Part shown: positions 1 through 64,000 of the stretch, one piece after another
How the letters are laid out: each line of letters starts with the position of its first letter
Position numbering within the stretch: the first letter of the stretch is position 1
From: an uncultured Bryobacteraceae bacterium
GTDB taxonomy: Bacteria; Acidobacteriota; Terriglobia; Bryobacterales; Bryobacteraceae
Assembly: GCA_937920635.1 (NCBI GenBank)
Contig: CAKZUE010000006.1
Location: forward strand, 1 to 64,000
DNA length: 64,000 bases
Direction: 5' to 3'
Made by a program: the position numbers and the translations under genes
Notes under the pieces: generated by a model
What the model was told of the DNA's origin: nothing
The model's database searches: none
What the model saw: the letters and a program-made list of their open reading frames with translations, nothing else

Positions 1-1
1 G

Positions 2-1759
2 CAACATGCGTGGGGCTGGCAGACCCTCGAGTTTCAGGATGAAGGCTGGCCGGAGGCGCGGGCGGGCCTGGCGGCCTCTTCGCGCGGGCAGCGCGACGCG
101 CCCACGCGGTGGATGCTGGTGCCGCGCGCCATTCCGCTGATGGAGGAGCGCCCGGAGCGCCTTGCGCGGCTCCGCAAGGCGGAGGGTGTCACCGCGATAT
201 CGGAGTTTCCCGCGCGCCCGGCGCGCGTCACGGTCCCGCCGCGCACGAAAGCCTGGCTGCTGCTCGATCAGAACTATCTGACCTGCGCCTTCCCCGAGCT
301 TGAATTCGAGGGCGGCGCCGGCGCTGCCATCCAGATCCGCTATGCCGAAGCGCTCTGGCAGCAGCTCAAGCCGCGCCGCATGAAGGGCCACCGCGACGAG
401 ATCGAAGGCAAGGAGTTCATCGGCTACGGCGACACCATCCTGCCCGATGGCGGGCGCCGCCACTGGCGCCCGCTGTTCTGGCGCACCTACCGCTACGTGC
501 GGCTCGACATTGAGACCGCCGACCAGCCCCTCACGATCTCGGACATCCGCAGCGTCGCCACCGGATACCCGTTCCAGGTGAAAGCGCGCTTTGATTCCGG
601 CGATCCGCTCCATCAGCGGATCCTCGAAACCGGCTGGCGCACGGCGCGCCTGTGCGCGCACGAGACCTATATGGACTGCCCCTATTACGAGCAGCTCCAG
701 TACGTGGGCGATACGCGCATCCAGGCGCTGGTCTCGATTTACATGACCGGCGACGCGCGCCTGATGCGCAACGCCATCGAGCAGATCGACTCCTCGCGCA
801 CGGCGGAAGGCGCCACCTACTCGCGCGCTCCCAGCACGCTCCAGCAGTACATCCCGCCGTTCTCGCTGTGGTGGATCGGCATGGTGCACGACTACTGGCG
901 CTACGCCGACGATCCGGGCTTCGTGAAAGAAATGCTCGGCGGCGTGCGCGCGGTGCTCGGCTTTTATGAGCGCTACGAGCGCCCGGACGGGCTGCTCGGC
1001 GCGATGCCGTGGTGGAATTACGTCGACTGGGTGGAAGGCTGGCAGGGCGGGCGCCCCCCATCGGAGCCGGATGTCATGCCTGCGTCCATCCACCTCCAGC
1101 GGCTGCTGGCGTTGCAGTATGCCGCGGAGCTGGAGCAGGCGCTCGGCATCGCCGCGCTGGCGGCGCGCTGCCGCGATCAGGCCTCAAGACTGGCGCAGAC
1201 GATGCAGCGCTTCTGGAGCCCGGAGCGCCGGCTGTATAGCGAAGATCTCGGCCACCGCCACTTCTCGCAGCACGCCAACGCGCTGGCTGTGCTCGCGTCG
1301 CTGCCCGCCTCTGATCTGGAAGCGCGGGAGCTGATGCTGCGCGTGGAACCGGCGCAGGACATGGCCCGCTGCTCGGTCTATTTCCGCTATTACCTGGACC
1401 GCGCCATGGTGAAAGCGGGGCTCGGCGACCGCTACCTGAGCCGGCTCGCCACCTGGGAGTTCATGCTCAAGGAAGGGCTCACCACGTGGGCGGAGACCGA
1501 CAACCCGTACACGAGATCCGACTGCCACGCGTGGGGCGCCAGCCCGAACGTGGAGTTTTTCCGAACCGTGCTGGGCGTGGATTCCGCGGGTCCGGGCTGG
1601 TCGAAGGTGAGCGTCAAGCCGCACCTCGGACCGCTCCGGCGCGCCTCCGGCGTGGTTCCGCACCCGAAAGGCCTCATCGAGGTGAAAGTGGAACGGGACG
1701 GCGAGGACTATCGCATCGACGTGCGCGCACCCAACGGTGTCGAAGTGATTCGCGGCTGA
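2..1759 (+). CDS. Alpha-L-rhamnosidase-like glycoside hydrolase (GH78 type), 5' end outside window
   Basis: The frame is open from the first bases of the window, so the N-terminus is missing; about 585 codons remain. The motif ETYMDCPYYEQLQYVGDTR followed by a long helical region with GMVHDYWRYADDP and WWNYVDWVEGW is typical of the (alpha/alpha)6-barrel catalytic domain of bacterial rhamnosidases of family GH78, which release L-rhamnose from glycans. The C-terminal part (HAWGASPNVEFFRTVLGVD, then a beta-rich tail) fits the C-terminal beta-sandwich of the same family. Substrate and export cannot be judged without the N-terminus. It ends 18 bases from the convergent TonB gene. The family call is from motifs; related GH families share the barrel. 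Confidence 0.8.
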   Translation, partial: QHAWGWQTLEFQDEGWPEARAGLAASSRGQRDAPTRWMLVPRAIPLMEERPERLARLRKAEGVTAISEFPARPARVTVPPRTKAWLLLDQNYLTCAFPELEFEGGAGAAIQIRYAEALWQQLKPRRMKGHRDEIEGKEFIGYGDTILPDGGRRHWRPLFWRTYRYVRLDIETADQPLTISDIRSVATGYPFQVKARFDSGDPLHQRILETGWRTARLCAHETYMDCPYYEQLQYVGDTRIQALVSIYMTGDARLMRNAIEQIDSSRTAEGATYSRAPSTLQQYIPPFSLWWIGMVHDYWRYADDPGFVKEMLGGVRAVLGFYERYERPDGLLGAMPWWNYVDWVEGWQGGRPPSEPDVMPASIHLQRLLALQYAAELEQALGIAALAARCRDQASRLAQTMQRFWSPERRLYSEDLGHRHFSQHANALAVLASLPASDLEARELMLRVEPAQDMARCSVYFRYYLDRAMVKAGLGDRYLSRLATWEFMLKEGLTTWAETDNPYTRSDCHAWGASPNVEFFRTVLGVDSAGPGWSKVSVKPHLGPLRRASGVVPHPKGLIEVKVERDGEDYRIDVRAPNGVEVIRG

Positions 1760-1777
1760 GCAAAGCCGCCGGGCAGG

Positions 1778-3091
1778 TTACAGCAGGCGGAAGTTCACTT
1801 CCACGTTGGCCATCACGGGCACGGGCTTGCCGTCCTTGTAACCGGGGCGGAAGCGCCACTTTGTCACGGCTTCGATGGCCTTCTCGTCCAGCCCCATGCC
1901 CAGCGGGCGGATGACGCGCACGTTGGTGACTTTGCCCGTCTCGTCGACGACGATGGCCAGCACCACCGTGCCCTGGTACTTTGCCTTGCGCGCTTCTTCG
2001 GAGTACTCCGGCTCCACCTTGTAGATCGGAACCGGCGCGCTGACGCCGCCGCCAATGCGGAACGCTCCGCCGCCGAATCCGCCGCCAGATCCCGGACCGA
2101 CACCCGGTCCGCGCCCGGAACCGACGCCGCCACCTGATCCGGACCCGATGCCGCCGCCGGAGCCGGGTCCGCTCGAAGGCGGTCCGATCTGGCCAAACGG
2201 ATCGCCGAAGTTCGGCATATTCACGTTCGGCAGCGGCATGTTGGGATCAGCGATGATCGTGGGCTCCATCACCAGCCGCGGGTTTTCGTTCTGGATCACC
2301 GCCGTCGGGGGCGTAAACTGCTTCAGATCCGCGCGCGGCAGGCGCCCCTTGCTTGCCGGCAAGGGCGAGCGGTCTCCTCCGCCACCGCCGCCACCTGCGG
2401 TTTTTGGCGCGGGAGGAAGCTCCGGCATGTAGGGCGATATCTCCACCGGCGCCACCAGGGAGATCGTGTTCTTCACCGCCTGCTGCACCTGCTTGTTGCT
2501 TCCTACAGTGAAGGCGAGCGCCACAAGCCCGATGTGCACCAGCAATGACACAAACGCCGACCGCCCGCGGTATGGATCCGGCGCGAACAGCTCCTTCACC
2601 TGCACCGGCTTGGCAGTCACTTCCAGAGGCGGCAGCTTGGGCGGGAAGATCAGCTCTTTGAGGTTGCGCGCCAGATTGACGTACCAGGGGCGCTCGACTT
2701 CTTCAAACTCCGCCAGTGCAGAGCCTTTCAGCTCCTCCCGGGTGAGCGGGCGGACGGTTGTCTGAAGCGGCGGCTCCTTGGAAAAGAGGTACTGCACATT
2801 CTCCCGGAACGACTGCCAGAAGGTCCGCTCTACCTGAAACTGCGCCAGTTGCTGGAGTTCAGGATCTTTGCTGTTGATGAGCTCTTCTTCCGTCAGCGGC
2901 CGGAAGGTCACCACGAGCGGCGGCTGCCGCTTCATGGCCGAGAGCTCCCGCAGGGTGCAAAACAGGTTGATGAACCAGGGTTTCCGCTCTTCTTGCAGGG
3001 TCAGAATGCTGGCCAGCGGCGTGCGTTCCTGACGCGCGTCTGGCCGCTCGATCGTTTCCTCGTATTTGGGCTTGGGGACGTGCGCCTGCAT
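1778..3091 (-). CDS. TonB-family energy transducer with triplicated cytoplasmic module
   Basis: 437 residues, ATG start. TonB proteins couple the proton-motive force of the inner membrane to outer-membrane receptors. The C-terminal part (about residues 350-437, PIYKVEPEYSEEARKAKYQG then KAIEAVTKWRFRPGYKDGKP) is a classic TonB C-terminal domain. A single membrane segment lies at about 178-196, followed by a Gly/Ser-rich spacer (about 230-345) that would span the periplasm. Unusually, about 177 residues precede the membrane segment. They carry three copies of a module ending in PPLxxTxxPLTxEEL (roughly 35-71, 88-121, 132-169). It lies convergent to the rhamnosidase gene. A TonB-dependent receptor is encoded at 15.9-17.8 kb, but no exbB/exbD is in the window. 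Confidence 0.88.
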   Translation of the reverse strand: MQAHVPKPKYEETIERPDARQERTPLASILTLQEERKPWFINLFCTLRELSAMKRQPPLVVTFRPLTEEELINSKDPELQQLAQFQVERTFWQSFRENVQYLFSKEPPLQTTVRPLTREELKGSALAEFEEVERPWYVNLARNLKELIFPPKLPPLEVTAKPVQVKELFAPDPYRGRSAFVSLLVHIGLVALAFTVGSNKQVQQAVKNTISLVAPVEISPYMPELPPAPKTAGGGGGGGDRSPLPASKGRLPRADLKQFTPPTAVIQNENPRLVMEPTIIADPNMPLPNVNMPNFGDPFGQIGPPSSGPGSGGGIGSGSGGGVGSGRGPGVGPGSGGGFGGGAFRIGGGVSAPVPIYKVEPEYSEEARKAKYQGTVVLAIVVDETGKVTNVRVIRPLGMGLDEKAIEAVTKWRFRPGYKDGKPVPVMANVEVNFRLL

Positions 3092-3300
3092 GATGAGTGA
3101 AACGCCTTACTTCCTTCCAGCAGTCCGGCGATGGCCTCTGCCAGCTTAGACGCACCCTTCTGGTGAAAGTTGCACGAAAGCAGGCTTCACCGCCGAGCTG
3201 TTCCCAAAAATTGTAACACGCGGCAAAACAAGAGGCGATTCGCTCCGGATTTTGGTAACGCGTCTGGATGACCGCTGTGCCGCGGGCGTTCCTGCCAGAC

Positions 3301-4110
3301 TCACCGCCCGCTCTTCCGCGCCGCCGGATCCAGCGCGCGGTTCAGCATCGCAGCCAGCCGCAGCCCTGCCAGACGGATCTGTTGCTCGATCACGGGATAA
3401 GCCCGCTCCGCGTATTCGCCATCGAGCAGCGCGGGGCGTTCCGGCGGCAGAGCCGCATAGGCGGCTTCGCCCGATGCGCGGTGCGAATCCCAGACCCACT
3501 GCCCGGGGTCCCCGGCGGTGGCAAGGCCGAATTCATCCGGGCCGGCTTCGCGCAGCAGGCGGTCGCGGACGCCTTCGCGTTGCAGTGTTTCGGCCAGCAG
3601 CGGCGTGTCCCAGATCGAATGCAGATTGGTGGGCCGGCCGCGGAACACCACCGGGACGTCGTTGCCCCCGCGGTCCCGCCGGTCGCCGCAATGCAGCGGC
3701 TGGTGCAGATCGCCGACGAAATGAACCAGGAACCGCAGAGCCTCTTCCCGCTCGGCGGCGGACAACTGCCGGTCGGCGAGCCTGGCAGCGAAGCGCTGCA
3801 CCGCGGTGATGATGCACTCATCGTTCGGGCAGTAAGGGCGCCAGTCGCCGCGTGGAGCTTCCACAGGGATGTTGATGTAGTGCCAGGGCGCCGTCTCGCG
3901 CCGCTGAGGGCGGACCTCATCGGCCCACGGCGCGACCGAAATCAGCGTCTCGCCTTCGGGCAGCAGCTTGACCACCTCCGCGCGGACCGCCTCTGTCGCG
4001 TGCTTCCACGCGATCTCTGCAATCAGCCGGTGTCCATCAGGCCCCCAGGACCAGCCCGGCGCACCTGCCATCAGCCCCACGGCCCAAAGAATCATCACCC
4101 GCTTCAGCAT
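3301..4110 (-). CDS. S1/P1-type zinc nuclease, secreted
   Basis: 269 residues with a signal peptide (hydrophobic stretch 5-18, likely cleavage before Trp22). Members cleave single-stranded nucleic acids using three zinc ions. All expected ligands are visible at family spacing: Trp22, His27, Asp64, His77, His130, Asp134, His140, His164 and Asp168 (motifs WGPDGHRLIAE, FLVHFVGDLHQPLHCGD, NLHSIWD). Trp22 must become the new N-terminus for zinc binding, which supports secretion. A weak promoter may lie just upstream (TTGAGA/CATACT at 4143-4148 and 4119-4124, minus strand). The gene stands alone; a nutrient-scavenging role for extracellular nucleic acid is inferred. Confidence 0.9.
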   Translation of the reverse strand: MLKRVMILWAVGLMAGAPGWSWGPDGHRLIAEIAWKHATEAVRAEVVKLLPEGETLISVAPWADEVRPQRRETAPWHYINIPVEAPRGDWRPYCPNDECIITAVQRFAARLADRQLSAAEREEALRFLVHFVGDLHQPLHCGDRRDRGGNDVPVVFRGRPTNLHSIWDTPLLAETLQREGVRDRLLREAGPDEFGLATAGDPGQWVWDSHRASGEAAYAALPPERPALLDGEYAERAYPVIEQQIRLAGLRLAAMLNRALDPAARKSGR

Positions 4111-4199
4111 GAACTTTCAGTATGGCAGTCTGGAAGTGAAGCTCTCAAGCGCCCTTTTTCCAACAAGAGGGGGAATACGAGCATCCAGACAAGCGTCGG

Positions 4200-4988
4200 A
4201 TGGAGCCGCAAACGTATTCAAGCGCCCGCAAGGCTGCGTCCTTTATGGCCGGAGCGGCTATGACGCTGTTGGCCGCCGTGGCCTTCGTCTATCAACTGCC
4301 ATCGACGTTCTTCCCCCATGTGGAAGGACCGGCGTGGCTCAACTGGCTGGCCTTTGCGGTTCTGTACATGGTTTATGCGACCGTGAGCCTGCCGTTCGAT
4401 GTGTGGGCGGGCTACTGGCTGCCCTGCCATCATCAGCGCGCCTGCCGGCTGCTGCCCGTGTACCTGGGCACGCTGTTTCGGGCAGAGTCCGCACAATTCG
4501 CGGTGATGACTCTCTCCGCGGTGGCGCTTCTTGAGGCTGGCCGGCGCTGGGGCGCGGCAGGCACGCTGGCCGCCTATGCGGGCGCCCAAGCGGTGCTGGT
4601 GCTCGCGCATCGGCGGCTGGCGCGGTACCTGGGTATGAATGCGCGCCCCATGCCATTCGGCCAGTGGCTGCCCGCCGCGGGATGGAACCTGGCCAGCCTG
4701 GCCCTTGTGCTGCGGTTGCCCTGGTGCGGCTCGGCCACGGTGCACCAGTTGGTGGAGACCCTGCTGGGCTGCGCCCTGCTGTCGCTGCCGGGCTACTGGC
4801 TGCTGCGCAGGCTCAGCCGCGGTTCGGCAGGAGCGATGCTGTATCTGTCCTGGGCTGGATTCGGACTGTTTTCGAGGATCACGCCAGAGCGGCTGGGGCT
4901 GCCAGAGGGCTGGCTCGCGCCGGAAGCCGGCCGGCCGGCTCATTGGGCCAGAAAGGAACTGGCCGCCTCCCAGATCACATCCACCTGA
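4200..4988 (+). CDS. Unknown multi-pass membrane protein
   Basis: 262 residues, not recognised. There are about six to seven hydrophobic segments (for example around residues 15-32, 47-65, 100-112, 120-136, 155-170 and 180-200) separated by Arg-rich loops, consistent with an inner-membrane protein. No catalytic motif is apparent. No good ribosome site precedes 4200; ATG 4245, which opens with a hydrophobic stretch, is an alternative start. The last 49 bases overlap the convergent hydrolase gene (4940-5566). Confidence 0.6.
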   Translation: MEPQTYSSARKAASFMAGAAMTLLAAVAFVYQLPSTFFPHVEGPAWLNWLAFAVLYMVYATVSLPFDVWAGYWLPCHHQRACRLLPVYLGTLFRAESAQFAVMTLSAVALLEAGRRWGAAGTLAAYAGAQAVLVLAHRRLARYLGMNARPMPFGQWLPAAGWNLASLALVLRLPWCGSATVHQLVETLLGCALLSLPGYWLLRRLSRGSAGAMLYLSWAGFGLFSRITPERLGLPEGWLAPEAGRPAHWARKELAASQITST

Positions 4989-5566
4989 TCCCGCAGTTCG
5001 TGGTCCGAATCCGTCTCGAACAGGTGGCAGCAGGTGCGCGTCCGCGCAAACTGCCGCGAGACCTGGACGGGGACCACATCATCCCGCGTGCCATGAACGA
5101 TCAGGCATGGCTGCGTGATGGCCGGTTCTTCCTCATACCGGCGGGCGTCCGCCAGAAATTCCCAGCCCAGTTCCGTCTCCGCGCCGGAACCGTAGTGCAT
5201 CAGGCGAAGCGAGCCCGTGCGCTCCCATTCCTTCACCTTCTCCGCGCCCAGAGACGCCTCGTAGAGCCGCGCGAAGCCAAACGCGGGCGCCAGAAGGACG
5301 AGCTTCTGCACTTCCGGATGCCGTGCCGCGTATAGCGCCGCCAGATAGCCGCCGAGGCTCGATCCGATCAGATGCACGGGCCCGCCGGCAGCGCGGCGCT
5401 CCACGATGGAGAGCTGTCCGGTCAGCGTCAGGCGCCGGAAGTCGCCGCCGTTCAGGTCCGGGATCTCCAGAGGCCAACCCTGGTGGCTGAACCGCCGGGC
5501 GAGGTACTGCGCCTTGAAGGACTGGGGCGAGGAGGCGAATCCGTGCAGATAGAGGGTCCGAATCAT
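4940..5566 (-). CDS. Small alpha/beta-fold esterase (YqiA/Fes-like)
   Basis: 208 residues. The start is set at ATG 5566 (MIRTLYLHGFASSPQS); longer readings would run into the acpP promoter and gene. The opening YLHGFASSPQS (oxyanion region), the nucleophile elbow GSSLGGYLAALYA, the late Asp in HGTRDDVVPV and the final His in DSDHELRD make up the Ser-Asp-His triad of the alpha/beta hydrolase fold. Length and layout fit the YqiA-like esterase group. No signal peptide is seen, so it should be cytoplasmic. Substrate unknown. Convergent with, and overlapping, the membrane protein gene. Confidence 0.82.
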   Translation of the reverse strand: MIRTLYLHGFASSPQSFKAQYLARRFSHQGWPLEIPDLNGGDFRRLTLTGQLSIVERRAAGGPVHLIGSSLGGYLAALYAARHPEVQKLVLLAPAFGFARLYEASLGAEKVKEWERTGSLRLMHYGSGAETELGWEFLADARRYEEEPAITQPCLIVHGTRDDVVPVQVSRQFARTRTCCHLFETDSDHELRDQVDVIWEAASSFLAQ

Positions 5567-5622
5567 GCTACAAAGAAAGCTTAGCGGACTTGTGCGTCCG
5601 CTGAAGACTGGCCAAGGCTTCG

Positions 5623-5651
5623 TTGCATTCCCTCTGCCGCCTCGGTAGAAT
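5623..5651 (+). promoter_or_regulatory. Sigma-70-type promoter for acpP-fabF
   Basis: TTGCAT (5623-5628), a 17-base spacer, then TAGAAT (5646-5651). This would start transcription near 5658, about 24 bases before the acpP ATG, with the GGGGAGG ribosome site (5671-5677) between. Two good hexamers at ideal spacing in front of a highly expressed gene make this one of the clearest promoters in the window. Confidence 0.65.
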
Positions 5652-5681
5652 CGGAGCTTTGTGGTCTTTTGGGGAGGTTTC

Positions 5682-5918
5682 ATGCTCGTTCGCGACAAAG
5701 TGAAGCAGATCATCATTGAACAGCTCGGCGTGGAAGAGGAGCAGGTGGAAGACACCGCCTCGATCGTCGACGACCTCGGCGCCGATTCGCTCGACATCGT
5801 CGAGCTGGTGATGGCCTTCGAAGAGGCGTTCGATATCGAAATCCCGGACACTGACGCCGAGAAGATTACGACGGTCAAAGACGCCATCGAATACATCGAG
5901 GCCAAGAAGAAGGAGTAG
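5682..5918 (+). CDS. acpP: Acyl carrier protein
   Basis: 78 residues, acidic and helical, the usual ACP length. It carries growing acyl chains on a phosphopantetheine arm during fatty acid synthesis in the cytoplasm. The attachment site is Ser36 in the canonical [14 protein letters not shown] 5682 is chosen because GGGGAGG sits 4 bases upstream and [15 protein letters not shown] is the normal N-terminus; an in-frame GTG at 5661 lies too close to the promoter. fabF follows 63 bases later, the common bacterial acpP-fabF order. Confidence 0.97.
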
Positions 5919-5981
5919 GAGGGTTCCGCCCTCTGATCCGCCTTCCGGGGCGGAGTTCGTTCCATCGACAGGAGAATTCCA

Positions 5982-7223
5982 TTGGCACGCAGGGTGGTTG
6001 TCACCGGTGTCGGCGTCATATCGGCGCTTGGCCTGAACGCTGCGGAGACCTGGCAGGGGATCCTCGAGTCCCGATGCGGAATCGGCCCGATCACGCAGTT
6101 CGACTGCGAGAAGTTCTCTTGCCGCATTGCTGCCGAGGTGAAGGGTTTTGACCCGCTTCAGTTCTTCGAAAAGAAGGAGCTGAAGAAAGTCGGCCGTTTC
6201 ATCCAGTTCGCCGTCGCCGCCTCGCAGGAAGCGATGGAGTCCAGCGGGCTCCAGGTGACGCCGGACATCGCCGAGAGGGTGGGAGTCTATATCGGCAGCG
6301 GCATCGGCGCGTTCGAAGTCATTGAGCGGGAGCACCGCACCCTGCTCGAGAAGGGTCCGGACCGCATCAGCCCGTTCTTCATCCCGGCTTCGATCGTGAA
6401 CCTGGCGTCGGGCAACGTCAGCATCCGCACGGGCGCAAAGGGCCCCAATTCCGCCACCGCCACCGCCTGCACCACCAGCGCCCACTGCATCGGCGATTCG
6501 TTCCGCCTCATCCAGCACGGCTACGCCGACGTGATGATCTGCGGCGGCGCGGAAGCCTGCATCACGCCCATGGGCGTGGGCGGCTTTGCCGCCATGCGCG
6601 CGCTGTCGACGCGCAACGACGAACCGGCCCGGGCGTCGCGGCCATGGGACAAGGACCGCGACGGCTTCGTCGTCGGGGAAGGCGCGGGCATCCTCATTCT
6701 GGAAGAGCTGGAATTCGCCCGCAGCCGCGGGGCGTCCATCCTGGCTGAAGTGGCGGGCTACGGCATGAGCGGCGACGCCTATCACATCACCGCCCCCTCG
6801 GAAGACGGCGACGGGGCTTACCGCGTCATGCGCAACGCCATGCAGGACGCCGGCATCGGACCGGAACAGATCGACTACGTCAACGCCCACGGCACGTCCA
6901 CGCCGGTGGGTGACATCATCGAGTGCAAAGCCCTGAAGCGCGTCTTCGGCGAGCACGCCGCGAAGGTCGCCGTCAGCTCCACCAAGTCGATGACCGGCCA
7001 TGTCCTCGGCGGCGCCGGCGGGCTCGAGGCGGCGCTCACGGTGTTCGCCATCCGCGACCAGATCGCTCCGCCGACCATCAACCTGGACCACCCCGACGAG
7101 GAGTGCGATCTCGACTTCGTGCCCCACAAGGCGCGGCGCCAGAAGATCGAGTACGCGCTGTCGAACTCGTTCGGCTTCGGCGGGACCAACGGCAGCCTGA
7201 TCTTCAAGCGGTACTCGGAATAG
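5982..7223 (+). CDS. fabF: Beta-ketoacyl-ACP synthase II
   Basis: 413 residues, TTG start with AGGAGA 6 bases upstream. It condenses malonyl-ACP with acyl-ACP in fatty acid elongation. The catalytic triad Cys163 (ATACTTSAHC), His303 (NAHGTSTPVGD) and His340 (KSMTGHVLGGAGG) falls at the same residue numbers as in E. coli FabF. Length is normal. It is co-directional with acpP and probably shares its promoter. Confidence 0.97.
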   Translation: MARRVVVTGVGVISALGLNAAETWQGILESRCGIGPITQFDCEKFSCRIAAEVKGFDPLQFFEKKELKKVGRFIQFAVAASQEAMESSGLQVTPDIAERVGVYIGSGIGAFEVIEREHRTLLEKGPDRISPFFIPASIVNLASGNVSIRTGAKGPNSATATACTTSAHCIGDSFRLIQHGYADVMICGGAEACITPMGVGGFAAMRALSTRNDEPARASRPWDKDRDGFVVGEGAGILILEELEFARSRGASILAEVAGYGMSGDAYHITAPSEDGDGAYRVMRNAMQDAGIGPEQIDYVNAHGTSTPVGDIIECKALKRVFGEHAAKVAVSSTKSMTGHVLGGAGGLEAALTVFAIRDQIAPPTINLDHPDEECDLDFVPHKARRQKIEYALSNSFGFGGTNGSLIFKRYSE

Positions 7224-7279
7224 CCGCGCGGTTTTGCAGCCGCAGGCAGGCCGGCTCCGGCCGGCGGGAGTCGTGATTG

Positions 7280-8050
7280 ATGAAGATCCTTGTCGCTCTC
7301 AAACAGGTGCCGGCGCGGGACCTCCCCGTGGAGGCGGATGCCGCCCGCGCCTGGATCGACGAATCCTCGCTCAGCCATGAGATGAACGAGCCGGACGCCT
7401 ACGCCCTGGAGGCGGCGCTGCAACTGAAGGAGTCTTCCGGCGGAGAAGTGGTTGCCGTATCCGCCGGTCAGGCGCGCGTGCAATCCGCCCTGCGCGAAGC
7501 GCTCGCCAAGGGCGCCGACCGGGCCATTCATATCCAGGTGGAAGGCGAAGCGGCTCGGGGCACGGACCCGTCCATCACGGCGAAGCTGCTGGAGGCGGCG
7601 GTCCGCGAGGAGCAGCCGCAGCTCGTGCTCACCGGGCTGCAATCGGATGACACGGGGAGCGGACAGACCGGCGTGATTCTGGCCGCACGGCTCGGCTGGC
7701 CGCACGCGACGCTGGTCGTCGCCATCGAACCCGGTCCGGACTCCGTGCGTGTCAAGCGAGAACTGGAAGCCGGATGGTTCCAGCACGTCACCCTTCCCCT
7801 GCCCGCCGTGCTCACCATCCAGAGCGGCATCAGCCGCCTCCGCTACGCGACGCTCATGGGCATCAAGCGGGCCAAGACGAAGGAGATCCGTCTGATGGAG
7901 CCCCCTGCGGACGCCGTGGGCGGAGGGCTGCGGCTCACTGGACTTGCCGAGCCCCGCCGCCAACGGCAGACGCAGTTCCTGGAAGGCTCTCCAGCCGAAC
8001 AGGCGGCGCAACTGGTGGAGAAACTCCGTTTCGAGGCGCGCGTGCTATGA
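7280..8050 (+). CDS. etfB: Electron transfer flavoprotein, beta subunit
   Basis: 256 residues. With EtfA it forms a soluble FAD/AMP heterodimer that takes electrons from acyl-CoA and other dehydrogenases. The N-terminus MKILVALKQVP, the stretch DAYALEAALQL, and the central LVLTGLQSDDTGSGQTG followed by the ETF-beta signature region (about residues 155-200) identify it. ATG 7280 is preferred over TTG 7277; the ribosome site is GGCGGGAG at 7263-7270. Its stop overlaps the etfA start as ATGA. It follows fabF by 56 bases. Confidence 0.93.
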   Translation: MKILVALKQVPARDLPVEADAARAWIDESSLSHEMNEPDAYALEAALQLKESSGGEVVAVSAGQARVQSALREALAKGADRAIHIQVEGEAARGTDPSITAKLLEAAVREEQPQLVLTGLQSDDTGSGQTGVILAARLGWPHATLVVAIEPGPDSVRVKRELEAGWFQHVTLPLPAVLTIQSGISRLRYATLMGIKRAKTKEIRLMEPPADAVGGGLRLTGLAEPRRQRQTQFLEGSPAEQAAQLVEKLRFEARVL

Positions 8051-9018
8051 GCGGGATTCTGGCGGTTCTGGAGCGCCAGTCCGGCGGCTGGCACAAGATG
8101 TCGTTTGAAGCGCTGGCCGGCGCGCTGGAACTGGGCCGCGCCACGGGCCTCGAGGTTTTCGCGTGCGTGCCCGGCTGCGGCGCGGGCGAGGCGGCGGCGG
8201 AAGCTTCTGTGGCAGGGGTGGCCGGCGTGACCATCCTCGAGCACGAGGCGCTGGAGGCTTACACGGCAGACGCCTGGGTGGAGGCGCTCGCGGAATGGAT
8301 CGCGGAGCTCCAGCCGGACTACGTTCTGTTTCCGCACACCTACCAGACCCGCGACTTTGCTCCCGCCCTGGCGGCGCGGTTCGGCCGCACGTTGATGGCC
8401 GACTCCACGGGCTTTTCGATGGAAGGCGGCGTGCCGGTGTTCGAAAGGCCCCTGTTTCAGGGCAAACATATCGGCCGATTCGTGTTGGAAACGCCTGCGC
8501 CAAACTTTGTTTCTTTTCAGGCCGGAGCGTTCCGCGCCGTCCCGCCCGGCGGCGGCGCTGCGCCGGCCGCCGTGCGGCGGCCCGCCCTGGATCCGGCCCG
8601 CATCCGCCAGCGGCCCGAGCCGCCGTTCCGCGAGACGGCGCAGGCGGTGGATCTTTCCGCCGCCGAGCGCATCGTTGCCGTGGGCCGCGGGATTCAGGAC
8701 GAAGGCAACCTGGAACTGGCCCGCCAGCTCGCGGCCGCCCTCGGGGCCGAGCTCGCCGCCTCCCGTCCGATCATCGACAATGGCTGGCTCCCGGCGGACC
8801 GCCAGGTGGGCAGCTCCGGCCAGACGGTTGCGCCCAGGCTCTATGTCGCCCTCGGCATCTCCGGCGCCATCCAGCACATCGTCGGCATGAAAGGGGCGGG
8901 GTGCATCGTCGCCATCAACCGCGACCCCAAAGCGCCGATCTTCGAGATCGCCGATTACGCTCTGGTCGGCGACCTTTTCGAGATCACGCCAGCCCTGCTC
9001 GACGCCCTTTCATCCTGA
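8047..9018 (+). CDS. etfA: Electron transfer flavoprotein, alpha subunit
   Basis: 323 residues. The ATG overlaps the etfB stop by 4 bases (translational coupling). The C-terminal FAD-binding domain shows the hallmark [20 protein letters not shown], then [18 protein letters not shown] and [14 protein letters not shown] (about residues 255-312). The N-terminal half is the ETF alpha/beta-type Rossmann-like domain. No etf:ubiquinone oxidoreductase gene is in the window. A hairpin follows immediately (9019-9055). Confidence 0.94.
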
Positions 9019-9055
9019 CGAAAAAAGGGGACAGGAACACAATACCCCTTTTTCG
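9019..9055 (+). terminator. Hairpin after etfA, GGGGACAG-containing
   Basis: CGAAAAAAGGGG (9019-9030) pairs with CCCCTTTTTCG (9045-9055) with one bulged A; the 14-base loop contains ACAGGAACACAATA. It begins directly at the etfA stop codon and is A-rich on one arm and T-rich on the other, so it could terminate in either direction. It also contains the GGGGACAG string seen in other intergenic palindromes of this window. Confidence 0.55.
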
Positions 9056-9204
9056 GCCGCAACGCCCGGAGTGCGGCGCCATTCCCAGAAGTCCTGAAAA
9101 GCCGCCGGCGGAAAGACCGGAGAACAGACGGAGAACCGTGGAGCAGGATTTTTGCCCTATGCAAGAAAACGAAAGTCCTGCCATAAAATGGGTGACTATT
9201 TTCT

Positions 9205-9234
9205 TTGCATTCTGCGGTGCAAACAGCTTATAAA
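9205..9234 (+). promoter_or_regulatory. Promoter for the unknown gene at 9425
   Basis: TTGCAT (9205-9210), 18-base spacer, TATAAA (9229-9234). Predicted start near 9241 gives an unusually long leader of about 184 bases. Within the leader, GGGAGGCCCGC (9289-9299) can pair with GCGGGCTCCC (9310-9319) with one bulge. The leader ends in an AGGAGGAAGG ribosome site before ATG 9425. Confidence 0.55.
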
Positions 9235-9424
9235 TAGCCATTACCGTTTTCGGCGCGCTGGGAATTCTGCGCGGACCGCGTAACAACAGGGAGGCCCGCG
9301 AGGGGCAAGGCGGGCTCCCGCAGCGGAGGACCTCCGCGCGCGAAGCTGCGCCCGAAGCATGGATAAATCGTCCACGGCCCGGGCGCCGGCGCACGGCAGG
9401 CGGCCTTTCAGGAGGAAGGAAATT

Positions 9425-9817
9425 ATGGCAAGCGTAGTCAACCCACGGCTGAATATCACCGTGGATTCCGCGAAAAAGACGGCAAGGTGCGTGGTGACAT
9501 GCGAAGTCGTTTTCACCGCGTATGAGATGAACGAGATGAAGGAAGGTCTGAAATTCGTGCTCCATTGCTCGCTGTGGGGCGAGGATCTGGGCATGTGGCT
9601 CAACCCGGACGACTTTCTCTACAGCTACGGCAGCAAGATCTTCCCTGACGCCACGCCAACGGCGCGGGAGAAGGCGACCTTCGACGTCACGGTCGGGGTG
9701 AGCCTGCTGGACGAGGACTGGGGCACGGACGAAGTTTACGGACTGCTGACGCTGCACAACCTCTACACGGGCGCCAAGACGAAGCGCAAGACGAACGTCG
9801 TCGTGCGCAATTTCTGA
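9425..9817 (+). CDS. Unknown 130-residue beta-rich protein
   Basis: Not recognised. ATG 9425 follows an almost perfect ribosome site (AGGAGGAAGG). The protein has no signal peptide or membrane segment. It alternates hydrophobic and polar residues in a way that suggests an all-beta domain (NPRLNITVDSAKKTARCVVT near the start; ATFDVTVGVSLLDEDW in the middle; a basic end TKRKTNVVVRNF). Two early cysteines (CVVTC, about residues 20-24) and one later (LHCSLWGEDL) are present. It stands alone with its own promoter, long structured leader and terminator, which suggests strong, independently controlled expression. Possible readings are a structural or binding protein; function is unknown. Confidence 0.75.
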   Translation: MASVVNPRLNITVDSAKKTARCVVTCEVVFTAYEMNEMKEGLKFVLHCSLWGEDLGMWLNPDDFLYSYGSKIFPDATPTAREKATFDVTVGVSLLDEDWGTDEVYGLLTLHNLYTGAKTKRKTNVVVRNF

Positions 9818-9902
9818 GCCGCACCGTCAAAAGCAGCCCTGCGGGGCTCGCCATCGGCTGAGACTCCGGCCACCCCAGCCTGGGAGGTCCGGAGACTGTG
9901 TC

Positions 9903-9935
9903 CGGGGCCGCGCCTCTCCCAGGTGAGCGGCCCCG
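9903..9935 (+). terminator. Rho-independent terminator of the 9425 gene
   Basis: CGGGGCCGC (9903-9911) pairs perfectly with GCGGCCCCG (9927-9935) around a 15-base loop and is followed by TTTCATTT. It lies about 85 bases after the stop codon, so the 9425 gene is probably a single-gene transcript. The convergent pheT ends at 10076. Confidence 0.75.
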
Positions 9936-10075
9936 TTTCATTTCCGTTGCGGGCTGAGTATTGAGCGAGCCGATTCTGTTCCGTGCGCGGAGAGCCGCGC
10001 CGGGAACCGCCCGCTCTCGCGGCCTTCCGCCGCTCCGCTCGCGGCACTGAACCGCGCCCGAAGGCCGCGCCGATC

Positions 10076-12421
10076 CTACTGGCGGATACCGAAGCCGGCG
10101 GCCTCCAGGGCGGCGATGATGTTGCGGCGGACCGTGCCCACTTCGTCGCTCGAAAGCGTGTGGTCCGGCGCGCCGAGGGTCACGCGATAAGTAAGGCTCT
10201 GGCGGTCCTCGGGCAGCGGCTTGCCCTGATAAGAGTACAGGTATTGCACGCGCTCGCAGAGCGCGCCGGCGGCGTCACGGATGCGCGCACCGATTTCGGC
10301 GCAATGGACGCGCAGCCCCGCCACCACGGACAGGTCGAACTCGCTCGTGGGGAACCGGCGCAGCGGAACGTACTTTCTGGGCAGGGGGCCGAGCGCGAAA
10401 ATGTCAGCAAGGTCGAGATCGAGAATCGCTGCGCGGCCCTGTTCGACCAGGCGCGGGTGCAGCTCGAACAGGCGTCCGAGCGTTTTGCCGCGCCAGGCGA
10501 TTTCACCGGCGCGGGCGGGGTGCTCATAGGGCCGCGCTTCGGCCGGCCTGGCTTCGCAGCCGGGCAGGAGGCACTCGGCGAGGCGCTTCAGTTCGAACAG
10601 AGCCGCGCTGCCGTCGCCGCGGGTGTAAATGGCCGCCATAAGATGCGGCGCTTCCAGCGGAAGCTGCCGGCCCTCGCGCTTGTGGATCTCGTTGCCGATC
10701 TCGAACAGGCGGAACTCGCCGTAAAAACGCGCGTTGTCGGAAATGTTTTTATGAATCCCCGGCAGCAGGCTCTTGCGCAGGAGCGTCTGCTCGCTGGAAA
10801 TGGGATTGGACACGCGCAGGTGCTCGTCCGGCGTGAAGCCGAAGCGTGCGGCCATCTCCTCGCTGATGAACGAGTAGTTGGAAACCTCGGTGAAGCCCTG
10901 CGCGGCGGCCATCTGGCGCACGGAGTGGTGGAACAGGCGTTCCTCGTTGACCCACGGCCGCCGGACAGGCATCAGCGGCGCCACGGGCGGCACGGTGTCA
11001 TAGCCGACCATGCGCCCGATCTCTTCGAGCAGGTCCTCGCGGATCGAGATGTCCTTGGTGGCGCGCCAGGAGGGGACGCCCACCTGAAACACTTGCGGGC
11101 GAGGCTCCTCGACGCGGAAGGAGAGCGATTCGAGAATCCGGCGCACCTCTTCTTTTCCGATGGGGCGTCCAAGGCGGCGTTCGAGCCACTCGAGGTCGAG
11201 CTCGATTGGAGGAGGCGGCGGCGCCTGGCGCCAGGAGTCCACCAGCCCGCCCGCCAGCCGGATGCCGGGCGAGACGATGCGGAACAGCTCGACGGCGCGC
11301 GCCAGAGCGCGCACGGTGTTCACGGGATCCTGCGCCTTCTCGAAACGCATGGAGGCGTCAGTGCGCAACTTCAAGGCGGCGGAGGTGCGGCGGATGTTGG
11401 CGGGCTCGAAGTTGGCGCTTTCGAGCACGATCCGCGTGGTGGCGGGGCGGATGGCGGAGCCCGCGCCTCCGATGACGCCCGCCAGCGCCACGGCGCCGCG
11501 CTGGTCGGCAATGACGAGATTCGAGGGTGAAAGACGGTAGCTCTCGCCGTTGAGCGCGGCAAACTCCTCGCCCTCCTCTGCCCGGCGCACGATGATCGTA
11601 TTGCCGTGCAGCAGGTCGGCGTCGAAGGCGTGCATCGGCTCGGCGAGTTCGGCCATGACGTAGTTGGTGACGTCGACGATGTTGGAGATTGGATTCAGGC
11701 CGAGGGCCTCGAGCCGCGCCTGAAGCCACAGCGGAGAAGGGCCGACGGTGACGTTTTCGAACACGAGCGCCGAGTAGCGGGGACAGAGTTCGAAGTCGCG
11801 GATATCGACCTGCCAGGCGGGCGCGCCCGAGGGGATGAGGTCTCCGCGCACGGGGTCGGCGAGGCGGAGCGACGTAATGGCGGCGACTTCGCGCGCCATG
11901 CCGAGATGGCCCCACAGATCGGGGCGGTGCGTCAGGCTCTTGTTGTCGACTTCGATGATGTGATCCACAGGGCAGCCGGGCAGCGGCGAGCCGGGCTCGA
12001 CGCCGTCGAGTTCGAGGACGCCCGCGCTGTCGCGGTTGAGGCCGAGTTCGGCGCCGGAGGCGAGCATGCCCTGGCTCTCGACGCCCTGAATCACAACCGA
12101 ACGGATATGTTTTCCGGCGGCGATGGTGACGCCGGGCGGCACGAACGCGGTCAACAGGCCGGGGCGGCAGTTGGGCGCGCCGCAGACGACCGTGCGCGTG
12201 CCGTATTCGGGGCCGGCGTCGACGACGGCTTTCAGGTTGTGCGAGCCCTCCATCGGCTCGGCGGAGAGCACGCGCGCGGCCACCACCGCCTCGAGCCAGG
12301 GGGCGAAGGGCTCCACGCCCTCGCACTCGGCGGTCTTCATGGTGATGAGGCGCGTGAGGTCGCGCGGGCTCAGGTCAAGCCCGGGCACGAGTTCGCGCAG
12401 CCAGTTGCAGGAGAACTTCAC
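10076..12421 (-). CDS. pheT: Phenylalanine-tRNA ligase, beta subunit
   Basis: 781 residues, GTG start with AGAGGTGA upstream. It forms the alpha2-beta2 enzyme with PheS that charges tRNA-Phe; the beta chain carries the editing and tRNA-binding parts. Domains seen in order: N-terminal part with MKFSCNWLRELVPGLDL, an EMAP/OB-type tRNA-binding domain (about 40-150), the B3/B4 editing region with NISNIVDVTNYVMAELAEPMHAFD-like sequence (about 235-265), a B5 domain (about 400-475), the catalytic-like core and a C-terminal anticodon-binding (FDX-ACB) domain (about 690-781, YPLRRFPTSEFDLSVV-like start). It lies 12 bases after pheS. Confidence 0.96.
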   Translation of the reverse strand: MKFSCNWLRELVPGLDLSPRDLTRLITMKTAECEGVEPFAPWLEAVVAARVLSAEPMEGSHNLKAVVDAGPEYGTRTVVCGAPNCRPGLLTAFVPPGVTIAAGKHIRSVVIQGVESQGMLASGAELGLNRDSAGVLELDGVEPGSPLPGCPVDHIIEVDNKSLTHRPDLWGHLGMAREVAAITSLRLADPVRGDLIPSGAPAWQVDIRDFELCPRYSALVFENVTVGPSPLWLQARLEALGLNPISNIVDVTNYVMAELAEPMHAFDADLLHGNTIIVRRAEEGEEFAALNGESYRLSPSNLVIADQRGAVALAGVIGGAGSAIRPATTRIVLESANFEPANIRRTSAALKLRTDASMRFEKAQDPVNTVRALARAVELFRIVSPGIRLAGGLVDSWRQAPPPPPIELDLEWLERRLGRPIGKEEVRRILESLSFRVEEPRPQVFQVGVPSWRATKDISIREDLLEEIGRMVGYDTVPPVAPLMPVRRPWVNEERLFHHSVRQMAAAQGFTEVSNYSFISEEMAARFGFTPDEHLRVSNPISSEQTLLRKSLLPGIHKNISDNARFYGEFRLFEIGNEIHKREGRQLPLEAPHLMAAIYTRGDGSAALFELKRLAECLLPGCEARPAEARPYEHPARAGEIAWRGKTLGRLFELHPRLVEQGRAAILDLDLADIFALGPLPRKYVPLRRFPTSEFDLSVVAGLRVHCAEIGARIRDAAGALCERVQYLYSYQGKPLPEDRQSLTYRVTLGAPDHTLSSDEVGTVRRNIIAALEAAGFGIRQ

Positions 12422-12433
12422 CGCTGGTCACCT

Positions 12434-13456
12434 CTAAAACTGCTCGAGAAAGCGCAGGTCGCCCGACTGAAGCAGGCGGATGTCGTCAATCGCGTAGCGC
12501 ATCATCACCAGGCGTGTCAGCCCCAGCCCAAAGGCGAAGCCGTTCCACTCGCGCGGATCGATGCCGCCCGCGCGAAGGACGTTGGGATGCACCAGCCCGC
12601 AGGGCAGAAGCTCGACCCAGCCGCTCTGCTTGCACACCGGGCAGCCCGAGCCGCCGCACAGCAGGCACTGGATGTCGAGTTCGAAGCCGGGTTCGACGAA
12701 CGGGAAGAAGCCGGGGCGCAGGCGCACCGTGACTTCGCGGCGGAAGATCGCTTCGAGCAGCGTCTTCATGAAATAGAGCATGTGGCCGATGCTGACGTCG
12801 CGGTCGATCATCATGCCTTCGAGCTGATAGAAGGTGTGCTCATGGCTGGCGTCGACTTCCTCATTGCGGAAGACGCGCCCTGGCGCGATGATGCGCAGCG
12901 GCGCGCCGAAGCGCTCCATGGCGCGCACCTGCACGGGAGAAGTGTGCGTGCGCAGCAGGCAGCCGTTTTCGAGCCAGAAAGTATCCTGCGCGTCGCGCGC
13001 CGGATGCGCGGGCGGAATGTTCAGCGCATCGAAGTTGTGCCACTCGGTTTCGACCTCGGGCCCGTCGACCACGGCGAAACCAAGGCTCGTGAAAAGGTCT
13101 TCCAGCTCCTTCTGGATCTGCGTGAGCGGGTGCAGGGCGCCGGGGCGGACGCCGGGCGCGGGGAGCGTGATGTCGAGCCATTCGGCGTCCAGCCGCGCGC
13201 GCAGCGCCTGCTCCTCGAACCAGGTCTGCTTTTTGTCGAACCTCTCCTCCAGCAGTTGCTTGACCGAGTTCAGCAGCTTGCCTGCGCGCGCGCGCTCCTC
13301 GGGCGAGAGCTTGCCGAGATCTTTGCCGATCTGCGCCAGCGCGCCCTTGCGTCCGAGAAACTCGACGCGCGCCCGTTCCAGCGCCGCTGCGTCGGAAGCC
13401 GCTTCGATGGCGGACAGGGCCCGCGCTTCGATATCCGATAGCGTGGAATCCAGCAT
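12434..13456 (-). CDS. pheS: Phenylalanine-tRNA ligase, alpha subunit
   Basis: 340 residues, normal length, ATG start. Catalytic subunit of PheRS. The coiled-coil N-terminal arm (about 1-85) is followed by the class II core: HPLTQIQKELEDLFTSLGF, motif 2 IIAPGRVFRNEEVDASHEHTF, and motif 3 GFAFGLGLTRLVMMRYAIDD. A CLLCGGSGCPVCKQSGW stretch is a four-Cys zinc-site-like insertion found in many bacterial PheS. It is first in the pheS-pheT operon. Confidence 0.97.
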   Translation of the reverse strand: MLDSTLSDIEARALSAIEAASDAAALERARVEFLGRKGALAQIGKDLGKLSPEERARAGKLLNSVKQLLEERFDKKQTWFEEQALRARLDAEWLDITLPAPGVRPGALHPLTQIQKELEDLFTSLGFAVVDGPEVETEWHNFDALNIPPAHPARDAQDTFWLENGCLLRTHTSPVQVRAMERFGAPLRIIAPGRVFRNEEVDASHEHTFYQLEGMMIDRDVSIGHMLYFMKTLLEAIFRREVTVRLRPGFFPFVEPGFELDIQCLLCGGSGCPVCKQSGWVELLPCGLVHPNVLRAGGIDPREWNGFAFGLGLTRLVMMRYAIDDIRLLQSGDLRFLEQF

Positions 13457-13526
13457 TTTCGTGAAATTACCAGTCTAGCAGGGGGCGCCAATCAGGCCGA
13501 TTGCAGCGCGAGGGCTTGCGGAGGCA

Positions 13527-14873
13527 TCACTCGTCGGCGGGGATCTCGAAGCGGATGATGTCGCGGCGGAAGCCGCCGGTTTTCCAGGCGCCATAGGCGA
13601 CGCCGAAAGCGAGCCAGGCGAAGCCGGCGATCTTGGCGATCCAGCTCAGGCTGAGCCAGAGGTAGAGGCAGACGACGAAGCCTGCGGCAGGCGCCACCAG
13701 GTGGCTCCAGTGGCGGTCCCGCTCGCGGATGTAATAGTGAGCCAGGCTGGAGACATTCACGCCCATGAAGCCGATGAGCGCGCCGAAGTTCAGCAGCTCC
13801 GCGCCGGTCTGATAGGAGATGGCGAAGGCGCCGAGCAGGGCGAGGGCGCCCATCAGCAGGACGTTGCGGCTGGGCACGCGCGTCTTCGGATCCAGGTAGC
13901 CGAAGAAGCCCCTGGGGATGGCGTTGTCGCGCCCCATGCCGTACAGCAGCCGCGCGCCGGCCAGCAGCGCGCCGGAGGCGGAGCCGATGGTGGCCACAAC
14001 AAGAGTCCACGAAAGTGTTTGAAACAGAATCTCTCCTCCCGCGCGGCGGGCGACGGCGAGGTAGGCGGTGTCGGGGTCGGGGTACGGTTCTGCGGCGGGC
14101 CAGACGAGCTGCGCCGCGTACACTTCGACGGCCGAAAGCACGCCAATGATGAAGCAGGTGGCCACCATGGCGCGGAGCACGTTGCGGCGCGGGTCTTTCA
14201 CTTCTTCCGACAGCGTGGCGATTCCGTCGTAGCCGATGTAGGTGAGCACGGCGATGGAGGCGCCGTTGGACAGCGAACGCCACGAGAACCGCTCCGGATC
14301 GTAAAACGGCGTGAGGAAGCGCTGCGCGTCCAGCTCGGGCAGGTGCAGAAGATATCGGGCGCAGGCGCCGAGGGTCCATAGGATGACAACGCCCATCACC
14401 GCGGTGAGAACTTCATTGGTGCGCGCGGTGGCGGTGATGCGGCGGAGGTTCAGCACCGTGAACAGGAAGGCGAAGGCGACGGCCCAGAGCGCGAAAGGCG
14501 TGCCGGGGAACAGCCCCATCAGGGCCTTGGAGCACCAGATGACGCAGATGAGCGGGTTCACCATGTAATCGAGCAGCATGCTCCAGCCGGTGAAGTAGCC
14601 GAGCGCCGGGTGCAGCTCGCGGGCGACGTAGGTATAGGCGCTGCCCGCCGCCGGATAGGCGCGCGCCATGCGGCCGTAGCTGACGGCGGTGAGCATCATC
14701 GCGAACATGGCGATGAGCACGGTGGTGACGACATGTCCGTTGGCGCCCGCGCTGATGGCGCCGAAGGGCGGCATCGGGGCGGTGGGCTGGACCATGATGA
14801 CGCCCATCACGATGAGCTGGAACAGGCCGAGGGAGCGCAGCAGGCGCACGGGCTGGGCTGGTGCGGCAGGCAT
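13527..14873 (-). CDS. APC-family amino acid permease
   Basis: 448 residues with about 12 membrane segments. The opening LLRSLGLFQLIVMGVIMVQP, then YPAAGSAYTYVARELHPALG and GYDGIATLSEEVKDPRRNV, are characteristic of APC-superfamily amino acid/polyamine transporters. Start set at ATG 14873; ATG 14912 would add 13 residues and overlap the divergent DUF58 gene. Neither has a good ribosome site. The substrate is not predictable from sequence. It lies 70 bases downstream-facing from pheS and divergent from the DUF58 gene. Confidence 0.88.
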   Translation of the reverse strand: MPAAPAQPVRLLRSLGLFQLIVMGVIMVQPTAPMPPFGAISAGANGHVVTTVLIAMFAMMLTAVSYGRMARAYPAAGSAYTYVARELHPALGYFTGWSMLLDYMVNPLICVIWCSKALMGLFPGTPFALWAVAFAFLFTVLNLRRITATARTNEVLTAVMGVVILWTLGACARYLLHLPELDAQRFLTPFYDPERFSWRSLSNGASIAVLTYIGYDGIATLSEEVKDPRRNVLRAMVATCFIIGVLSAVEVYAAQLVWPAAEPYPDPDTAYLAVARRAGGEILFQTLSWTLVVATIGSASGALLAGARLLYGMGRDNAIPRGFFGYLDPKTRVPSRNVLLMGALALLGAFAISYQTGAELLNFGALIGFMGVNVSSLAHYYIRERDRHWSHLVAPAAGFVVCLYLWLSLSWIAKIAGFAWLAFGVAYGAWKTGGFRRDIIRFEIPADE

Positions 14874-14910
14874 GAGGAAACGGTCATTATGACAGAGTGA
14901 GGGCAGGCGC

Positions 14911-16017
14911 ATGACCGAGTGGTGGAGCATTTCGGCCGCGGGCGTGCGGCGGTGGCTGGAGCACCGCGTGCGCGAGCGCATCACCACGCGCGGGCTGCTG
15001 TTCCTTTCCGCGGCGCTGCTGGTGGGCGGCGCGGGGTTCGCATCGGGCAACAACCTGCTGTTTCTGCTGCTGGCGGCGATGCTGTCTGTGCTGCTGGTGA
15101 GCAGCTTCATCAGCCGGATCGGCATCGCAGGGCTGGAGCTGGAGATTCACCTTCCGGAACATGTGTGCGCACGGCAGCCCGTTCCGGCGCGGCTGGTGCT
15201 GCGCAACTCGAAGAAGCGGATCCCCTCGTTTTCGATCCGGCTCGCCGGGGCGGGCACGGACGTGTTCGCGGCGGACCTCTACTTTCCGGTCATCCCTGGC
15301 GGCACCGCGGTGGAAACGACCGTGGAGGCGCGGTTCCCGCGCCGCGGCGTGCATGCAGAAGACAGCTTTCTGTTCTCGAGCACATTTCCCTTCGGCTTCG
15401 CCGAACGGCGCGCGCGCGTGACGATGCGGCAGGACGTGCTCGTGTATCCGTCCATCGAGCCGCAACCGGGCTTCGAGCTGCTGCTGGCGGAGGTGCACGG
15501 CGACGCCGAGACGCTGTTCCGCGGGCTCGGGCACGATTTCTACCGCATCCGGCCGTATATTCCCTTCGAGAGCGCCCGCCATGTGGACTGGCGCGCCACG
15601 GCGCACACGGGCGAGCTTCAGGTGCGCGAGTTCGCGCGCGAGCAGGAGCATCTGCTGACGCTGGTGCTTGATCTGGAAGCCGGCGACGAGCAGCGCGAAT
15701 GGTTCGAGCGGGCGGTCGAATGCTGCGCATATCTGGCGTGGCGGATGGCGCAGCGCGGGGCGCGGATCCGCTTCCGCTCGCAGAGCTGGGAGACGCTGGT
15801 CCCGGTGGAGAACGACGTCTACGCTATTCTGAAATATCTGGCGCTGGTCGAGCCCCGCCGCCGCGCCGCCCCGTTGCGTCCCCTTGATGAGCCAACCGTC
15901 AGCGTGGTGTTCAGCGCATCGCCCGCGCGCCTGGAAGAGTGCGGCTGGGTGGATGCTCGCATCGTGTCTCCTGGCCACTGGGCAACCGGCGAGCCCGCCG
16001 CGGGCGGCGCCGATTGA
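14911..16017 (+). CDS. DUF58-domain membrane protein
   Basis: 368 residues. Two hydrophobic segments near the N-terminus (about 28-45 and 49-66) anchor the protein; the rest is a DUF58 region, with the conserved RPYIPFESARHVDWRATAHT (about 215-235) followed by GELQVREFAREQE. DUF58 proteins usually sit beside a MoxR ATPase and a transglutaminase-like membrane protein; neither is here. The start ATG lies 37 bases from the permease start on the other strand. Its 3' end overlaps the next gene. Confidence 0.85.
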   Translation: MTEWWSISAAGVRRWLEHRVRERITTRGLLFLSAALLVGGAGFASGNNLLFLLLAAMLSVLLVSSFISRIGIAGLELEIHLPEHVCARQPVPARLVLRNSKKRIPSFSIRLAGAGTDVFAADLYFPVIPGGTAVETTVEARFPRRGVHAEDSFLFSSTFPFGFAERRARVTMRQDVLVYPSIEPQPGFELLLAEVHGDAETLFRGLGHDFYRIRPYIPFESARHVDWRATAHTGELQVREFAREQEHLLTLVLDLEAGDEQREWFERAVECCAYLAWRMAQRGARIRFRSQSWETLVPVENDVYAILKYLALVEPRRRAAPLRPLDEPTVSVVFSASPARLEECGWVDARIVSPGHWATGEPAAGGAD

Positions 16018-17833
16018 GACTTCGATCACCGTGACGGCGGCAGTTGCGGCGGAGGCGCCTGCCTACATCACTCTGCTGGACGCGCCTCGCATTGCGGCTC
16101 TGCCCGGCGTCAATCTCGATGACCGCCTGCGCATGGTGCCGGGCTTCACGCTGTTCCGGCGCACATCGTCGCTGGCGGCGAACCCGACGACGCAGGGCGT
16201 GAGCCTGCGCGGGCTTGGTTTGACGGGCGCCAGCCGCACGCTGCTGCTGTGGGACGGGATTCCGGCCAACAGTCCGTTCGGCGGCTGGGTGTACTGGACG
16301 CGGCTCGATCCGGAGCTGATCGAGCGGATGGAGGTGACGCGCGGCGCCCCGCTGAGCGTGTTCGGCGACAGGTCGATGGGAGGCGCAATCGCGCTGTTCA
16401 GCCGCGAGCCGCAGGCGCGCGCGGCATGGCTCGGCTACGAAGGAGGCAACGCGGGGACGCATCAGGTTTCGGGCGGTGTCGAGTCTCGGCTGGCGCAGCG
16501 CTGGTCGCTGGGCGGAAGCGCGCGCGCACTGCACACGGACGGGTTCTTTGTTGTGCCCGAGGAGGCGCGCGGGCCTGTGGATGAGCGGGCGGGCGTAAGA
16601 TTTGCGGCGGGCGTGGTGCGGGCTTCCTACAACGACGGCGAACGGCGCGTGTTCCTGCGAGGTGATGTTCTTGCCGAAGAGCGCGCCAACGGCACCGTGC
16701 TGACGCGCAACTCGACCGGCGCCGGGACGCTGGCGGCCAACTGGCAGCAGCAGGCGGGCCGGGGCGCGGTGAATGTGCTCGCGTATCACACGCGCGAGGA
16801 ATACCGCGCGACGTTCAGCGCCATCGGCACGGGCAGGCAGACCGAGCGGCTTACCGCGCGGCAAAGCGTGCCGTCGGATGCAACCGGCGCCGCCGCGCTA
16901 TGGCAGCGGGCGGGCGCGCGGTGGAGCCTGACGGCTGGCGGCGATCTCGCCAGGGCGTGGGGCGAATCGCGCGAGACGCTGTATCCGGCGGGTGCGCGAA
17001 CCGGCGGCGGCGCGCAGACGCAGCAGGGCGTGTTTGGGCAGGCGTCGGCAGCGGCCGGCCCCGTGCGGATTTTCGGCGGACTTCGGCGGCACGATCCCGG
17101 CCGCAGCGCCGCGTTCTGGATGCCGAGCGGGGGAGCGGCGGCGGGCGGCGAGCGGTGGAGGGCGCGCATCTCCGCCTACCGCGCGCTGCGCGCGCCAACG
17201 CTGAACGAGCTGTACCGCGACTTCCGCGCCGGCAATGCGGTGACGCTGGCCAACGCGGCGCTTCAGCCGGAATCGCTCCGGGGCGTGGAGGCGGGCTGGG
17301 ACTACGCGCGGGGGCCGTGGCGGCTGAGCCTGACGGGGTTCCACAACCGAATGGGCGGTCTGATCACGAACGTCACCCGCAGCGTGACGCCGCAACTGAT
17401 CACGCGGCAGCGGGACAACGCGGGAGCGGCGCGGGTGCGGGGCGCGGAGGCGATGGCGCGGTGGCGGCGGGGTTCATTCTTCGGAGAAGGCGCGTGGCTG
17501 ATGGCGGATGCGCGGTTCGCCGCCGGGGAGCGGATTCCGCAGACGGCGCGGCAGCAGGGCTCGTTTCTGGCGGGCTGGCAGGGCGCGCGTTCTTCGATCA
17601 CGGCGGGGTTGCGCGCCTCCGGCGCGCAATTCGAGGACGACCGCAATTTGTTTCTGCTGCCCGGTTACGCCGTGTGGCAGGCGGCGGCACGGCAGCGCGT
17701 GGGCGGGCGGGTGGAGATCCACGCAGCAATTGAAAACGCCGCCAACCGGCGCGTGATTGCAGGCTTCAGCCCCACGCCTCTGCTGGCGAGCCCGCGGCTG
17801 TGGCGGCTCGGGCTGCGCTGGCGCGTGAATTGA
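15887..17833 (+). CDS. TonB-dependent outer-membrane receptor
   Basis: 648 residues from ATG 15887. The signal peptide would be residues 1-42 with Arg/Lys n-region (HRPRAWK). A TonB box-like ETSITVTA follows, then the plug domain (LDDRLRMVPGFTLFRR, TQGVSLRGLGLTGASRTLLL, ERMEVTRGAPLSVFGDRSMGG) and a beta-barrel with aromatic-rich C-terminus (LRWRVN). Such receptors import chelates, vitamins or glycans with energy from TonB. The start overlaps the DUF58 gene by 131 bases in another frame; ATG 15953 would cut this to 65 bases but loses the basic n-region. No ribosome site settles it. Confidence 0.88.
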   Translation: MSQPSAWCSAHRPRAWKSAAGWMLASCLLATGQPASPPRAAPIETSITVTAAVAAEAPAYITLLDAPRIAALPGVNLDDRLRMVPGFTLFRRTSSLAANPTTQGVSLRGLGLTGASRTLLLWDGIPANSPFGGWVYWTRLDPELIERMEVTRGAPLSVFGDRSMGGAIALFSREPQARAAWLGYEGGNAGTHQVSGGVESRLAQRWSLGGSARALHTDGFFVVPEEARGPVDERAGVRFAAGVVRASYNDGERRVFLRGDVLAEERANGTVLTRNSTGAGTLAANWQQQAGRGAVNVLAYHTREEYRATFSAIGTGRQTERLTARQSVPSDATGAAALWQRAGARWSLTAGGDLARAWGESRETLYPAGARTGGGAQTQQGVFGQASAAAGPVRIFGGLRRHDPGRSAAFWMPSGGAAAGGERWRARISAYRALRAPTLNELYRDFRAGNAVTLANAALQPESLRGVEAGWDYARGPWRLSLTGFHNRMGGLITNVTRSVTPQLITRQRDNAGAARVRGAEAMARWRRGSFFGEGAWLMADARFAAGERIPQTARQQGSFLAGWQGARSSITAGLRASGAQFEDDRNLFLLPGYAVWQAAARQRVGGRVEIHAAIENAANRRVIAGFSPTPLLASPRLWRLGLRWRVN

Positions 17834-17954
17834 GCGCCGCGCAAAAGAGAGCCGATTTTTTGCATCTGCGTGAAGCCGGGCGGCACCTTTATTAGCGTTC
17901 GAGGATCTCTCACAGATTCCCGTTAGCGAAATTCCACAAGGCTAAGAGGTGACT

Positions 17955-18638
17955 ATGAAACGTTTGCTGTGTGCTCTGGCGGCCACTGTTGTTGTGGCCG
18001 GACTGGCTTTCGCGCAGAGCGCGGGCGCGCGCGTGCGGATCGTGCATGCTTCGCCCGATGCCCCCGCGGTGGACATCTATGTGAATGGCGGCAAGGTGCT
18101 GGAGAACCTGCCGTTCCGTGAATACTCCGAGTACCTGGCCTTGCCCGCGGGTACTTATACGGTGGAAATCAAAGTGACCGGAACGAACACGACTGTCAAG
18201 CAGCTCAGCGTCCCGGTGCAGGCGGAAAAAGACTACACGGCGATTGCAGTCGGCTACGCCGGCGGCAATCAGCCCGGCTTTGATGTGATGCTGCTGGAGG
18301 ACGACAATTCGGCCCCTGCTGATGGACGCGTGAAAATCCGCGTGGCTCACACCGCTCCTGGCGCCCCGGCGGTGGACGTGTATGTGACCACTCCGTTCGA
18401 GACGCTGATGGGCAAAGAGCCCGTCCTGACCAACGTGCCTTTCAAGGCTGCTTCCGGGTACTTGTCCGTGCCCATCGGCATGTATCAGGCCAGGGTTGCT
18501 GTGGCTGGCACCAAGACGATCGCCATTGACAGCCACCGGCTGGTGACCTGGGGCGGCATGATCCGCACCGTGATCGCAGTGGACAACAAGGGCGGTGGCG
18601 CTCCTTTCGACCTGATCCTGCTGCCGGATCGCAACTAA
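17955..18638 (+). CDS. Secreted protein with two DUF4397 repeats
   Basis: 227 residues. ATG 17955 has AAGAGG 5 bases upstream and opens a clear signal peptide (MKRLLCALAATVVVAGLAFA, cleavage after AQS). The mature part has two tandem copies of the DUF4397 fold: RVRIVHASPDAPAVDIYVNG (about 26-45) and RVKIRVAHTAPGAPAVDVYV (about 125-144), each followed by a YLALPAGTYTVEI-like strand. DUF4397 proteins are cell-surface or periplasmic with unknown ligand. It is a single gene ending in a terminator. Confidence 0.9.
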   Translation: MKRLLCALAATVVVAGLAFAQSAGARVRIVHASPDAPAVDIYVNGGKVLENLPFREYSEYLALPAGTYTVEIKVTGTNTTVKQLSVPVQAEKDYTAIAVGYAGGNQPGFDVMLLEDDNSAPADGRVKIRVAHTAPGAPAVDVYVTTPFETLMGKEPVLTNVPFKAASGYLSVPIGMYQARVAVAGTKTIAIDSHRLVTWGGMIRTVIAVDNKGGGAPFDLILLPDRN

Positions 18639-18660
18639 CGCTGTCTGGCCACTCTCTCCA

Positions 18661-18688
18661 AAGGGCGCGGGCTGAAGCTCGCGCCCTT
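18661..18688 (+). terminator. Terminator after the DUF4397 gene
   Basis: AAGGGCGCG (18661-18669) pairs with CGCGCCCTT (18680-18688) around a 10-base loop and is followed by a T-rich stretch. It sits between the convergent DUF4397 and enoyl-CoA hydratase genes and can serve both. Confidence 0.7.
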
Positions 18689-18689
18689 C

Positions 18690-19466
18690 TTACTTTGCCG
18701 CCTCCAGGGAAGGCCATACTGGTCTGCGTCTTTCGCGAGCTGCCGCGGCGGCTTCAGCAAAATCGGGCGTGCGCAGCGCGTTCTGAAACTGCTCCACAGC
18801 CTCCCCTCCGGCGCCCGTGGCATGCAGTTGCGCGTCGCAAGCGAGTCCGGCGGAGACGGCGGCGGGACTGAGCGAAGCCAGCCCCGCGGCGAGCTGGAGC
18901 GCACGGTCTTCCAGCTCGAAGGGCTGCACCAGTTCCTGGATCAGCCCGAAGGAGAGCGCATCGGCGGCGGAAAAGACGCGTCCGGTGAGCGAGAGTTCGC
19001 AGGCGCGGCGCGGGCTGAAGGCGCTTGCCAGCGTCTGGTAATACAGGAAGGGCCATACGGCCGAGTGGATGTCCGTCAGGGCGAATCTGGTTCCTTGGGC
19101 CGCCAGCACGTAGTGACATTGCAGCAGCAACCCAACTCCGGCGCCGGCGCAGGCGCCATGCACGGCGGCGATCAGGGGCTTCCGGAGTTCTCCGCGGATC
19201 CGGAAGAGGCGATAGAACGTTTCGCATTCCTGAGAATCGGAGAGCTGCTCGTAATCGAGACCGGAGCAGAAGACATCGCCGCGTTGTTCCAGCAGGAGAC
19301 ATCCCGTGGTTGCGTGGGTGTATGCCCGCTCTATGGCATCCAGCAGCGCGCGGGTGAAATCGGAGGAGAGGCAATTTCGCCGGGCGGGCTGGTTGAGAAT
19401 GATTCTTGTTACGCGGTTTTCATGAATAGTGAGGACAGGGCTGTTGAGATTTTCGTCAGGTGTCAT
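18690..19466 (-). CDS. Enoyl-CoA hydratase/isomerase family protein
   Basis: 258 residues, crotonase fold. ATG 19466 is chosen for an AGGA ribosome site 8 bases upstream; TTG 19484 is an alternative. Visible are ARRNCLSSDFTRALLDAI, the oxyanion-forming GDVFCSGLDYEQL and AAVHGACAGAGVGLLLQCHY, and DIHSAVWPFLYYQTLA. In true hydratases two Glu residues do the chemistry; here the equivalent positions carry A/C and H/S, so it may be another crotonase-fold enzyme or a degenerate one. It is monocistronic and divergent from the cold-shock gene. Confidence 0.82.
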   Translation of the reverse strand: MTPDENLNSPVLTIHENRVTRIILNQPARRNCLSSDFTRALLDAIERAYTHATTGCLLLEQRGDVFCSGLDYEQLSDSQECETFYRLFRIRGELRKPLIAAVHGACAGAGVGLLLQCHYVLAAQGTRFALTDIHSAVWPFLYYQTLASAFSPRRACELSLTGRVFSAADALSFGLIQELVQPFELEDRALQLAAGLASLSPAAVSAGLACDAQLHATGAGGEAVEQFQNALRTPDFAEAAAAARERRRPVWPSLEAAK

Positions 19467-19714
19467 CCGTTTTCCTGCAAGCAAGATACCATGTGGAATT
19501 GCTGGCCCTGGCGCGAATTGTGCGCACCCGCAGCAAGGCCGGATCCGGCGAAGATTCTTGCACCTTTGGCGCCCATTTCTGAGTCACAACTAGTAGTCGC
19601 GCATCTTCAGCCGCGCCGTGTTCGGTATTGCCGGGGTGGGGCTCGCCTGATCCGCCGGCAGGCTGGCGGTATCAATGAGGCTGGAGTTCGAGATTCTTTT
19701 CAGGAGTTTTGGCA

Positions 19715-19921
19715 GTGAGAGAAAAAGGTGTTGTGAAGTGGTTCAACGCCGCTAAAGGGTACGGCTTCATTCAGAGGAACACAGGCGAAGATGTGTTTGT
19801 GCATTTCTCTGCCATCCAGATGCAGGGTTACCGGACGCTGGATGAGGGCATGGAAGTCGAGTTTGAAGTGAAGACCGGCCCAAAGGGGCTCCAGGCAGAG
19901 AACGTCACCCGCGCGCAGTAA
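19715..19921 (+). CDS. Cold-shock family RNA-binding protein
   Basis: 68 residues. GTG 19715 is preferred because AGGAG (19702-19706) lies 8 bases upstream and the family N-terminus is MREKGxVKWFN; TTG 19709 would place the site only 2 bases away. RNP-1 (KGYGFI) and RNP-2 (VFVHFSAI) are intact. Such proteins bind single-stranded RNA as chaperones. The roughly 250-base stretch upstream has no gene and could hold a leader, as in cspA, but no specific element was identified. Confidence 0.93.
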
Positions 19922-19966
19922 AACCGCTGTGTGCCGCCGTGTGGCGGGCCGCGCTATGGTGAAGCC

Positions 19967-21037
19967 ATGCGGTTCGGGCTCACCTCTTTCCTTTGTCTTC
20001 TTTGCACCCTCCCGGCTGCCGCCGAACCTCCCTTGCGCCGGGCCAGAGATCTCGGCGTAGCACCGGGACGGTTCGAGCCAGGGCGGTGGAACGCGATCAC
20101 GGACGTGGATGGCGTGCTGGTGGGGCATGCCACGCTTATAAGGGGTGACCGTGTTCGCACTGGGGTGACGGCGGTGCTTCCGCATGGGGGCAATCTCTTC
20201 CGCGATAAAGCTCCCGGGGCGGTTTTCGTCTTCAACGGCTTCGGCAAGCTTGCCGGTTCGACCCAGGTCGAGGAGCTGGGGGAGATTGAAACCCCCATCC
20301 TGCTGACCTCCACCCTCAATGTGCCGCGCGTGGCGGACGCGGTGCTCGATTTCATGCTGGATCTGCCGGGCAACGAGAATGTGCGCAGCCTCAATCCGCT
20401 GGTGGCGGAGACGAACGACGGGTGGCTGAACGACATCCGCGGGCGTCATGTGGGCCGGGAGGAGGTCTTTGCCGCGATCCGCGGGGCGCGCGGGGGGAAG
20501 GTGGAGGAGGGCGCCGTCGGAGCGGGCACGGGCACGGTGGCGTTCGGATGGAAGGGCGGCATCGGCACCTCGAGCCGGAAAGCGGGCGAGTGGGTTGTTG
20601 GCGTTCTGGTCCAGACCAACTACGGGGGGGACCTGCACATTCTGGGCGTGCCGGTGGGGCGTGCCCTGCGCAGCGGCGGGAGTAGATCGAAAGACGGCAG
20701 CGTGATTGTAGTCATCGCCACCGATGCGCCGGTGGATGCGCGCAACCTGAAGCGGCTGGCCGCGCGAAGCGCCCTGGGGCTGGGGCGCACGGGCGCCGCC
20801 GGCTCCAACGGCAGCGGGGATTACGCGATCGCTTTCAGCACGGCGCGGCAGCCGGGGCGGTTGCTGGCCAACGAAGCCATGTCGCCGCTGTTCGAGGCGG
20901 TGATCGAAGCCACCGAAGAAGCGGTCTACAACTCGCTGTTCTGCGCCCGCACGATGGAGGGCAATGGGCGCAAGGTGGATGCCCTGCCAGTGGAGCGCGT
21001 GCTTGAGATCCTGAGGAGCCGCAAAGCCATTCCGTGA
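19967..21037 (+). CDS. DmpA-type (family S58) self-processing aminopeptidase, exported
   Basis: 356 residues with a signal peptide (RFGLTSFLCLLCTLPAAAE). S58 enzymes are translated as one chain and cut themselves in front of a Ser that becomes the N-terminal nucleophile. The conserved region KDGSVIVVIATDAP places the cut at Gly244/Ser245, close to Ser250 of DmpA. Other family blocks are NAITDVDGVLVGHATL, GAGTGTVAFGWKGGIGTSSR and GVLVQTNYGG. They release small N-terminal residues, some from D-amino acid or beta-peptides. It lies 45 bases after the cold-shock gene. Most family members are cytoplasmic or periplasmic; here the signal peptide argues for export. Confidence 0.92.
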   Translation: MRFGLTSFLCLLCTLPAAAEPPLRRARDLGVAPGRFEPGRWNAITDVDGVLVGHATLIRGDRVRTGVTAVLPHGGNLFRDKAPGAVFVFNGFGKLAGSTQVEELGEIETPILLTSTLNVPRVADAVLDFMLDLPGNENVRSLNPLVAETNDGWLNDIRGRHVGREEVFAAIRGARGGKVEEGAVGAGTGTVAFGWKGGIGTSSRKAGEWVVGVLVQTNYGGDLHILGVPVGRALRSGGSRSKDGSVIVVIATDAPVDARNLKRLAARSALGLGRTGAAGSNGSGDYAIAFSTARQPGRLLANEAMSPLFEAVIEATEEAVYNSLFCARTMEGNGRKVDALPVERVLEILRSRKAIP

Positions 21038-21341
21038 GGGAGTGCGCAGGGCCGGCGCCTGTGCGGGACGGAATCCTGGAGGAAACCAACCGGACGCGGG
21101 CAGAGTTGCGAAGCGTATGCTCGATCCGGCGGCGGGCCGCCTCTTCCGCACCTTCGGCGCTTCCGTCGCGGCTCTCTTGGCGCTGGCGCTTCTGCCGCGG
21201 TTCCCTGGCATGACGGCGCCGGCAGAGGAAACACCCCAAGGTGGTGATGCGAGCAACTATTATCGATGCACGTCTGCGCAGAAGCGCTGCCGCGCGGCTG
21301 TCTGGCCGGTGGCATCACGGATCGGAACACTCTGCGGAGAC
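21038..21341. other. Intergenic region between aminopeptidase and response regulator
   Basis: About 300 bases before the terminator hairpin hold no supported gene. Open frames on both strands lack ribosome sites and domain features. It separates convergent genes. Confidence 0.5.
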
Positions 21342-21371
21342 AAAAAACGGGCCCGCCAGGATGACGGGCCC
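21342..21371 (-). terminator. Rho-independent terminator of the sensor kinase/response regulator operon
   Basis: On the minus strand GGGCCCG pairs with CGGGCCC around a 9-base loop and is followed by a GTTTTTTG run (plus-strand 21341-21348). It lies 90 bases past the response regulator stop. Confidence 0.8.
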
Positions 21372-21460
21372 TTCGGAAGGCGCCTTTTCCATGCGCGAAG
21401 GCAGAAGAGAGAAATGGAACAGGCAGGAGGACGATGGCGGCTGACGAGCCTGGGAGCCAG

Positions 21461-22126
21461 TCAGGCCATATTGGGGATCTTGATGATCTTCTTCTGAATG
21501 GCGTACTGGACCAGTTGGGCTTTGTTGTGGATATCCAGCTTGCGCATCAGGTTGAACTTGTGGGCTTCGACCGTCTTGACGCTGAGGTTGAGGTCGCAGG
21601 CGATCTCCTTGACTGAATTTCCTTCTGCCAGCAGTTTGAGGACCTCGCGCTCGCGAGTGGTGAGCGTGGCGAAGCGGGGCAGGCGGTTGGCGGACTTGAT
21701 CCTGGAACGGAAGTCGTCGACAAGCTGGGAGAGCATGCGGGGACTGAGATAGCTGCCGCCGCGGCAGACGTCGCGGATGGCGCCGGTCAACTGATTGGAT
21801 GGGCTGTCCTTGAGGACATAGCCGTTGGCGCCGACCTCCATGCCTTCCACGAGGTAGTCCTCGTCATCGTACATGGTGAGGATCAGGACCTTGGTTTCGG
21901 GGCGGTTTTTCTTGATCTGACGCGTCGCCTCGAAGCTGCTCAAGCCCGGCATTCCGATGTCCATGAGGACAAGGTCCGGGCGGAGCTCAGCGGCCTTTTC
22001 GACCGCGCCGGTGCCGTTGGACGCTTCGCCGACGACCTCCATGTCCGGTTCGGATGCGATCAATTGACGGACGCCCTGCCGAAACAGCGTATGATCATCC
22101 GCCAGCAGAATCCGAATCTTCGCCAT
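21461..22126 (-). CDS. NarL/FixJ-type response regulator
   Basis: 221 residues. The receiver domain (about 4-120) has the acidic pair Asp10/Asp11, phosphoacceptor Asp56 (DLVLMDIGMPG) and Lys106 (YVLKDS). A LuxR-type helix-turn-helix domain (about 155-215) shows LTTREREVLKLLAEGNSVKE and LSVKTVEAHKFNLMRKL. It should be phosphorylated by the kinase encoded 35 bases upstream and activate transcription. Nearest divergent candidate target is the efflux-type pair at 24.1-26.3 kb, by inference. Confidence 0.95.
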   Translation of the reverse strand: MAKIRILLADDHTLFRQGVRQLIASEPDMEVVGEASNGTGAVEKAAELRPDLVLMDIGMPGLSSFEATRQIKKNRPETKVLILTMYDDEDYLVEGMEVGANGYVLKDSPSNQLTGAIRDVCRGGSYLSPRMLSQLVDDFRSRIKSANRLPRFATLTTREREVLKLLAEGNSVKEIACDLNLSVKTVEAHKFNLMRKLDIHNKAQLVQYAIQKKIIKIPNMA

Positions 22127-22161
22127 AGTTCACTCCGAGTACCTCAGCCAACAAAACTCAG

Positions 22162-23886
22162 TCACTCGCCGGTCTGACTCCGCTTCCTGGCCGCCCTTTT
22201 GCTGGCGGCCCTGGGTCGTCTGGAGCCTGCTTCCGATGAGTCGGGAGCGCTCCCCAGCGGCAACGTTACCCGGATTCGGGTTCCGTGGCGGAGCCTTGGC
22301 GTTGTTTTCTCCATTCGCCTGCTGCCATCAGAGGCTGGTTTTTTCACACTTTCGACCTCCAGGACGCCTCCCAACAGCGCCACGCGCTCCCGCAGTCCTG
22401 ATAAGCCGTAGCGGTCGGGACGGGCAAAGGCCTCGTCGACATCAAAGCCAACGCCGTCGTCCTCGACGAGCAGTTTCAAAACACCATCGGCGGTTTCGAC
22501 GGAAAGGTTTACATGGGAGGCCAAAGAATACTTGGCGACGTTGTTCAGCGCCTCCTGCACCAGCCGGTAGACGATGATTTCCACCTTCTTGGGCAGATCC
22601 AGCCGCCGCGGCACGTGGACAACGACCTCCGCCGGATGCATCTGCCGGAAGCGGCCTACGAGCTGCCGCAAAGCGGCCGCCAGGCCCATCTGTTCGAGGA
22701 TGGCCGGGCTGAGAGCCGCGATCAGCCGGCGGATTTCGAGGATGCTGTGCTCGACCATCTGCCGCAGTTCGCGGAGCCGGGCGGCCACCGGGCCGCCCGC
22801 TCCGGCTGCCTGTTGTTCGAGCATTTCCAGCTGGAGCCGCACATAGAGCAGCGATTGGCCGGCCTCATCGTGCAGCTCGCGGCTGATGCGGCGGCGCTCA
22901 GCCTCTTCGATTTCGACCATGTGTTCGGCCAGGGCGCGGATCTGCTGCTCGCGGCGGGCAATCTCCTCGGTGAGTTGGGCCTTCTCCGCGGCTTCCCAAC
23001 AGCGGGTGGCGGCGTCTTCGAGCAGGCTCAATTCGCGCGGCAGCCAGTCGTAACGCTTGCGAAAGGCGAACTGGAGCACCCCCTTGACGGCGCCGGTCGA
23101 GCGCATCGGCACCGACCACACGGAGACATAGCGCCCTACCCACCCGGGGCCGAGGATCGCGGCCGGCTTCGTGCCGCCTGCCTCCAGGATGCGCGGCTGG
23201 CCGAGTTGCCGCTCCGCAGTTGGCGACAGGCGCTGCCGCCGGCCCTTCCATTCCGCCAACCCGGCTGCCGCCACCCACGAGCCGTCGTCTTCCAGGATGA
23301 AGATGCCGGCTTCCGCCGCCCCGCTAAACCGGGTCAGGATTGCCAGGCAGCGTTCCCAGAGCTGCTCGAGCGTGCGCGATTCCGTCTGGGCGCGGAACAG
23401 TTCATAGAAGGTCCGGCTTTCCGTCTCACGAACCTGGTAGTAAGCGTCATTGAGGGTGAGAACCACCAGGAAATGCAACTGGTTGCGGGCCCATTGCAGG
23501 TCCTGGGCGCGGCCGCTGAAAGCCGTCTTGCCCGCCCGGTCCACCAGTTTGTCGTATTCATGGAGCGCCGCCACGACGCGCGCCGGCGCCAGGTCCAGCT
23601 TGGCCAGCCGGCGGGCGCGGTAGCGAACCTGCTCGAAAAAGTCTTCCAACGGGTGTCCGGCGGCCAGTTTCACTCCGGCCGCGCCGGGCGTGATTTCGAC
23701 CAGAGAAGCCACCTGCTGGGCCGTGTAGCCGAGAGCCTTCAGGCGGCGGCGGAAGGCCCGGTCAATGACACCCCAGCGCGCCGAAAGCGTTTCGGCCATC
23801 CACACCAGGTGCGCCTGCATCTGCTGGCTGAGTCCGGCTGCCGTCTCGGCCAGCCCTCCGTGGTGCGGGGCGCTCTCCACGTCCAT
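22162..23886 (-). CDS. Soluble sensor histidine kinase (GAF, HisKA_3, HATPase)
   Basis: 574 residues from ATG 23886; start uncertain, with a longer frame open to 24084 and a possible later Met. The N-terminal 35-165 region is helical and unrecognised, perhaps a globin-like fold (inference). A GAF-type domain covers about 170-300 (AGIFILEDDGSWVAAAGL). A coiled coil leads to the HisKA_3 dimerisation helix with phospho-acceptor His339 (RRRISRELHDEAGQSL) and a HATPase_c domain with N box (VQEALNNVAKYS) and G box (VEDDGVGFD, YGLSGLRERV). No membrane segment is visible, so it senses a cytoplasmic cue. The tail is Arg/Lys-rich. Confidence 0.9.
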   Translation of the reverse strand: MDVESAPHHGGLAETAAGLSQQMQAHLVWMAETLSARWGVIDRAFRRRLKALGYTAQQVASLVEITPGAAGVKLAAGHPLEDFFEQVRYRARRLAKLDLAPARVVAALHEYDKLVDRAGKTAFSGRAQDLQWARNQLHFLVVLTLNDAYYQVRETESRTFYELFRAQTESRTLEQLWERCLAILTRFSGAAEAGIFILEDDGSWVAAAGLAEWKGRRQRLSPTAERQLGQPRILEAGGTKPAAILGPGWVGRYVSVWSVPMRSTGAVKGVLQFAFRKRYDWLPRELSLLEDAATRCWEAAEKAQLTEEIARREQQIRALAEHMVEIEEAERRRISRELHDEAGQSLLYVRLQLEMLEQQAAGAGGPVAARLRELRQMVEHSILEIRRLIAALSPAILEQMGLAAALRQLVGRFRQMHPAEVVVHVPRRLDLPKKVEIIVYRLVQEALNNVAKYSLASHVNLSVETADGVLKLLVEDDGVGFDVDEAFARPDRYGLSGLRERVALLGGVLEVESVKKPASDGSRRMEKTTPRLRHGTRIRVTLPLGSAPDSSEAGSRRPRAASKRAARKRSQTGE

Positions 23887-24128
23887 CCCATCGGCGCAAT
23901 GGCCCTCGGGCTTTAGCCTGAGTTGAAGCCTCGGACTTGTCCTGAAAGGCGCTCCGGGCGATTGGGAGCGACGCGGCGCCGCGTTCCGCCATCTATCATA
24001 AATAAGGCAGGCTTTCTGGCCCCCTGCCACCGCGCCGGCCCGGGCGAGGCCAAGTAGTCGGATTCGACGAACTTTAGAGAACAAACGCCGCCCGGCTCGC
24101 GTCTTTAACTGACAGGAGTATTGCTGCT

Positions 24129-25550
24129 GTGAAACGGAAGTGGAAGTGGATAATCGGCGCCGGGCTGGTTCTTGCCGTGGCCGGCGGGATCTTCGCCAAG
24201 GTCAAGATCAGCCAGAATGGCGTGGTCACGGTCCAGACTGGCCGGGCTGTGCGCCAGGATCTGGTCAGCCTCGTCACCGCCTCAGGCGAGATCAAGCCCC
24301 GCAATTATGTGAATATCGGCGCGAATGTGATGGGGCGCATCGTCGAGATCTACGTCAAGGAAGGCGACCGGGTCCGACGGAACCAGGTGCTTGCCAGGCT
24401 TGAGTCCGTGCAGGCGCAGGCGGACTTGCAGGCCCAGCAGGCGGCGCTGAACTCGGCGCTGGCAGAGTCGGCCGCGGCCGAGGCCGGGCTGCGGGCGATG
24501 GATGAGAATCTGCGCACCGCCGCGGCCACCATCGACCGCGCCAGGGCCGAAATGGAGCGGGCCCGGCTGGATTACGAGCGGGCGGCGAAGCTGTTTGCCG
24601 ACAAGCTGGTGGCCAAGCAGGAGTTCGACGCCAAGAAGTCGCAATACGATGCTCTGGCGGCGGGCCTGCGCGAGGCCGAGGCCCGGCTGGCGCAAATGAA
24701 GGCGCAGCGCGAGCAGACCGCCGCGCAACTGGCCGCCGCGCAGCGCCGGGTGGCGCAGGTGCGGGCGGCGGTGGACCGCGTGGCCGACGTGCTCCACAAG
24801 CACAGCGCCGTCTCCCCCATCGACGGCATCGTCACCAACCTGCCGGTGCGGGTGGGCGAGACTGTGGTGCCCGGCGTGCAGAATTCGGCCGCCTCGCTCA
24901 TCATGACCATCGCCGATATGAGCGTGATCACGGCCGAGGTGAAGGTCGATGAGACCGACATCGTCAACGTCAAGCTCGATCAGGTGGCCGACGTCACCAT
25001 CGATGCGATGCCCAACCGCGTCTTCAAAGGCAGGGTGATCGAAATCGGCAACACGGCCATCCTCCGCTCCAGCGGCCTGGCCGCCAGCCAGAGCGCCATC
25101 TCCAGCCAGGAGGCCAAGGATTTCAAGGTCGTCATCGCGCTCGACAATCCGCCCGACGAAGTGCGCCCTGGCTTGAGCTGCACGGCCAAGATCGTGACGG
25201 CAACCCGTGAGAAGGCTCTTTCGATTCCAATCCAGGCGCTCACGGTGAGACAGCGGGGCGACCTCGAGGACGAAAAGAAGGCGGGTAACGTCCAGGCCGC
25301 CGCCAACGCCGATCCAGAGAGACAGAAGAAGCTGAAAGAGGAGCTGCAAGGCGTCTTCGTGGTCCGCAACGGCGTGGCCGAGTTCAGGGAAGTCAAGACC
25401 GGCATTACCGGCGCCACGGACATCGAAGTGCTCGATGGGCTGAAGGAAGGCGACGAGATTATCACGGGCAGCTACAAGGCCATCCGCACCCTCAAGAATC
25501 ATGCGAAGGTGAAGATCGACAACAAGGCGCCCGCGAAGATGGAAAGCTGA
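24129..25550 (+). CDS. Periplasmic membrane-fusion protein (MacA/HlyD family)
   Basis: 473 residues, GTG start with AGGAG (24114-24118) upstream. An N-terminal membrane anchor (about 7-25) is followed by a lipoyl half-motif (SGEIKPRNYVNIGANVMGRI), a long Ala/Glu/Arg-rich coiled-coil hairpin (about 95-225), the second lipoyl half (HSAVSPIDGIVTNLPVRVGE) and beta-barrel/proximal domains. It links an inner-membrane transporter to an outer-membrane channel in tripartite efflux or lipoprotein/macrolide-type export. It is divergent from the sensor kinase and 35 bases ahead of the ATPase. Confidence 0.93.
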   Translation: MKRKWKWIIGAGLVLAVAGGIFAKVKISQNGVVTVQTGRAVRQDLVSLVTASGEIKPRNYVNIGANVMGRIVEIYVKEGDRVRRNQVLARLESVQAQADLQAQQAALNSALAESAAAEAGLRAMDENLRTAAATIDRARAEMERARLDYERAAKLFADKLVAKQEFDAKKSQYDALAAGLREAEARLAQMKAQREQTAAQLAAAQRRVAQVRAAVDRVADVLHKHSAVSPIDGIVTNLPVRVGETVVPGVQNSAASLIMTIADMSVITAEVKVDETDIVNVKLDQVADVTIDAMPNRVFKGRVIEIGNTAILRSSGLAASQSAISSQEAKDFKVVIALDNPPDEVRPGLSCTAKIVTATREKALSIPIQALTVRQRGDLEDEKKAGNVQAAANADPERQKKLKEELQGVFVVRNGVAEFREVKTGITGATDIEVLDGLKEGDEIITGSYKAIRTLKNHAKVKIDNKAPAKMES

Positions 25551-25585
25551 GATGGCGGCGCGGAGCGGAATGAGAGAATAGAGCT

Positions 25586-26329
<744 letters not shown>

Positions 26330-26685
26330 GAGCGGCGAGGCTTAGAGCGGCCCAAGGAACCGGCGTCCCAAGGAGAGGACCCGAACGTGCCGTGCCCGTG
26401 TGGTGACGCCGCCTTCTGGCGGAAGTTCCGGGCTTCTCTTTGTCCCGCCGGCCAGTACTGGAAGTGATACGCGTGGAACGAGCGGTTCCTGCGCGGCCGG
26501 CCCACCCCGGACTCTCATTGGGCGGCCGCTCTTCCCGCAGTCCTGCCGGCCGCGCCGGCCACGGCCTGGATCGCGCTTCGGTTCACTGCGGCTGCGCTAC
26601 GGTTCCTCAGTCCTGCCGCCCGAATCCATGCATGACCACACAGAGATTTTTTCGATCTCCGCGGTCAGCGCTTCACGTATGCGCT
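26330..26685. other. Intergenic region with a possible 26-codon reading frame
   Basis: About 355 bases without a supported gene, between the ATPase and the convergent PEP-CTERM gene. A 26-codon frame starting GTG at 26387 (stop 26465-26467) has an AAGGAGAGG ribosome site 8 bases upstream and encodes three Cys (MPCPCGDAAFW at the start, SLCPAGQYWK at the end). It could be a micro-protein or a decayed fragment; no support beyond the ribosome site. Confidence 0.25.
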
Positions 26686-27276
26686 CTACCTGTTCAGTCG
26701 GCGATAGAGAAAGACCAGTAGCGCTCCAGCGCCGGTCAGGAAGAACGTGCCGGGCTCAGGGATGGCTTCGGGATCGAACGTCCCGACAGTCACAATTCCC
26801 CGGTACCATGCGGACCCGCCCACCGCCTCGTCATCAAAATCGAGGATGAGCGTGTAGTTGTTGCCAGCCCCCGGCATCTGATAGATGGTCAGCGAACCGC
26901 GGGCTTGTACTGCCGTCAGGGTGATGCCGGTGTAGGCGTACCCATGGAAGGGAGGGTTGAGCGATGTATTTTCATACGAATACTGGTCTCCGGTCTCGCC
27001 ATCGGGCCAGTAGGGATACCAATACGCTGTGACAGTGCTGGAATTTGCGCTCGCAATGATGATGGTGGGATCGTTGTGGCCGTCATGCTTTCCGGGAACG
27101 GTGAAAGACAGATTGTGCCACTGAAGAGTATAGCCGGAGAAAATCAGCAGGCTGCGGCCATCAATATAGGCCTGAATATCGTAAGTGATCGTTCCAGCGG
27201 CTGCGGGCAGCACCAGTCCGCAAAGCAGGAGAAGCAGGGCGGCTTGCCTGGCGGCAGCGGTCAGGGGTGGCGTCAT
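26686..27276 (-). CDS. PEP-CTERM sorting-signal exported protein
   Basis: 196 residues from ATG 27276 (ATG 27288 also possible). It has a signal peptide (about 8-28) and ends with the exosortase recognition signature IPEPGTFFLTGAGALLVFLY followed by RRLNR. PEP-CTERM proteins are anchored or released at the cell surface by an exosortase (EpsH/XrtA-type), not encoded here. The middle part is Ser/Tyr-rich beta structure with no recognised domain. It is monocistronic. Confidence 0.9.
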   Translation of the reverse strand: MTPPLTAAARQAALLLLLCGLVLPAAAGTITYDIQAYIDGRSLLIFSGYTLQWHNLSFTVPGKHDGHNDPTIIIASANSSTVTAYWYPYWPDGETGDQYSYENTSLNPPFHGYAYTGITLTAVQARGSLTIYQMPGAGNNYTLILDFDDEAVGGSAWYRGIVTVGTFDPEAIPEPGTFFLTGAGALLVFLYRRLNR

Positions 27277-27554
27277 GGGGAAAAGCATAACGCCGCAGGT
27301 CAGAGAAAACAAGAGCTTTTTATCCGGTGTTGCCGCGGCGCCAGGCCGGCGCCGGCGGATTGGGGCATGCCGTTCAGACAGCCATTCTCATCCCTCTGTT
27401 TCAGAGGCCAAATGAACCTGGACAGGATTTCGGGTGGATTTGCGCCGCTTCCGCCACCTGCCTTTCGAATGGGGGCAGTGAACGGCTGTCGGCGTTTTCC
27501 GACCGAAAGCGCGCCGGCCTCGCCAGCCGCCCGCGGCGCGACCGCTCGTGATTG

Positions 27555-28946
27555 CTACGGGCTGGCGGTGCTCCGCCTGTGATAGAGGCGGTATCCAGGC
27601 AGCTCAGCGGCGAGCGAGTATCCGGTGATCCAGTCCGGCAGGAACTTCTCCACCGCCAGCGCGCGATTGTAGGGGCCCAGGCCGTCGGCGATCCAGTCCG
27701 GGCGCGGCCCGCGGCGCAACTGCTCCCGGTTGCGCGCGGCCCATTCCGGCAGAGATGCGCGGGCAGAAACAAGGTGGCGGTCGGCCAGCACGCCTGTCAG
27801 CGGCTGGGAGTCGAGAAAGCGTGTGCCGGCGGGCAGCCGGCTGAGCACGTAAAGTTCGGGCCGGTAGCCCCACACGAGCAGCGTTTCGCCGGCGCGGCTT
27901 ATGCCCCTGAGAGTTTGAGCCGCCTGCTTCGAGCTCTCGAACATGGCCAGATCCGCCCACGGCTCGCCGCGCGCCACGGCCAGATAGCGCGGGCCAAACC
28001 GCGCCGCCGGGATCAGAAGCAGCAACGCCAGCGCCGCGGCGTGGCGCGGGCGCAGAACAGCGAAGCCGCGCGCGGCCAGCAAGACCAGCGGCGGCAGCAG
28101 GTGGAAGTAGTAGCGCGGGAAGAAGCGCATGCCCAGCGCCACGGCGGCCAGCGAAATCAGCAGCCACAGCGCCCGGCGCCGGTCGCGCTCGCGCCAGAGC
28201 GCGTAAACCGCGGCGGCGCAGAAGGCTGCATGGAATCCCGCCCAGTTCAGCGTGCGGCGCGCGAACTCGATCCACGGCCGCTCCGCCAGAGGCTCCCTGG
28301 CGTAGGCCGAACCCCACAGCCAAACCTGCTCCCGGCAAGCCGCCAGAGCGCCGCTGCCCGCCAGCCAGGCGCCGCAGGCGAACACGGGCAACGCGAAGCC
28401 GCCCAAAAGGCGCAGCGGTGAGCGCCACTGCCAGAGGGCGCAGGCGGCGAGGAAGAACAGGGCCTTCACGTTCAGGCACAGCGCCACGCCGCATAGCAGT
28501 CCTGCCACAAACGGATTCCCTGAAGCCGCCGCGGCCACCGCCGCCAAGTGCAGCGGCACGGCGAGCAGATCCGGGGTCAGCGCCAGCACGGCCGAGTGCA
28601 CATAAAAAGTGAAGCCGAACGCCGTCAGTCCGGCGGCCCAGAGCTGCTCCTTTTCCCCGCCGCCGAACGTGCGTACGGCGCGGGCGGCGGTCCACGCGGC
28701 CAGCAGGACAAACGCAGTGCCAAACAGCCTGAGCGGCCAGCCCGGTTCAGCGCCGGTCAGCAGATACAGGGCGGGAAACAGGGGCGGCTTGTCGAACCAG
28801 ATGTCAGCGTAGAGGGTCTTGCCGCGCAGCATTTCGGCGGCCGCGGCCAGCGGGTATCCTTCTTCCACCCACACGACGTCGAGATAGCAGAGCCTGGACA
28901 TCACGGCCGCCGCGAGGATCGCCAGCCAGAGGGCGCGCCGTGCCAT
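27555..28946 (-). CDS. GT-C-fold membrane glycosyltransferase (family 39-like)
   Basis: 463 residues with about ten membrane segments; start at ATG 28946. The first periplasmic loop has an acidic motif (VVWVEEGYPLAAAAEM) and the KPPLFPALYLLTG motif typical of polyprenyl-phosphate-dependent transferases such as ArnT and PMT. They move a sugar from an undecaprenyl-phosphate donor outside the inner membrane. The acceptor is unknown. It is divergent from rluD with a 55-base gap that must hold both starts. A second GT-C-like gene is at 52.3 kb. Confidence 0.8.
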   Translation of the reverse strand: MARRALWLAILAAAVMSRLCYLDVVWVEEGYPLAAAAEMLRGKTLYADIWFDKPPLFPALYLLTGAEPGWPLRLFGTAFVLLAAWTAARAVRTFGGGEKEQLWAAGLTAFGFTFYVHSAVLALTPDLLAVPLHLAAVAAAASGNPFVAGLLCGVALCLNVKALFFLAACALWQWRSPLRLLGGFALPVFACGAWLAGSGALAACREQVWLWGSAYAREPLAERPWIEFARRTLNWAGFHAAFCAAAVYALWRERDRRRALWLLISLAAVALGMRFFPRYYFHLLPPLVLLAARGFAVLRPRHAAALALLLLIPAARFGPRYLAVARGEPWADLAMFESSKQAAQTLRGISRAGETLLVWGYRPELYVLSRLPAGTRFLDSQPLTGVLADRHLVSARASLPEWAARNREQLRRGPRPDWIADGLGPYNRALAVEKFLPDWITGYSLAAELPGYRLYHRRSTASP

Positions 28947-29001
28947 GCACTGATTGTGCCCCGCCGGCGGCGCTGCGCGCCAATCCCTGTACGCTGAAAG
29001 T

Positions 29002-29937
29002 GTGATCGAGTTCATCGTGGCCGAAGCGGAGGCGGGGCAGCGGCTCGACCACTTCCTGGCCGCGAAGATGGCAGGGCAGAGCCGCGCGCGCATTCAGGCG
29101 TGGATCGAAGAGGGACGCGTGCGCGCCGGCGGCGCGATGCGCAAGGCCTCCTGGAAGGTGCGCGCGGGCGAGCGGATCGAAGTGGAGCCGGCCGAGCCGC
29201 CGCCGCTGCGCGCGTTTCCGGAGGACATTCCGCTCGAGATCCTGTACGAAGATGAGGCGGTGGCCGCGGTGAACAAGCCCGCAGGGCTGGTGGTGCACGC
29301 AGGAGCGGGGCGCGTGGCGGGGACGCTGGTCAATGCGCTGCTGCACCGTTATGGGAGACTCTCCGAGCCAGGCGACGCGATGCGTCCGGGGATCGTGCAC
29401 CGGCTCGATAAAGGCACCAGCGGCGTGATTCTGGTGGCGCGCACGGAGGCGGCGCACCAGAGTCTGGCGCAGCAGTTTGCTTCGCGCACGGTGGAGAAAG
29501 TGTATCTGGCGCTGGTGGAAGGGCGCGTGGCGGCGGGGCAGGGCGTGATCGACAAGCCGATCGAGCGCGACCCCGTGCGGCGGACGCGGATGACGGCGCG
29601 CACGGGGCGCGGGCGCAGGGCATTGACGGAGTACCGCGTGGTGGAGCGGTTCGAGAAGTTCACGCTGCTCGAGGTCCGCATCCGCACCGGACGGACGCAT
29701 CAGATCCGCGTGCATCTGGCTTCGATCGGGCACCCGGTGGCGGGAGACACGCTGTATGGGGCGGCGGCGCGCCCGGCGGGGCTGGAGCCGCTGGGGCGTC
29801 CGTGGCTGCATGCGTGGCGGATCGGTTTCGTCTCGCCGGCGTCGGGCGAGCGCGTGACAGTGGAGGCGCCGCTGCCGGAAGAACTGGTCCGGTGGAAACG
29901 CAGTCTCGGCTGTGCGGATAATGAAGGTGGCACATGA
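29002..29937 (+). CDS. rluD: 23S rRNA pseudouridine synthase RluD-like
   Basis: 311 residues from GTG 29002. An S4 RNA-binding domain (about 12-60, GQRLDHFLAAKMAGQSRARI) precedes the RluA-type catalytic domain. The catalytic Asp136 lies in GIVHRLDKGTSGVILVAR. The motif RTGRTHQIRVHLASIGHP is also intact. RluD modifies helix 69 of 23S rRNA; other RluA-family members cannot be fully excluded. Its stop overlaps the next ATG by 4 bases. Confidence 0.9.
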   Translation: MIEFIVAEAEAGQRLDHFLAAKMAGQSRARIQAWIEEGRVRAGGAMRKASWKVRAGERIEVEPAEPPPLRAFPEDIPLEILYEDEAVAAVNKPAGLVVHAGAGRVAGTLVNALLHRYGRLSEPGDAMRPGIVHRLDKGTSGVILVARTEAAHQSLAQQFASRTVEKVYLALVEGRVAAGQGVIDKPIERDPVRRTRMTARTGRGRRALTEYRVVERFEKFTLLEVRIRTGRTHQIRVHLASIGHPVAGDTLYGAAARPAGLEPLGRPWLHAWRIGFVSPASGERVTVEAPLPEELVRWKRSLGCADNEGGT

Positions 29938-30854
29938 GGCGACGCACGTTCATCCCTGCACTGGCATTCGGCGCGCCGGCGTTGCGCGCCGTCTTTGCAC
30001 AGCCGCCTCAGGAGACCGACGAGACGATCAAGCTGGAAGTCACGCGCGTCAACCTGCTGTTCACGGTCACTGACCGCCGCGGGCGCTTCGTCAACAATCT
30101 GGCGCGGGAAGATTTCGATCTGATCGAGAACAAGCGGCGGCAGAACATTATCGAGTTTTCGTCCGAATCCGATCTGCCGCTGCGCATCGCGCTGCTGATT
30201 GATGTGAGCAATTCGATCCGGGACCGCTTCCGGTTTGAGCTGGAAGCAGCCGGCGAGTTTCTCCAGCGCGTCATCCGGCGCGGCGTGGACAAGGCGCTGA
30301 TCTACTCCTTCCACACCGAGCCGGAGCTGGTGCAGCCGCTCACCGACGACACGGAGCTGTTGACGAAGAGGCTGCGCGAACTGCGCCCCGGCGGCGGCAC
30401 GGCCATGTACGAGGCGATCTACCTGGCCTGCCGGGATCACCTGATGCTCGACCAGCCGCGCTACAAGTACCGCCGCGCGGTGATCATCATCGGCGACGGC
30501 GAGGACAACTCGTCACGTTTCACGCGCGACCAGGCGCTGGAAATGGCCTACCGGGCTGAAACAGTGATCTATGCCATCTCCACCAACATCAGCCGCGTCG
30601 AGACCGACGGCGACAAGGTGCTGAAGTATTACGCCCGTGAGACCGGCGGACGGGCCTTCTTTCCTTTCAAGGCCGAGGATCTCTCCCAGGACTTCGAGAA
30701 CATCGCCAACGAACTGCGCTCGCAGTACAGCATCCTGTACCGGCCTGAGCCGCTTGTGACCGACGGGCGTTTCCATCCTGTCGAGCTGCGCGTGCGCGGA
30801 CGCAAGGACCTCTTTGTCCGGGCCCGCCGCGGTTACTACGCCCCCAGGATGTGA
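29934..30854 (+). CDS. VWA-domain protein of the acidobacterial type, Tat-like signal
   Basis: 306 residues. The N-terminus MRRRTFIPALAFGAPAL has a twin-arginine-like motif and a cleavable signal. A domain preceding the VWA (LLFTVTDRRGRFVNNLAREDF, about 41-61) is typical of Acidobacteria VWFA-related proteins. The VWA MIDAS site is DVSNS (90-94) with later GGGTAMYEAIYLA and IIGDGEDNSS. Metal-dependent binding of a periplasmic partner is inferred. ATG overlaps the rluD stop. Confidence 0.9.
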   Translation: MRRRTFIPALAFGAPALRAVFAQPPQETDETIKLEVTRVNLLFTVTDRRGRFVNNLAREDFDLIENKRRQNIIEFSSESDLPLRIALLIDVSNSIRDRFRFELEAAGEFLQRVIRRGVDKALIYSFHTEPELVQPLTDDTELLTKRLRELRPGGGTAMYEAIYLACRDHLMLDQPRYKYRRAVIIIGDGEDNSSRFTRDQALEMAYRAETVIYAISTNISRVETDGDKVLKYYARETGGRAFFPFKAEDLSQDFENIANELRSQYSILYRPEPLVTDGRFHPVELRVRGRKDLFVRARRGYYAPRM

Positions 30855-30955
30855 TCTCCAGAAGAGGGGCGCTCCCGAAAATCCCGGACCAAGTTGTTGA
30901 CCCGCAGCGTGCGGGCTGGAACGTGACTTCGTGGCCCCACCGGCGGAACTCGAAA

Positions 30956-30980
30956 CCGGGGACAGGCCCGCCCGGGCGGG
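30956..30980. repeat. Half-copy of the GGGGACAG palindromic repeat
   Basis: CCGGGGACAGGCCCGCCCGG then GCGGG, which is the left arm and centre of the 32-base palindrome at 50447-50478. Here the right arm is lost and replaced by AGTTTTTG. It also contains an internal GCCCGCCCGGGCGGG self-complementary core. Confidence 0.7.
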
Positions 30981-31184
30981 AGTTTTTGCGGTGAGCTCTT
31001 TCGCGCTCCGGCGTGCGCCGTCTCTTCTTCCAGCGCTGCACCGCCAAACAAACAGCCTGATGGCCTCAACGTCTCCACTGTCCCGTCGATCTCTTCGCCC
31101 CGCTCGCCCCCATATTCATTCCACACGGTGCGCAATCGCTCATCCGCAACAGCCCGAATCGAGCGCTCTGAGAAAGTGCGATGG

Positions 31185-31205
31185 GGACAGAGCACGAGTC
31201 TGTCC
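31185..31205. repeat. Inverted repeat, GGACAGA-loop-TCTGTCC
   Basis: GGACAGA (31185-31191) and TCTGTCC (31199-31205) pair perfectly around the 7-base loop GCACGAG, within GATGGGGACAGAGCACG. It lies 42 bases beyond the GH57 stop and could end that transcript. It shares GGGGACAG with the other intergenic elements. Confidence 0.6.
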
Positions 31206-31246
31206 GCGCTTATCTGTAATTCCGGGTTTTGGCGCGGAGAGAGGGG

Positions 31247-33394
31247 TCACTCCCATTCGGCGGGTTCGCCGGGGATGAACTCGAGCCAGCCGTGGGGCGG
31301 GGCGGCTTCGAGCGGGAGGCCCTCGCGCCAGAGCGAGATCTGGATCTGGAGGGGGGCGGCGGGGGAGGCGTCGATGCCGGCGAGATCGACGGCGCACTCG
31401 AAGATGCGGAGGTAGGCGCAGGAGACCTGGGGCAGGGCGTGGCGGGCGCCGCGGCCGGACATGGCGGTGAGGGAGGCGCCGTCACGGGCGAGGGCGAAGC
31501 GGAACTCGGTCTCGGCGTTGGCGGCGCGCACGGTGAGGCGGAGTTCAAGACCGGCCATGGCGCCGGGGCTGGACTGCTGCATGTCGGCGCGGATGAAGAG
31601 GCGGCTGCCGTCGCTGCCGAAGCGGAGTTCGTGGAGGAGGGAGGCGCGGCCGTGCATGGCGCCCTGGCGGTGGTCGGGGCGGTAGACGCCTGAGCCGAGC
31701 CATTCGAAGTAGGAGGAGACCTCGCCGTCAATGGACGGCTCGACCAGTCCGCAGGGCGCCTGGTGGTAGGCCGGGGCGGCGACATGGGCGATGGGGCGGG
31801 AGAGCGCGGCGGGCGGGGTCTGGCCGAGAGCGCGATAGCACTGGGCGAGGTGAGAGCGGAAGAGCTGGTCGAATTCGGCGCGGTTTTCGGTGTGGTGATG
31901 AGGGCCGTACCACCAGCACCAGTCGCTGCCCTCGGCGATGAGGAGTTCCTGGTACGCGAGCTGTTTCTGCGCGTCGGTGAGCGCCGCGCCTTCGGGGCCC
32001 TGGGTGATGCGGCTGTAGGTTTCGCGGGCTTCGAGCAGGTACTCCCAGGCGGTGTTGTCTTCTTCGTGGCCGATCCAGACTTCGAAATTGGCGTTGATCC
32101 AGGAGCCCGGATGGATGCGGGGAATCTCGGCGGCGGGCAGTTTTTCGAGGGCCTCGCTGACGGTGACGGCAGAGATGCCGGGATCCTGGCTGATGAGCTG
32201 ATAGAGGGCCTTGAGGAAAGGCCGGCCGCTGCGCTCGTAGTATTCCCAGGCGTTCTCGCCGTCGAGGATGATGGGGATCAAGGCGTCGCGGCCTTCGCGG
32301 TGCACGATGCGGGCGTTGTCGCGGATGCGGTCGAGGAAGTGGTGGGCGGCGGCGGAAGGCTCCATGCGCGAGTAGACGAAGCCGATGAGGTCGCTGAGGA
32401 AATGGTCGCGGAAGATCATCTTCATTTCGCGGCCATCCTGGCGCCACAGGTAGGGGCGGCAGGTTTCCGGGACGCCGGCGAGGCGGCCCAGAGTGGCGCC
32501 GAGGACGCCGTTGTCGGTGGCCATCCACTGGACGCCGAGATCCGCGGCCAGGGCGAGGACTTCATCGGAGACGCTGCCTTCGCTGGGCCACATGCCGGCG
32601 GGCTGGGCGCCGAGCTTCCGGCGGGCGTAGTCGAGGGCGGTTTCGATCTGCACGCGCGCATCCTCGGGGTAGCGGAAGCGGCGCGGCAGAGGCGCGCCGG
32701 GCTGGGAGACGCTGGCGATGTTGGAGTCGCACAGCAGGGGCAGGATGGGGTGATAGAAGGGCGTGACGGAGAGCTCGATTCGGCCGGCGGCGGCGAGGCG
32801 TTTGTAAGTGGGGAGGACAAGGCCGCAGATCTCCTGCTCCTTGCGGCCGATGAGGCGCTGGTCTTCCAGCGAATAATTGCGGCCCTTGGCGACGAGGGCG
32901 CGGACCTCGGGGTCGTCTTCGAGGAAGATTTCGTCGAACCAGGCGAGCTGGGACAGCACCTGGAGATCGCGGAGGCCGGCTGCGCCCATGCGGCGGGCGG
33001 GTTCGGCGGGGCTGGACGGCGCGGAGCGCCACAGATCGTAGAGTTCCTGATAGCGGGGGTAGCGGGAGATGACGCGGCCGGGATTGGCCTGGAAGAAGTA
33101 CTTCAGGATGAACTCGGTTTCCGGGCCGGTGAGTTCTTCGGCGGGCTTGAGGGCGAGGCGAAGGAAGGGATCGGCGGCGCGGCCTTCGGCGTACTCCTCG
33201 ATCTGGACGAGCATGGAGGGCACCAGATTGAAGGTCTGGCGGATTTTGGGAAAGCCGTCGAGGATGGCGGCCATGCCGTAGTAGTCCTTGAGGGCATGCA
33301 TGCGGGTCCAGGGGAGCTGGTATTCTCCCGTGGCCAGATCCTTGTAGAAGGGCTGGTGCATGTGCCAGACAAAGACCAGATAGGTGTGAGCCAT
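31247..33394 (-). CDS. GH57-family glycoside hydrolase (amylase/amylopullulanase-like)
   Basis: 715 residues from ATG 33394, which shares one base with the previous stop (TAATG), with GGGGA as ribosome site. The opening YLVFVWHMHQPFY is the first GH57 conserved block. The likely catalytic nucleophile is Glu272 (GMWPSEGSVSDE) and the acid Asp294 (WMATDNGVLG). A later block reads IPIILDGENAWEYYE. A C-terminal beta domain (about 560-715) follows. No signal peptide, so it should act on alpha-glucans such as glycogen inside the cell. Last gene of the nadE operon. Confidence 0.92.
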   Translation of the reverse strand: MAHTYLVFVWHMHQPFYKDLATGEYQLPWTRMHALKDYYGMAAILDGFPKIRQTFNLVPSMLVQIEEYAEGRAADPFLRLALKPAEELTGPETEFILKYFFQANPGRVISRYPRYQELYDLWRSAPSSPAEPARRMGAAGLRDLQVLSQLAWFDEIFLEDDPEVRALVAKGRNYSLEDQRLIGRKEQEICGLVLPTYKRLAAAGRIELSVTPFYHPILPLLCDSNIASVSQPGAPLPRRFRYPEDARVQIETALDYARRKLGAQPAGMWPSEGSVSDEVLALAADLGVQWMATDNGVLGATLGRLAGVPETCRPYLWRQDGREMKMIFRDHFLSDLIGFVYSRMEPSAAAHHFLDRIRDNARIVHREGRDALIPIILDGENAWEYYERSGRPFLKALYQLISQDPGISAVTVSEALEKLPAAEIPRIHPGSWINANFEVWIGHEEDNTAWEYLLEARETYSRITQGPEGAALTDAQKQLAYQELLIAEGSDWCWWYGPHHHTENRAEFDQLFRSHLAQCYRALGQTPPAALSRPIAHVAAPAYHQAPCGLVEPSIDGEVSSYFEWLGSGVYRPDHRQGAMHGRASLLHELRFGSDGSRLFIRADMQQSSPGAMAGLELRLTVRAANAETEFRFALARDGASLTAMSGRGARHALPQVSCAYLRIFECAVDLAGIDASPAAPLQIQISLWREGLPLEAAPPHGWLEFIPGEPAEWE

Positions 33395-35889
33395 TAGCGT
33401 CCCCAATAACTCCGCACGGGCGGCGGAGGTTCCGAGCCGCGCAGCGCGCGCCAGAGAATCTGGTTCATTTCGTCGTCGTCGATGCGATCGGCCTCGCTGA
33501 GATCGAGCCTGGCGGAGCGGGCGGCGAGCGGCGAGTTCTGCGGGTTGCGTTCCTCCAATGGCACACGCGGCTTTTCAGCCGTGTAGGGGCGGGGATCGGG
33601 TCTGGAGAGAAACGCGGCCCACATGGGGCGGGCGGTGGCGTCATGGATGGTCATGGGGCGGAGGCCAAGGATGTGTTCCATGGTGCGGAGCAGGCTGACG
33701 GTGTTGTACATGGTCGAGTCGATGCCGCGGCCGCGGGTGTAGGGGGAGAGGATGAAGGCGGGTGCGCGGTGGGAGTCGACGTGATCGCTGCCGTTCTGGG
33801 CGTCGTCTTCGAGCACGAAGATGGCGGTTGCGGGCCAGAACTTTGATTTCGAGACGGCCTCGACGAGCATGCCGAGGGCGAGATCGTTGTCGGCCATGGC
33901 GGATTTGGGGGCGATCTTGCCAGCGGCGACGCCGGAGGTGTGGTCGTTGCCGAGGCGGACGGTCATGAAGCGGGGCATCTGGCCGCTACGCTCAAACTCT
34001 TCCAGGTCCTTGAGGAATACTTTGACGCGCTCGACGTCGGGGTAATCCATGTCGAAGCCGCGGAAGTCCATGTTGGTGTGCTGAGCGAGCGAGGGGTCGC
34101 GGACGCCGGCGATCTGGCGTCCGGAGGCGGGGGCGGGCGCGATGTTGGTGACCCACCAGCCATAGTTGCGGAAGCTGAGCCCGGCGAGTATGGCGTTGCT
34201 CCAGATGAAGCCGGCGGGAGGAAGGGCGGCGCGCTCGCCGCCTTCGTAATCGTAATGGCGGCGGCGGGCGGCGTATGAATTGGGCCACATGCGCTGCACG
34301 TAGGCGGGGGCGATGGCGGCGCTGGACCAGTTGTGGCCGTCGGCGCTGACGTCGGCGTTGACGTAGAAATTGTCGAGCAGGAGGAACTCGCGGGCGAGCC
34401 TGTGGTGGTTGGGCGTGACGTCTTCTCCGAAGAGAGTGAGCGAAGGGTCGCCGTTGCCGATGCCGAGATCGCCGAGGATCTGGTCGTAGGTGCGGTTTTC
34501 CTTGACGACGTAGATGACGTGGCGGATGGGCGAATCCTCGCCGGTCTTTTCGAGCGGGTGGCCCGCGGGGGGAGACTGCATGGGACGGGTGCGGGGCCAG
34601 GGGGCGTTGTCGAGCACGCGCGCCGTGAATTCCGGCATCTGGGCGGGCGATGGCTCGTCGAGAAGCGTGGCGCTGCCGCGCTGGATGGCGGCGACGTATT
34701 CGACGGCGACGTTGCCTTCATGGAGGACGGCGCGGCGGACGAGCGGGTTGGGACCTTTGGGATTGGGGAAGGAGCCCGCGCCGCGTCCGTTCAACACCAT
34801 GAGCTTGCCGGCGGGCAGCACGCGCGCGGCGAGCGGATACCAGCCGGCGGGGATGAAGCCTTCGACGACGCTGCGGCGCTGGCTGAGGTTGACGCGCGCC
34901 ACCGCGTTGGCATCGGAGCAGACGACATAGAGCCGCTCTTCGTCAGGCGAGAGGGCGAGCGCGCTGGGGGTCATGCCGGCGACTTCCGGAAAGTCGCGGT
35001 AGAGTGCCACGCTGATGGATTCGACGCGGCGCAGCAAGCCGCCGGGGCCGAGTCCGAACACCTGGACGAGATTCGAACCGGAGACGGTGACGAAGAGGCG
35101 CGCGGTGAAGGGCAGCGGTTCTTCGCCCTGTTCGACGGCGGCAGGTTTCAGGCGCCAGACCATGTCCATGGGCTGGGGACCGGTGGAGTAGCGGGCGACC
35201 TCTTCGCCCGAATCGGCGAAGTGCTGGCGGAGCGTGCCGTCGCCCCAGCCGGTGACAAAGAAGCTCTTGCCGTCGGGGTGGAAGAGAATGCGGTAGGGGC
35301 GGTGGGCGGTCTTCCAGCGTTCAATGACCCTGCCCGTCTGCGGGTTGACGACGATGATCGTGTCGCGGTGGAGGGCGGCGGCGTAGATCAGGCGGCCATC
35401 GGGAGAGAGCGCGAGATCGCCGAGGAAATCCGTGTGCTGGCGGGCTTTCTCTTCGACCACGGGGAATTCGCGGCGTTTTTCGAGCTTCCCATCCGGCAGA
35501 AGAGCGAGTTCATAAATGGCAGCGCGCGAGCCTCCGCTCACGTACAGCAGCCCGCCCTGTGGAGCGAAGGCGAGGCCGAGCCAGGCGTCGGGCAAAGCGA
35601 TTTCGGAGATCTGGCGCAGCGTGGCGGGATCATGGATGCTGACCGTGGGAGGGAGGTAGCCGCCCTGGAGGATGGCGAGGAATTTTCCATCCGGCGACAG
35701 GGCGCTGGCCATGGGCATGGTGCTCAAGGGGACTTGTTCGCCTGCCGGACGCAGGAGCCAGCCGGAGTTCAACAGGAAGCCGCCGCCGGGGAGCGGGCCG
35801 ACACGCTCGGGCGGCGCCTGCTGGGAGGTGAGCAGCCCGGCAGCCAGCAGGATGAAGGCCGGCAGGGAAACCCGGAGAAGGAATCTCAT
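33394..35889 (-). CDS. YncE-like beta-propeller fused to alkaline-phosphatase-superfamily phosphoesterase
   Basis: 831 residues from ATG 35889, which overlaps the nadE stop (ATGA). A signal peptide (about 5-22) is followed by a seven-bladed propeller with repeated LALSPDGRLIYAA-type blades (about 50-420), then a phospholipase C/phosphoesterase-type domain (about 455-760): IRHVIYVVKENRTYDQILGD, MTVRLGNDHTSGVAAG, FVLEDDAQNGSDHVDSHRAP. The layout is frequent in Acidobacteria. It is exported, presumably periplasmic; the ester cleaved is not known. The gene lies between nadE and GH57 in one transcript. Confidence 0.88.
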   Translation of the reverse strand: MRFLLRVSLPAFILLAAGLLTSQQAPPERVGPLPGGGFLLNSGWLLRPAGEQVPLSTMPMASALSPDGKFLAILQGGYLPPTVSIHDPATLRQISEIALPDAWLGLAFAPQGGLLYVSGGSRAAIYELALLPDGKLEKRREFPVVEEKARQHTDFLGDLALSPDGRLIYAAALHRDTIIVVNPQTGRVIERWKTAHRPYRILFHPDGKSFFVTGWGDGTLRQHFADSGEEVARYSTGPQPMDMVWRLKPAAVEQGEEPLPFTARLFVTVSGSNLVQVFGLGPGGLLRRVESISVALYRDFPEVAGMTPSALALSPDEERLYVVCSDANAVARVNLSQRRSVVEGFIPAGWYPLAARVLPAGKLMVLNGRGAGSFPNPKGPNPLVRRAVLHEGNVAVEYVAAIQRGSATLLDEPSPAQMPEFTARVLDNAPWPRTRPMQSPPAGHPLEKTGEDSPIRHVIYVVKENRTYDQILGDLGIGNGDPSLTLFGEDVTPNHHRLAREFLLLDNFYVNADVSADGHNWSSAAIAPAYVQRMWPNSYAARRRHYDYEGGERAALPPAGFIWSNAILAGLSFRNYGWWVTNIAPAPASGRQIAGVRDPSLAQHTNMDFRGFDMDYPDVERVKVFLKDLEEFERSGQMPRFMTVRLGNDHTSGVAAGKIAPKSAMADNDLALGMLVEAVSKSKFWPATAIFVLEDDAQNGSDHVDSHRAPAFILSPYTRGRGIDSTMYNTVSLLRTMEHILGLRPMTIHDATARPMWAAFLSRPDPRPYTAEKPRVPLEERNPQNSPLAARSARLDLSEADRIDDDEMNQILWRALRGSEPPPPVRSYWGR

Positions 35890-37535
35890 TCGTAGAACCT
35901 CTGGGCGATGGGGAAGCGGCGTCCCATGCCGAACGCCTTGGTGGTGACCTTGAGGCCGGGGGCGGCCTGCTGGCGCTTGTACTCGCTGCGGTCGACGCGG
36001 TTGATGATGCCGCGGACCAGATCCAGAGGGAGGCCGAGTTCGGCGGCGATCTGCGGCGGAGCTTGCATCTCCTCGATGTAGGCCTTGAGGATGGGATCGA
36101 GGATTTCGTATTCGGGCAGCGAGTCGGAGTCTTTCTGGTTGGGGCGGAGCTCGGCGGAGGGAGGTTTGAGGAAGACGTTTTCGGGAATCGTGCCGGGGCG
36201 GCGGGCGTTGACGTGGCGGCAGAGCTCGTAGACCATCGTCTTGGGGACGTCGCTGATGACGGCGAGGCCGCCGGCCATGTCGCCGTAAAGGGTGCAGTAG
36301 CCGACGGCGACTTCGCTCTTGTTGCCGGTGGTGAGGACCAGCGCGCCCCACTTGTTGGAGAGCGCCATCAGAGTGAGGCCGCGGAGGCGGGACTGGATGT
36401 TTTCCTCGGTGACGTCCGGCGGAGCGCCGGCGAAGACGGGGGCGAAGGTGGCGAGCAGGGTTTCGTAAGCGGGTGTGATCGGGATGACTTCGTAGCGGAT
36501 GCCGAGGTTGCCCGCAAGAGCGCGGGCGTCGGCGAGGCTGTGATCGGAAGAATACGGGCCGGGCATGGAGACGCCGGTGACGTTCTGCGGGCCGACGGCG
36601 TCGGCGGCGATGCAGGCGACGAGGGTGGAATCGATGCCGCCGCTCAAGCCGACCAGCACGCTGCGGAAGCCGCACTTGGCGATGTAGTCGCGGGTGCCGA
36701 GGACGAGGGCGTCGTAGGCGGCGTCGATTTCGCCGGGGTGGGACTCGCGGATTTCGCCCTCGCCGGAGAGGGGATCAAAAAGGACGATGTCTTCGCGGAA
36801 GGAGGGGGCGGCGGCGGCGATGCGGCCATCCGGGGCGACGGCGAAGCTGGAGCCGTCGAAGATGAGCTGGTCGTTGCCGCCGATCATGTTGACGTAGACG
36901 TGGGGCAGGCGGTGGCGGCGGGCCATGACGGTGAACATCTGGCGGCGGAGGGCGCGCTTGGTCAGGTCATAGGGAGATCCATTGATCGACACGATCACCT
37001 GGGCGCCCTGGGCGACGAGCGACTCGACGGGGTCGCTGTCGTAGGAGGGGCGCTCCCAGAACTGCTTGTCGTTCCAGGCGTCCTCGCAGATGGCGATGCC
37101 GAGGCGGAGGCCGCGGAATTGGCAGACGTGCTGCGAGGCGGCGGGCTGGAAATAGCGGCCTTCGTCGAAGACGTCGTAGGTGGGCAGCAGCATTTTGGAC
37201 TGCGTGGCCAGGAGCTGGCCGTTGTCGATAAGGGCGGCGGAGTTGGTGGCGGGGCGGCGGGCGCCCTGCGGCGCCAGGCCCACATATCCGGCGACGATGC
37301 CGCAGGGGATCTCACCGCTGGCTGCGACGAGCTTGTCCAGAGCTTCGAGCGAGCGGGCGCGGAAGGACTCTTTTTCGAGCAGGTCGCGGGGCGGGTAGCC
37401 GGTGAGGACGAGCTCGGGAAAGACTGCCAGCCCGGCGCCGCGGGCGGCGGCGCGGCGGGCGGCATCGAGGACGAGTTCGAGATTGCCTGCCAGGTCGCCC
37501 ACGGTAGGGTTGATCTGGCAAAGAGCGATGCGCAT
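35886..37535 (-). CDS. nadE: Glutamine-dependent NAD+ synthetase
   Basis: 549 residues from ATG 37535. An N-terminal CN_hydrolase-type glutaminase domain has the Glu41 (FPELVLTGYPP), Lys114 (KMLLPTYDVFDE) and Cys150 (GIAICEDAWN) triad. The C-terminal synthetase has the ATP-binding SGGIDS (298-303), TTGNKSEVAVGYCTLYGD and a final region matching the family. It converts deamido-NAD+, ATP and Gln to NAD+. A longer ATG at 37556 is possible. First gene of a leftward three-gene operon. Confidence 0.96.
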   Translation of the reverse strand: MRIALCQINPTVGDLAGNLELVLDAARRAAARGAGLAVFPELVLTGYPPRDLLEKESFRARSLEALDKLVAASGEIPCGIVAGYVGLAPQGARRPATNSAALIDNGQLLATQSKMLLPTYDVFDEGRYFQPAASQHVCQFRGLRLGIAICEDAWNDKQFWERPSYDSDPVESLVAQGAQVIVSINGSPYDLTKRALRRQMFTVMARRHRLPHVYVNMIGGNDQLIFDGSSFAVAPDGRIAAAAPSFREDIVLFDPLSGEGEIRESHPGEIDAAYDALVLGTRDYIAKCGFRSVLVGLSGGIDSTLVACIAADAVGPQNVTGVSMPGPYSSDHSLADARALAGNLGIRYEVIPITPAYETLLATFAPVFAGAPPDVTEENIQSRLRGLTLMALSNKWGALVLTTGNKSEVAVGYCTLYGDMAGGLAVISDVPKTMVYELCRHVNARRPGTIPENVFLKPPSAELRPNQKDSDSLPEYEILDPILKAYIEEMQAPPQIAAELGLPLDLVRGIINRVDRSEYKRQQAAPGLKVTTKAFGMGRRFPIAQRFYE

Positions 37536-37609
37536 AGTAATAGGGGAGACTTTCATTGTAACCGCGCGGCTGGAGCGGGCTCCGGCAGCGCGGGCGAGGG
37601 GAGCAGAGC

Positions 37610-38179
37610 ATGAAGTACGCGGTCTGCATTCTCGTTTTGCTGCTGGCGGCATGGCCGGCGGCGGCGCAGGGGCCGGGAGACATGATGCCCATCCGGCTGT
37701 GGCCGCAGATTGTGAAGTACCTGGAGCTGACGCCGCAGCAGATGCTGGAACTGGGCCGGATCCAGGCCGAGTGGAACCTGTATCTGGCGGCCAAGAGCCG
37801 GCGGGTGGCGCAGGTGGAGCGGGAGCTGCGCGTAGTGACCATGGCGGAAGTGCTGGATCCGCTTGGGCTGGGGCTGCGCTATATGGAGCTGGAAGCGATC
37901 TGCCGGGAGAGCCGGGACACGGACCGGAAGTATCACGAGCGGGCGCGGAAGCTGATGAGCGAGGCGCAGCAGGCGAAACTGGCCGTGCTCGAGCAGGCGT
38001 ACCGGCTGCTGCCGGTGATCGCGGAGGCGGACGCGGCGAAGCTGGTGGACGCACCGCTGCCGGGGCTGAACCTGGGAGCGTTGGGGCCTATGGCGCGGCC
38101 ATACCCCGGGTGCCGATTTGGCCCGCCGCCTCAGCCTCAGCCGCAGCCAATGACGCCCGCGAGCGAGCCGGAGAATTGA
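37610..38179 (+). CDS. Small secreted helical protein, Spy/LTxxQ-like
   Basis: 189 residues with a signal peptide (MKYAVCILVLLLAAWPAAA). The mature part is helical with LELTPQQMLELGRIQAEWN (about 42-60), resembling the LTxxQ motif of periplasmic Spy/CpxP proteins, and a second similar segment MSEAQQAKLAVLEQAYRLL (about 114-132). The tail is Pro/Gln-rich (PPPQPQPQPQPMTP). GAGGGGAGC provides a ribosome site. It is divergent from nadE and may share the downstream run. Function by analogy only: a periplasmic chaperone-type role. Confidence 0.6.
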   Translation: MKYAVCILVLLLAAWPAAAQGPGDMMPIRLWPQIVKYLELTPQQMLELGRIQAEWNLYLAAKSRRVAQVERELRVVTMAEVLDPLGLGLRYMELEAICRESRDTDRKYHERARKLMSEAQQAKLAVLEQAYRLLPVIAEADAAKLVDAPLPGLNLGALGPMARPYPGCRFGPPPQPQPQPMTPASEPEN

Positions 38180-38270
38180 TCGGGAACAGGTATCCGGTCT
38201 GCGGCATCTGAAGAAGTAGCCGATAATTGAAGCAGAGCCGGGAATCACCGGCGCGGAAAAGAGACCTGGG

Positions 38271-40151
38271 ATGAGAATCGCGAAGGCATTGCTGTGCGCG
38301 GCGGCGGTTTGCGCGGCAGCATGGGCGCAGGGGACGAACGGCGAGGTGGCGGCGGTGCGCCACAGCCCGTATGGGGAAGCGCCCGCGTGGCACGGAGAGA
38401 CGCCACCGCGCCCGGTGGCGGGGCCGGTGGAGATCCTGAAAGCGGCCGAGATCCGGCCGGGGATGAAGGGCGTGGCGTGGACGGTGTTCCAGGGCGCGCA
38501 GCCGGAAGCGGTGCCGGTGGAGATCATCGGGTTGTGGAAGAACGCGTGGGGGCCGCGGCAGGACGTGATCCTGGCCAAGCTGGGGGGCAAGGCGGCGCAG
38601 ACGAACGTGGCGGGCGGGATGAGCGGCAGCCCGGTGTATGTGGACGGCAAGCTTGTGGGGGCGATTGCGCTGCGGATCAGCGTGTTCTCGCCGGACGCGA
38701 TCTGCGGCATCACGCCGATCGAGCAGATGCTGGAGATCAGCGAGATCGACGCGTCGCGGCCGGTGAATCCGAAGACGCCGCAGACCACGGTGGCGCGGGC
38801 GGAGCTGGCGGCGCCGGCATCGGTGCTGGGCGGCGGCGTGCGGCTCGTGCCGATCGAGACGCCGCTGGCGCTGGCGGGCTTCCATGAATCGACGCTGCGG
38901 GACTTCCAGCCGTTCTTCGAGCAGATGGGAGTGGCGGCGGTGCACGGCGGAGCGGCGGGCGCGGTGTACGACACGCGGCCGGCGCCGGGCTGGCAGAAGG
39001 CGCTGCAACCCGGAGAGGCCATTGCCGGCGTGCTGGTGAGCGGGGACATGACGGTGACGGGGCTGGGCACGGTGACCTATAACGACGGCAGGCGCGTGCT
39101 GGGCTTCGGCCACAGCTTCTTCAATCTGGGACCGGTGGAGATGCCGATGGCGAAGGGCGAGGTGCTGATGGTGCTGAGCTCGCAGTTCCAGCCCAACAAG
39201 TTCGCCAACATGACGGAGATCGTGGGGGCGCTGCGGCAGGACCGCCATTCCGGCATCATGGGCGAACTGGGCGCGGCGGCGGAGACGGTTCCGGTGTCGC
39301 TGAAGGTGCGCACGCAGCCGCTGCCGGGCGGGCCGGTGGAAGAAAAGCAGTACCGCTTCAACGTGTTCATCCACCCGCGGTGGACGCCGTTCCTGATGAT
39401 GCTGACCACGTACAACACCCTCCAGGACCTGAATTCGAGCGCAGCCGACGAGGCCACCTACCGGCTGGAGGGAGTGATCGAGTGCGAAGGGCTTGAGCCG
39501 CTGAAGCTGTCGACGATGATCGCCTCGGGCGCAGGCCCGGCGCCGGCGCCGATGCAGTTGGCCGCGTGGTGGGCCGACCGGTTCAACCGCCTGATGCAAA
39601 ACCCGCAGGAAGAGGCGCGGGTGAAGCGGGTGGAAGCGGTGCTCGAGATGCGGCCGCAGAAGCAGGAGACGGTGATTGAAAGCGCGTGGCTCGAGAAGAG
39701 CGAGGCGGCGCCGGGCGAGGAGATGGTGGCGCGGATCGCGCTGCGGCCGTGGCGCGGCGAGCGGCAGACGCGGGAGTTCCGGTTCCGCGTGCCGGCGAAC
39801 CTGGCGCGCGGCGAATACCGGGTGCTGATCAGCAACGCGGAGCTGCTGAACCGGCCGCAGGCGATGGCGGGCGTCCTGAACCGGCAGATGAGCCTGGCGC
39901 AGACGGCATCGTTGCTGATGCAGGAGCGCAGCAACGACCGGCTCTACATTTCGCTGCTGACGAGCAAGCCGACGGTGTACGTGGAAGACCAGGCGCTGCG
40001 CGACGTGCCGCCTTCGGTGCTGGCGGCGATGCAGAACCCGCGGGCGCCGGGGCGCGCCCTGGCCACGCCGGAAACCGCCGTGCCACTGGGAGAGATGCCG
40101 CTGGACAGCCTGGTGACAGGCAGCGCGGTGCTCCGCTTCAAAGTGCAATAG
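38271..40151 (+). CDS. SpoIVB-peptidase-S55-like protein, motifs in permuted order
   Basis: 626 residues with a signal peptide (RIAKALLCAAAVCAAAWA). About residues 60-135 carry GGMSGSPVYVDGKLVGAI, matching the S55 serine block. About residues 255-285 carry TVTGLGTVTYNDGRRVLGFG then HSFF, matching the His block. In B. subtilis SpoIVB the His block comes before the serine block, so here the order is swapped. The C-terminal half (about 300-626) is beta-rich and unknown. Protease activity is inferred, not shown. It lies 15 bases before the propeller gene, so the two are co-transcribed. Confidence 0.75.
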   Translation: MRIAKALLCAAAVCAAAWAQGTNGEVAAVRHSPYGEAPAWHGETPPRPVAGPVEILKAAEIRPGMKGVAWTVFQGAQPEAVPVEIIGLWKNAWGPRQDVILAKLGGKAAQTNVAGGMSGSPVYVDGKLVGAIALRISVFSPDAICGITPIEQMLEISEIDASRPVNPKTPQTTVARAELAAPASVLGGGVRLVPIETPLALAGFHESTLRDFQPFFEQMGVAAVHGGAAGAVYDTRPAPGWQKALQPGEAIAGVLVSGDMTVTGLGTVTYNDGRRVLGFGHSFFNLGPVEMPMAKGEVLMVLSSQFQPNKFANMTEIVGALRQDRHSGIMGELGAAAETVPVSLKVRTQPLPGGPVEEKQYRFNVFIHPRWTPFLMMLTTYNTLQDLNSSAADEATYRLEGVIECEGLEPLKLSTMIASGAGPAPAPMQLAAWWADRFNRLMQNPQEEARVKRVEAVLEMRPQKQETVIESAWLEKSEAAPGEEMVARIALRPWRGERQTREFRFRVPANLARGEYRVLISNAELLNRPQAMAGVLNRQMSLAQTASLLMQERSNDRLYISLLTSKPTVYVEDQALRDVPPSVLAAMQNPRAPGRALATPETAVPLGEMPLDSLVTGSAVLRFKVQ

Positions 40152-40166
40152 GACAATCCAAAGAAG

Positions 40167-42374
40167 ATGAAACCGATCCCAGTCTGGATATCGGCTGCCG
40201 CGGCCGTCTGCGCCGCTTACGCCGTGGAGACGAAGCTGTGGAAGCAGAGCGAAGCGGCGGACTTCGAGAAAGGAAAGATCGAGCGGCTGGCGCTGTCGAG
40301 CGACGGGCGGCTGACGCTGGCGCCCGCGTGGAAGCGGGTGGCGGACGCGGAGACGTCGTTTGTGTGGTCGCTGGTGGCCGCGCCCGGAGGCGCGGTGCTG
40401 GCCGGCAGCGGCGACGGCAAGGTGCTGCGGATCGACGCGCAGGGCAGGCGCCAGGTATTTGCCGATCTGGGCAGCGGCTCGGTGCATGCGCTGGCGGCGG
40501 GGCCGGGCGGCACGGTGTATGCGGCGCTTTCGCCGGAGGGCAAGATCTTCCGCATCGGTGCGGACGGCAAGGCGGCGCTGCATGCGCAGATCGAGCCGCG
40601 TTATGTGTGGGCCCTGATCGCGGAGGCGGACGGGACGCTCTATGCGGCGGCGGGCGATCCGGGGCAGGTTCTGCGGATCGCGCCGGATGGAACGGCGAAA
40701 GTGTTTTTTGATGCGGGCGAATCGCACGTGCGGTCGCTGGCGCGCGGGCCGCAGGGGACGTGGATCGCGGGCACGGAGCCGGGCGGGGTGGTGCTGCGGA
40801 TCGATACAAAAGGCCAGGGTTTTGTTTTACACCAGACGGCGAAGCGCGAGGTGACGGCGCTGGTGGTGGCGGCCAACGGCACGGTGTATGCGGCGGCGTC
40901 AGGCGCGAGGCGTCCTCCAACGGCTCCGCCCGCGCCCCCGGCTGCGCCGGCGCAGAGCGTGCAGGCGCAGGCTGCCGCGGGCCAGCCGCAGCCGCAACCG
41001 CAGGCACAGGCGCAGGCGCAGCGCGCGCCCGCGGCGGCGCCGCCCCCGGCCATCGGCGTGGCGGCGCAGGCGGCGGGCAGCGACATTTACCGCATCGCGC
41101 CCGACGGCGAGCCGCGGCTGATGTGGACGAACGCGGCGGCGGTGGTGTACGCGCTGGCGCTCGATGCGCAGGGAGCGCTGATCGCGGGCACGGGCGGAGA
41201 GGGCGTGGTGTACCGGATCGACACGCCGAACTCTTACACGACGCTGGTGAAGGCGGCGCCGGAGCAGGTGACGGCGCTCGCCGCAGCGCCGGGAGGCGGC
41301 GTGCTGGCGGCCACGGCCAATCCCGGGATGGTGTTCCAACTGGGGCCGCAGAGCGAGAAGTCGGGGACGATCGAGAGCGAAGTGCTGGATGCGGGCGCGT
41401 TCACCTATTGGGGGCGGCTGAGGCACGAAGGCGAGCTGAACGGGGGGCGCATCCGGATCGAAACGCGCAGCGGCAACGTGGAAGACCCGAACCGGAACTG
41501 GAGCGCATGGCAGGAGGTGCCGGCTGCCGGAGAGCGCATCGCCTCGCCGCCGGCGCGGTTTCTGCAATACCGGGCGGTGCTGGAGGCGGCGCCTGCGGGG
41601 GCATCGCCGCAGTTGAGGCTGGTGGAAGCCGCGTATCAGGCGAAGAACCTGGCGCCGGTGATCGAGAAGATCGAGATCACGCCGTTCAATTACCGGTTTC
41701 CTGCCGCGGGGACAGCGCTGACCGCTTCGAAGAACCTGACGCTGCCCGGGCTCGGCCAGCCGGCGCAGCGGCGGCAGCCGGGCGCCGCGCAGCCGGCGGC
41801 GACGGAGAGCGGTTCGGTGACGATGAATTACGAGAAGGGCTGGACGGGCGTGCGGTGGCGGGCGCTGGACCCGAACAACGACGGGCTGGAGGCGCGGATC
41901 GAGATCCGCGGCGAAGGCGAGCGCGAGTGGAAGCTGCTGAAGGACGGCTTGAAGGAGAGCCGTTACAGTTGGGACAGCACGGCGTTCGCCGACGGGCGCT
42001 ACCGGCTGCGCGTCACGCTCAGCGACAAGCCGGACAATTATCCGGGCAGAGAACTGACGGCGCAGATGGAGAGCGAGGATTTTCTGATCGACAACACGCC
42101 GCCGGAGATTTCCGAGCTGTCGGCGCGCGCGGAAGGCAGCCGGATCGTGGTGCGGTTCCGGGTGAAGGACGCCCTGTCGGCGCTGCAATACGCGGAGGTG
42201 TCGGTCAACGGGGGAGACTGGGTGGACGCCGAACCGACGACGCGCATCACGGATTCGCCGGAGCACAGTTATGAGATATCGATCGCGAAGCCCGCGGGCA
42301 GCGAGTATGCGATCGCCGTCCGGGCAGCCGACGAACGTGATAACGTGGCTGTCCGGAAGGTGCTGCTGCGGTGA
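40167..42374 (+). CDS. Large beta-propeller protein with Pro/Gln/Ala linker
   Basis: 735 residues, signal peptide (about 1-20). The propeller has repeated blades such as VHALAAGPGGTVYAALSPEG and VLRIAPDGTAKVFFD (about 40-250 and 305-400). A low-complexity Pro/Ala/Gln linker (249-303, about 40911-41075) interrupts it. The C-terminal part (about 400-735) is beta-sandwich-like, with EYSWDSTAFADGRYRLRVTL-type and IDNTPPEISELSA segments, like Ig/FN3-type tails. Not assigned to a known enzyme. It is co-transcribed with the S55-like gene and overlaps the sulfatase start (TGATG). Confidence 0.7.
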   Translation: MKPIPVWISAAAAVCAAYAVETKLWKQSEAADFEKGKIERLALSSDGRLTLAPAWKRVADAETSFVWSLVAAPGGAVLAGSGDGKVLRIDAQGRRQVFADLGSGSVHALAAGPGGTVYAALSPEGKIFRIGADGKAALHAQIEPRYVWALIAEADGTLYAAAGDPGQVLRIAPDGTAKVFFDAGESHVRSLARGPQGTWIAGTEPGGVVLRIDTKGQGFVLHQTAKREVTALVVAANGTVYAAASGARRPPTAPPAPPAAPAQSVQAQAAAGQPQPQPQAQAQAQRAPAAAPPPAIGVAAQAAGSDIYRIAPDGEPRLMWTNAAAVVYALALDAQGALIAGTGGEGVVYRIDTPNSYTTLVKAAPEQVTALAAAPGGGVLAATANPGMVFQLGPQSEKSGTIESEVLDAGAFTYWGRLRHEGELNGGRIRIETRSGNVEDPNRNWSAWQEVPAAGERIASPPARFLQYRAVLEAAPAGASPQLRLVEAAYQAKNLAPVIEKIEITPFNYRFPAAGTALTASKNLTLPGLGQPAQRRQPGAAQPAATESGSVTMNYEKGWTGVRWRALDPNNDGLEARIEIRGEGEREWKLLKDGLKESRYSWDSTAFADGRYRLRVTLSDKPDNYPGRELTAQMESEDFLIDNTPPEISELSARAEGSRIVVRFRVKDALSALQYAEVSVNGGDWVDAEPTTRITDSPEHSYEISIAKPAGSEYAIAVRAADERDNVAVRKVLLR

Positions 42375-43717
42375 TGCTGGACAGAAGGACGTTTTTGCGC
42401 ACGGCGGCCGGCGTCTCCAGCGCCGGCCTTTCTTTTGCGGCGAGGCGGCGGCAGAACTTCGTTCTGATCTACGCCGACGATCTCGGCTATGGCGACCTGG
42501 GTTGCTATGGCCATCCCACAATCCGCACGCCGAATCTGGACCGCATGGCGGCGGAGGGCGCGAAGTTCACGCAGTGGTATTCCGCCTCGCCCGTTTGCAC
42601 GCCGAGCCGTGCGGCGCTGCTGACTGGCCGCTATCCGGTGCGCAGCGGGCTGACGCGCGTGCTGTTTCCGCAATCGACGGGCGGCCTGCCGGCGGGCGAG
42701 ACCACACTGGCCGAGGTTCTGAAGGGCGCGGGGTATCAGACGGCGGCGATCGGCAAATGGCATCTGGGCCACCTGCCGCAGTACCTGCCGACGCGGCACG
42801 GGTTCGACTCGTATTACGGGATTCCGTATTCGAATGACATGCACCCTTACGAGGGGCCGGGCTCGCCGGGCAATGCGAAGCACCCTCCGCTGCCGCTGAT
42901 GCGGGACGAGTCGGTGATCGAGACGGAGCCCGATCAGGCGATGCTGACGCCCCGGTACACGGAAGAGGCGGTGCGGAAGATCCGCGCGTTCCGCGGGCGC
43001 CCGTTCTTCCTGTATTACGCGCACACGTTTCCGCACGTGCCGCTGTATGCGAGCCCGCGGTTCCGGGGCACGAGCCCGCGCGGAGTCTACGGCGACGTGG
43101 TGGAGGAGATCGACTGGAGCGTGGGCGAAGTGCTGAAGGCGCTGGCGGAGACGGGGCAGGAGAAGAACACGCTGGTGATCTTCACCTCCGACAACGGGCC
43201 GTGGCTGGCGCGGCGCGTGCACGCCGGTTCGGCGGGGCTGCTGCGCGAGGGCAAGATGACGACGTGGGAAGGCGGGGTGCGCGTGCCATTCATCGCGCGG
43301 CAGCCGGGAGTGGTGGCGCCGCGGAGGACGAGCGCGCAGGCGGGCTCGATGCTGGACCTGCTGCCGACGTTTGCGGCGATGGCGGGAGCGGCGCCGCCTC
43401 GGGCGGCGCTGGACGGGGAGGATCTGACGCGCGAGCTGCGCGCGGAGGCGCCGTTGCGGGAGCGCACGCTGTTTTACTGGAACGCCGAAGAGCTCTGCGC
43501 CGTGCGGCAGGGGCCGTGGAAGCTGCACCGCGTTTCGAACACGGCGGAGTGGAAGAGCGGGACGTCAAAACACGATCCACCGCTTTTGTTTCATCTCGAG
43601 CACGACCCGTCGGAGAAGTACGACGTGGCGGCGGAGAACCCGGAGCTGGCGCGGCATCTGCTCGAGCTGATGGCCGCCCATGAGGCGAAGATCGAGCGCG
43701 GCGAGCCGCAGCGGTAA
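42374..43717 (+). CDS. Sulfatase, Tat-type signal
   Basis: 447 residues from ATG 42374 (GTG 42371 also possible), overlapping the previous stop by one base. Tat-like n-region DRRTFLRTAAG. The metal site starts with IYADDLGYGD (Asp35/Asp36). The formylglycine-forming site is Cys75 in CTPSRAALLTGRYP (Cys-type, needing a maturation enzyme not in the window). The block AAIGKWHLGHLPQY and FTSDNGPW are conserved. It hydrolyses sulfate esters, probably on polysaccharides, in the periplasm. Confidence 0.93.
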   Translation: MLDRRTFLRTAAGVSSAGLSFAARRRQNFVLIYADDLGYGDLGCYGHPTIRTPNLDRMAAEGAKFTQWYSASPVCTPSRAALLTGRYPVRSGLTRVLFPQSTGGLPAGETTLAEVLKGAGYQTAAIGKWHLGHLPQYLPTRHGFDSYYGIPYSNDMHPYEGPGSPGNAKHPPLPLMRDESVIETEPDQAMLTPRYTEEAVRKIRAFRGRPFFLYYAHTFPHVPLYASPRFRGTSPRGVYGDVVEEIDWSVGEVLKALAETGQEKNTLVIFTSDNGPWLARRVHAGSAGLLREGKMTTWEGGVRVPFIARQPGVVAPRRTSAQAGSMLDLLPTFAAMAGAAPPRAALDGEDLTRELRAEAPLRERTLFYWNAEELCAVRQGPWKLHRVSNTAEWKSGTSKHDPPLLFHLEHDPSEKYDVAAENPELARHLLELMAAHEAKIERGEPQR

Positions 43718-43723
43718 GGCGCG

Positions 43724-44962
43724 CTACAGCCCCGGCTCGAACCAGGGCGTGTCCTTCACCTGGACCTTGCGCGCGGCTTCTTCGTTCATCTCGACGCCGA
43801 TGCCGGCCCGGTCGGGCAGGGTGACGAAGCCTTTGTCGATGATGTCTCCCTCGCGGACGAAGTTGCGCCAGAGTTCGAGGCGCGAGATCCAGTGCCATTC
43901 CAGCACGAGGAAGTTGGGCACGGCGGCGCAGACGTGGCAGGAAGCCATGGTTCCGATGGGAGAGACGACACAGTGGGGCGCGAAAGGCGTGTAGTACGTG
44001 TGCGCCATGTCGGCGATTTTGCGGCCTTCGAGCAGCCCGCCGCACTTCTGAAGGTCGGGCATGACGATGTCGACGGCGCGCTGTTCGAGCAGTTCGCGGA
44101 ATCCGTGGCGGAGGAAGAGATTTTCGCCGGCGCAGATGGGCGTGGTGGTGGACTCGCGGATGTCGCGCATGACGGGGACGTTTTCGGCCGGGACGGGTTC
44201 TTCGAGCCAGAGCAGGCGGAAGCGCTCCATCTCGCGCGCCACGCGTTTGGCCGTGGTGGCGTCGTAGCGGCCGTGCATGTCGACGGCGAGATCGACGCGC
44301 GGACTCAGCGTCTCGCGCACGAAGGCGACCTCTTTGACCATGCGGTCGATCTCGGCGTTGGAGGCGGTCCAGTTCACGCGGTCCCAACGGCCGGGATCCT
44401 GGGCTTCGTCGATGTCGATCTTGACGGCGGTGAAGCCCATGGCCTCGATCTCTTTCAGCTTCGGCCGCGCCTGGGGATCGTCCGGGTGGTGGTTGGCGGA
44501 GTCGCAGTAGAGGCGCACGCGGTCGCGGACCTTGCCGCCGAGGAGCTGGTAGACGGGCACGCCGAGGGCCTTGCCGGCCAGATCCCAGAGGGCGATTTCG
44601 ACGGCGCTGAGCGCGGCCACATACTGGCCGCCCTGCGCGCCAGCGAAGATGCCCGCGGTGCGGATGCGCTCCCAGAGGGCTTCGACGTTAAGCGGATCCT
44701 GCCCGACGAGGAAGCGGCGGAACATGCGCACCAGGCCCGTGCCGCCCTGCACCGCGTCGGTGCCTTCGCCGTGGCCGTAGATGCCCTGATCGGTGTAAAT
44801 GCGGACGTGCAATTGCAGCCCGTGGCCCATCACCTGCGCGGTGCGCACATCAGTGATCTTCAGTTTCGGGCGGCGGTAAGGGGAGGCGGTCTGCTGGATG
44901 GCGCGCGCAAGCGAGGGCAGCGCGAACGAATAGGCGAGGAAGCTGCGGCGGGTCCCAGTCAT
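43724..44962 (-). CDS. Enolase-superfamily (mandelate racemase/muconate lactonizing type) enzyme, Tat-exported
   Basis: 412 residues. It starts MTGTRRSFLAYSFALPSLAR, a Tat-type signal. The catalytic barrel has KID (Lys181), metal ligands Asp228 (DMHGRYD), Glu254 (WLEEP) and Glu280 (AGEN), and His330 (PHCVV). Such enzymes abstract a proton alpha to a carboxylate, usually dehydrating sugar acids. Substrate unknown; it differs from the DgoD-like enzyme at 50.6 kb. Convergent with the sulfatase (6-base gap). Confidence 0.88.
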   Translation of the reverse strand: MTGTRRSFLAYSFALPSLARAIQQTASPYRRPKLKITDVRTAQVMGHGLQLHVRIYTDQGIYGHGEGTDAVQGGTGLVRMFRRFLVGQDPLNVEALWERIRTAGIFAGAQGGQYVAALSAVEIALWDLAGKALGVPVYQLLGGKVRDRVRLYCDSANHHPDDPQARPKLKEIEAMGFTAVKIDIDEAQDPGRWDRVNWTASNAEIDRMVKEVAFVRETLSPRVDLAVDMHGRYDATTAKRVAREMERFRLLWLEEPVPAENVPVMRDIRESTTTPICAGENLFLRHGFRELLEQRAVDIVMPDLQKCGGLLEGRKIADMAHTYYTPFAPHCVVSPIGTMASCHVCAAVPNFLVLEWHWISRLELWRNFVREGDIIDKGFVTLPDRAGIGVEMNEEAARKVQVKDTPWFEPGL

Positions 44963-44990
44963 GACGGAATGATCCTATCGCAACGGGGCG

Positions 44991-45029
44991 GAAAAAGGAG
45001 AACGGCGAGGCCGGGTGGCCTCGCCGTTC
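44991..45029 (-). terminator. Terminator of the YtxH-P5CDH operon
   Basis: AACGGCGAGGCC (45001-45012) pairs perfectly with GGCCTCGCCGTT (45017-45028) around a 4-base loop, extended by one G-C pair. On the minus strand it is followed by CTCCTTTTTCC. It lies about 110 bases after the dehydrogenase stop. Confidence 0.8.
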
Positions 45030-45137
45030 GCCACGTGGATCAGAGTCGACCCTGAGTCTGTGACTCGATGGTCCCCTTTGCAACGGGGCTACGCACACCA
45101 TGATACAACGCAGCCCGCCCGCCGGGGACGCGGGGCG

Positions 45138-46691
45138 TCAGAGGATCTTTTCGGCGATGGATTTGCCCTGCACGAACCAGAAGAGGTAATCGGGGCCGCC
45201 GGCCTTGGAGTCGGTGCCGGACATGTTGAAGCCGCCGAAGGGATGGGCGCCGACCATGGCGCCGGTGCACTTGCGGTTGATGTAGAGGTTGCCGGCGTGG
45301 AAGCGGTCTTTGGCCTTTTCGATCTTCCCGCGGTTGCGGGTGTAGACCGCGCCGGTGAGGCCGTATTCGCTGTCGTTGGCGAGTTCGAGGGCGTGATCGA
45401 AGTCGCGCGCGGCGGTGACGGCGAGCACGGGGCCGAAGATCTCTTCCTGGAAGATGCGCGCCTTGCGGTCCACGCCTTCAAAGATCGTGGGCGCGAGGAA
45501 GTAGCCTTCGCCGGGGAGCCGCTCGCCGCCGCAGACGAGGCGGCCTTCCCGCTTGCCGATCTCGATGTAGCCAAGGATCGAATTCATGGACCGCTCGTTG
45601 ATGACAGGGCCCATGTAGTTGGCGGGATCGTCGGCGGGGCCCACGCGGATGTCTTTCACGCGGGCCACCAGGCGGTCGAGGAACTCTGCGTAGAGTTTCT
45701 CGCTGACGATGGCGCGGGAGCAGGCCGAGCACTTCTGGCCCTGGTAGCCGTAGGCGCTGACCAGCACGCCCTGCACGGCGGAATCGAGGTCGGCCTCTTC
45801 ATCGACGATGATGGCGTCCTTGCCGCCCATTTCGGCGATGACGCGTTTGATCCAGATCTGGCCGGGCGCGGCTTTCGCGGCCAGCTCGTTGATGCGGAGC
45901 CCGACCTCGCGCGAGCCGGTGAAGGAGATGAAGCGGGTGCGCGGGTGCTGGACGAGGATGTCTCCCACTTCGGCGCCGCTGCCGACGAGCAGCGTGAAGG
46001 CGTCGAGGGGGACGCCGGCTTCTTCGAGCACTTCGGCGAATTTGGCGGCGATGGTGGGCGTGTCCGAGCTGGGCTTGACGACCACGGTGTTGCCGCTGAC
46101 CAGGGCGGCGGTGGTCATCCCCGTGAGGATAGCCAGCGGGAAGTTCCAGGGCGGAATGATTACGCCCGCGCCGAGCGGGATGTAGCGCAGTTCGTCGCGC
46201 TCGCCGGGCAGTTGCACGAGAGGCTCGGGGCTGGCCATGCGTTCGGCGAGCAGGGCGTAATAGTCGCAGAAGTCGATGGCCTCGCTGACGTCGGCTTCGG
46301 CCTCGGGCCAGGTCTTGCCGGCTTCGTAGACGAGCCAGGCGTCGAACTCCATCTTGCGGCGGCGGAGGATGGCGGCGGCGCGCCGCAGGATGGCGGCGCG
46401 CTCGCTCACCGGAACGGCTGCCCACAGCGGGAAGAAGCGGTCGGCTGCTTCAATGGCTTGCCGCGCCAGCGCGGGCGTGGCCTTGTGATGGAAGCCGACA
46501 ATCTCGGAGGGTCTGGAGGGATTGAGCGAAGCCAGCAGAGCGCCGGTGCGATGACGGGCCTGGCCGATCCGGATGTCGTACTCTTTTCCGAATTCGGCCC
46601 GGACAGCAGACAGGGCTGCCCGCATCTTGTCGGCGTTCTCGGACAGGGAGAAGTCGGTGTAGGGCTCGTTGCGGAAGTCGCACAGGCGCAT
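45138..46691 (-). CDS. rocA: 1-pyrroline-5-carboxylate dehydrogenase
   Basis: 517 residues from ATG 46691. Aldehyde dehydrogenase fold with catalytic Cys321 (GYQGQKCSACSR) and general base Glu287 (IAEMGGKDAIIVD). PPWNFPLAILTGMTT and ISFTGSREVGLRINE are cofactor-site blocks. It oxidises glutamate semialdehyde/P5C from proline or arginine to glutamate with NAD+. The length equals the free-standing RocA type rather than bifunctional PutA, and no proline dehydrogenase is next to it. It lies 5 bases after the YtxH gene. Arginase (56.1 kb) could supply its substrate via ornithine. Confidence 0.92.
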   Translation of the reverse strand: MRLCDFRNEPYTDFSLSENADKMRAALSAVRAEFGKEYDIRIGQARHRTGALLASLNPSRPSEIVGFHHKATPALARQAIEAADRFFPLWAAVPVSERAAILRRAAAILRRRKMEFDAWLVYEAGKTWPEAEADVSEAIDFCDYYALLAERMASPEPLVQLPGERDELRYIPLGAGVIIPPWNFPLAILTGMTTAALVSGNTVVVKPSSDTPTIAAKFAEVLEEAGVPLDAFTLLVGSGAEVGDILVQHPRTRFISFTGSREVGLRINELAAKAAPGQIWIKRVIAEMGGKDAIIVDEEADLDSAVQGVLVSAYGYQGQKCSACSRAIVSEKLYAEFLDRLVARVKDIRVGPADDPANYMGPVINERSMNSILGYIEIGKREGRLVCGGERLPGEGYFLAPTIFEGVDRKARIFQEEIFGPVLAVTAARDFDHALELANDSEYGLTGAVYTRNRGKIEKAKDRFHAGNLYINRKCTGAMVGAHPFGGFNMSGTDSKAGGPDYLFWFVQGKSIAEKIL

Positions 46692-46696
46692 GGGGG

Positions 46697-46969
46697 CTAG
46701 CCCTCCACGAGTTTCTTGCCGCGCTCGAAGAGCTCGGCGGCTTCGTCGGCGAGGTGCTTGCCCTTCTCGTACACTTCGCGGCCCTTGTCCATCAATTCCT
46801 CGCCTGCCCGCTCGGCGGCGATGATGCCGCGGCGGCCGGCGTGGCGGATCTTGCGGCGGGTAACGTGGCCCGGCGCCGGGGCGAAAAGAAGCGCGAGGGT
46901 CGCCCCTACAGCGGCGCCAGCCAAAAACCACAATGCATTGCTCGTGTATTCTTCAGTGTCGAATGCCAT
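46697..46969 (-). CDS. YtxH-like small membrane-anchored protein
   Basis: 90 residues with one membrane segment near the N-terminus (LWFLAGAAVGATLALLFAP, about 13-31) and an amphipathic, charged helical C-terminus (GREVYEKGKHLADEAAELFE). This is the YtxH/GvpP-like layout associated with general stress. It lies 5 bases upstream of rocA, so both are expressed together. CCAGGAGG lies 13 bases before the ATG. Confidence 0.85.
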   Translation of the reverse strand: MAFDTEEYTSNALWFLAGAAVGATLALLFAPAPGHVTRRKIRHAGRRGIIAAERAGEELMDKGREVYEKGKHLADEAAELFERGKKLVEG

Positions 46970-47052
46970 TTTCTGGAGAGCCTCCTGGCTTTTATTCTAC
47001 CGCCCGGGGCTGAATTTTCGCCGATTCACTCTAGAATAAAGGCGGAGGCGCC

Positions 47053-47343
47053 ATGAGCAGCCAAACAGAACCGGGCAGCGAACGCCGATTTGTTCCACTC
47101 TCGCTCGACGGACTCGAGTTGGAGCTGAACGAGATCGAACTGGCCTCTGTGCGGCCGCTGCTGGAGGCCGGAGGCATCGAGGTGATCGTGCAGGGGGCCA
47201 CGCCGTTGCCCAACCTGCCGTACGAGCTGCTGGTGCCTGAAGACCAACTGGAGCGGGCCCAGACCATTCTGCGCGAGGCGCTTCAGGCGGGGCCGGAGGG
47301 CGCGGCGGAAGCCGAGGAGGGGACGGACGAACCGGCCTCGTAG
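47053..47343 (+). CDS. DUF2007-like small protein
   Basis: 96 residues. The central segment ELNEIELASVRPLLEAGGIE followed by LPNLPYELLVPEDQLERAQT is the pattern of DUF2007, annotated as a putative signal-transducing protein. The tail is acidic and variable. It is preceded by GGCGGAGG and a possible TAGAAT -10 (47032-47037). Convergent with comEC, 6 bases apart. Function unknown. Confidence 0.75.
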   Translation: MSSQTEPGSERRFVPLSLDGLELELNEIELASVRPLLEAGGIEVIVQGATPLPNLPYELLVPEDQLERAQTILREALQAGPEGAAEAEEGTDEPAS

Positions 47344-47349
47344 GGCCTC

Positions 47350-49782
47350 CTACCACCAGTCTTCGAAAAGCCGCCAGGAGGCAGGAGGCGGAGCCGCCGC
47401 TGAGAGATAGCGGCCGTCGGAGCGGACGGTGACCGGGCCGGCGAGATCGGTGCGCAGGACGAGCGCGCGTTTCTCGCGCAGCCGCTCGAGCGTTTCCCGG
47501 TGCGGCAGGCCGAAGGCGTTGTCCGGGCCGGCGCTCAACAGGGCCACCGCCGGATGTGTGGCGTCGAGCAGCCACGGCGTGGCGCTGCGCCGGGAGCCGT
47601 GGTGCGGGACCTTCAGCACATGCGCGGGCTGGAGCAACCCGGCGAGCGACAGTTCTGCCTCCTGTTTGGCTTCGATGTCGCCTGTGAGCAGGAACGTGTG
47701 GCGGCCGTAGCGCAGTTCCAGGACGAGCGAGTCGCCGTTCTGCGGGCGTCCGCTCCATGGCTGGCCGGCGGGAGGCGCCAGGACGCGGCATTGCACCGGG
47801 CCGAGGCTGCACGCCTCGCCCTGTTTGAGCACGCGGATGCGGGTGCCTGCGGAGAGTGCGGAGGCCTGAATCCCGCGCCACAGGGGAGTATCAGGAGCGA
47901 ACGAGACCCACAGCTCGCGCGGACGGAAATTGCGGATGATGGAGGGCGCGCCTGCTGCATGGTCTTCGTGCAGATGGGAAAGCACGAGCAGATCCAGCCG
48001 CCGGATGCCGCGGCGCCAGAGGTACGGCGCCACGACTTCTTCGCCGACATCGAACGGCTCGGCGCGCCTGCGCCCGTGCTGCGGGAGGCCGCCGGTGTCG
48101 AGGAGGGCGAAACGGGCATCGGGAAGAGCCAGCAGGAGGCTTTCGCCCTGCCCGACGTCGATGGCCGTCAATTCGAGTTCGCCCGGAGAGGCGTGGGGCG
48201 GGAAAGGGTGGACGATGAGGATCGACAGCAGGGCCAGGTACGCCGCGGCGGCGGCCCAGCGCCACGGGCGGCTTCGCGCTGAAGCCCAGGCCAGCAGCGC
48301 CAGCGCCACCGCGGCAACCAGCCACAGCGGCGGGGCGGGGATCGTCCAAACGGGTTCGAACTGCGCATGCCAGGCGGCGAGGCGCCGGGACAGATCCAAA
48401 GAAGCGCCCGCCAGTTCGCCCAGCCACGCCCACTCCGTGATGGCCGCCGCAAAGCCGAGCGGGATCGCCAGCGAGACAAACGGCACGGCGATGACGTTGG
48501 CGCTGAGCCCCGTGATCGAAAGCCGGTGAAAGAGCAGCGCCATGGGCAGGGCGAGGCTCAACTGCACCGCCGCGGAGGCGAGGAACAGATTGCGGGCCCA
48601 TTGCCAGGCGAGCGCGAGCGCGCCCAGGAGCCGTTGCGCCGCGCGCACGGGCAGCCGGAAGAGCTCGTGCAGCGTCTCCGCGGCCAGGCTGCGCTCGAGC
48701 CTGGCCGCCGCCACTGGCGCGGCCAGAGTTTTCGCGGCTGCCTGCGGCGGGAAGAAGGCGCCCAGCGCGGCGACCGCCAGAAAGGAGAGCAGGAAGCTGC
48801 CGTCGAACAACTGATCGGGATCAACGGCCAGGAAAAGGATAGCCACCGCGCCCACCGTGTTCAGCAGCGCCAGCCGCCGATAGAAGGCCGCGCCGGAAGC
48901 AAACAAGGTGAACCCCGCCGCCGCGCGCAGCACGGGGGGATCCGCGCCGGCCAGGAGCGCGTAGAGCCAGGCGAGCGCGGAAGCGGCCAGCGGAACGGTT
49001 CGCCAGCCAAAGCCGGAAAAGCGGCGCCAGATCAGGAACAGCCCGCAGACCAGCGTGACGTGGCTGCCCGAGATGACCAGCGCGTGATAGGTGCCGGTGC
49101 GGCGGAAGTCCTCGACCCACGCCTTGCGGATGCCGCTCTTGTCTCCGAGCAGGAGGCCGCGCGTCAGCGCGGCGCGGGCTTCATCGTTGCGGTGGACTTC
49201 GTCGATCCGCTGGAGCGCCGCGGCGCGCAGATGCTCGATGGGGCGGCGCCAGGGCGAGCCGCACGCGCCGGGGAGCCGTTCGAGCGGGGCTCCGCGCACA
49301 GGGGCGGCGGACCAGAAGATGCCGCGCCGGGCGTTGTAGGCGGCGGCGTCGAAGCCGCCGGGATTGCGGAAGCTGCGCACGGGCCACAGGCGGAGCTGGG
49401 CGGCAACGCGCTGCCCGTAGAGGAGCGGCTCGGGAAACGCGCCGTCTTGAGCCGGCGGCCAGGAGACGCGGACACGCGCGCCAGGCTGGATCTCCAGAGT
49501 GAATTGCATCCGGTCGTTGCGAATGACGGAGGACTCCGTGACGCAGCCTGCGACGCGGCGCGGCGTGAGATCCATTGGGGGCGGTGCTGGCGGAGAGTGG
49601 AGCGCCGCGGCGAGCGCGCCGGCGGCGAGGCAGGCGGTCCACGCGGTGAACCGGGCGGTGATCGGGTGACGGGCCAGGAGGCGTCCGGCGGCGGCGGTGG
49701 CAAGGCACACTGCGGCCTCGGCGGGGGAAAAGCCGGCCAGCCTGGACACGGCTACCCCGCCGGCGAACAGCAGCGCCGGCAT
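47350..49782 (-). CDS. comEC: ComEC/Rec2-family DNA-uptake protein
   Basis: 810 residues from ATG 49782; TTG 49800 would add six. The N-terminal part is an OB-like periplasmic domain, then the competence core of about ten membrane segments with [16 protein letters not shown]. The C-terminal metallo-beta-lactamase domain has [23 protein letters not shown] and [14 protein letters not shown], and a histidine in VPHHGSR. In other bacteria ComEC passes single-stranded DNA through the inner membrane. Natural transformation is only inferred; no comEA or pilus gene is here. Confidence 0.92.
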
Positions 49783-49850
49783 CGCCAGGGGACTGCGCAA
49801 TCAGGAAAGTAGTCGGCGCGCGGGCGGCAAGTTCTCAGGCGGAGCGCGGT

Positions 49851-50024
49851 TCAGGATTCGTCACCCTGGTCCTGACGTACGTCTTTTTTGTGTTTGGGCT
49901 TGCGGGATTTCACGGACGGGATCACACGGGCGGGCGGCACCGGTCCGACGGCGAGCCGCGCCTGGCGGCGGGCCTTGCGCGCCGCTTCGCGGGCTTTTTT
50001 CCCGGGCTTGCTTTGCCTGCTCAT
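49851..50024 (-). CDS. Very basic 57-residue protein
   Basis: Below the size that most ORF scans report. The frame from ATG 50024 to TGA 49851 encodes [20 protein letters not shown] followed by [14 protein letters not shown] and a Lys/His-rich end ([13 protein letters not shown]). About a third of the residues are Arg or Lys. A GGAG ribosome site lies 9 bases before ATG 50024; ATG 50030 would be too close. The pattern of a basic helix, then PPARVIP, then a basic tail resembles small nucleic-acid-binding proteins, but this is an impression. It is divergent from tatA and follows comEC on the same strand by 68 bases upstream. Confidence 0.6.
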
Positions 50025-50098
50025 CACCATGGACTCCGGAGGCTTGCTTGACGCCTGTTTGCGCGGCTCCCTACAATGAAGATGACAAAGGAGGCCCT

Positions 50099-50275
50099 GT
50101 GCGGTCCATTGGCTTACCTGAACTGCTGATCATTCTGGGCGTCGCCGTCCTGCTGTTTGGCGGGAAGAAGATCCCGGAACTGGCAAAAGGCCTCGGAGAA
50201 GGAATCAAAAACTTCAAGAACGCTTTGAAGGAAGAGCAGGCGCCTGCCAAGCCGGAAGAGAAGAAGCAGGCTTGA
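50099..50275 (+). CDS. tatA: Sec-independent translocase component TatA/TatE
   Basis: 58 residues from GTG 50099, with AAAGGAGG (50087-50094) just upstream. A single membrane helix ([20 protein letters not shown]) is followed by the amphipathic helix [20 protein letters not shown] and a basic/acidic tail. TatA forms the pore for folded proteins carrying twin-arginine signals; several such signals occur in this window. tatB/tatC are elsewhere. Confidence 0.93.
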
Positions 50276-50346
50276 GTCCTGACATCGCGCCTGCCTGAGA
50301 CGCCGCCGGCAAGCGAGGTGGCGATTCCAGGATCTCCAAAGAAAAC

Positions 50347-50377
50347 GCCCCGCCCGGTCTGGAAGGCCGCGCGGGGC
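50347..50377 (+). terminator. Terminator after tatA
   Basis: GCCCCGC (50347-50353) pairs with GCGGGGC (50371-50377), 17-base loop with an internal CCGG/CCGG pairing, 72 bases past the tatA stop. A CTTCGTCT stretch follows rather than a T-run, so strength is uncertain. Confidence 0.5.
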
Positions 50378-50446
50378 TTCGTCTGTGGGAGAAAGCGGGT
50401 CCAGCCCCATGCTGCCTTGAGAGGCACGGCAACACCCTCGAAAAGG

Positions 50447-50478
50447 GGGGACAGGCCCGCCCGGGCGGGCCTGTCCCC
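50447..50478. repeat. Perfect 32-base palindrome (GGGGACAGGCCCGCCC and its complement)
   Basis: GGGGACAGGCCCGCCC is followed at once by its exact reverse complement GGGCGGGCCTGTCCCC, with AAAA (50441-50444) and TTTT (50481-50484) pairing again beyond two mismatches. It lies between the convergent tatA and dgoD genes. The flanking ATGGGGCGCTCCCGCAAAAC (read on the minus strand, 50480-50499) recurs in near-identical form at 30866-30881, showing a dispersed repeat unit rather than chance. Confidence 0.8.
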
Positions 50479-50567
50479 GGTTTTGCGGGAGCGCCCCATC
50501 AGAGTTCCCTCGGGGCCCCAAACGAACGCAATCCCATTGGGTTCATTGAACGTATCCGTGTTGCGCT

Positions 50568-51800
50568 TCACCAGTCGGCGACGCTCGAGTCGTCTTCGTC
50601 GTAGCTTTCCGGGTTCTTCCAGTTGTGGCCGATCTTGTCAGCCAGCGCGTTGTCGTCGAGCTCGATGCCGAGCCCCGGGCCTGTTGGCAGGTCTACATAG
50701 CCGCCACGGACCGTGAACGGCTGCTTCAGGTAGCCCTCGCCCAGAGAGACCTGTTCCTGGATCAGGAAATTAGGGATCGAGGCGGCCAGTTGAATGCCCG
50801 CAGCCAGGGAGATGGGGCCGAGAGGATTGTGCGGCGCGATGGCGGCATAGTACGCCTCTGCCATGCCCGCGATCAGGCGCACCTCTGTAATGCCGCCGGC
50901 GTGGCAGAGATCGGGCTGGAGGATCGTCGCGGCCTTTTTCTCCAGGATTTCCCGGAAGCCCCACTTGGTAAACACGCGTTCGCCGGTGGCGATGGGCAGG
51001 TGCGTGGAGCGGGCGATCTCGGCCATGACATCGTGATTCTGCGCCTGACACGGCTCCTCAATAAACATGGGATGATATGGCTCAAGCGCCTTGATCAAAA
51101 CCTTGGCCAAAGCGGGGGAAACCGCTCCGTGAAAATCCACGCCGATGTCGATTTCCGGGCCGACCATTTTCCGGAATTCCGCAAATTTCTTCGCCGCATA
51201 TTCCACTTCCGCCTGTGACTCCACATAACGCGGATATTTGCGCCGCCGCGCAGGCCCGGTCTTGAAGGCGGTGAAACCCTGGCGGATGGCCTCGCGGACG
51301 CGGTCCGGATTGTTGACGCTGGCATGGGCGTAGACGCGGACGCGCGTGCGCGTGGGGCCGCCGAGCAGCTCGTAAACCGGCACGCCGAGCGCCTTGCCTT
51401 TGATGTCCCACAGCGCCATGTCGATGCCGCTGAGCGCGGAGGTGAGGATGGGACCGCCGCGGTAGAAAGCGTGGCGGTAGATGGCTTGCCAGTGGTGGAC
51501 GACGGCGCGGGGGTCCTTGCCCACCAGATACGGCTCGATTTCCTTCACCGCGGCGGCGCAGGTTTCCGCACGCCCTTCGAGGATCGGTTCACCGAGACCG
51601 ACGATGCCCGCGTTGGTGTGGATCTTGAGAAACAGCCAGCGCGGTTTGACGGGGAAGGTCTCCAGGCGCGTGATCCGAAGCGGATCGCGCGCCCGGACGG
51701 TAGCGTTCTGCTCCACGGGGTTTGCCGCCTGAATCTGCCCGCGGACACTAGCAGCGGAGGCGGCGCCAAGAACAGCTCGGCGCGAGAGGGGAAGGGGCAT
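50568..51800 (-). CDS. dgoD: D-galactonate dehydratase-like enolase-superfamily enzyme, Tat-exported
   Basis: 410 residues from ATG 51800 with AAAGGAG 6 bases upstream. A Tat-like signal (PLPLSRRAVLGAASAAS) adds about 35 residues to the usual DgoD length. Metal ligands Asp222 (VDFHGAVSP), Glu248 (FIEEPCQ), Glu274 (TGERVF) and His324 (PHNPLGPI) have the same spacing as in E. coli DgoD. The C-terminus GHNWKNP then SSVADW also matches DgoD. It dehydrates sugar acids such as galactonate. Exported location is unusual. A TACAAT -10 element may lie at 51821-51826 (minus strand). Confidence 0.88.
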   Translation of the reverse strand: MPLPLSRRAVLGAASAASVRGQIQAANPVEQNATVRARDPLRITRLETFPVKPRWLFLKIHTNAGIVGLGEPILEGRAETCAAAVKEIEPYLVGKDPRAVVHHWQAIYRHAFYRGGPILTSALSGIDMALWDIKGKALGVPVYELLGGPTRTRVRVYAHASVNNPDRVREAIRQGFTAFKTGPARRRKYPRYVESQAEVEYAAKKFAEFRKMVGPEIDIGVDFHGAVSPALAKVLIKALEPYHPMFIEEPCQAQNHDVMAEIARSTHLPIATGERVFTKWGFREILEKKAATILQPDLCHAGGITEVRLIAGMAEAYYAAIAPHNPLGPISLAAGIQLAASIPNFLIQEQVSLGEGYLKQPFTVRGGYVDLPTGPGLGIELDDNALADKIGHNWKNPESYDEDDSSVADW

Positions 51801-51859
51801 GGCGAACTCCTTTGCGCCACATTGTATCCCGCTCTCCGCTGTTATCATGAAAACTTGTC

Positions 51860-52312
51860 ATGACGGAGGTGAAGCAGGCGTCACAGGCGTGGTGGCAGGC
51901 GGTGGCGGTGGCCGCGCTCAGCGTTGTCGCCGCCTACAATGCGGTGATCCAGTTCGGATACGCGGACGCTTTCGCCTCGCAGATCCGGGACCCTTACAAC
52001 GTGCAGGAGATGGAGTCCAAAGTGAGCCGGATCGCGGACCGAATCCCGGTCACCGAGCGCGTGGGCTACTTTTCCGAAGTGCCTTTCAGCGCGCCTGCCG
52101 GGCAGGCGGCGTTCTTCGCCGCGCAGTATGCGCTGGCGCCCCGCATCGTCGTCCGGGAAGATGCGGGCAGCGCCGCACGGGCGCGCTACTGGCTGGCCGT
52201 GTTCGCCCGCGAACAAGACTTCGCGCAGGCTGGAGCGCGGCGCGGGCTGGCCCTTGAGCAGGACCTCGGCGGGTACGTGGTTCTGTACCGGCGGCTGGAG
52301 TCCGTGCGATGA
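51860..52312 (+). CDS. Unknown membrane-anchored 150-residue protein
   Basis: No recognised domain. One membrane segment near the N-terminus (AVAVAALSVVAAYNAVIQFG, about 14-33) and a soluble alpha/beta C-terminal region. Divergent from dgoD, 59 bases apart. The stop overlaps the next start as ATGA, so it is coupled to the GT-C-like gene; it may be an accessory of that enzyme. Confidence 0.65.
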   Translation: MTEVKQASQAWWQAVAVAALSVVAAYNAVIQFGYADAFASQIRDPYNVQEMESKVSRIADRIPVTERVGYFSEVPFSAPAGQAAFFAAQYALAPRIVVREDAGSAARARYWLAVFAREQDFAQAGARRGLALEQDLGGYVVLYRRLESVR

Positions 52313-53700
52313 ACGTTCTGGCGTGGCTCACGGCAGGAGTTGCGGGCTGGCCCTGGGTGCGCGCTCTTCAGCCGAAGCCCTCCGCTCCGCGATGGATCCG
52401 GCTGGGGCGCGACGCGGCGCTGGCGCTGGCTTTTGGGACAGGGGCGACAGCTTGCGTGTTTTTCGTCCTGATTTGGGCAGGACTCGCGCCGCGCGCGGCG
52501 GCATGGGCTGCCGACGGCTTCGTCCTCGCTGCGGGCGCCGGGCTTTGGGCGCTTCGCCGGAACCGTGAGATTGCCGTTGAAGTCCGCGAGCCTGCCGCGC
52601 AATTTGGAAACGCGTGGTTGCCGGGCATCGCAGCGGCGGTCAGCGTGGCGGCGTTCCTCGCGGCCCTGGTTCTGATGATCAGCGCAGGGCCGCAAGGGGA
52701 TTGGGACGCATGGGCCATCTGGAATGTGCGGGCGAAATTCCTCGCGCACGAGGGACTGTGGCGCAATGCCGTGTCGCCGGATTTGACGGCCACCCACCCG
52801 GACTACCCGCTGCTTTGGCCGGCGGCCGTGGCACGGGCGTGGTCCGAGAGCGGACAGATCGTGCCGGCGGCGCCGCAGGCAGGGGCGTTTCTGGCGGCTC
52901 TGACTCTGGTGCTGCTGTACGCCTGCGGTCTGGCGGCGCGCTGCGGGTGGCAGTGGTCGGCAGCAGGCACGGCGGCGCTGCTGATGACTGTCTCGCTGTG
53001 GCGGACTGCGCCAGGGCAATACGCGGACGTTCCGCTGGCGATGTTCCTTCTGGGATCCGTGATCGCCGCGGCGGCCGCGCAGCAGGCCGGCTGGAGCCCG
53101 GCGGGGCTGGCGCTGAGCGGAACGCTGGCTTCCTTTGCGGCGTTCACCAAAAACGAAGGGCTCGCCTTCTGCGTCTTCCTGGCCGGCGCTCTGGCCTTCG
53201 CCGCGCGGCAACGCGCGCTGTGGTGGCTGGCAGGGGCCGCGCCGGTGCTGGCGCTCACCGCCTTGTTTCACCGATTGCTGGCGCCGCCGAAGGCGATGCT
53301 CAGCGCAGCCAGCTTTCAGCAGCCAAGCCGGCTGGCCGAAGTCCTGAAGGGCATGGCTCTGGAAGTGTGGCGGCTCGGCGATTTTCCGGCCCATCCGTTG
53401 CTGTTCGTGCTGCTGCTGTTCTTCGCCTTCCGTCCGAAATGGCCGTGGCGGCCGCTCTGGCCGGCCGTGGCCGCGTTGCTGCTGTTGGCTGCGGACGTGG
53501 CTGTTTTGTGGGGTTCTTCGAGCGATGCCTCCTGGCAAGTCAGCACGGCTGGAGACCGTCTCCTGCTCCATGCAGCTCCGGTGCTGCTGCTGTGCGCCTT
53601 CTGGTGGCTGGCGCGGGCCCAAGGCGCCGCCGTCCTTGCAGAGCCAACTCCGAAGCCGCGGCGCCGCAAGGCGGGGGCGGAGTCAGCCGCCAAGAGCTGA
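52309..53700 (+). CDS. Polytopic membrane glycosyltransferase-like protein
   Basis: 463 residues, about 11 membrane segments. The first large loop has GDWDAWAIWNVRAKFLAHEG and THPDYPLLWPAAVARAW, like the acidic-residue and substrate loops of GT-C enzymes. The tail is Lys/Arg/Pro-rich. It is coupled to the 150-residue gene by ATGA. The last 18 bases overlap the convergent S41 protease gene. Glycosyl transfer is inferred from layout; the donor is unknown. Confidence 0.65.
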   Translation: MNVLAWLTAGVAGWPWVRALQPKPSAPRWIRLGRDAALALAFGTGATACVFFVLIWAGLAPRAAAWAADGFVLAAGAGLWALRRNREIAVEVREPAAQFGNAWLPGIAAAVSVAAFLAALVLMISAGPQGDWDAWAIWNVRAKFLAHEGLWRNAVSPDLTATHPDYPLLWPAAVARAWSESGQIVPAAPQAGAFLAALTLVLLYACGLAARCGWQWSAAGTAALLMTVSLWRTAPGQYADVPLAMFLLGSVIAAAAAQQAGWSPAGLALSGTLASFAAFTKNEGLAFCVFLAGALAFAARQRALWWLAGAAPVLALTALFHRLLAPPKAMLSAASFQQPSRLAEVLKGMALEVWRLGDFPAHPLLFVLLLFFAFRPKWPWRPLWPAVAALLLLAADVAVLWGSSSDASWQVSTAGDRLLLHAAPVLLLCAFWWLARAQGAAVLAEPTPKPRRRKAGAESAAKS

Positions 53701-55161
53701 CAGCGCGCGCAACACCACCGGATCCGCGCGGAGCTCCACTTCGTCGCCCGCAGCCACGCTGACGGCCTGGTTCAGGATCTCCTGCTTCAGCCTGCGGCGG
53801 ATGATCTCCCGCTCCGCCGTCCACTCGGCCACCGAGGGACGGATGTTGCGGCGCGAGAGCCAAAGCTGGAATTCATCCAGAATTTCTGGAGTAATTTCCC
53901 AGTTCCGATAGTCAATTTCCGGATGGGTTTTCAGCCATTCTGTGGCGAAATTTGGATAGGCGCCGGACGCCTCGAGCACCCGTCCCAAGGGTGAATAAGC
54001 CTGCTGGTATACGATGAAATCCGGCATGATGCCCCCGCCGCCGCGCACCGTGCGGCCGAGACGCGTGCGAAACTCCTGCTCGGGCGCGGCGGTCGCGCGT
54101 TCCAGTTCCGTGCCCTTGAGCGGCTTTTGAATCGAGCGGCCGCTCGGCGTGTAATAGAACGCCGTGGTCAGAGCAAGCCCGGCGCCGCCGCTGAGCGGAT
54201 AAACGCGCTGGACGAGCCCTTTGCCGAAGGTCGGCTCCCCGATCACGGCGCCGCGGTCGTTGTCCTGGATGGCGCCGGCGAAGATCTCCGCCGCGCTGGC
54301 GGTCTTGCCGTTGACCAGCACGGCGAGGCGGAACCGGTAGGGCGTGAAGCCCTCCGGCACTTTCAGCTCTTCCACGGGCATGTTGCGCCCGCGCGCGGAG
54401 AAGATCACGGAGCCGGCTTCCAGAAACAGCGCCGCCGCGCTTACGGCCGATTGCACGACGCCGCCCTGGTTGTTGCGCAGATCGAGCACGAGCCCTTTCA
54501 GGTTCTCTCCTCCAAGCTGTTCCACCGCACTTCTCAGCGCTTCTGCGGTCTGGGCGTCGAAGCTCGAAACGCGGAGGTACCCGACACCCGGCTCGACAAG
54601 GAAGCTGCGGTCCACGCTGGGCGAGTCGATCTCCGCCGGCGAGAGCGTCACCTCCACCGGACGCGCCTCGCCCTGGCGGCGCACCAGGAGGCGCGCCTCG
54701 CGCTGGCGTGTGTAAGCGAGCAGTTCGACGAGCTGGTCGAGATCGAGATAGGCCAGCGGGACGTTATTGATCACCAGGATCTCGTCGCCGGGCGCGAGCC
54801 CGGCTTTCTGCGATGGCGAGCCCGGCATGGTCTGAAGGATAATGACGCGTCCCGGCAGGAGGCTTACCACGGTGCCGAAGCCTTTCGAGACGCTGCGTTC
54901 CAGCTCCTTGAGCTGCTCGAACTGTTCGGCGTCGAAGAAGACGGAGTGGGGATCCAGCCGCCGCAGCATGGCCGGGATTGCGCCGCGGTAGAAGGCTGCG
55001 TCGAGATCAACGGGCTCGGCCGAGTTCTCCATGGCGGCGGCGAGCACGGCGGTGAACTCGCGCACGGCGCGTTCGAGATCTTCCGCGGAGGCGGGCGGAG
55101 GCTGCGGCTGGGCGCGCAACACGGCGGCCATGACAAGCAGTGCCGCGGCGCCGCGCATCAT
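53683..55161 (-). CDS. ctpA: S41-family C-terminal processing protease with PDZ domain
   Basis: 492 residues from ATG 55161, overlapping the ddl stop as ATGA. An N-terminal signal peptide (ALLVMAAVLRAQ), PDZ domain (about 90-165, GSPSQKAGLAPGDEILVINN) and the S41 catalytic core with Ser289 (KTASAAEIFAGA) and Lys314 (TFGKGLVQ), 25 residues apart as usual. Exported CtpA-type proteases trim periplasmic or envelope proteins from their C-termini. Final gene of the asnS operon. Confidence 0.93.
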   Translation of the reverse strand: MMRGAAALLVMAAVLRAQPQPPPASAEDLERAVREFTAVLAAAMENSAEPVDLDAAFYRGAIPAMLRRLDPHSVFFDAEQFEQLKELERSVSKGFGTVVSLLPGRVIILQTMPGSPSQKAGLAPGDEILVINNVPLAYLDLDQLVELLAYTRQREARLLVRRQGEARPVEVTLSPAEIDSPSVDRSFLVEPGVGYLRVSSFDAQTAEALRSAVEQLGGENLKGLVLDLRNNQGGVVQSAVSAAALFLEAGSVIFSARGRNMPVEELKVPEGFTPYRFRLAVLVNGKTASAAEIFAGAIQDNDRGAVIGEPTFGKGLVQRVYPLSGGAGLALTTAFYYTPSGRSIQKPLKGTELERATAAPEQEFRTRLGRTVRGGGGIMPDFIVYQQAYSPLGRVLEASGAYPNFATEWLKTHPEIDYRNWEITPEILDEFQLWLSRRNIRPSVAEWTAEREIIRRRLKQEILNQAVSVAAGDEVELRADPVVLRALSALGG

Positions 55162-56138
55162 TTCTCGAACCGCAGCGCCTGGCGCTCGTGGAAGCGCTCC
55201 AGCGCCAGCTCCAGGAGGCGGTGGACCAGCTCGGGCATCGGCATGCCGTCGTACGCCCACATCTGGGGAAACATGCTGATGGCGGTGAAGCCAGGTATGG
55301 TGTTCAGCTCGTTGATGAACACTTTCCCGGTGGAGGCTTCGACAAGGAAATCGACGCGCCCCATGCCGCTGCACTCCACCGCGCGGTAGCACTCCACCGC
55401 GAGCCGGCGCACCTCGCGGATCGTTTCGGCAGGCACTTCGGCCGGAATCACCGCGCGGGCTTTGTCGAGCACGTACTTGTCATCGTAGTCGTAGAACTCG
55501 CGCGAAGGGAAGATCTGGCAGGGCGTGGAGGCGGCCGGCTCGTGGTTTCCGATCACCGCGCACTCGATCTCAGGGCCGGTGATGCAGCGCTCGACGAGGA
55601 TTTTCGTGTCGTAGCGGGCGGCATCGGCGAGCGCGGCTTCCAGCTCCGCCATATCGTGCGCCTTGTGAATGCCCACGGAAGAGCCGAGGTTGGCGGGCTT
55701 GACGAACACGGGGAAGGGAAACCGCCGCACCACCGCGGCCGGGTCGAGCGAGCGCGAGTGCTGCACGAGGCAATCGGCCACCGGAAGGCCGCGCTCGCGG
55801 CAGATGCGCTTGAACAGCTCCTTGTCCATGGCGGCGGCAGAAGCGAACACGCCGGCGCCCACGTACGGCAGCGCGGCCATCTCCAGCAGCCCCTGCACGG
55901 TGCCGTCTTCGCCGAAGGTTCCGTGCAGCACGGGGAAGACCACGTCGATGTCGGGGTTGGCGCCGGGCGCCGGCAGAATGGGCGCGGGGCGCCAGCGGCC
56001 GTCTTTCGAGATGAAGTACGGGATGGCGCGGTGGCCCTTGCGCGCGAGGGCATCGATGACGGCTTCCGCCGAGCGCAGGCTCACCTCGTGTTCGCCGGAC
56101 CGCCCGCCGTGCAGCACGGCGACGCGCAGGCTGTTCAT
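55158..56138 (-). CDS. ddl: D-alanine-D-alanine ligase
   Basis: 326 residues from ATG 56138. ATP-grasp fold. LHGGRSGEHEVSLRSAEAVI (about 8-27), FPVLHGTFGEDGTVQGLLE and VKPANLGSSVGIHKAHD bind ATP and D-Ala. VDFLVEASTGKVFINELNTI then PGFT carries metal-ligand residues. It joins two D-Ala molecules for the peptidoglycan stem. It overlaps rocF (ATGA) upstream and ctpA downstream, an uncommon position for ddl. Confidence 0.95.
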   Translation of the reverse strand: MNSLRVAVLHGGRSGEHEVSLRSAEAVIDALARKGHRAIPYFISKDGRWRPAPILPAPGANPDIDVVFPVLHGTFGEDGTVQGLLEMAALPYVGAGVFASAAAMDKELFKRICRERGLPVADCLVQHSRSLDPAAVVRRFPFPVFVKPANLGSSVGIHKAHDMAELEAALADAARYDTKILVERCITGPEIECAVIGNHEPAASTPCQIFPSREFYDYDDKYVLDKARAVIPAEVPAETIREVRRLAVECYRAVECSGMGRVDFLVEASTGKVFINELNTIPGFTAISMFPQMWAYDGMPMPELVHRLLELALERFHERQALRFEK

Positions 56139-57055
56139 AGGATGCGCTTCCCCATGGCCGAGAGAGCCAGCTCGACGGCGAGCTGTGCGGTGCGGTTGGC
56201 CACGTCGAGGATGGGGTTCACCTCGACGACCTCCATGGAGCGCAGCAGGCGGGAGTCGCACAGCATCTCCATGGCGAGATGGGCCTCGCGGTACGAGATG
56301 CCGCCGCGCACCGGCGTGCCGACGCCGGGCGCCTCGTCCGGGTCGATGCCGTCCATGTCGAGCGAGAGATGGATGCCGACGGTGCCGCGCGAAGCGATTC
56401 CGATGGCGTCGGTCATGACGGCGCGCATGCCGCGCTCGTCGATGTCGCGCATGGTGAAGACGGTGACGCCGGACTCTCGCACCACCGGGCGCTCGTCGAG
56501 GTCGACATCGCGGATGCCGACCAGCACGACGTTGCGCGGATCGAGCACCGGCGCCACGCCCAGCAAATGGGCGAGCTCGCGCGGACCCGCGCCCACCAGG
56601 CAGGCCAGCGGCATGCCGTGAACATTTCCCGAGGGAGATGTTTCCGGCGTGTTCATGTCCGTGTGGGCGTCCATCCAGAGGACGCCGACGCGGTGGCCGC
56701 GCCTGCGGTAGTGCGCCGCCACGCCGTTGACCGTTCCCACGGCAACCGAATGATCCCCGCCCAGCACGATGGGAAACCGGCCCTGCCGCAGGGCGCGCTC
56801 CACGCGCCCGGCAAGCGCGCGGCAGGTGGCGGCGATCGGCTTCAGGTAGCGCGCGTTTTCGGCGCCGACCTTCGAAGACTCCTGCTGCTCCACTTCAATG
56901 TTGCCCAGGTCATCGACGCGGTAGCCGAGGGATTCGAGCCGCGCGTTCAGTCCGGCCACGCGCATCGCCGACGGGCCCATGTCGACGCCGCGGCGGCCGG
57001 CGCCCAAGTCGAGCGGAACGCCGAGAAGAGCGATGTTCTGGGGCATCTTTCTCAT
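56135..57055 (-). CDS. rocF: Arginase
   Basis: 306 residues from ATG 57055. Binuclear manganese site: [24 protein letters not shown], and [38 protein letters not shown] near the start is the family N-block. It hydrolyses arginine to ornithine and urea. Agmatinase is a possible relative, but the length and N-block favour arginase. It overlaps asnS and ddl by 4 bases each. Confidence 0.93.
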
Positions 57056-58365
57056 GGACGGGTCCTGTAAAGCATGCGCGGGAAGGCGATGGTCTCGCGG
57101 ATGTGGTCGAGCCCGCAGATCCAGGCCACGGTGCGCTCCACGCCCATGCCGAAGCCTGCGTGCGGCGCCGTGCCGTAGCGGCGCAGGTCGAGATACCACT
57201 CGAAAGCTTCCTGCGGCAGATTGTGCTCGCGGATGCGCTGGAGCAGCAGGTTGTAGTCGTGGATGCGCTGCCCGCCGCCGACGATCTCGCCGTAGCCTTC
57301 GCTGGCGAGCACGTCCACGCCCAGCACCACTTCGGGCCGCTGTTCATCGGGTTGGAAGTAGAAGGCCTTGATCTCCGCCGGGAAGCGGTCCACCATCACC
57401 GGCTGCTCGAACTCCTCCGACAACAGAGTCTCGTCCGTGCCGCCGAAGTCGCCGCCCCACTGGATCTCGGAGCCCTTGCGCTGGAGAATCGCGACCGCTT
57501 CATCGTATGAAATGCGCGGGAACGGCGCTTTGATGGCTTCCAGCTTGCTGATGTCGCGTTCGAGAGTCTCGAGTTCGCGCCGGCGGCGCTCGAGCACGCG
57601 GCCGATGACGAAACAGATCAGCTCCTCGGAGACGCGCTTCACGTCTTCCAGCGTCGCGTAGGCCATCTCCGGCTCCACCATCCAGAACTCGGTGAGGTGG
57701 CGCCGGGTCTTGGACTTCTCGGCGCGGAAGGTGGGGCCGAAACAGTAAGTCTTGCCGAACGCCATCGCCGTGGCTTCGTTGTAAAGCTGGCCGGATTGCG
57801 TGAGGTAGACCTTCTCGTCCTCGAAATAGTCGACTTCGAACAGCGTGGTGGTGCCTTCGCAGGCCGCGGGCGTGAAGATGGGCGTGTCGACGAGCGTGAA
57901 GCCGTTTGAGTCGAAGTAGTCGCGGATGGCGCGGATGATCTCATGGCGCACGCGCAGGATGGCGTGCGGGCGCCGCGAGCGCAGGTGCAGATGGCGGTGG
58001 TCGAAAAGGAACTCGATGCCGTGTTCCTTGGGCGTGATCGGATAGGGCTGTTCTTCAGGGACGCGCTGCACGATCTCCGCGTCTTCGACGTCCAGTTCGT
58101 AGCCGCCGGGCGCGCGGCTCTCGGCGCGAACGCGGCCGCGCACGATCACCGAGGACTCCTGCGTCAGGTCGCGCAGATCGTTGAAACATTTCTCGCTGAT
58201 ATTGGCTTTGACGGCCACGCACTGCATGATGCCGGTGCCGTCGCGCAGCAGGGGGAAGATGATCTTGCCGGAACGGCGCAGGTTGTACAGCCAGCCGGCG
58301 ATCTCGACGGTCTGCCCGTCGTACTGCGAGGCGTGCTCGATGGCGATTCTGGGAACGGAGGACAT
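57052..58365 (-). CDS. asnS: Asparagine-tRNA ligase
   Basis: 437 residues, ATG 58365. An OB-fold anticodon-binding N-terminus ([19 protein letters not shown]) and class IIb core: [36 protein letters not shown], and motif 3 [29 protein letters not shown] fits AsnRS rather than AspRS. It shares one base with the upstream gene's stop (TGATG). Confidence 0.95.
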
Positions 58366-59195
58366 CAACAGGACTCCAGGTTGGCGGCCGCTTGCCGGGC
58401 CGACTCGATCGGATTGGGGAAATCGGGGGACTCTTTCAGTTCCAGCAGCAGCGGGAACTGATCGCCGCGCTCCCTCAGCAACGGCATGACGCGCGGCCAG
58501 TCGATCGTCCCTCCAGCGGCGAGCGCCGGGAACAGGTGGATGTCGCGCTCGCCGTCGTTGTCGTGAACATGCGTGGACCGGATCCGGTCTTTTATCAGAT
58601 GGAAGGCGTTCTCGACGCCCTCCATGATGTGCGCGTGGCCGGTGTCGAAGCAGAAGTTCAGGCTCAGGTGGGTCAGCTCGTTGAAGTGCAGCAGGCGCTC
58701 GGCGGAAGAGAGGCGGTTGGGGATGTTTTCGAGCAGCACTTCGACGCCGCGGTGTTTGGCGAACAGGCAGATGTCCTCGAGGGCGGTGAAGGCGGCCTCG
58801 ATCTTCTTCTCGTCGTACTCTTCCTCGGAAACGCCGAGGTGCTGGATCAGGTAGCGGAACGGGAACTTCTCAGCGGCATCGAGGGCGCGCTTGATCTCAT
58901 CCACGGCGGCGAGGCGCTTCGGCTTGGACAATTCGGTGATCGAGATGACGGCGCCGGGGCCCGAGCGTCCCCAGCAGTCGTCGCTGTACATGGGCGAGTG
59001 CAGCGAGTGGCAGCGCAGGCCGGAGTCCCGGAACCAGTAGCCCAGTTCGGCCACCTGCGAGCGGTTGTGGTAGTCGAAGTGCTGCCGGGCGCAGAAGATC
59101 TCCACCAGCGGGAAGCCGGCGTCGAAGATGCGCTCCAGCCAGACGGTGGTGAGGCGGTGGTTGACGATCAGGTGAGTAGAGAGCGCGAGCTGCAT
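58365..59195 (-). CDS. Sugar-phosphate isomerase/epimerase-like TIM barrel
   Basis: 276 residues (ATG 59195). A xylose-isomerase-like fold: [13 protein letters not shown], the Glu ligand [23 protein letters not shown] and [17 protein letters not shown] provide the Glu, Asp, His and Glu ligands expected of a divalent-metal site. The substrate is unknown. It begins 4 bases after ggt and overlaps asnS. Confidence 0.85.
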
Positions 59196-59199
59196 AAGT

Positions 59200-60924
59200 T
59201 CAGAATCCCGATGCCTTTCCCGCGCTGCGTCCGTTCTGCGCGGCGGCAAGCCACCGGATGCGCTCGGTGACATTGGCGCCTTTCGTGGTGGCGTCCTCGA
59301 CGGAGCGCACGCGCGGCTCCTCTACCATGATGGCTTCGACGGAGCCTACCGCGTAGATGGATGCCAGGTCGTGGCCGCGGCGGCGGAGCAGATCCAGCGT
59401 GTCCGGCGAGAGGCCCTGCTCGTGATAGAGCCGGTCCGGCATCCACTGATGATGGATGCGCGGCTGGTCCACCGCGCGCTGGATGTCGGCGCCGAAATCG
59501 AGAACATGCAGCAGCACCTGCAGGACGCCGGAGATGATGCGCGGGCCGCCGGGCGCGCCAAGCGCCATGACCAGCCGGCCGTCTTTTTCCACGATGGTAG
59601 GCGTCATGGCCGACAGGGGCCGCTTGCGCGGCGCGATGGCGTTGGCCTCGCCCTGGATGAGGCCGAACATATTGGGCTTGCCGGGCTGCACCGCGAAATC
59701 GTCCATCTCGTTGTTCAGCAGGAAGCCGAGCCGCGGTGCGGTGACCGCGTTCCCATACGAGTTGTTGATCGTGTAGGTGAGGGCGACGGCGTTGCCCTGG
59801 GCGTCGATCACATTGAAGTGCGTCGTGTCTTCCGGCTCCTGCGTCGGCCGGCCCGCGCCCAGCTCCGTGCTCGGGGTGGCGCGGTCCGGGCGGATAGAGG
59901 CGCGGCGGGAGGCGACATAGGCGCGATCCAGCAGCCCGCGCACGGGAACGCCCGCAAAATCGGAGTCGCCCAGGTACTCCGCGCGGTCGGCGAAATACCG
60001 GCGCATCACTTCGGCGATCCAGTGCAGCGACGCAGCCGAGCCAAGGCCGCTTTTCTCGTAGCCCGTGCCCTCGAGCATCGCCAGCATCTGCAAAATGCCG
60101 ATGCCGCCGGAACTCGGCAATGGCGCCGTCAGGATCGTGTAGCCGCGATAGCTGCCTTGGAGCGGCTCACGCTCGACGGCTTTGTAGCCGCGCAGGTCTT
60201 CCAGCGTGACGAGCCCGCCGTTCTTCCGCATCTCTTCGGCGAGGATGCGCGCCGTCTCGCCCTCGTAGAAATCGCGGGCGCCGAGGCGGGCGATGCGCTC
60301 GAGAGTGCGGGCGAGTTCCGGTTGCCGGAGCACGTCGCCGGGCTCGAAACAGGCGCCGTCCTTCAGAAAAATACGGCGGGATTCTTCGAACCGCGCCAGC
60401 CGCGCGCGGGCGCCGCAGAGGGAGCGCGCTTCGGCGTAGGACAGCGTGACCCCGCCGGCGGCAAGACGGATGGCCGGCTGGATCAGCTCCGCCCAGGGCT
60501 TGCTGCCGTACCTGCGATGGGCGAGCTCCAGCCCGCGGACGGTGCCCGGCACGGCGGCGGCGCGCCAGCCGATCAGCGAGTCTTCGGTGAGCTTGCCGTC
60601 AGGGCCGAGATACATGTCGCGAGAGGCAGCCAGCGGCGCCATTTCGCGGAAGTCGATGAAGATGGAGCGGCCATCGGCGAAGCGCGCGAGCAGAAATCCG
60701 CCGCCGCCCAGGTTGCCCGCAGAGGGATGCGTCACGGCGAGAGCAAAAGCCACCGCCACAGCTGCGTCGATGGCATTGCCGCCCCGCCGGAGCACTTCCG
60801 CCCCGGCGTCAGCCGCGAGAGGCTCCTGCGCCACCACCATGCCCTGGCGCGCCCGGACCGGTTCACGGCCATCGGCGAACATCGCGACGGCTGTGAGGGC
60901 GGCAAGAAGCCCAGACCTTTTCAT
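59200..60924 (-). CDS. ggt: Gamma-glutamyltranspeptidase
   Basis: 574 residues from ATG 60924. A signal peptide (SGLLAALTAVAMFADG) is followed by the N-terminal Ntn half with GGNAIDAAVAVAFALAVTHP and GNLGGGGFLLAR. Self-cleavage is expected before Thr367 (EPEDTTHFNVID), the nucleophile. APLPSSGGIGILQMLAML and NNEMDDFAVQPGKPNM are conserved. It transfers or hydrolyses gamma-glutamyl groups of glutathione-like compounds outside the membrane. First gene of the operon that continues to ctpA. Confidence 0.95.
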   Translation of the reverse strand: MKRSGLLAALTAVAMFADGREPVRARQGMVVAQEPLAADAGAEVLRRGGNAIDAAVAVAFALAVTHPSAGNLGGGGFLLARFADGRSIFIDFREMAPLAASRDMYLGPDGKLTEDSLIGWRAAAVPGTVRGLELAHRRYGSKPWAELIQPAIRLAAGGVTLSYAEARSLCGARARLARFEESRRIFLKDGACFEPGDVLRQPELARTLERIARLGARDFYEGETARILAEEMRKNGGLVTLEDLRGYKAVEREPLQGSYRGYTILTAPLPSSGGIGILQMLAMLEGTGYEKSGLGSAASLHWIAEVMRRYFADRAEYLGDSDFAGVPVRGLLDRAYVASRRASIRPDRATPSTELGAGRPTQEPEDTTHFNVIDAQGNAVALTYTINNSYGNAVTAPRLGFLLNNEMDDFAVQPGKPNMFGLIQGEANAIAPRKRPLSAMTPTIVEKDGRLVMALGAPGGPRIISGVLQVLLHVLDFGADIQRAVDQPRIHHQWMPDRLYHEQGLSPDTLDLLRRRGHDLASIYAVGSVEAIMVEEPRVRSVEDATTKGANVTERIRWLAAAQNGRSAGKASGF

Positions 60925-61361
60925 GAATTCTGATTGTACTATGCAGACCGCCGGGGGCCGGGCCTGCTGCGCGAGCCGGGGAAAGGACTTTCTGGCGAAG
61001 TTTCCCCGTTGTCTGTGGGTGACATCCAGATTTCCTGGCCACAATCAGGCGAGACAGCCATGAATCCCCTTTGAATTTACATGCAATTGTTACACGCCAC
61101 GGTTGAGGAATCCGTACATCCGGTCTGGACGCGGAATTGCACGGGGGGATGTCCCGGCCGGGAGTGCAGCGGTACGGGATTACTCCGAAAAAAATGGCTG
61201 TGCATGTCACGGAGAACAGCAGGGAAAGCCGCCGGAATCAAGGCTGCGGTGGCCATGATTTCTTCGGCTACATTCAGGGATCCACGGGATGCTGCCCGGC
61301 ATCCGCGGCTCCGATGCACAGGATGAGCGCCCAAGGTTTGAGGAGAGAGAGGAGCGGATTT
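60925..61361. other. Intergenic region between divergent ggt and PQQ-like gene
   Basis: About 435 bases holding promoters for both genes, but none stands out. A TACAAT 9 bases before the ggt ATG would give an almost leaderless transcript; no -35 accompanies it. No supported coding frame or hairpin was seen. Confidence 0.4.
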
Positions 61362-62885
61362 ATGCGACTGAAATTTTCCTTGGCGACGGCATGGCTGAAA
61401 ATGCCCGTAGTTTTTACCTTGCTGGCAGATTTTACCGGCGCCTGGGCGGCGGACTGGCCGCAATTGCAGCGGGATGCAGCCCGGAGCGGATACCAGGCGG
61501 GCGAGACGCTGGCCACCAACCGCCACACGAATTCGAACCCGGCGGGGTACGGCTCGCCCGTCTGGATCTGGAACCAGCCGGAGCCGCTATCCGGCCAGCC
61601 GGTGGTGGCGCAGGGGACGGTGGCCGTAGGCACCGTGCGGGGACGGGTGTTCGCGCTGGACGAGCGGACGGGCATGGTTCGGTGGACTGCGGACGCCGGC
61701 GCACCGGTGTTCGCCACGCTGGCGATCGCCGAGGGAAAGGTGATCGTGCCCACGCAGCGGGGAGAGCTGCTGGCGCTCTCGGTGCAGGACGGCAGCCGGA
61801 TCTGGACTTACCGGGGCGCCCGGAAGGGCTATGCAGCGTCTCCGGCAGTGGAAGGCGGCCGAGTCTACCTGGGATCCAAGGATGGCCGGTTTCATGCGGT
61901 AGACCTGGCCACGGGGCAGGCGGCGTGGGTGTTCGAGGTGGGCGGGGCGAGCGACGCAGGAGCCGAGCCGGCTCCCATTCTGGCCTCGGCGGCGGTGCTC
62001 GACGGACGCGTCTTTTTCGGCGCCGAGAATCTGTACGCCTACGCCCTCAACGCCTCGACCGGAGCGCGGCTGTGGCGGAGGCGGCTGGAGGGGCAGTCGT
62101 TCAGCTGGCTGTGGCCGGTGGCGAGCCGCCAGGCGGGCGGGGTGGTGATCTTCCGGACGACGCCGGTTTACTCGCACGGGCGGATGCTGATCGATGACGA
62201 AAGGTTCCTCCAGCAGACCACCGGCGTCAGCGATGCGACGGACAACAACGGAACGCCGCAGCAATGGTTGAACGAGCAGAGGGCCATCAGCCAGAGGCTG
62301 AGGAACAACCCGCACCGGCGGTCTCTGTGGGTGCTGCGCGCCACCGACGGGCAGGACCGCTACAGCGCGCCGGAGCCCGTGTTGTGGACCAGCGGGAGCG
62401 GCGACGCGGGGGCGCCGCCGGTGGTGGACGACGCGGGCGGGCGGGCGTGGATGACGGCGCGGAGCGCCTGGGCGCGTTTCGATGGCTTTGGGGTAAGGCC
62501 GTTCGGAGACCTGATGCGCGTGAACCTGAATTTCGATCCCAACGTTTACAATGACGGAATTTCGATCGAATCCAGGCTCTTTCTTCAGTATTTCAACTGC
62601 GCCAGCCCCTATTCCGGATGCAAGGAAGCCTGGGAAGACTTTCACAAAATCAGCGACGAATTCGAGGTTTTGACAGGCGCATCGAACGGCATCGTCTCTT
62701 CGAACTGGGTCTCGGTCGGAGGGGTGGATCTGTCCAGCCACCGGACATTCAACATCCGCTTTTACAGCACCGACGACACCGGCGGGGCGGGCCTGTACGG
62801 GACCCACGTGGGGGCGGTGCTGGCCAACGGCCGCGCCGTGCTGCGGGACACGGCGGGTTTGAAGTCGTACGCAACGCCGCAATAA
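61362..62885 (+). CDS. PQQ-like beta-propeller secreted protein
   Basis: 507 residues; ATG 61362 has GGAG 7 bases upstream, and a longer frame opens at 61137 without one. The signal peptide covers about 8-32. Propeller blades follow the pattern VGTVRGRVFALDERTGMVRW and VYLGSKDGRFHAVDLATGQA (about 75-220). The C-terminal third (about 360-507) lacks blade repeats and has Cys/Trp-rich stretches (NCASPYSGCKEAW). No enzyme is assigned. It is 17 bases ahead of the next secreted gene, so both are likely co-transcribed. Confidence 0.8.
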   Translation: MRLKFSLATAWLKMPVVFTLLADFTGAWAADWPQLQRDAARSGYQAGETLATNRHTNSNPAGYGSPVWIWNQPEPLSGQPVVAQGTVAVGTVRGRVFALDERTGMVRWTADAGAPVFATLAIAEGKVIVPTQRGELLALSVQDGSRIWTYRGARKGYAASPAVEGGRVYLGSKDGRFHAVDLATGQAAWVFEVGGASDAGAEPAPILASAAVLDGRVFFGAENLYAYALNASTGARLWRRRLEGQSFSWLWPVASRQAGGVVIFRTTPVYSHGRMLIDDERFLQQTTGVSDATDNNGTPQQWLNEQRAISQRLRNNPHRRSLWVLRATDGQDRYSAPEPVLWTSGSGDAGAPPVVDDAGGRAWMTARSAWARFDGFGVRPFGDLMRVNLNFDPNVYNDGISIESRLFLQYFNCASPYSGCKEAWEDFHKISDEFEVLTGASNGIVSSNWVSVGGVDLSSHRTFNIRFYSTDDTGGAGLYGTHVGAVLANGRAVLRDTAGLKSYATPQ

Positions 62886-62902
62886 AGGATGGAGGCGAAT
62901 CA

Positions 62903-64000
62903 TGAAACCAGCGGCAGTCTTGTTCCTGCTTGCGGCCGCGGGAGTGAACGCGGCGGCAGCCGACGCGGCGACGGCGCGGCGGTATGCGCTCGAACGTCTG
63001 GAGGTGCGCAACATCGGCGCGGGCGCCGACCGCCTCCGGGCGGAACTGGACTCGGAGGTCCGCCGGTACCTCGATTTCGTGAGCCGGAACGGGCGGCCCG
63101 GCCCGGCCTACTTCGAAACGGGGCTCATTGGCAGCTTCATGCTCTACGGCAACCCGGCGGAGACGGTTTATGTGATGTCTGTGGCGCTGCCGTATCTGGC
63201 GCCCGAGACGCAGGAGCGGACGCGGGCGTTTCTGCGGGCGCTGGTGCGCGAAGCGGACCCGACCGAGGTGGCCTTCGAACACTGCGGCGGATGGGGGGAG
63301 TGCGAGCTGAGGCCGCCGCGGCGCGAGTTCCACCTGCTGCCCATGCCGCCGAATCCGGATCCGATCCGGCCCAACCTCTGGCCGCCGCCGCAAGTGCCTG
63401 CCGAGACGATCTATGCGTTGTGGCAATACGCCGAGGCGACCGGCGACTGGGAATTCATCTCCACAACGCGGCCGCCCTCGGGGGCCCGCTGGACGAGGCT
63501 GCGGAATCTCTTCCAGCAGATCCCGGCGCAGCCGGCCCGGTATGGCGAGATTGCAGGGGCGATCGGCTGGGTGCGCATGCTCGAGCAGTTCGGGCTGACC
63601 AATGATGCGACCTATCCGGCGGCGCTGGAAAAGATCCGCGCGGGATTGACGGCGGGGGCCAATTTCAGCGCGTTTATGGACGGGGCATTTCAGAGGCATA
63701 TCGGGGGCCGGCAGCAAGATTGGGCCTTTTTGCCATTTCATTTCCACCGCGATACGAATGCGGTTGGAGTCTTTTTTGCGCCGGAAATCGGCCGATTGCT
63801 GGCCGAATTCAGCCTGGCCGACGTGCGGCGGCGCGTGACGGAGAATCCGCAGGAGGGCCAGCCGGGCCAGCCCGCGGCGATCGAGCGTCACTGGCCAAGC
63901 TGGTTCCTGTACCGGGGCGAATACCCTCCCATTGACGTGTGGACGGGCCACTACGGCGAAAACCACATGGTGACCCCGGACACCCCGTGGGCGCTGTTCA
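62903..64000 (+). CDS. Secreted protein of unknown function, 3' end outside window
   Basis: At least 366 codons, open to the window edge. ATG 62903 has a GGAGG ribosome site. The signal peptide is MKPAAVLFLLAAAGVNAAAA. The visible part is helical with Trp/Tyr-rich segments (AETIYALWQYAEATGDWEFI and AGAIGWVRMLEQFGLTND), which could be an alpha/alpha-barrel-like fold such as polysaccharide-active enzymes; this is a guess. It follows the PQQ-like gene directly. Confidence 0.6.

Follow-up and report, generated by a model that had tools for sequence, protein, structure and literature searches.

A lone gene for a predicted Ig-like protein with invariant acidic residues and a conserved leader block in an uncultured Bryobacteraceae bacterium

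What does a 130-residue protein do whose gene stands by itself, and how is that gene controlled? The question is raised by a locus in the window, a stretch of 64,000 nucleotides from an uncultured Bryobacteraceae bacterium (contig CAKZUE010000006.1 of assembly GCA_937920635.1). A sequence-only reading had described the gene as a lone unit of no recognised family, with a strong promoter, a long leader and a terminator of its own. The locus was compared with its counterpart in G004, a species of the same genus, and with relatives from other phyla.

The gene, its signals and its place in the genus

The following features were located around the gene:
9027-9052, no strand: one copy of the dispersed repeat GGGGACAGGAACACAATACCCCTTTT, at the point where the synteny common to the window and G004 ends
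9204-9223, + strand: inverted repeat TTTGCA-N8-TGCAAA, overlapping the first promoter hexamer and kept in G004 with 5-base arms
9205-9234, + strand: promoter-like site TTGCAT-18-TATAAA, 8 of 12 consensus bases, at chance level
9410-9415, + strand: Shine-Dalgarno sequence AGGAGG, 9 nt 5' of the ATG
9425-9817, + strand: gene for the 130-residue acidic-loop protein of predicted Ig-like fold; open reading frame, with an ortholog 91% identical in G004 and a dN/dS of 0.047
9903-9935, + strand: terminator hairpin with a 9-bp stem (9903-9911/9927-9935), then TTTCATTT; with a counterpart in G004

The open reading frame lies alone, as had been stated, between a frame that ends at 9018 and one on the opposite strand that ends at 10076; these are presumably etfA and pheT, names taken from reading their translations with no family search. 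It is single-copy in its own genome (G000), and its start is backed by the aligned starts of the Acetobacteraceae and Fischerella relatives. The ribosome-binding site of the earlier reading is present as well, and the G004 ortholog has AAGGAG at the same spacing. The terminator is the best-supported signal of the unit, and the hairpin is kept, because the G004 stem (12 bp) is rebuilt with other bases and followed by the same GTTTCATT tail. A threshold terminator scan omitted the stem at 9903-9935 because its loop exceeds the length allowed by the scan. A separate transcription unit, also proposed earlier, is supported by the terminator kept across two species, the convergent pheT and 0.4 kb of non-coding DNA upstream. 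A strong promoter is not supported, nor is high expression; the promoter score of 8/12 is at chance level, since an equal or better site turned up in 104 of 200 dinucleotide shuffles of the 406-base region, and a promoter scan around the gene (threshold 9/12) reported no site. The G004 counterpart, TTGCAA-18-TACAAA, keeps the position and spacing with changed hexamers. The overlapping inverted repeat is weak evidence, because six-base inverted repeats number 4 in the region against 1.6 in shuffles. A sigma-54 promoter was rejected by eye. The segment 9113-9131, which contains GACCGGAGAACAGACGG, is intergenic, lies upstream of the promoter-like site and is identical in G004.

The gene was found in 2 of 151 genomes (its own and 150 relatives), namely its own genome and G004; G001-G003, of the same genus, gave no match at E up to 0.001. 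In both species it adjoins pheT. On the side away from pheT the window has etfA, and G004 has a different gene on the opposite strand, which we take by eye to be a glycoside hydrolase. G002 lacks the small gene and has beside pheT a relative of that G004 gene, with 70% identity over 555 residues; by gene order, therefore, either a gain or a loss of the small gene took place between pheT and the gene next to it. Between the window gene and its ortholog dN is 0.053 and dS 1.12, and the ratio of 0.047 (pheT, 0.085) indicates strong purifying selection, so that the gene has, on these substitution rates, been kept.

A scattered family with two acidic loops

Searched alone, the protein has no match in Pfam, PHROGs or the PDB sequences (E up to 10 each), nor in NCBIfam or PADLOC (E up to 1 each), the last of these being searched for known anti-phage defence proteins. 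The PHROGs scan took in this protein only; with PADLOC, four relatives gave one weak match (L019, E 0.05). Pfam at its curated cut-off gave no match for the 18 members scanned and NCBIfam none for 16, and the few Pfam and NCBIfam matches of ten newly found members (E 0.025-0.081) all fall short of the cut-off. Against the PDB sequences, an eight-member profile returned nothing at E up to 10 and one actinobacterial member returned five weak photolyase matches with E of at least 0.25. The protein has no match in phages or viral contigs that would indicate a phage origin; one viral-contig motif match (L037) is an unrelated protein of 305 residues. A literature search on accessions, locus tags, motif strings and topic, with subscription journals mostly outside its coverage, found no mention.

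Relatives were nevertheless recognised. One from an Acetobacteraceae metagenome-assembled genome (L003) is 67% identical in the best segment and 68% in the alignment, one from Nonomuraea antri (L004) 41% over residues 73-127, and a hypothetical protein of a Fischerella plasmid 33% (E 1e-5). A Pseudonocardia plasmid protein (23%) has an E of 0.3 on its own and was placed in the family because of its motif. A profile of six members (A2) detected the family in 2 of 394 genomes, its own source and G281, where it matched a tandem pair (E 1e-5), and in the class of the Acetobacteraceae genome in 1 of 289, again its own source. Searched over Nonomuraea's order, the Streptosporangiales, the eight-member profile (A4) found it in 27 of 345 genomes (source N. 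antri included; weakest E 0.001); in the order of G281, where it matched 1 of 5 genomes, it found 4 places, all in G281. Judged by these searches, the protein belongs to a family absent from the searched libraries and dispersed among unrelated phyla, both on chromosomes and on plasmids. The earlier statement that it is of no recognised family is thus right for all libraries used; it has to be amended in that a family is delimited here and the predicted fold, Ig-like, is a common one. The family has an invariant acidic signature, and the members scanned are without a Pfam or NCBIfam match at the cut-off.

Several observations on the relatives may be added. In G281 two probably secreted members lie in tandem (L035, 1076-2000) with overlapping stop and start (TGATG), and contig C265 of the same genome carries a second pair. 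In the 24-kb plasmid record NZ_CP053566.1 (L019) the gene occurs twice, with equal scores and a distance of about 12.1 kb between the copies; as this is half the record length, a 12-kb plasmid may be represented there as a dimer. The Nonomuraea member is preceded by a frame of 167 residues (L004, 1953-2456), for which Pfam gave nothing at E up to 1 and NCBIfam only a weak, sub-threshold match.

An alignment of 39 sequences was made from 34 of the 40 places in the A4 listings (the other six had no locus) and five others; it covers the window genus, one Acetobacteraceae genome, one cyanobacterium and 35 actinobacterial sequences. Two acidic loops are encoded as follows:
9578-9610, + strand: codons of acidic loop 1 (G52-E53-D54 ... 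D62); D54 in 39/39 members, D62 in 33/39, G52 in 34/39
9707-9739, + strand: codons of acidic loop 2 (L95-D-E-D-W-G-T-D-E-V-Y105); L95, D98 and D102 in 39/39, E97 in 38/39, E103 in 35/39

D54, L95, D98 and D102 are thus invariant, and the window protein carries both D54 and D62 in its first loop. The family motif, GxD...D with L[DN]EDxnDE[VILM][YF] (LDEDWGTDEVY in the window), occurs in its loose second-loop form in all 39 members, 34 of which were drawn with a profile that already contained it. Residue 96 is Asp in 21 members and Asn in 18, for which reason the acidic site would vary or be partial.

The AlphaFold2 model, built on an alignment of the window, L003 and L004 sequences only, has a mean pLDDT of 77.4 and a pTM of 0.72, and predicts an Ig-like beta-sandwich of seven strands in two sheets (A 3-14, B 19-29, C 44-53, D 67-73, E 81-91, F 103-112, G 118-122). 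The same seven strands were modelled for the Acetobacteraceae protein, in a run with L003 placed first (pLDDT 69.5). The acidic loops lie between strands C and D (54-62) and E and F (95-103), and are among the weakest parts of the model (pLDDT 57 and 66 for residues 51-70, 58 for 91-100; under 50 for residues 54-67 of the Acetobacteraceae protein). In the Ig strand order one end of the sandwich carries both the C-D and the E-F loop, so both acidic loops would be found at one pole. The top structural neighbours (Z 9.5-11.1, rmsd 2.5-3.8, 100-116 residues, identity 4-14%) are the second domain of GH2 enzymes and the factor XIII barrel, which we take to be Ig-like sandwich domains; Brr2 and one adhesin domain are also among the rows. 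Foldseek matches reach an E of about 1e-4 at best and include the luminal domain of TMEM106B and GH3 enzymes, and a viral structure library gave 6 of 889 matches at E up to 0.001, none telling. With these Ig-like/E-set domains the protein has, by model, the seven-strand sandwich in common; it differs from them in being a small stand-alone protein and perhaps also in carrying the LDEDxGxDE motif, and matches at 4-14% identity say nothing of function.

The members differ in probable location. The highest N-terminal hydropathy over 13 residues (a mean that is no signal-peptide predictor) is 0.2 to 1.4 in the window protein, L003, L018 and L019. Of 34 actinobacterial loci (30 from Nonomuraea's order and 4 from G281), 32 have a stretch of at least 1.7 before the domain, and the other two reach 1.53 and 1.67. 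The small proteins of Nonomuraea's order, of the same family by profile and motif, are therefore probably secreted, whereas the window protein lacks such a stretch and, showing no sign of an export signal, is probably cytosolic.

The conserved leader block

Two features were recognised in the leader:
9271-9330, + strand: conserved leader block, sharing 93% of its bases with the corresponding leader in G004
9289-9319, + strand: bulged hairpin GGGAG(g)CCCGC-GAGGGGCAAG-GCGGGCTCCC with a 10-nt loop; read directly, identical in G004

Over 9021-9424 the window and G004 are on average 66% identical. The block, whose limits were set after the alignment had been inspected, reaches its 93% although dS of the gene is about 1.1; identity is 70% on one side (9241-9270) and 49% on the other (9331-9405), and 43-70% in the non-coding DNA between conserved stretches. 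Within the block 34 nt (9289-9322) are identical without a break, a run found in 1 of 10,000 permutations of the match vector. Identity over at least 10 bases without a break is also seen at 9026-9045 (the dispersed repeat), at 9113-9131 and at 9194-9209, the last at the edge of the TTTGCA-N8-TGCAAA repeat. The hairpin alone folds at -19.0 kcal/mol (z -2.0; 12 of 300 shuffles as stable), and its loop is conserved as much as its arms. The arms are unchanged between the two species and hence show no compensatory changes, so that an action of the leader as RNA is something we infer. The whole 190-nt leader is not unusually stable (z = -1.0; 34 of 200 shuffles as stable), and a longer leader stretch of G004 is unremarkable in folding (z +0.3).

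Among 201 genomes searched at up to 3 mismatches, G000 and G004 each have a single copy of the 41-base core of the block and the other 199 have none, which rules out a dispersed repeat. A second full copy of the leader was not found in the own genome, where 21 short matches of 16-29 bases have E of at least 0.01. A covariance model (R1), built from the two sequences, recovered these at E 1.8e-25 and 1.5e-27 among the 201 genomes; ten further genomes matched with a per-genome E between 0.002 and 0.1, about what chance would give over so many genomes, and the best of these matches (G001, E 0.002) falls within a coding frame. The model has no convincing match in L003, L018, L019 or L004, so the block is not family-wide. 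A longer reading frame that would include the block was rejected, since the two species space the block and the ATG differently, by a number of bases not divisible by three. A known riboswitch or leader RNA was likewise rejected: no Rfam 15 family reaches its gathering score in the window, and a single 16-bit match in 9000-9960 (9831-9953, far below the threshold of 50) lies outside the leader. A degenerate leader pattern had no match in viral contigs.

The suggestion that the leader holds a regulatory element is thus partly borne out by a 60-base block conserved at 93% in two species, but taken as a whole the leader is no more stable than its shuffled versions; likewise, the structure looked for across relatives is present as an identical hairpin in G004, yet the block occurs in only 2 of the 201 genomes. 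On this comparison a regulatory element is supported, and the block, which may act as a control element, is a concrete target for a regulatory test.

What the block does can be read in more than one way. It may be a DNA site, an operator or the binding site of a chromosome protein, and not an RNA element; this is a serious though tentative alternative, as the block is an inverted repeat free of compensatory changes between the species, and the upstream palindrome (again 4 such repeats against 1.6 expected) might mark a DNA-bound regulator nearby. Against it speak the 10-nt loop conserved like the arms, the position of the block downstream of the likely start site, and its occurrence once per genome in two genomes. 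That the gene is an ordinary hypothetical gene and its leader is conserved merely by recent common ancestry is very improbable; two species only were available for comparison, but their synonymous sites are near saturation (dS 1.1) and the intervening non-coding DNA has diverged far more than the block. A more ambitious idea, a long shot on present evidence, is that the hairpin acts as a new cis-regulatory RNA which, by sensing a divalent cation or its own protein product, controls synthesis of a cytosolic Ca2+-binding Ig-like protein; if true, this would be a bacterial calcium buffer or sensor under RNA feedback control.

Proposed function and alternatives

The preferred reading, given a probability of about 0.5, is a cytosolic Ig-like module with a two-loop acidic, probably Ca2+-binding pole that would bind a partner in a cation-dependent way, encoded in a unit with a hairpin leader and its own terminator. 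The monocistronic gene would yield a small cytosolic protein consisting of one Ig-like beta-sandwich, in which the two acidic loops (GxD...D and LDEDxGxDE[VI]Y) at one pole would probably coordinate one or two divalent cations, with Ca2+ the most likely, and the bound cation would order the surface that binds the partner. The transcript would carry the conserved hairpin about 100 nt 5' of the start codon, probably as a cis-acting stability or regulatory element, and the separate unit would set expression and end at its own terminator. In C2 domains (PF00168) Asp residues come from two loops, with DxD...D in the second loop and a hydrophobic strand after it. The window protein has the same arrangement, a likeness in possible working only: its spacing is DxDxxxD against DxDxxxxxD in C2 domains, and the strand count of the model differs too. 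A two-loop divalent-cation pole, analogous to that of C2 domains, is the most likely reading. As a C2 domain by sequence the protein was rejected (no Pfam family at E up to 10), and the C2 fold is not among the 50 structural rows listed, where absence excludes nothing. Bacteria have few intracellular Ca2+-binding proteins, and little is understood about them; a single purified protein would be enough to put the predicted metal site to a direct test.

The main rival holds that the acids are structural, capping the sandwich or forming salt bridges with no metal, in a plain Ig-like binding or adaptor module. It fits the Asn found for D96 in 18 of 39 members, the general knowledge that Ig-like folds are mostly binding modules, and the fact that neither the protein nor the eight-member profile found a relative of solved structure by sequence; it is nonetheless the less likely reading, since three Asp residues invariant in 39 of 39 members, in two loops that the modelled strand order puts at the same pole, have the usual look of a cation site. 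Less probable still is that a mobile element brought the gene along as a passenger, patchily distributed cargo with signals of its own. Its presence in 2 of 151 genomes, the relatives on two plasmids and the dispersed repeat at the break of synteny would suit such an origin, but no transposase or integrase was recognised by eye in the open reading frames of window positions 6000-14000 or of the G004 surroundings, the place beside pheT is the same in both species, and the dN/dS of 0.047 points to a kept function.

The palindromic dispersed repeat at 9027 has 82 copies in G000, 45 in G004, 1 in G003 and none in G001 or G002 (up to 3 mismatches), and resembles a REP-type or mini-element of recent spread. 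The repeat, GGGGACAGGAACACAATNCCCCTTTT, also occurs in L013 at 8549-8574 and 10374-10399, and several of its copies form inverted pairs about 170-310 bases apart.
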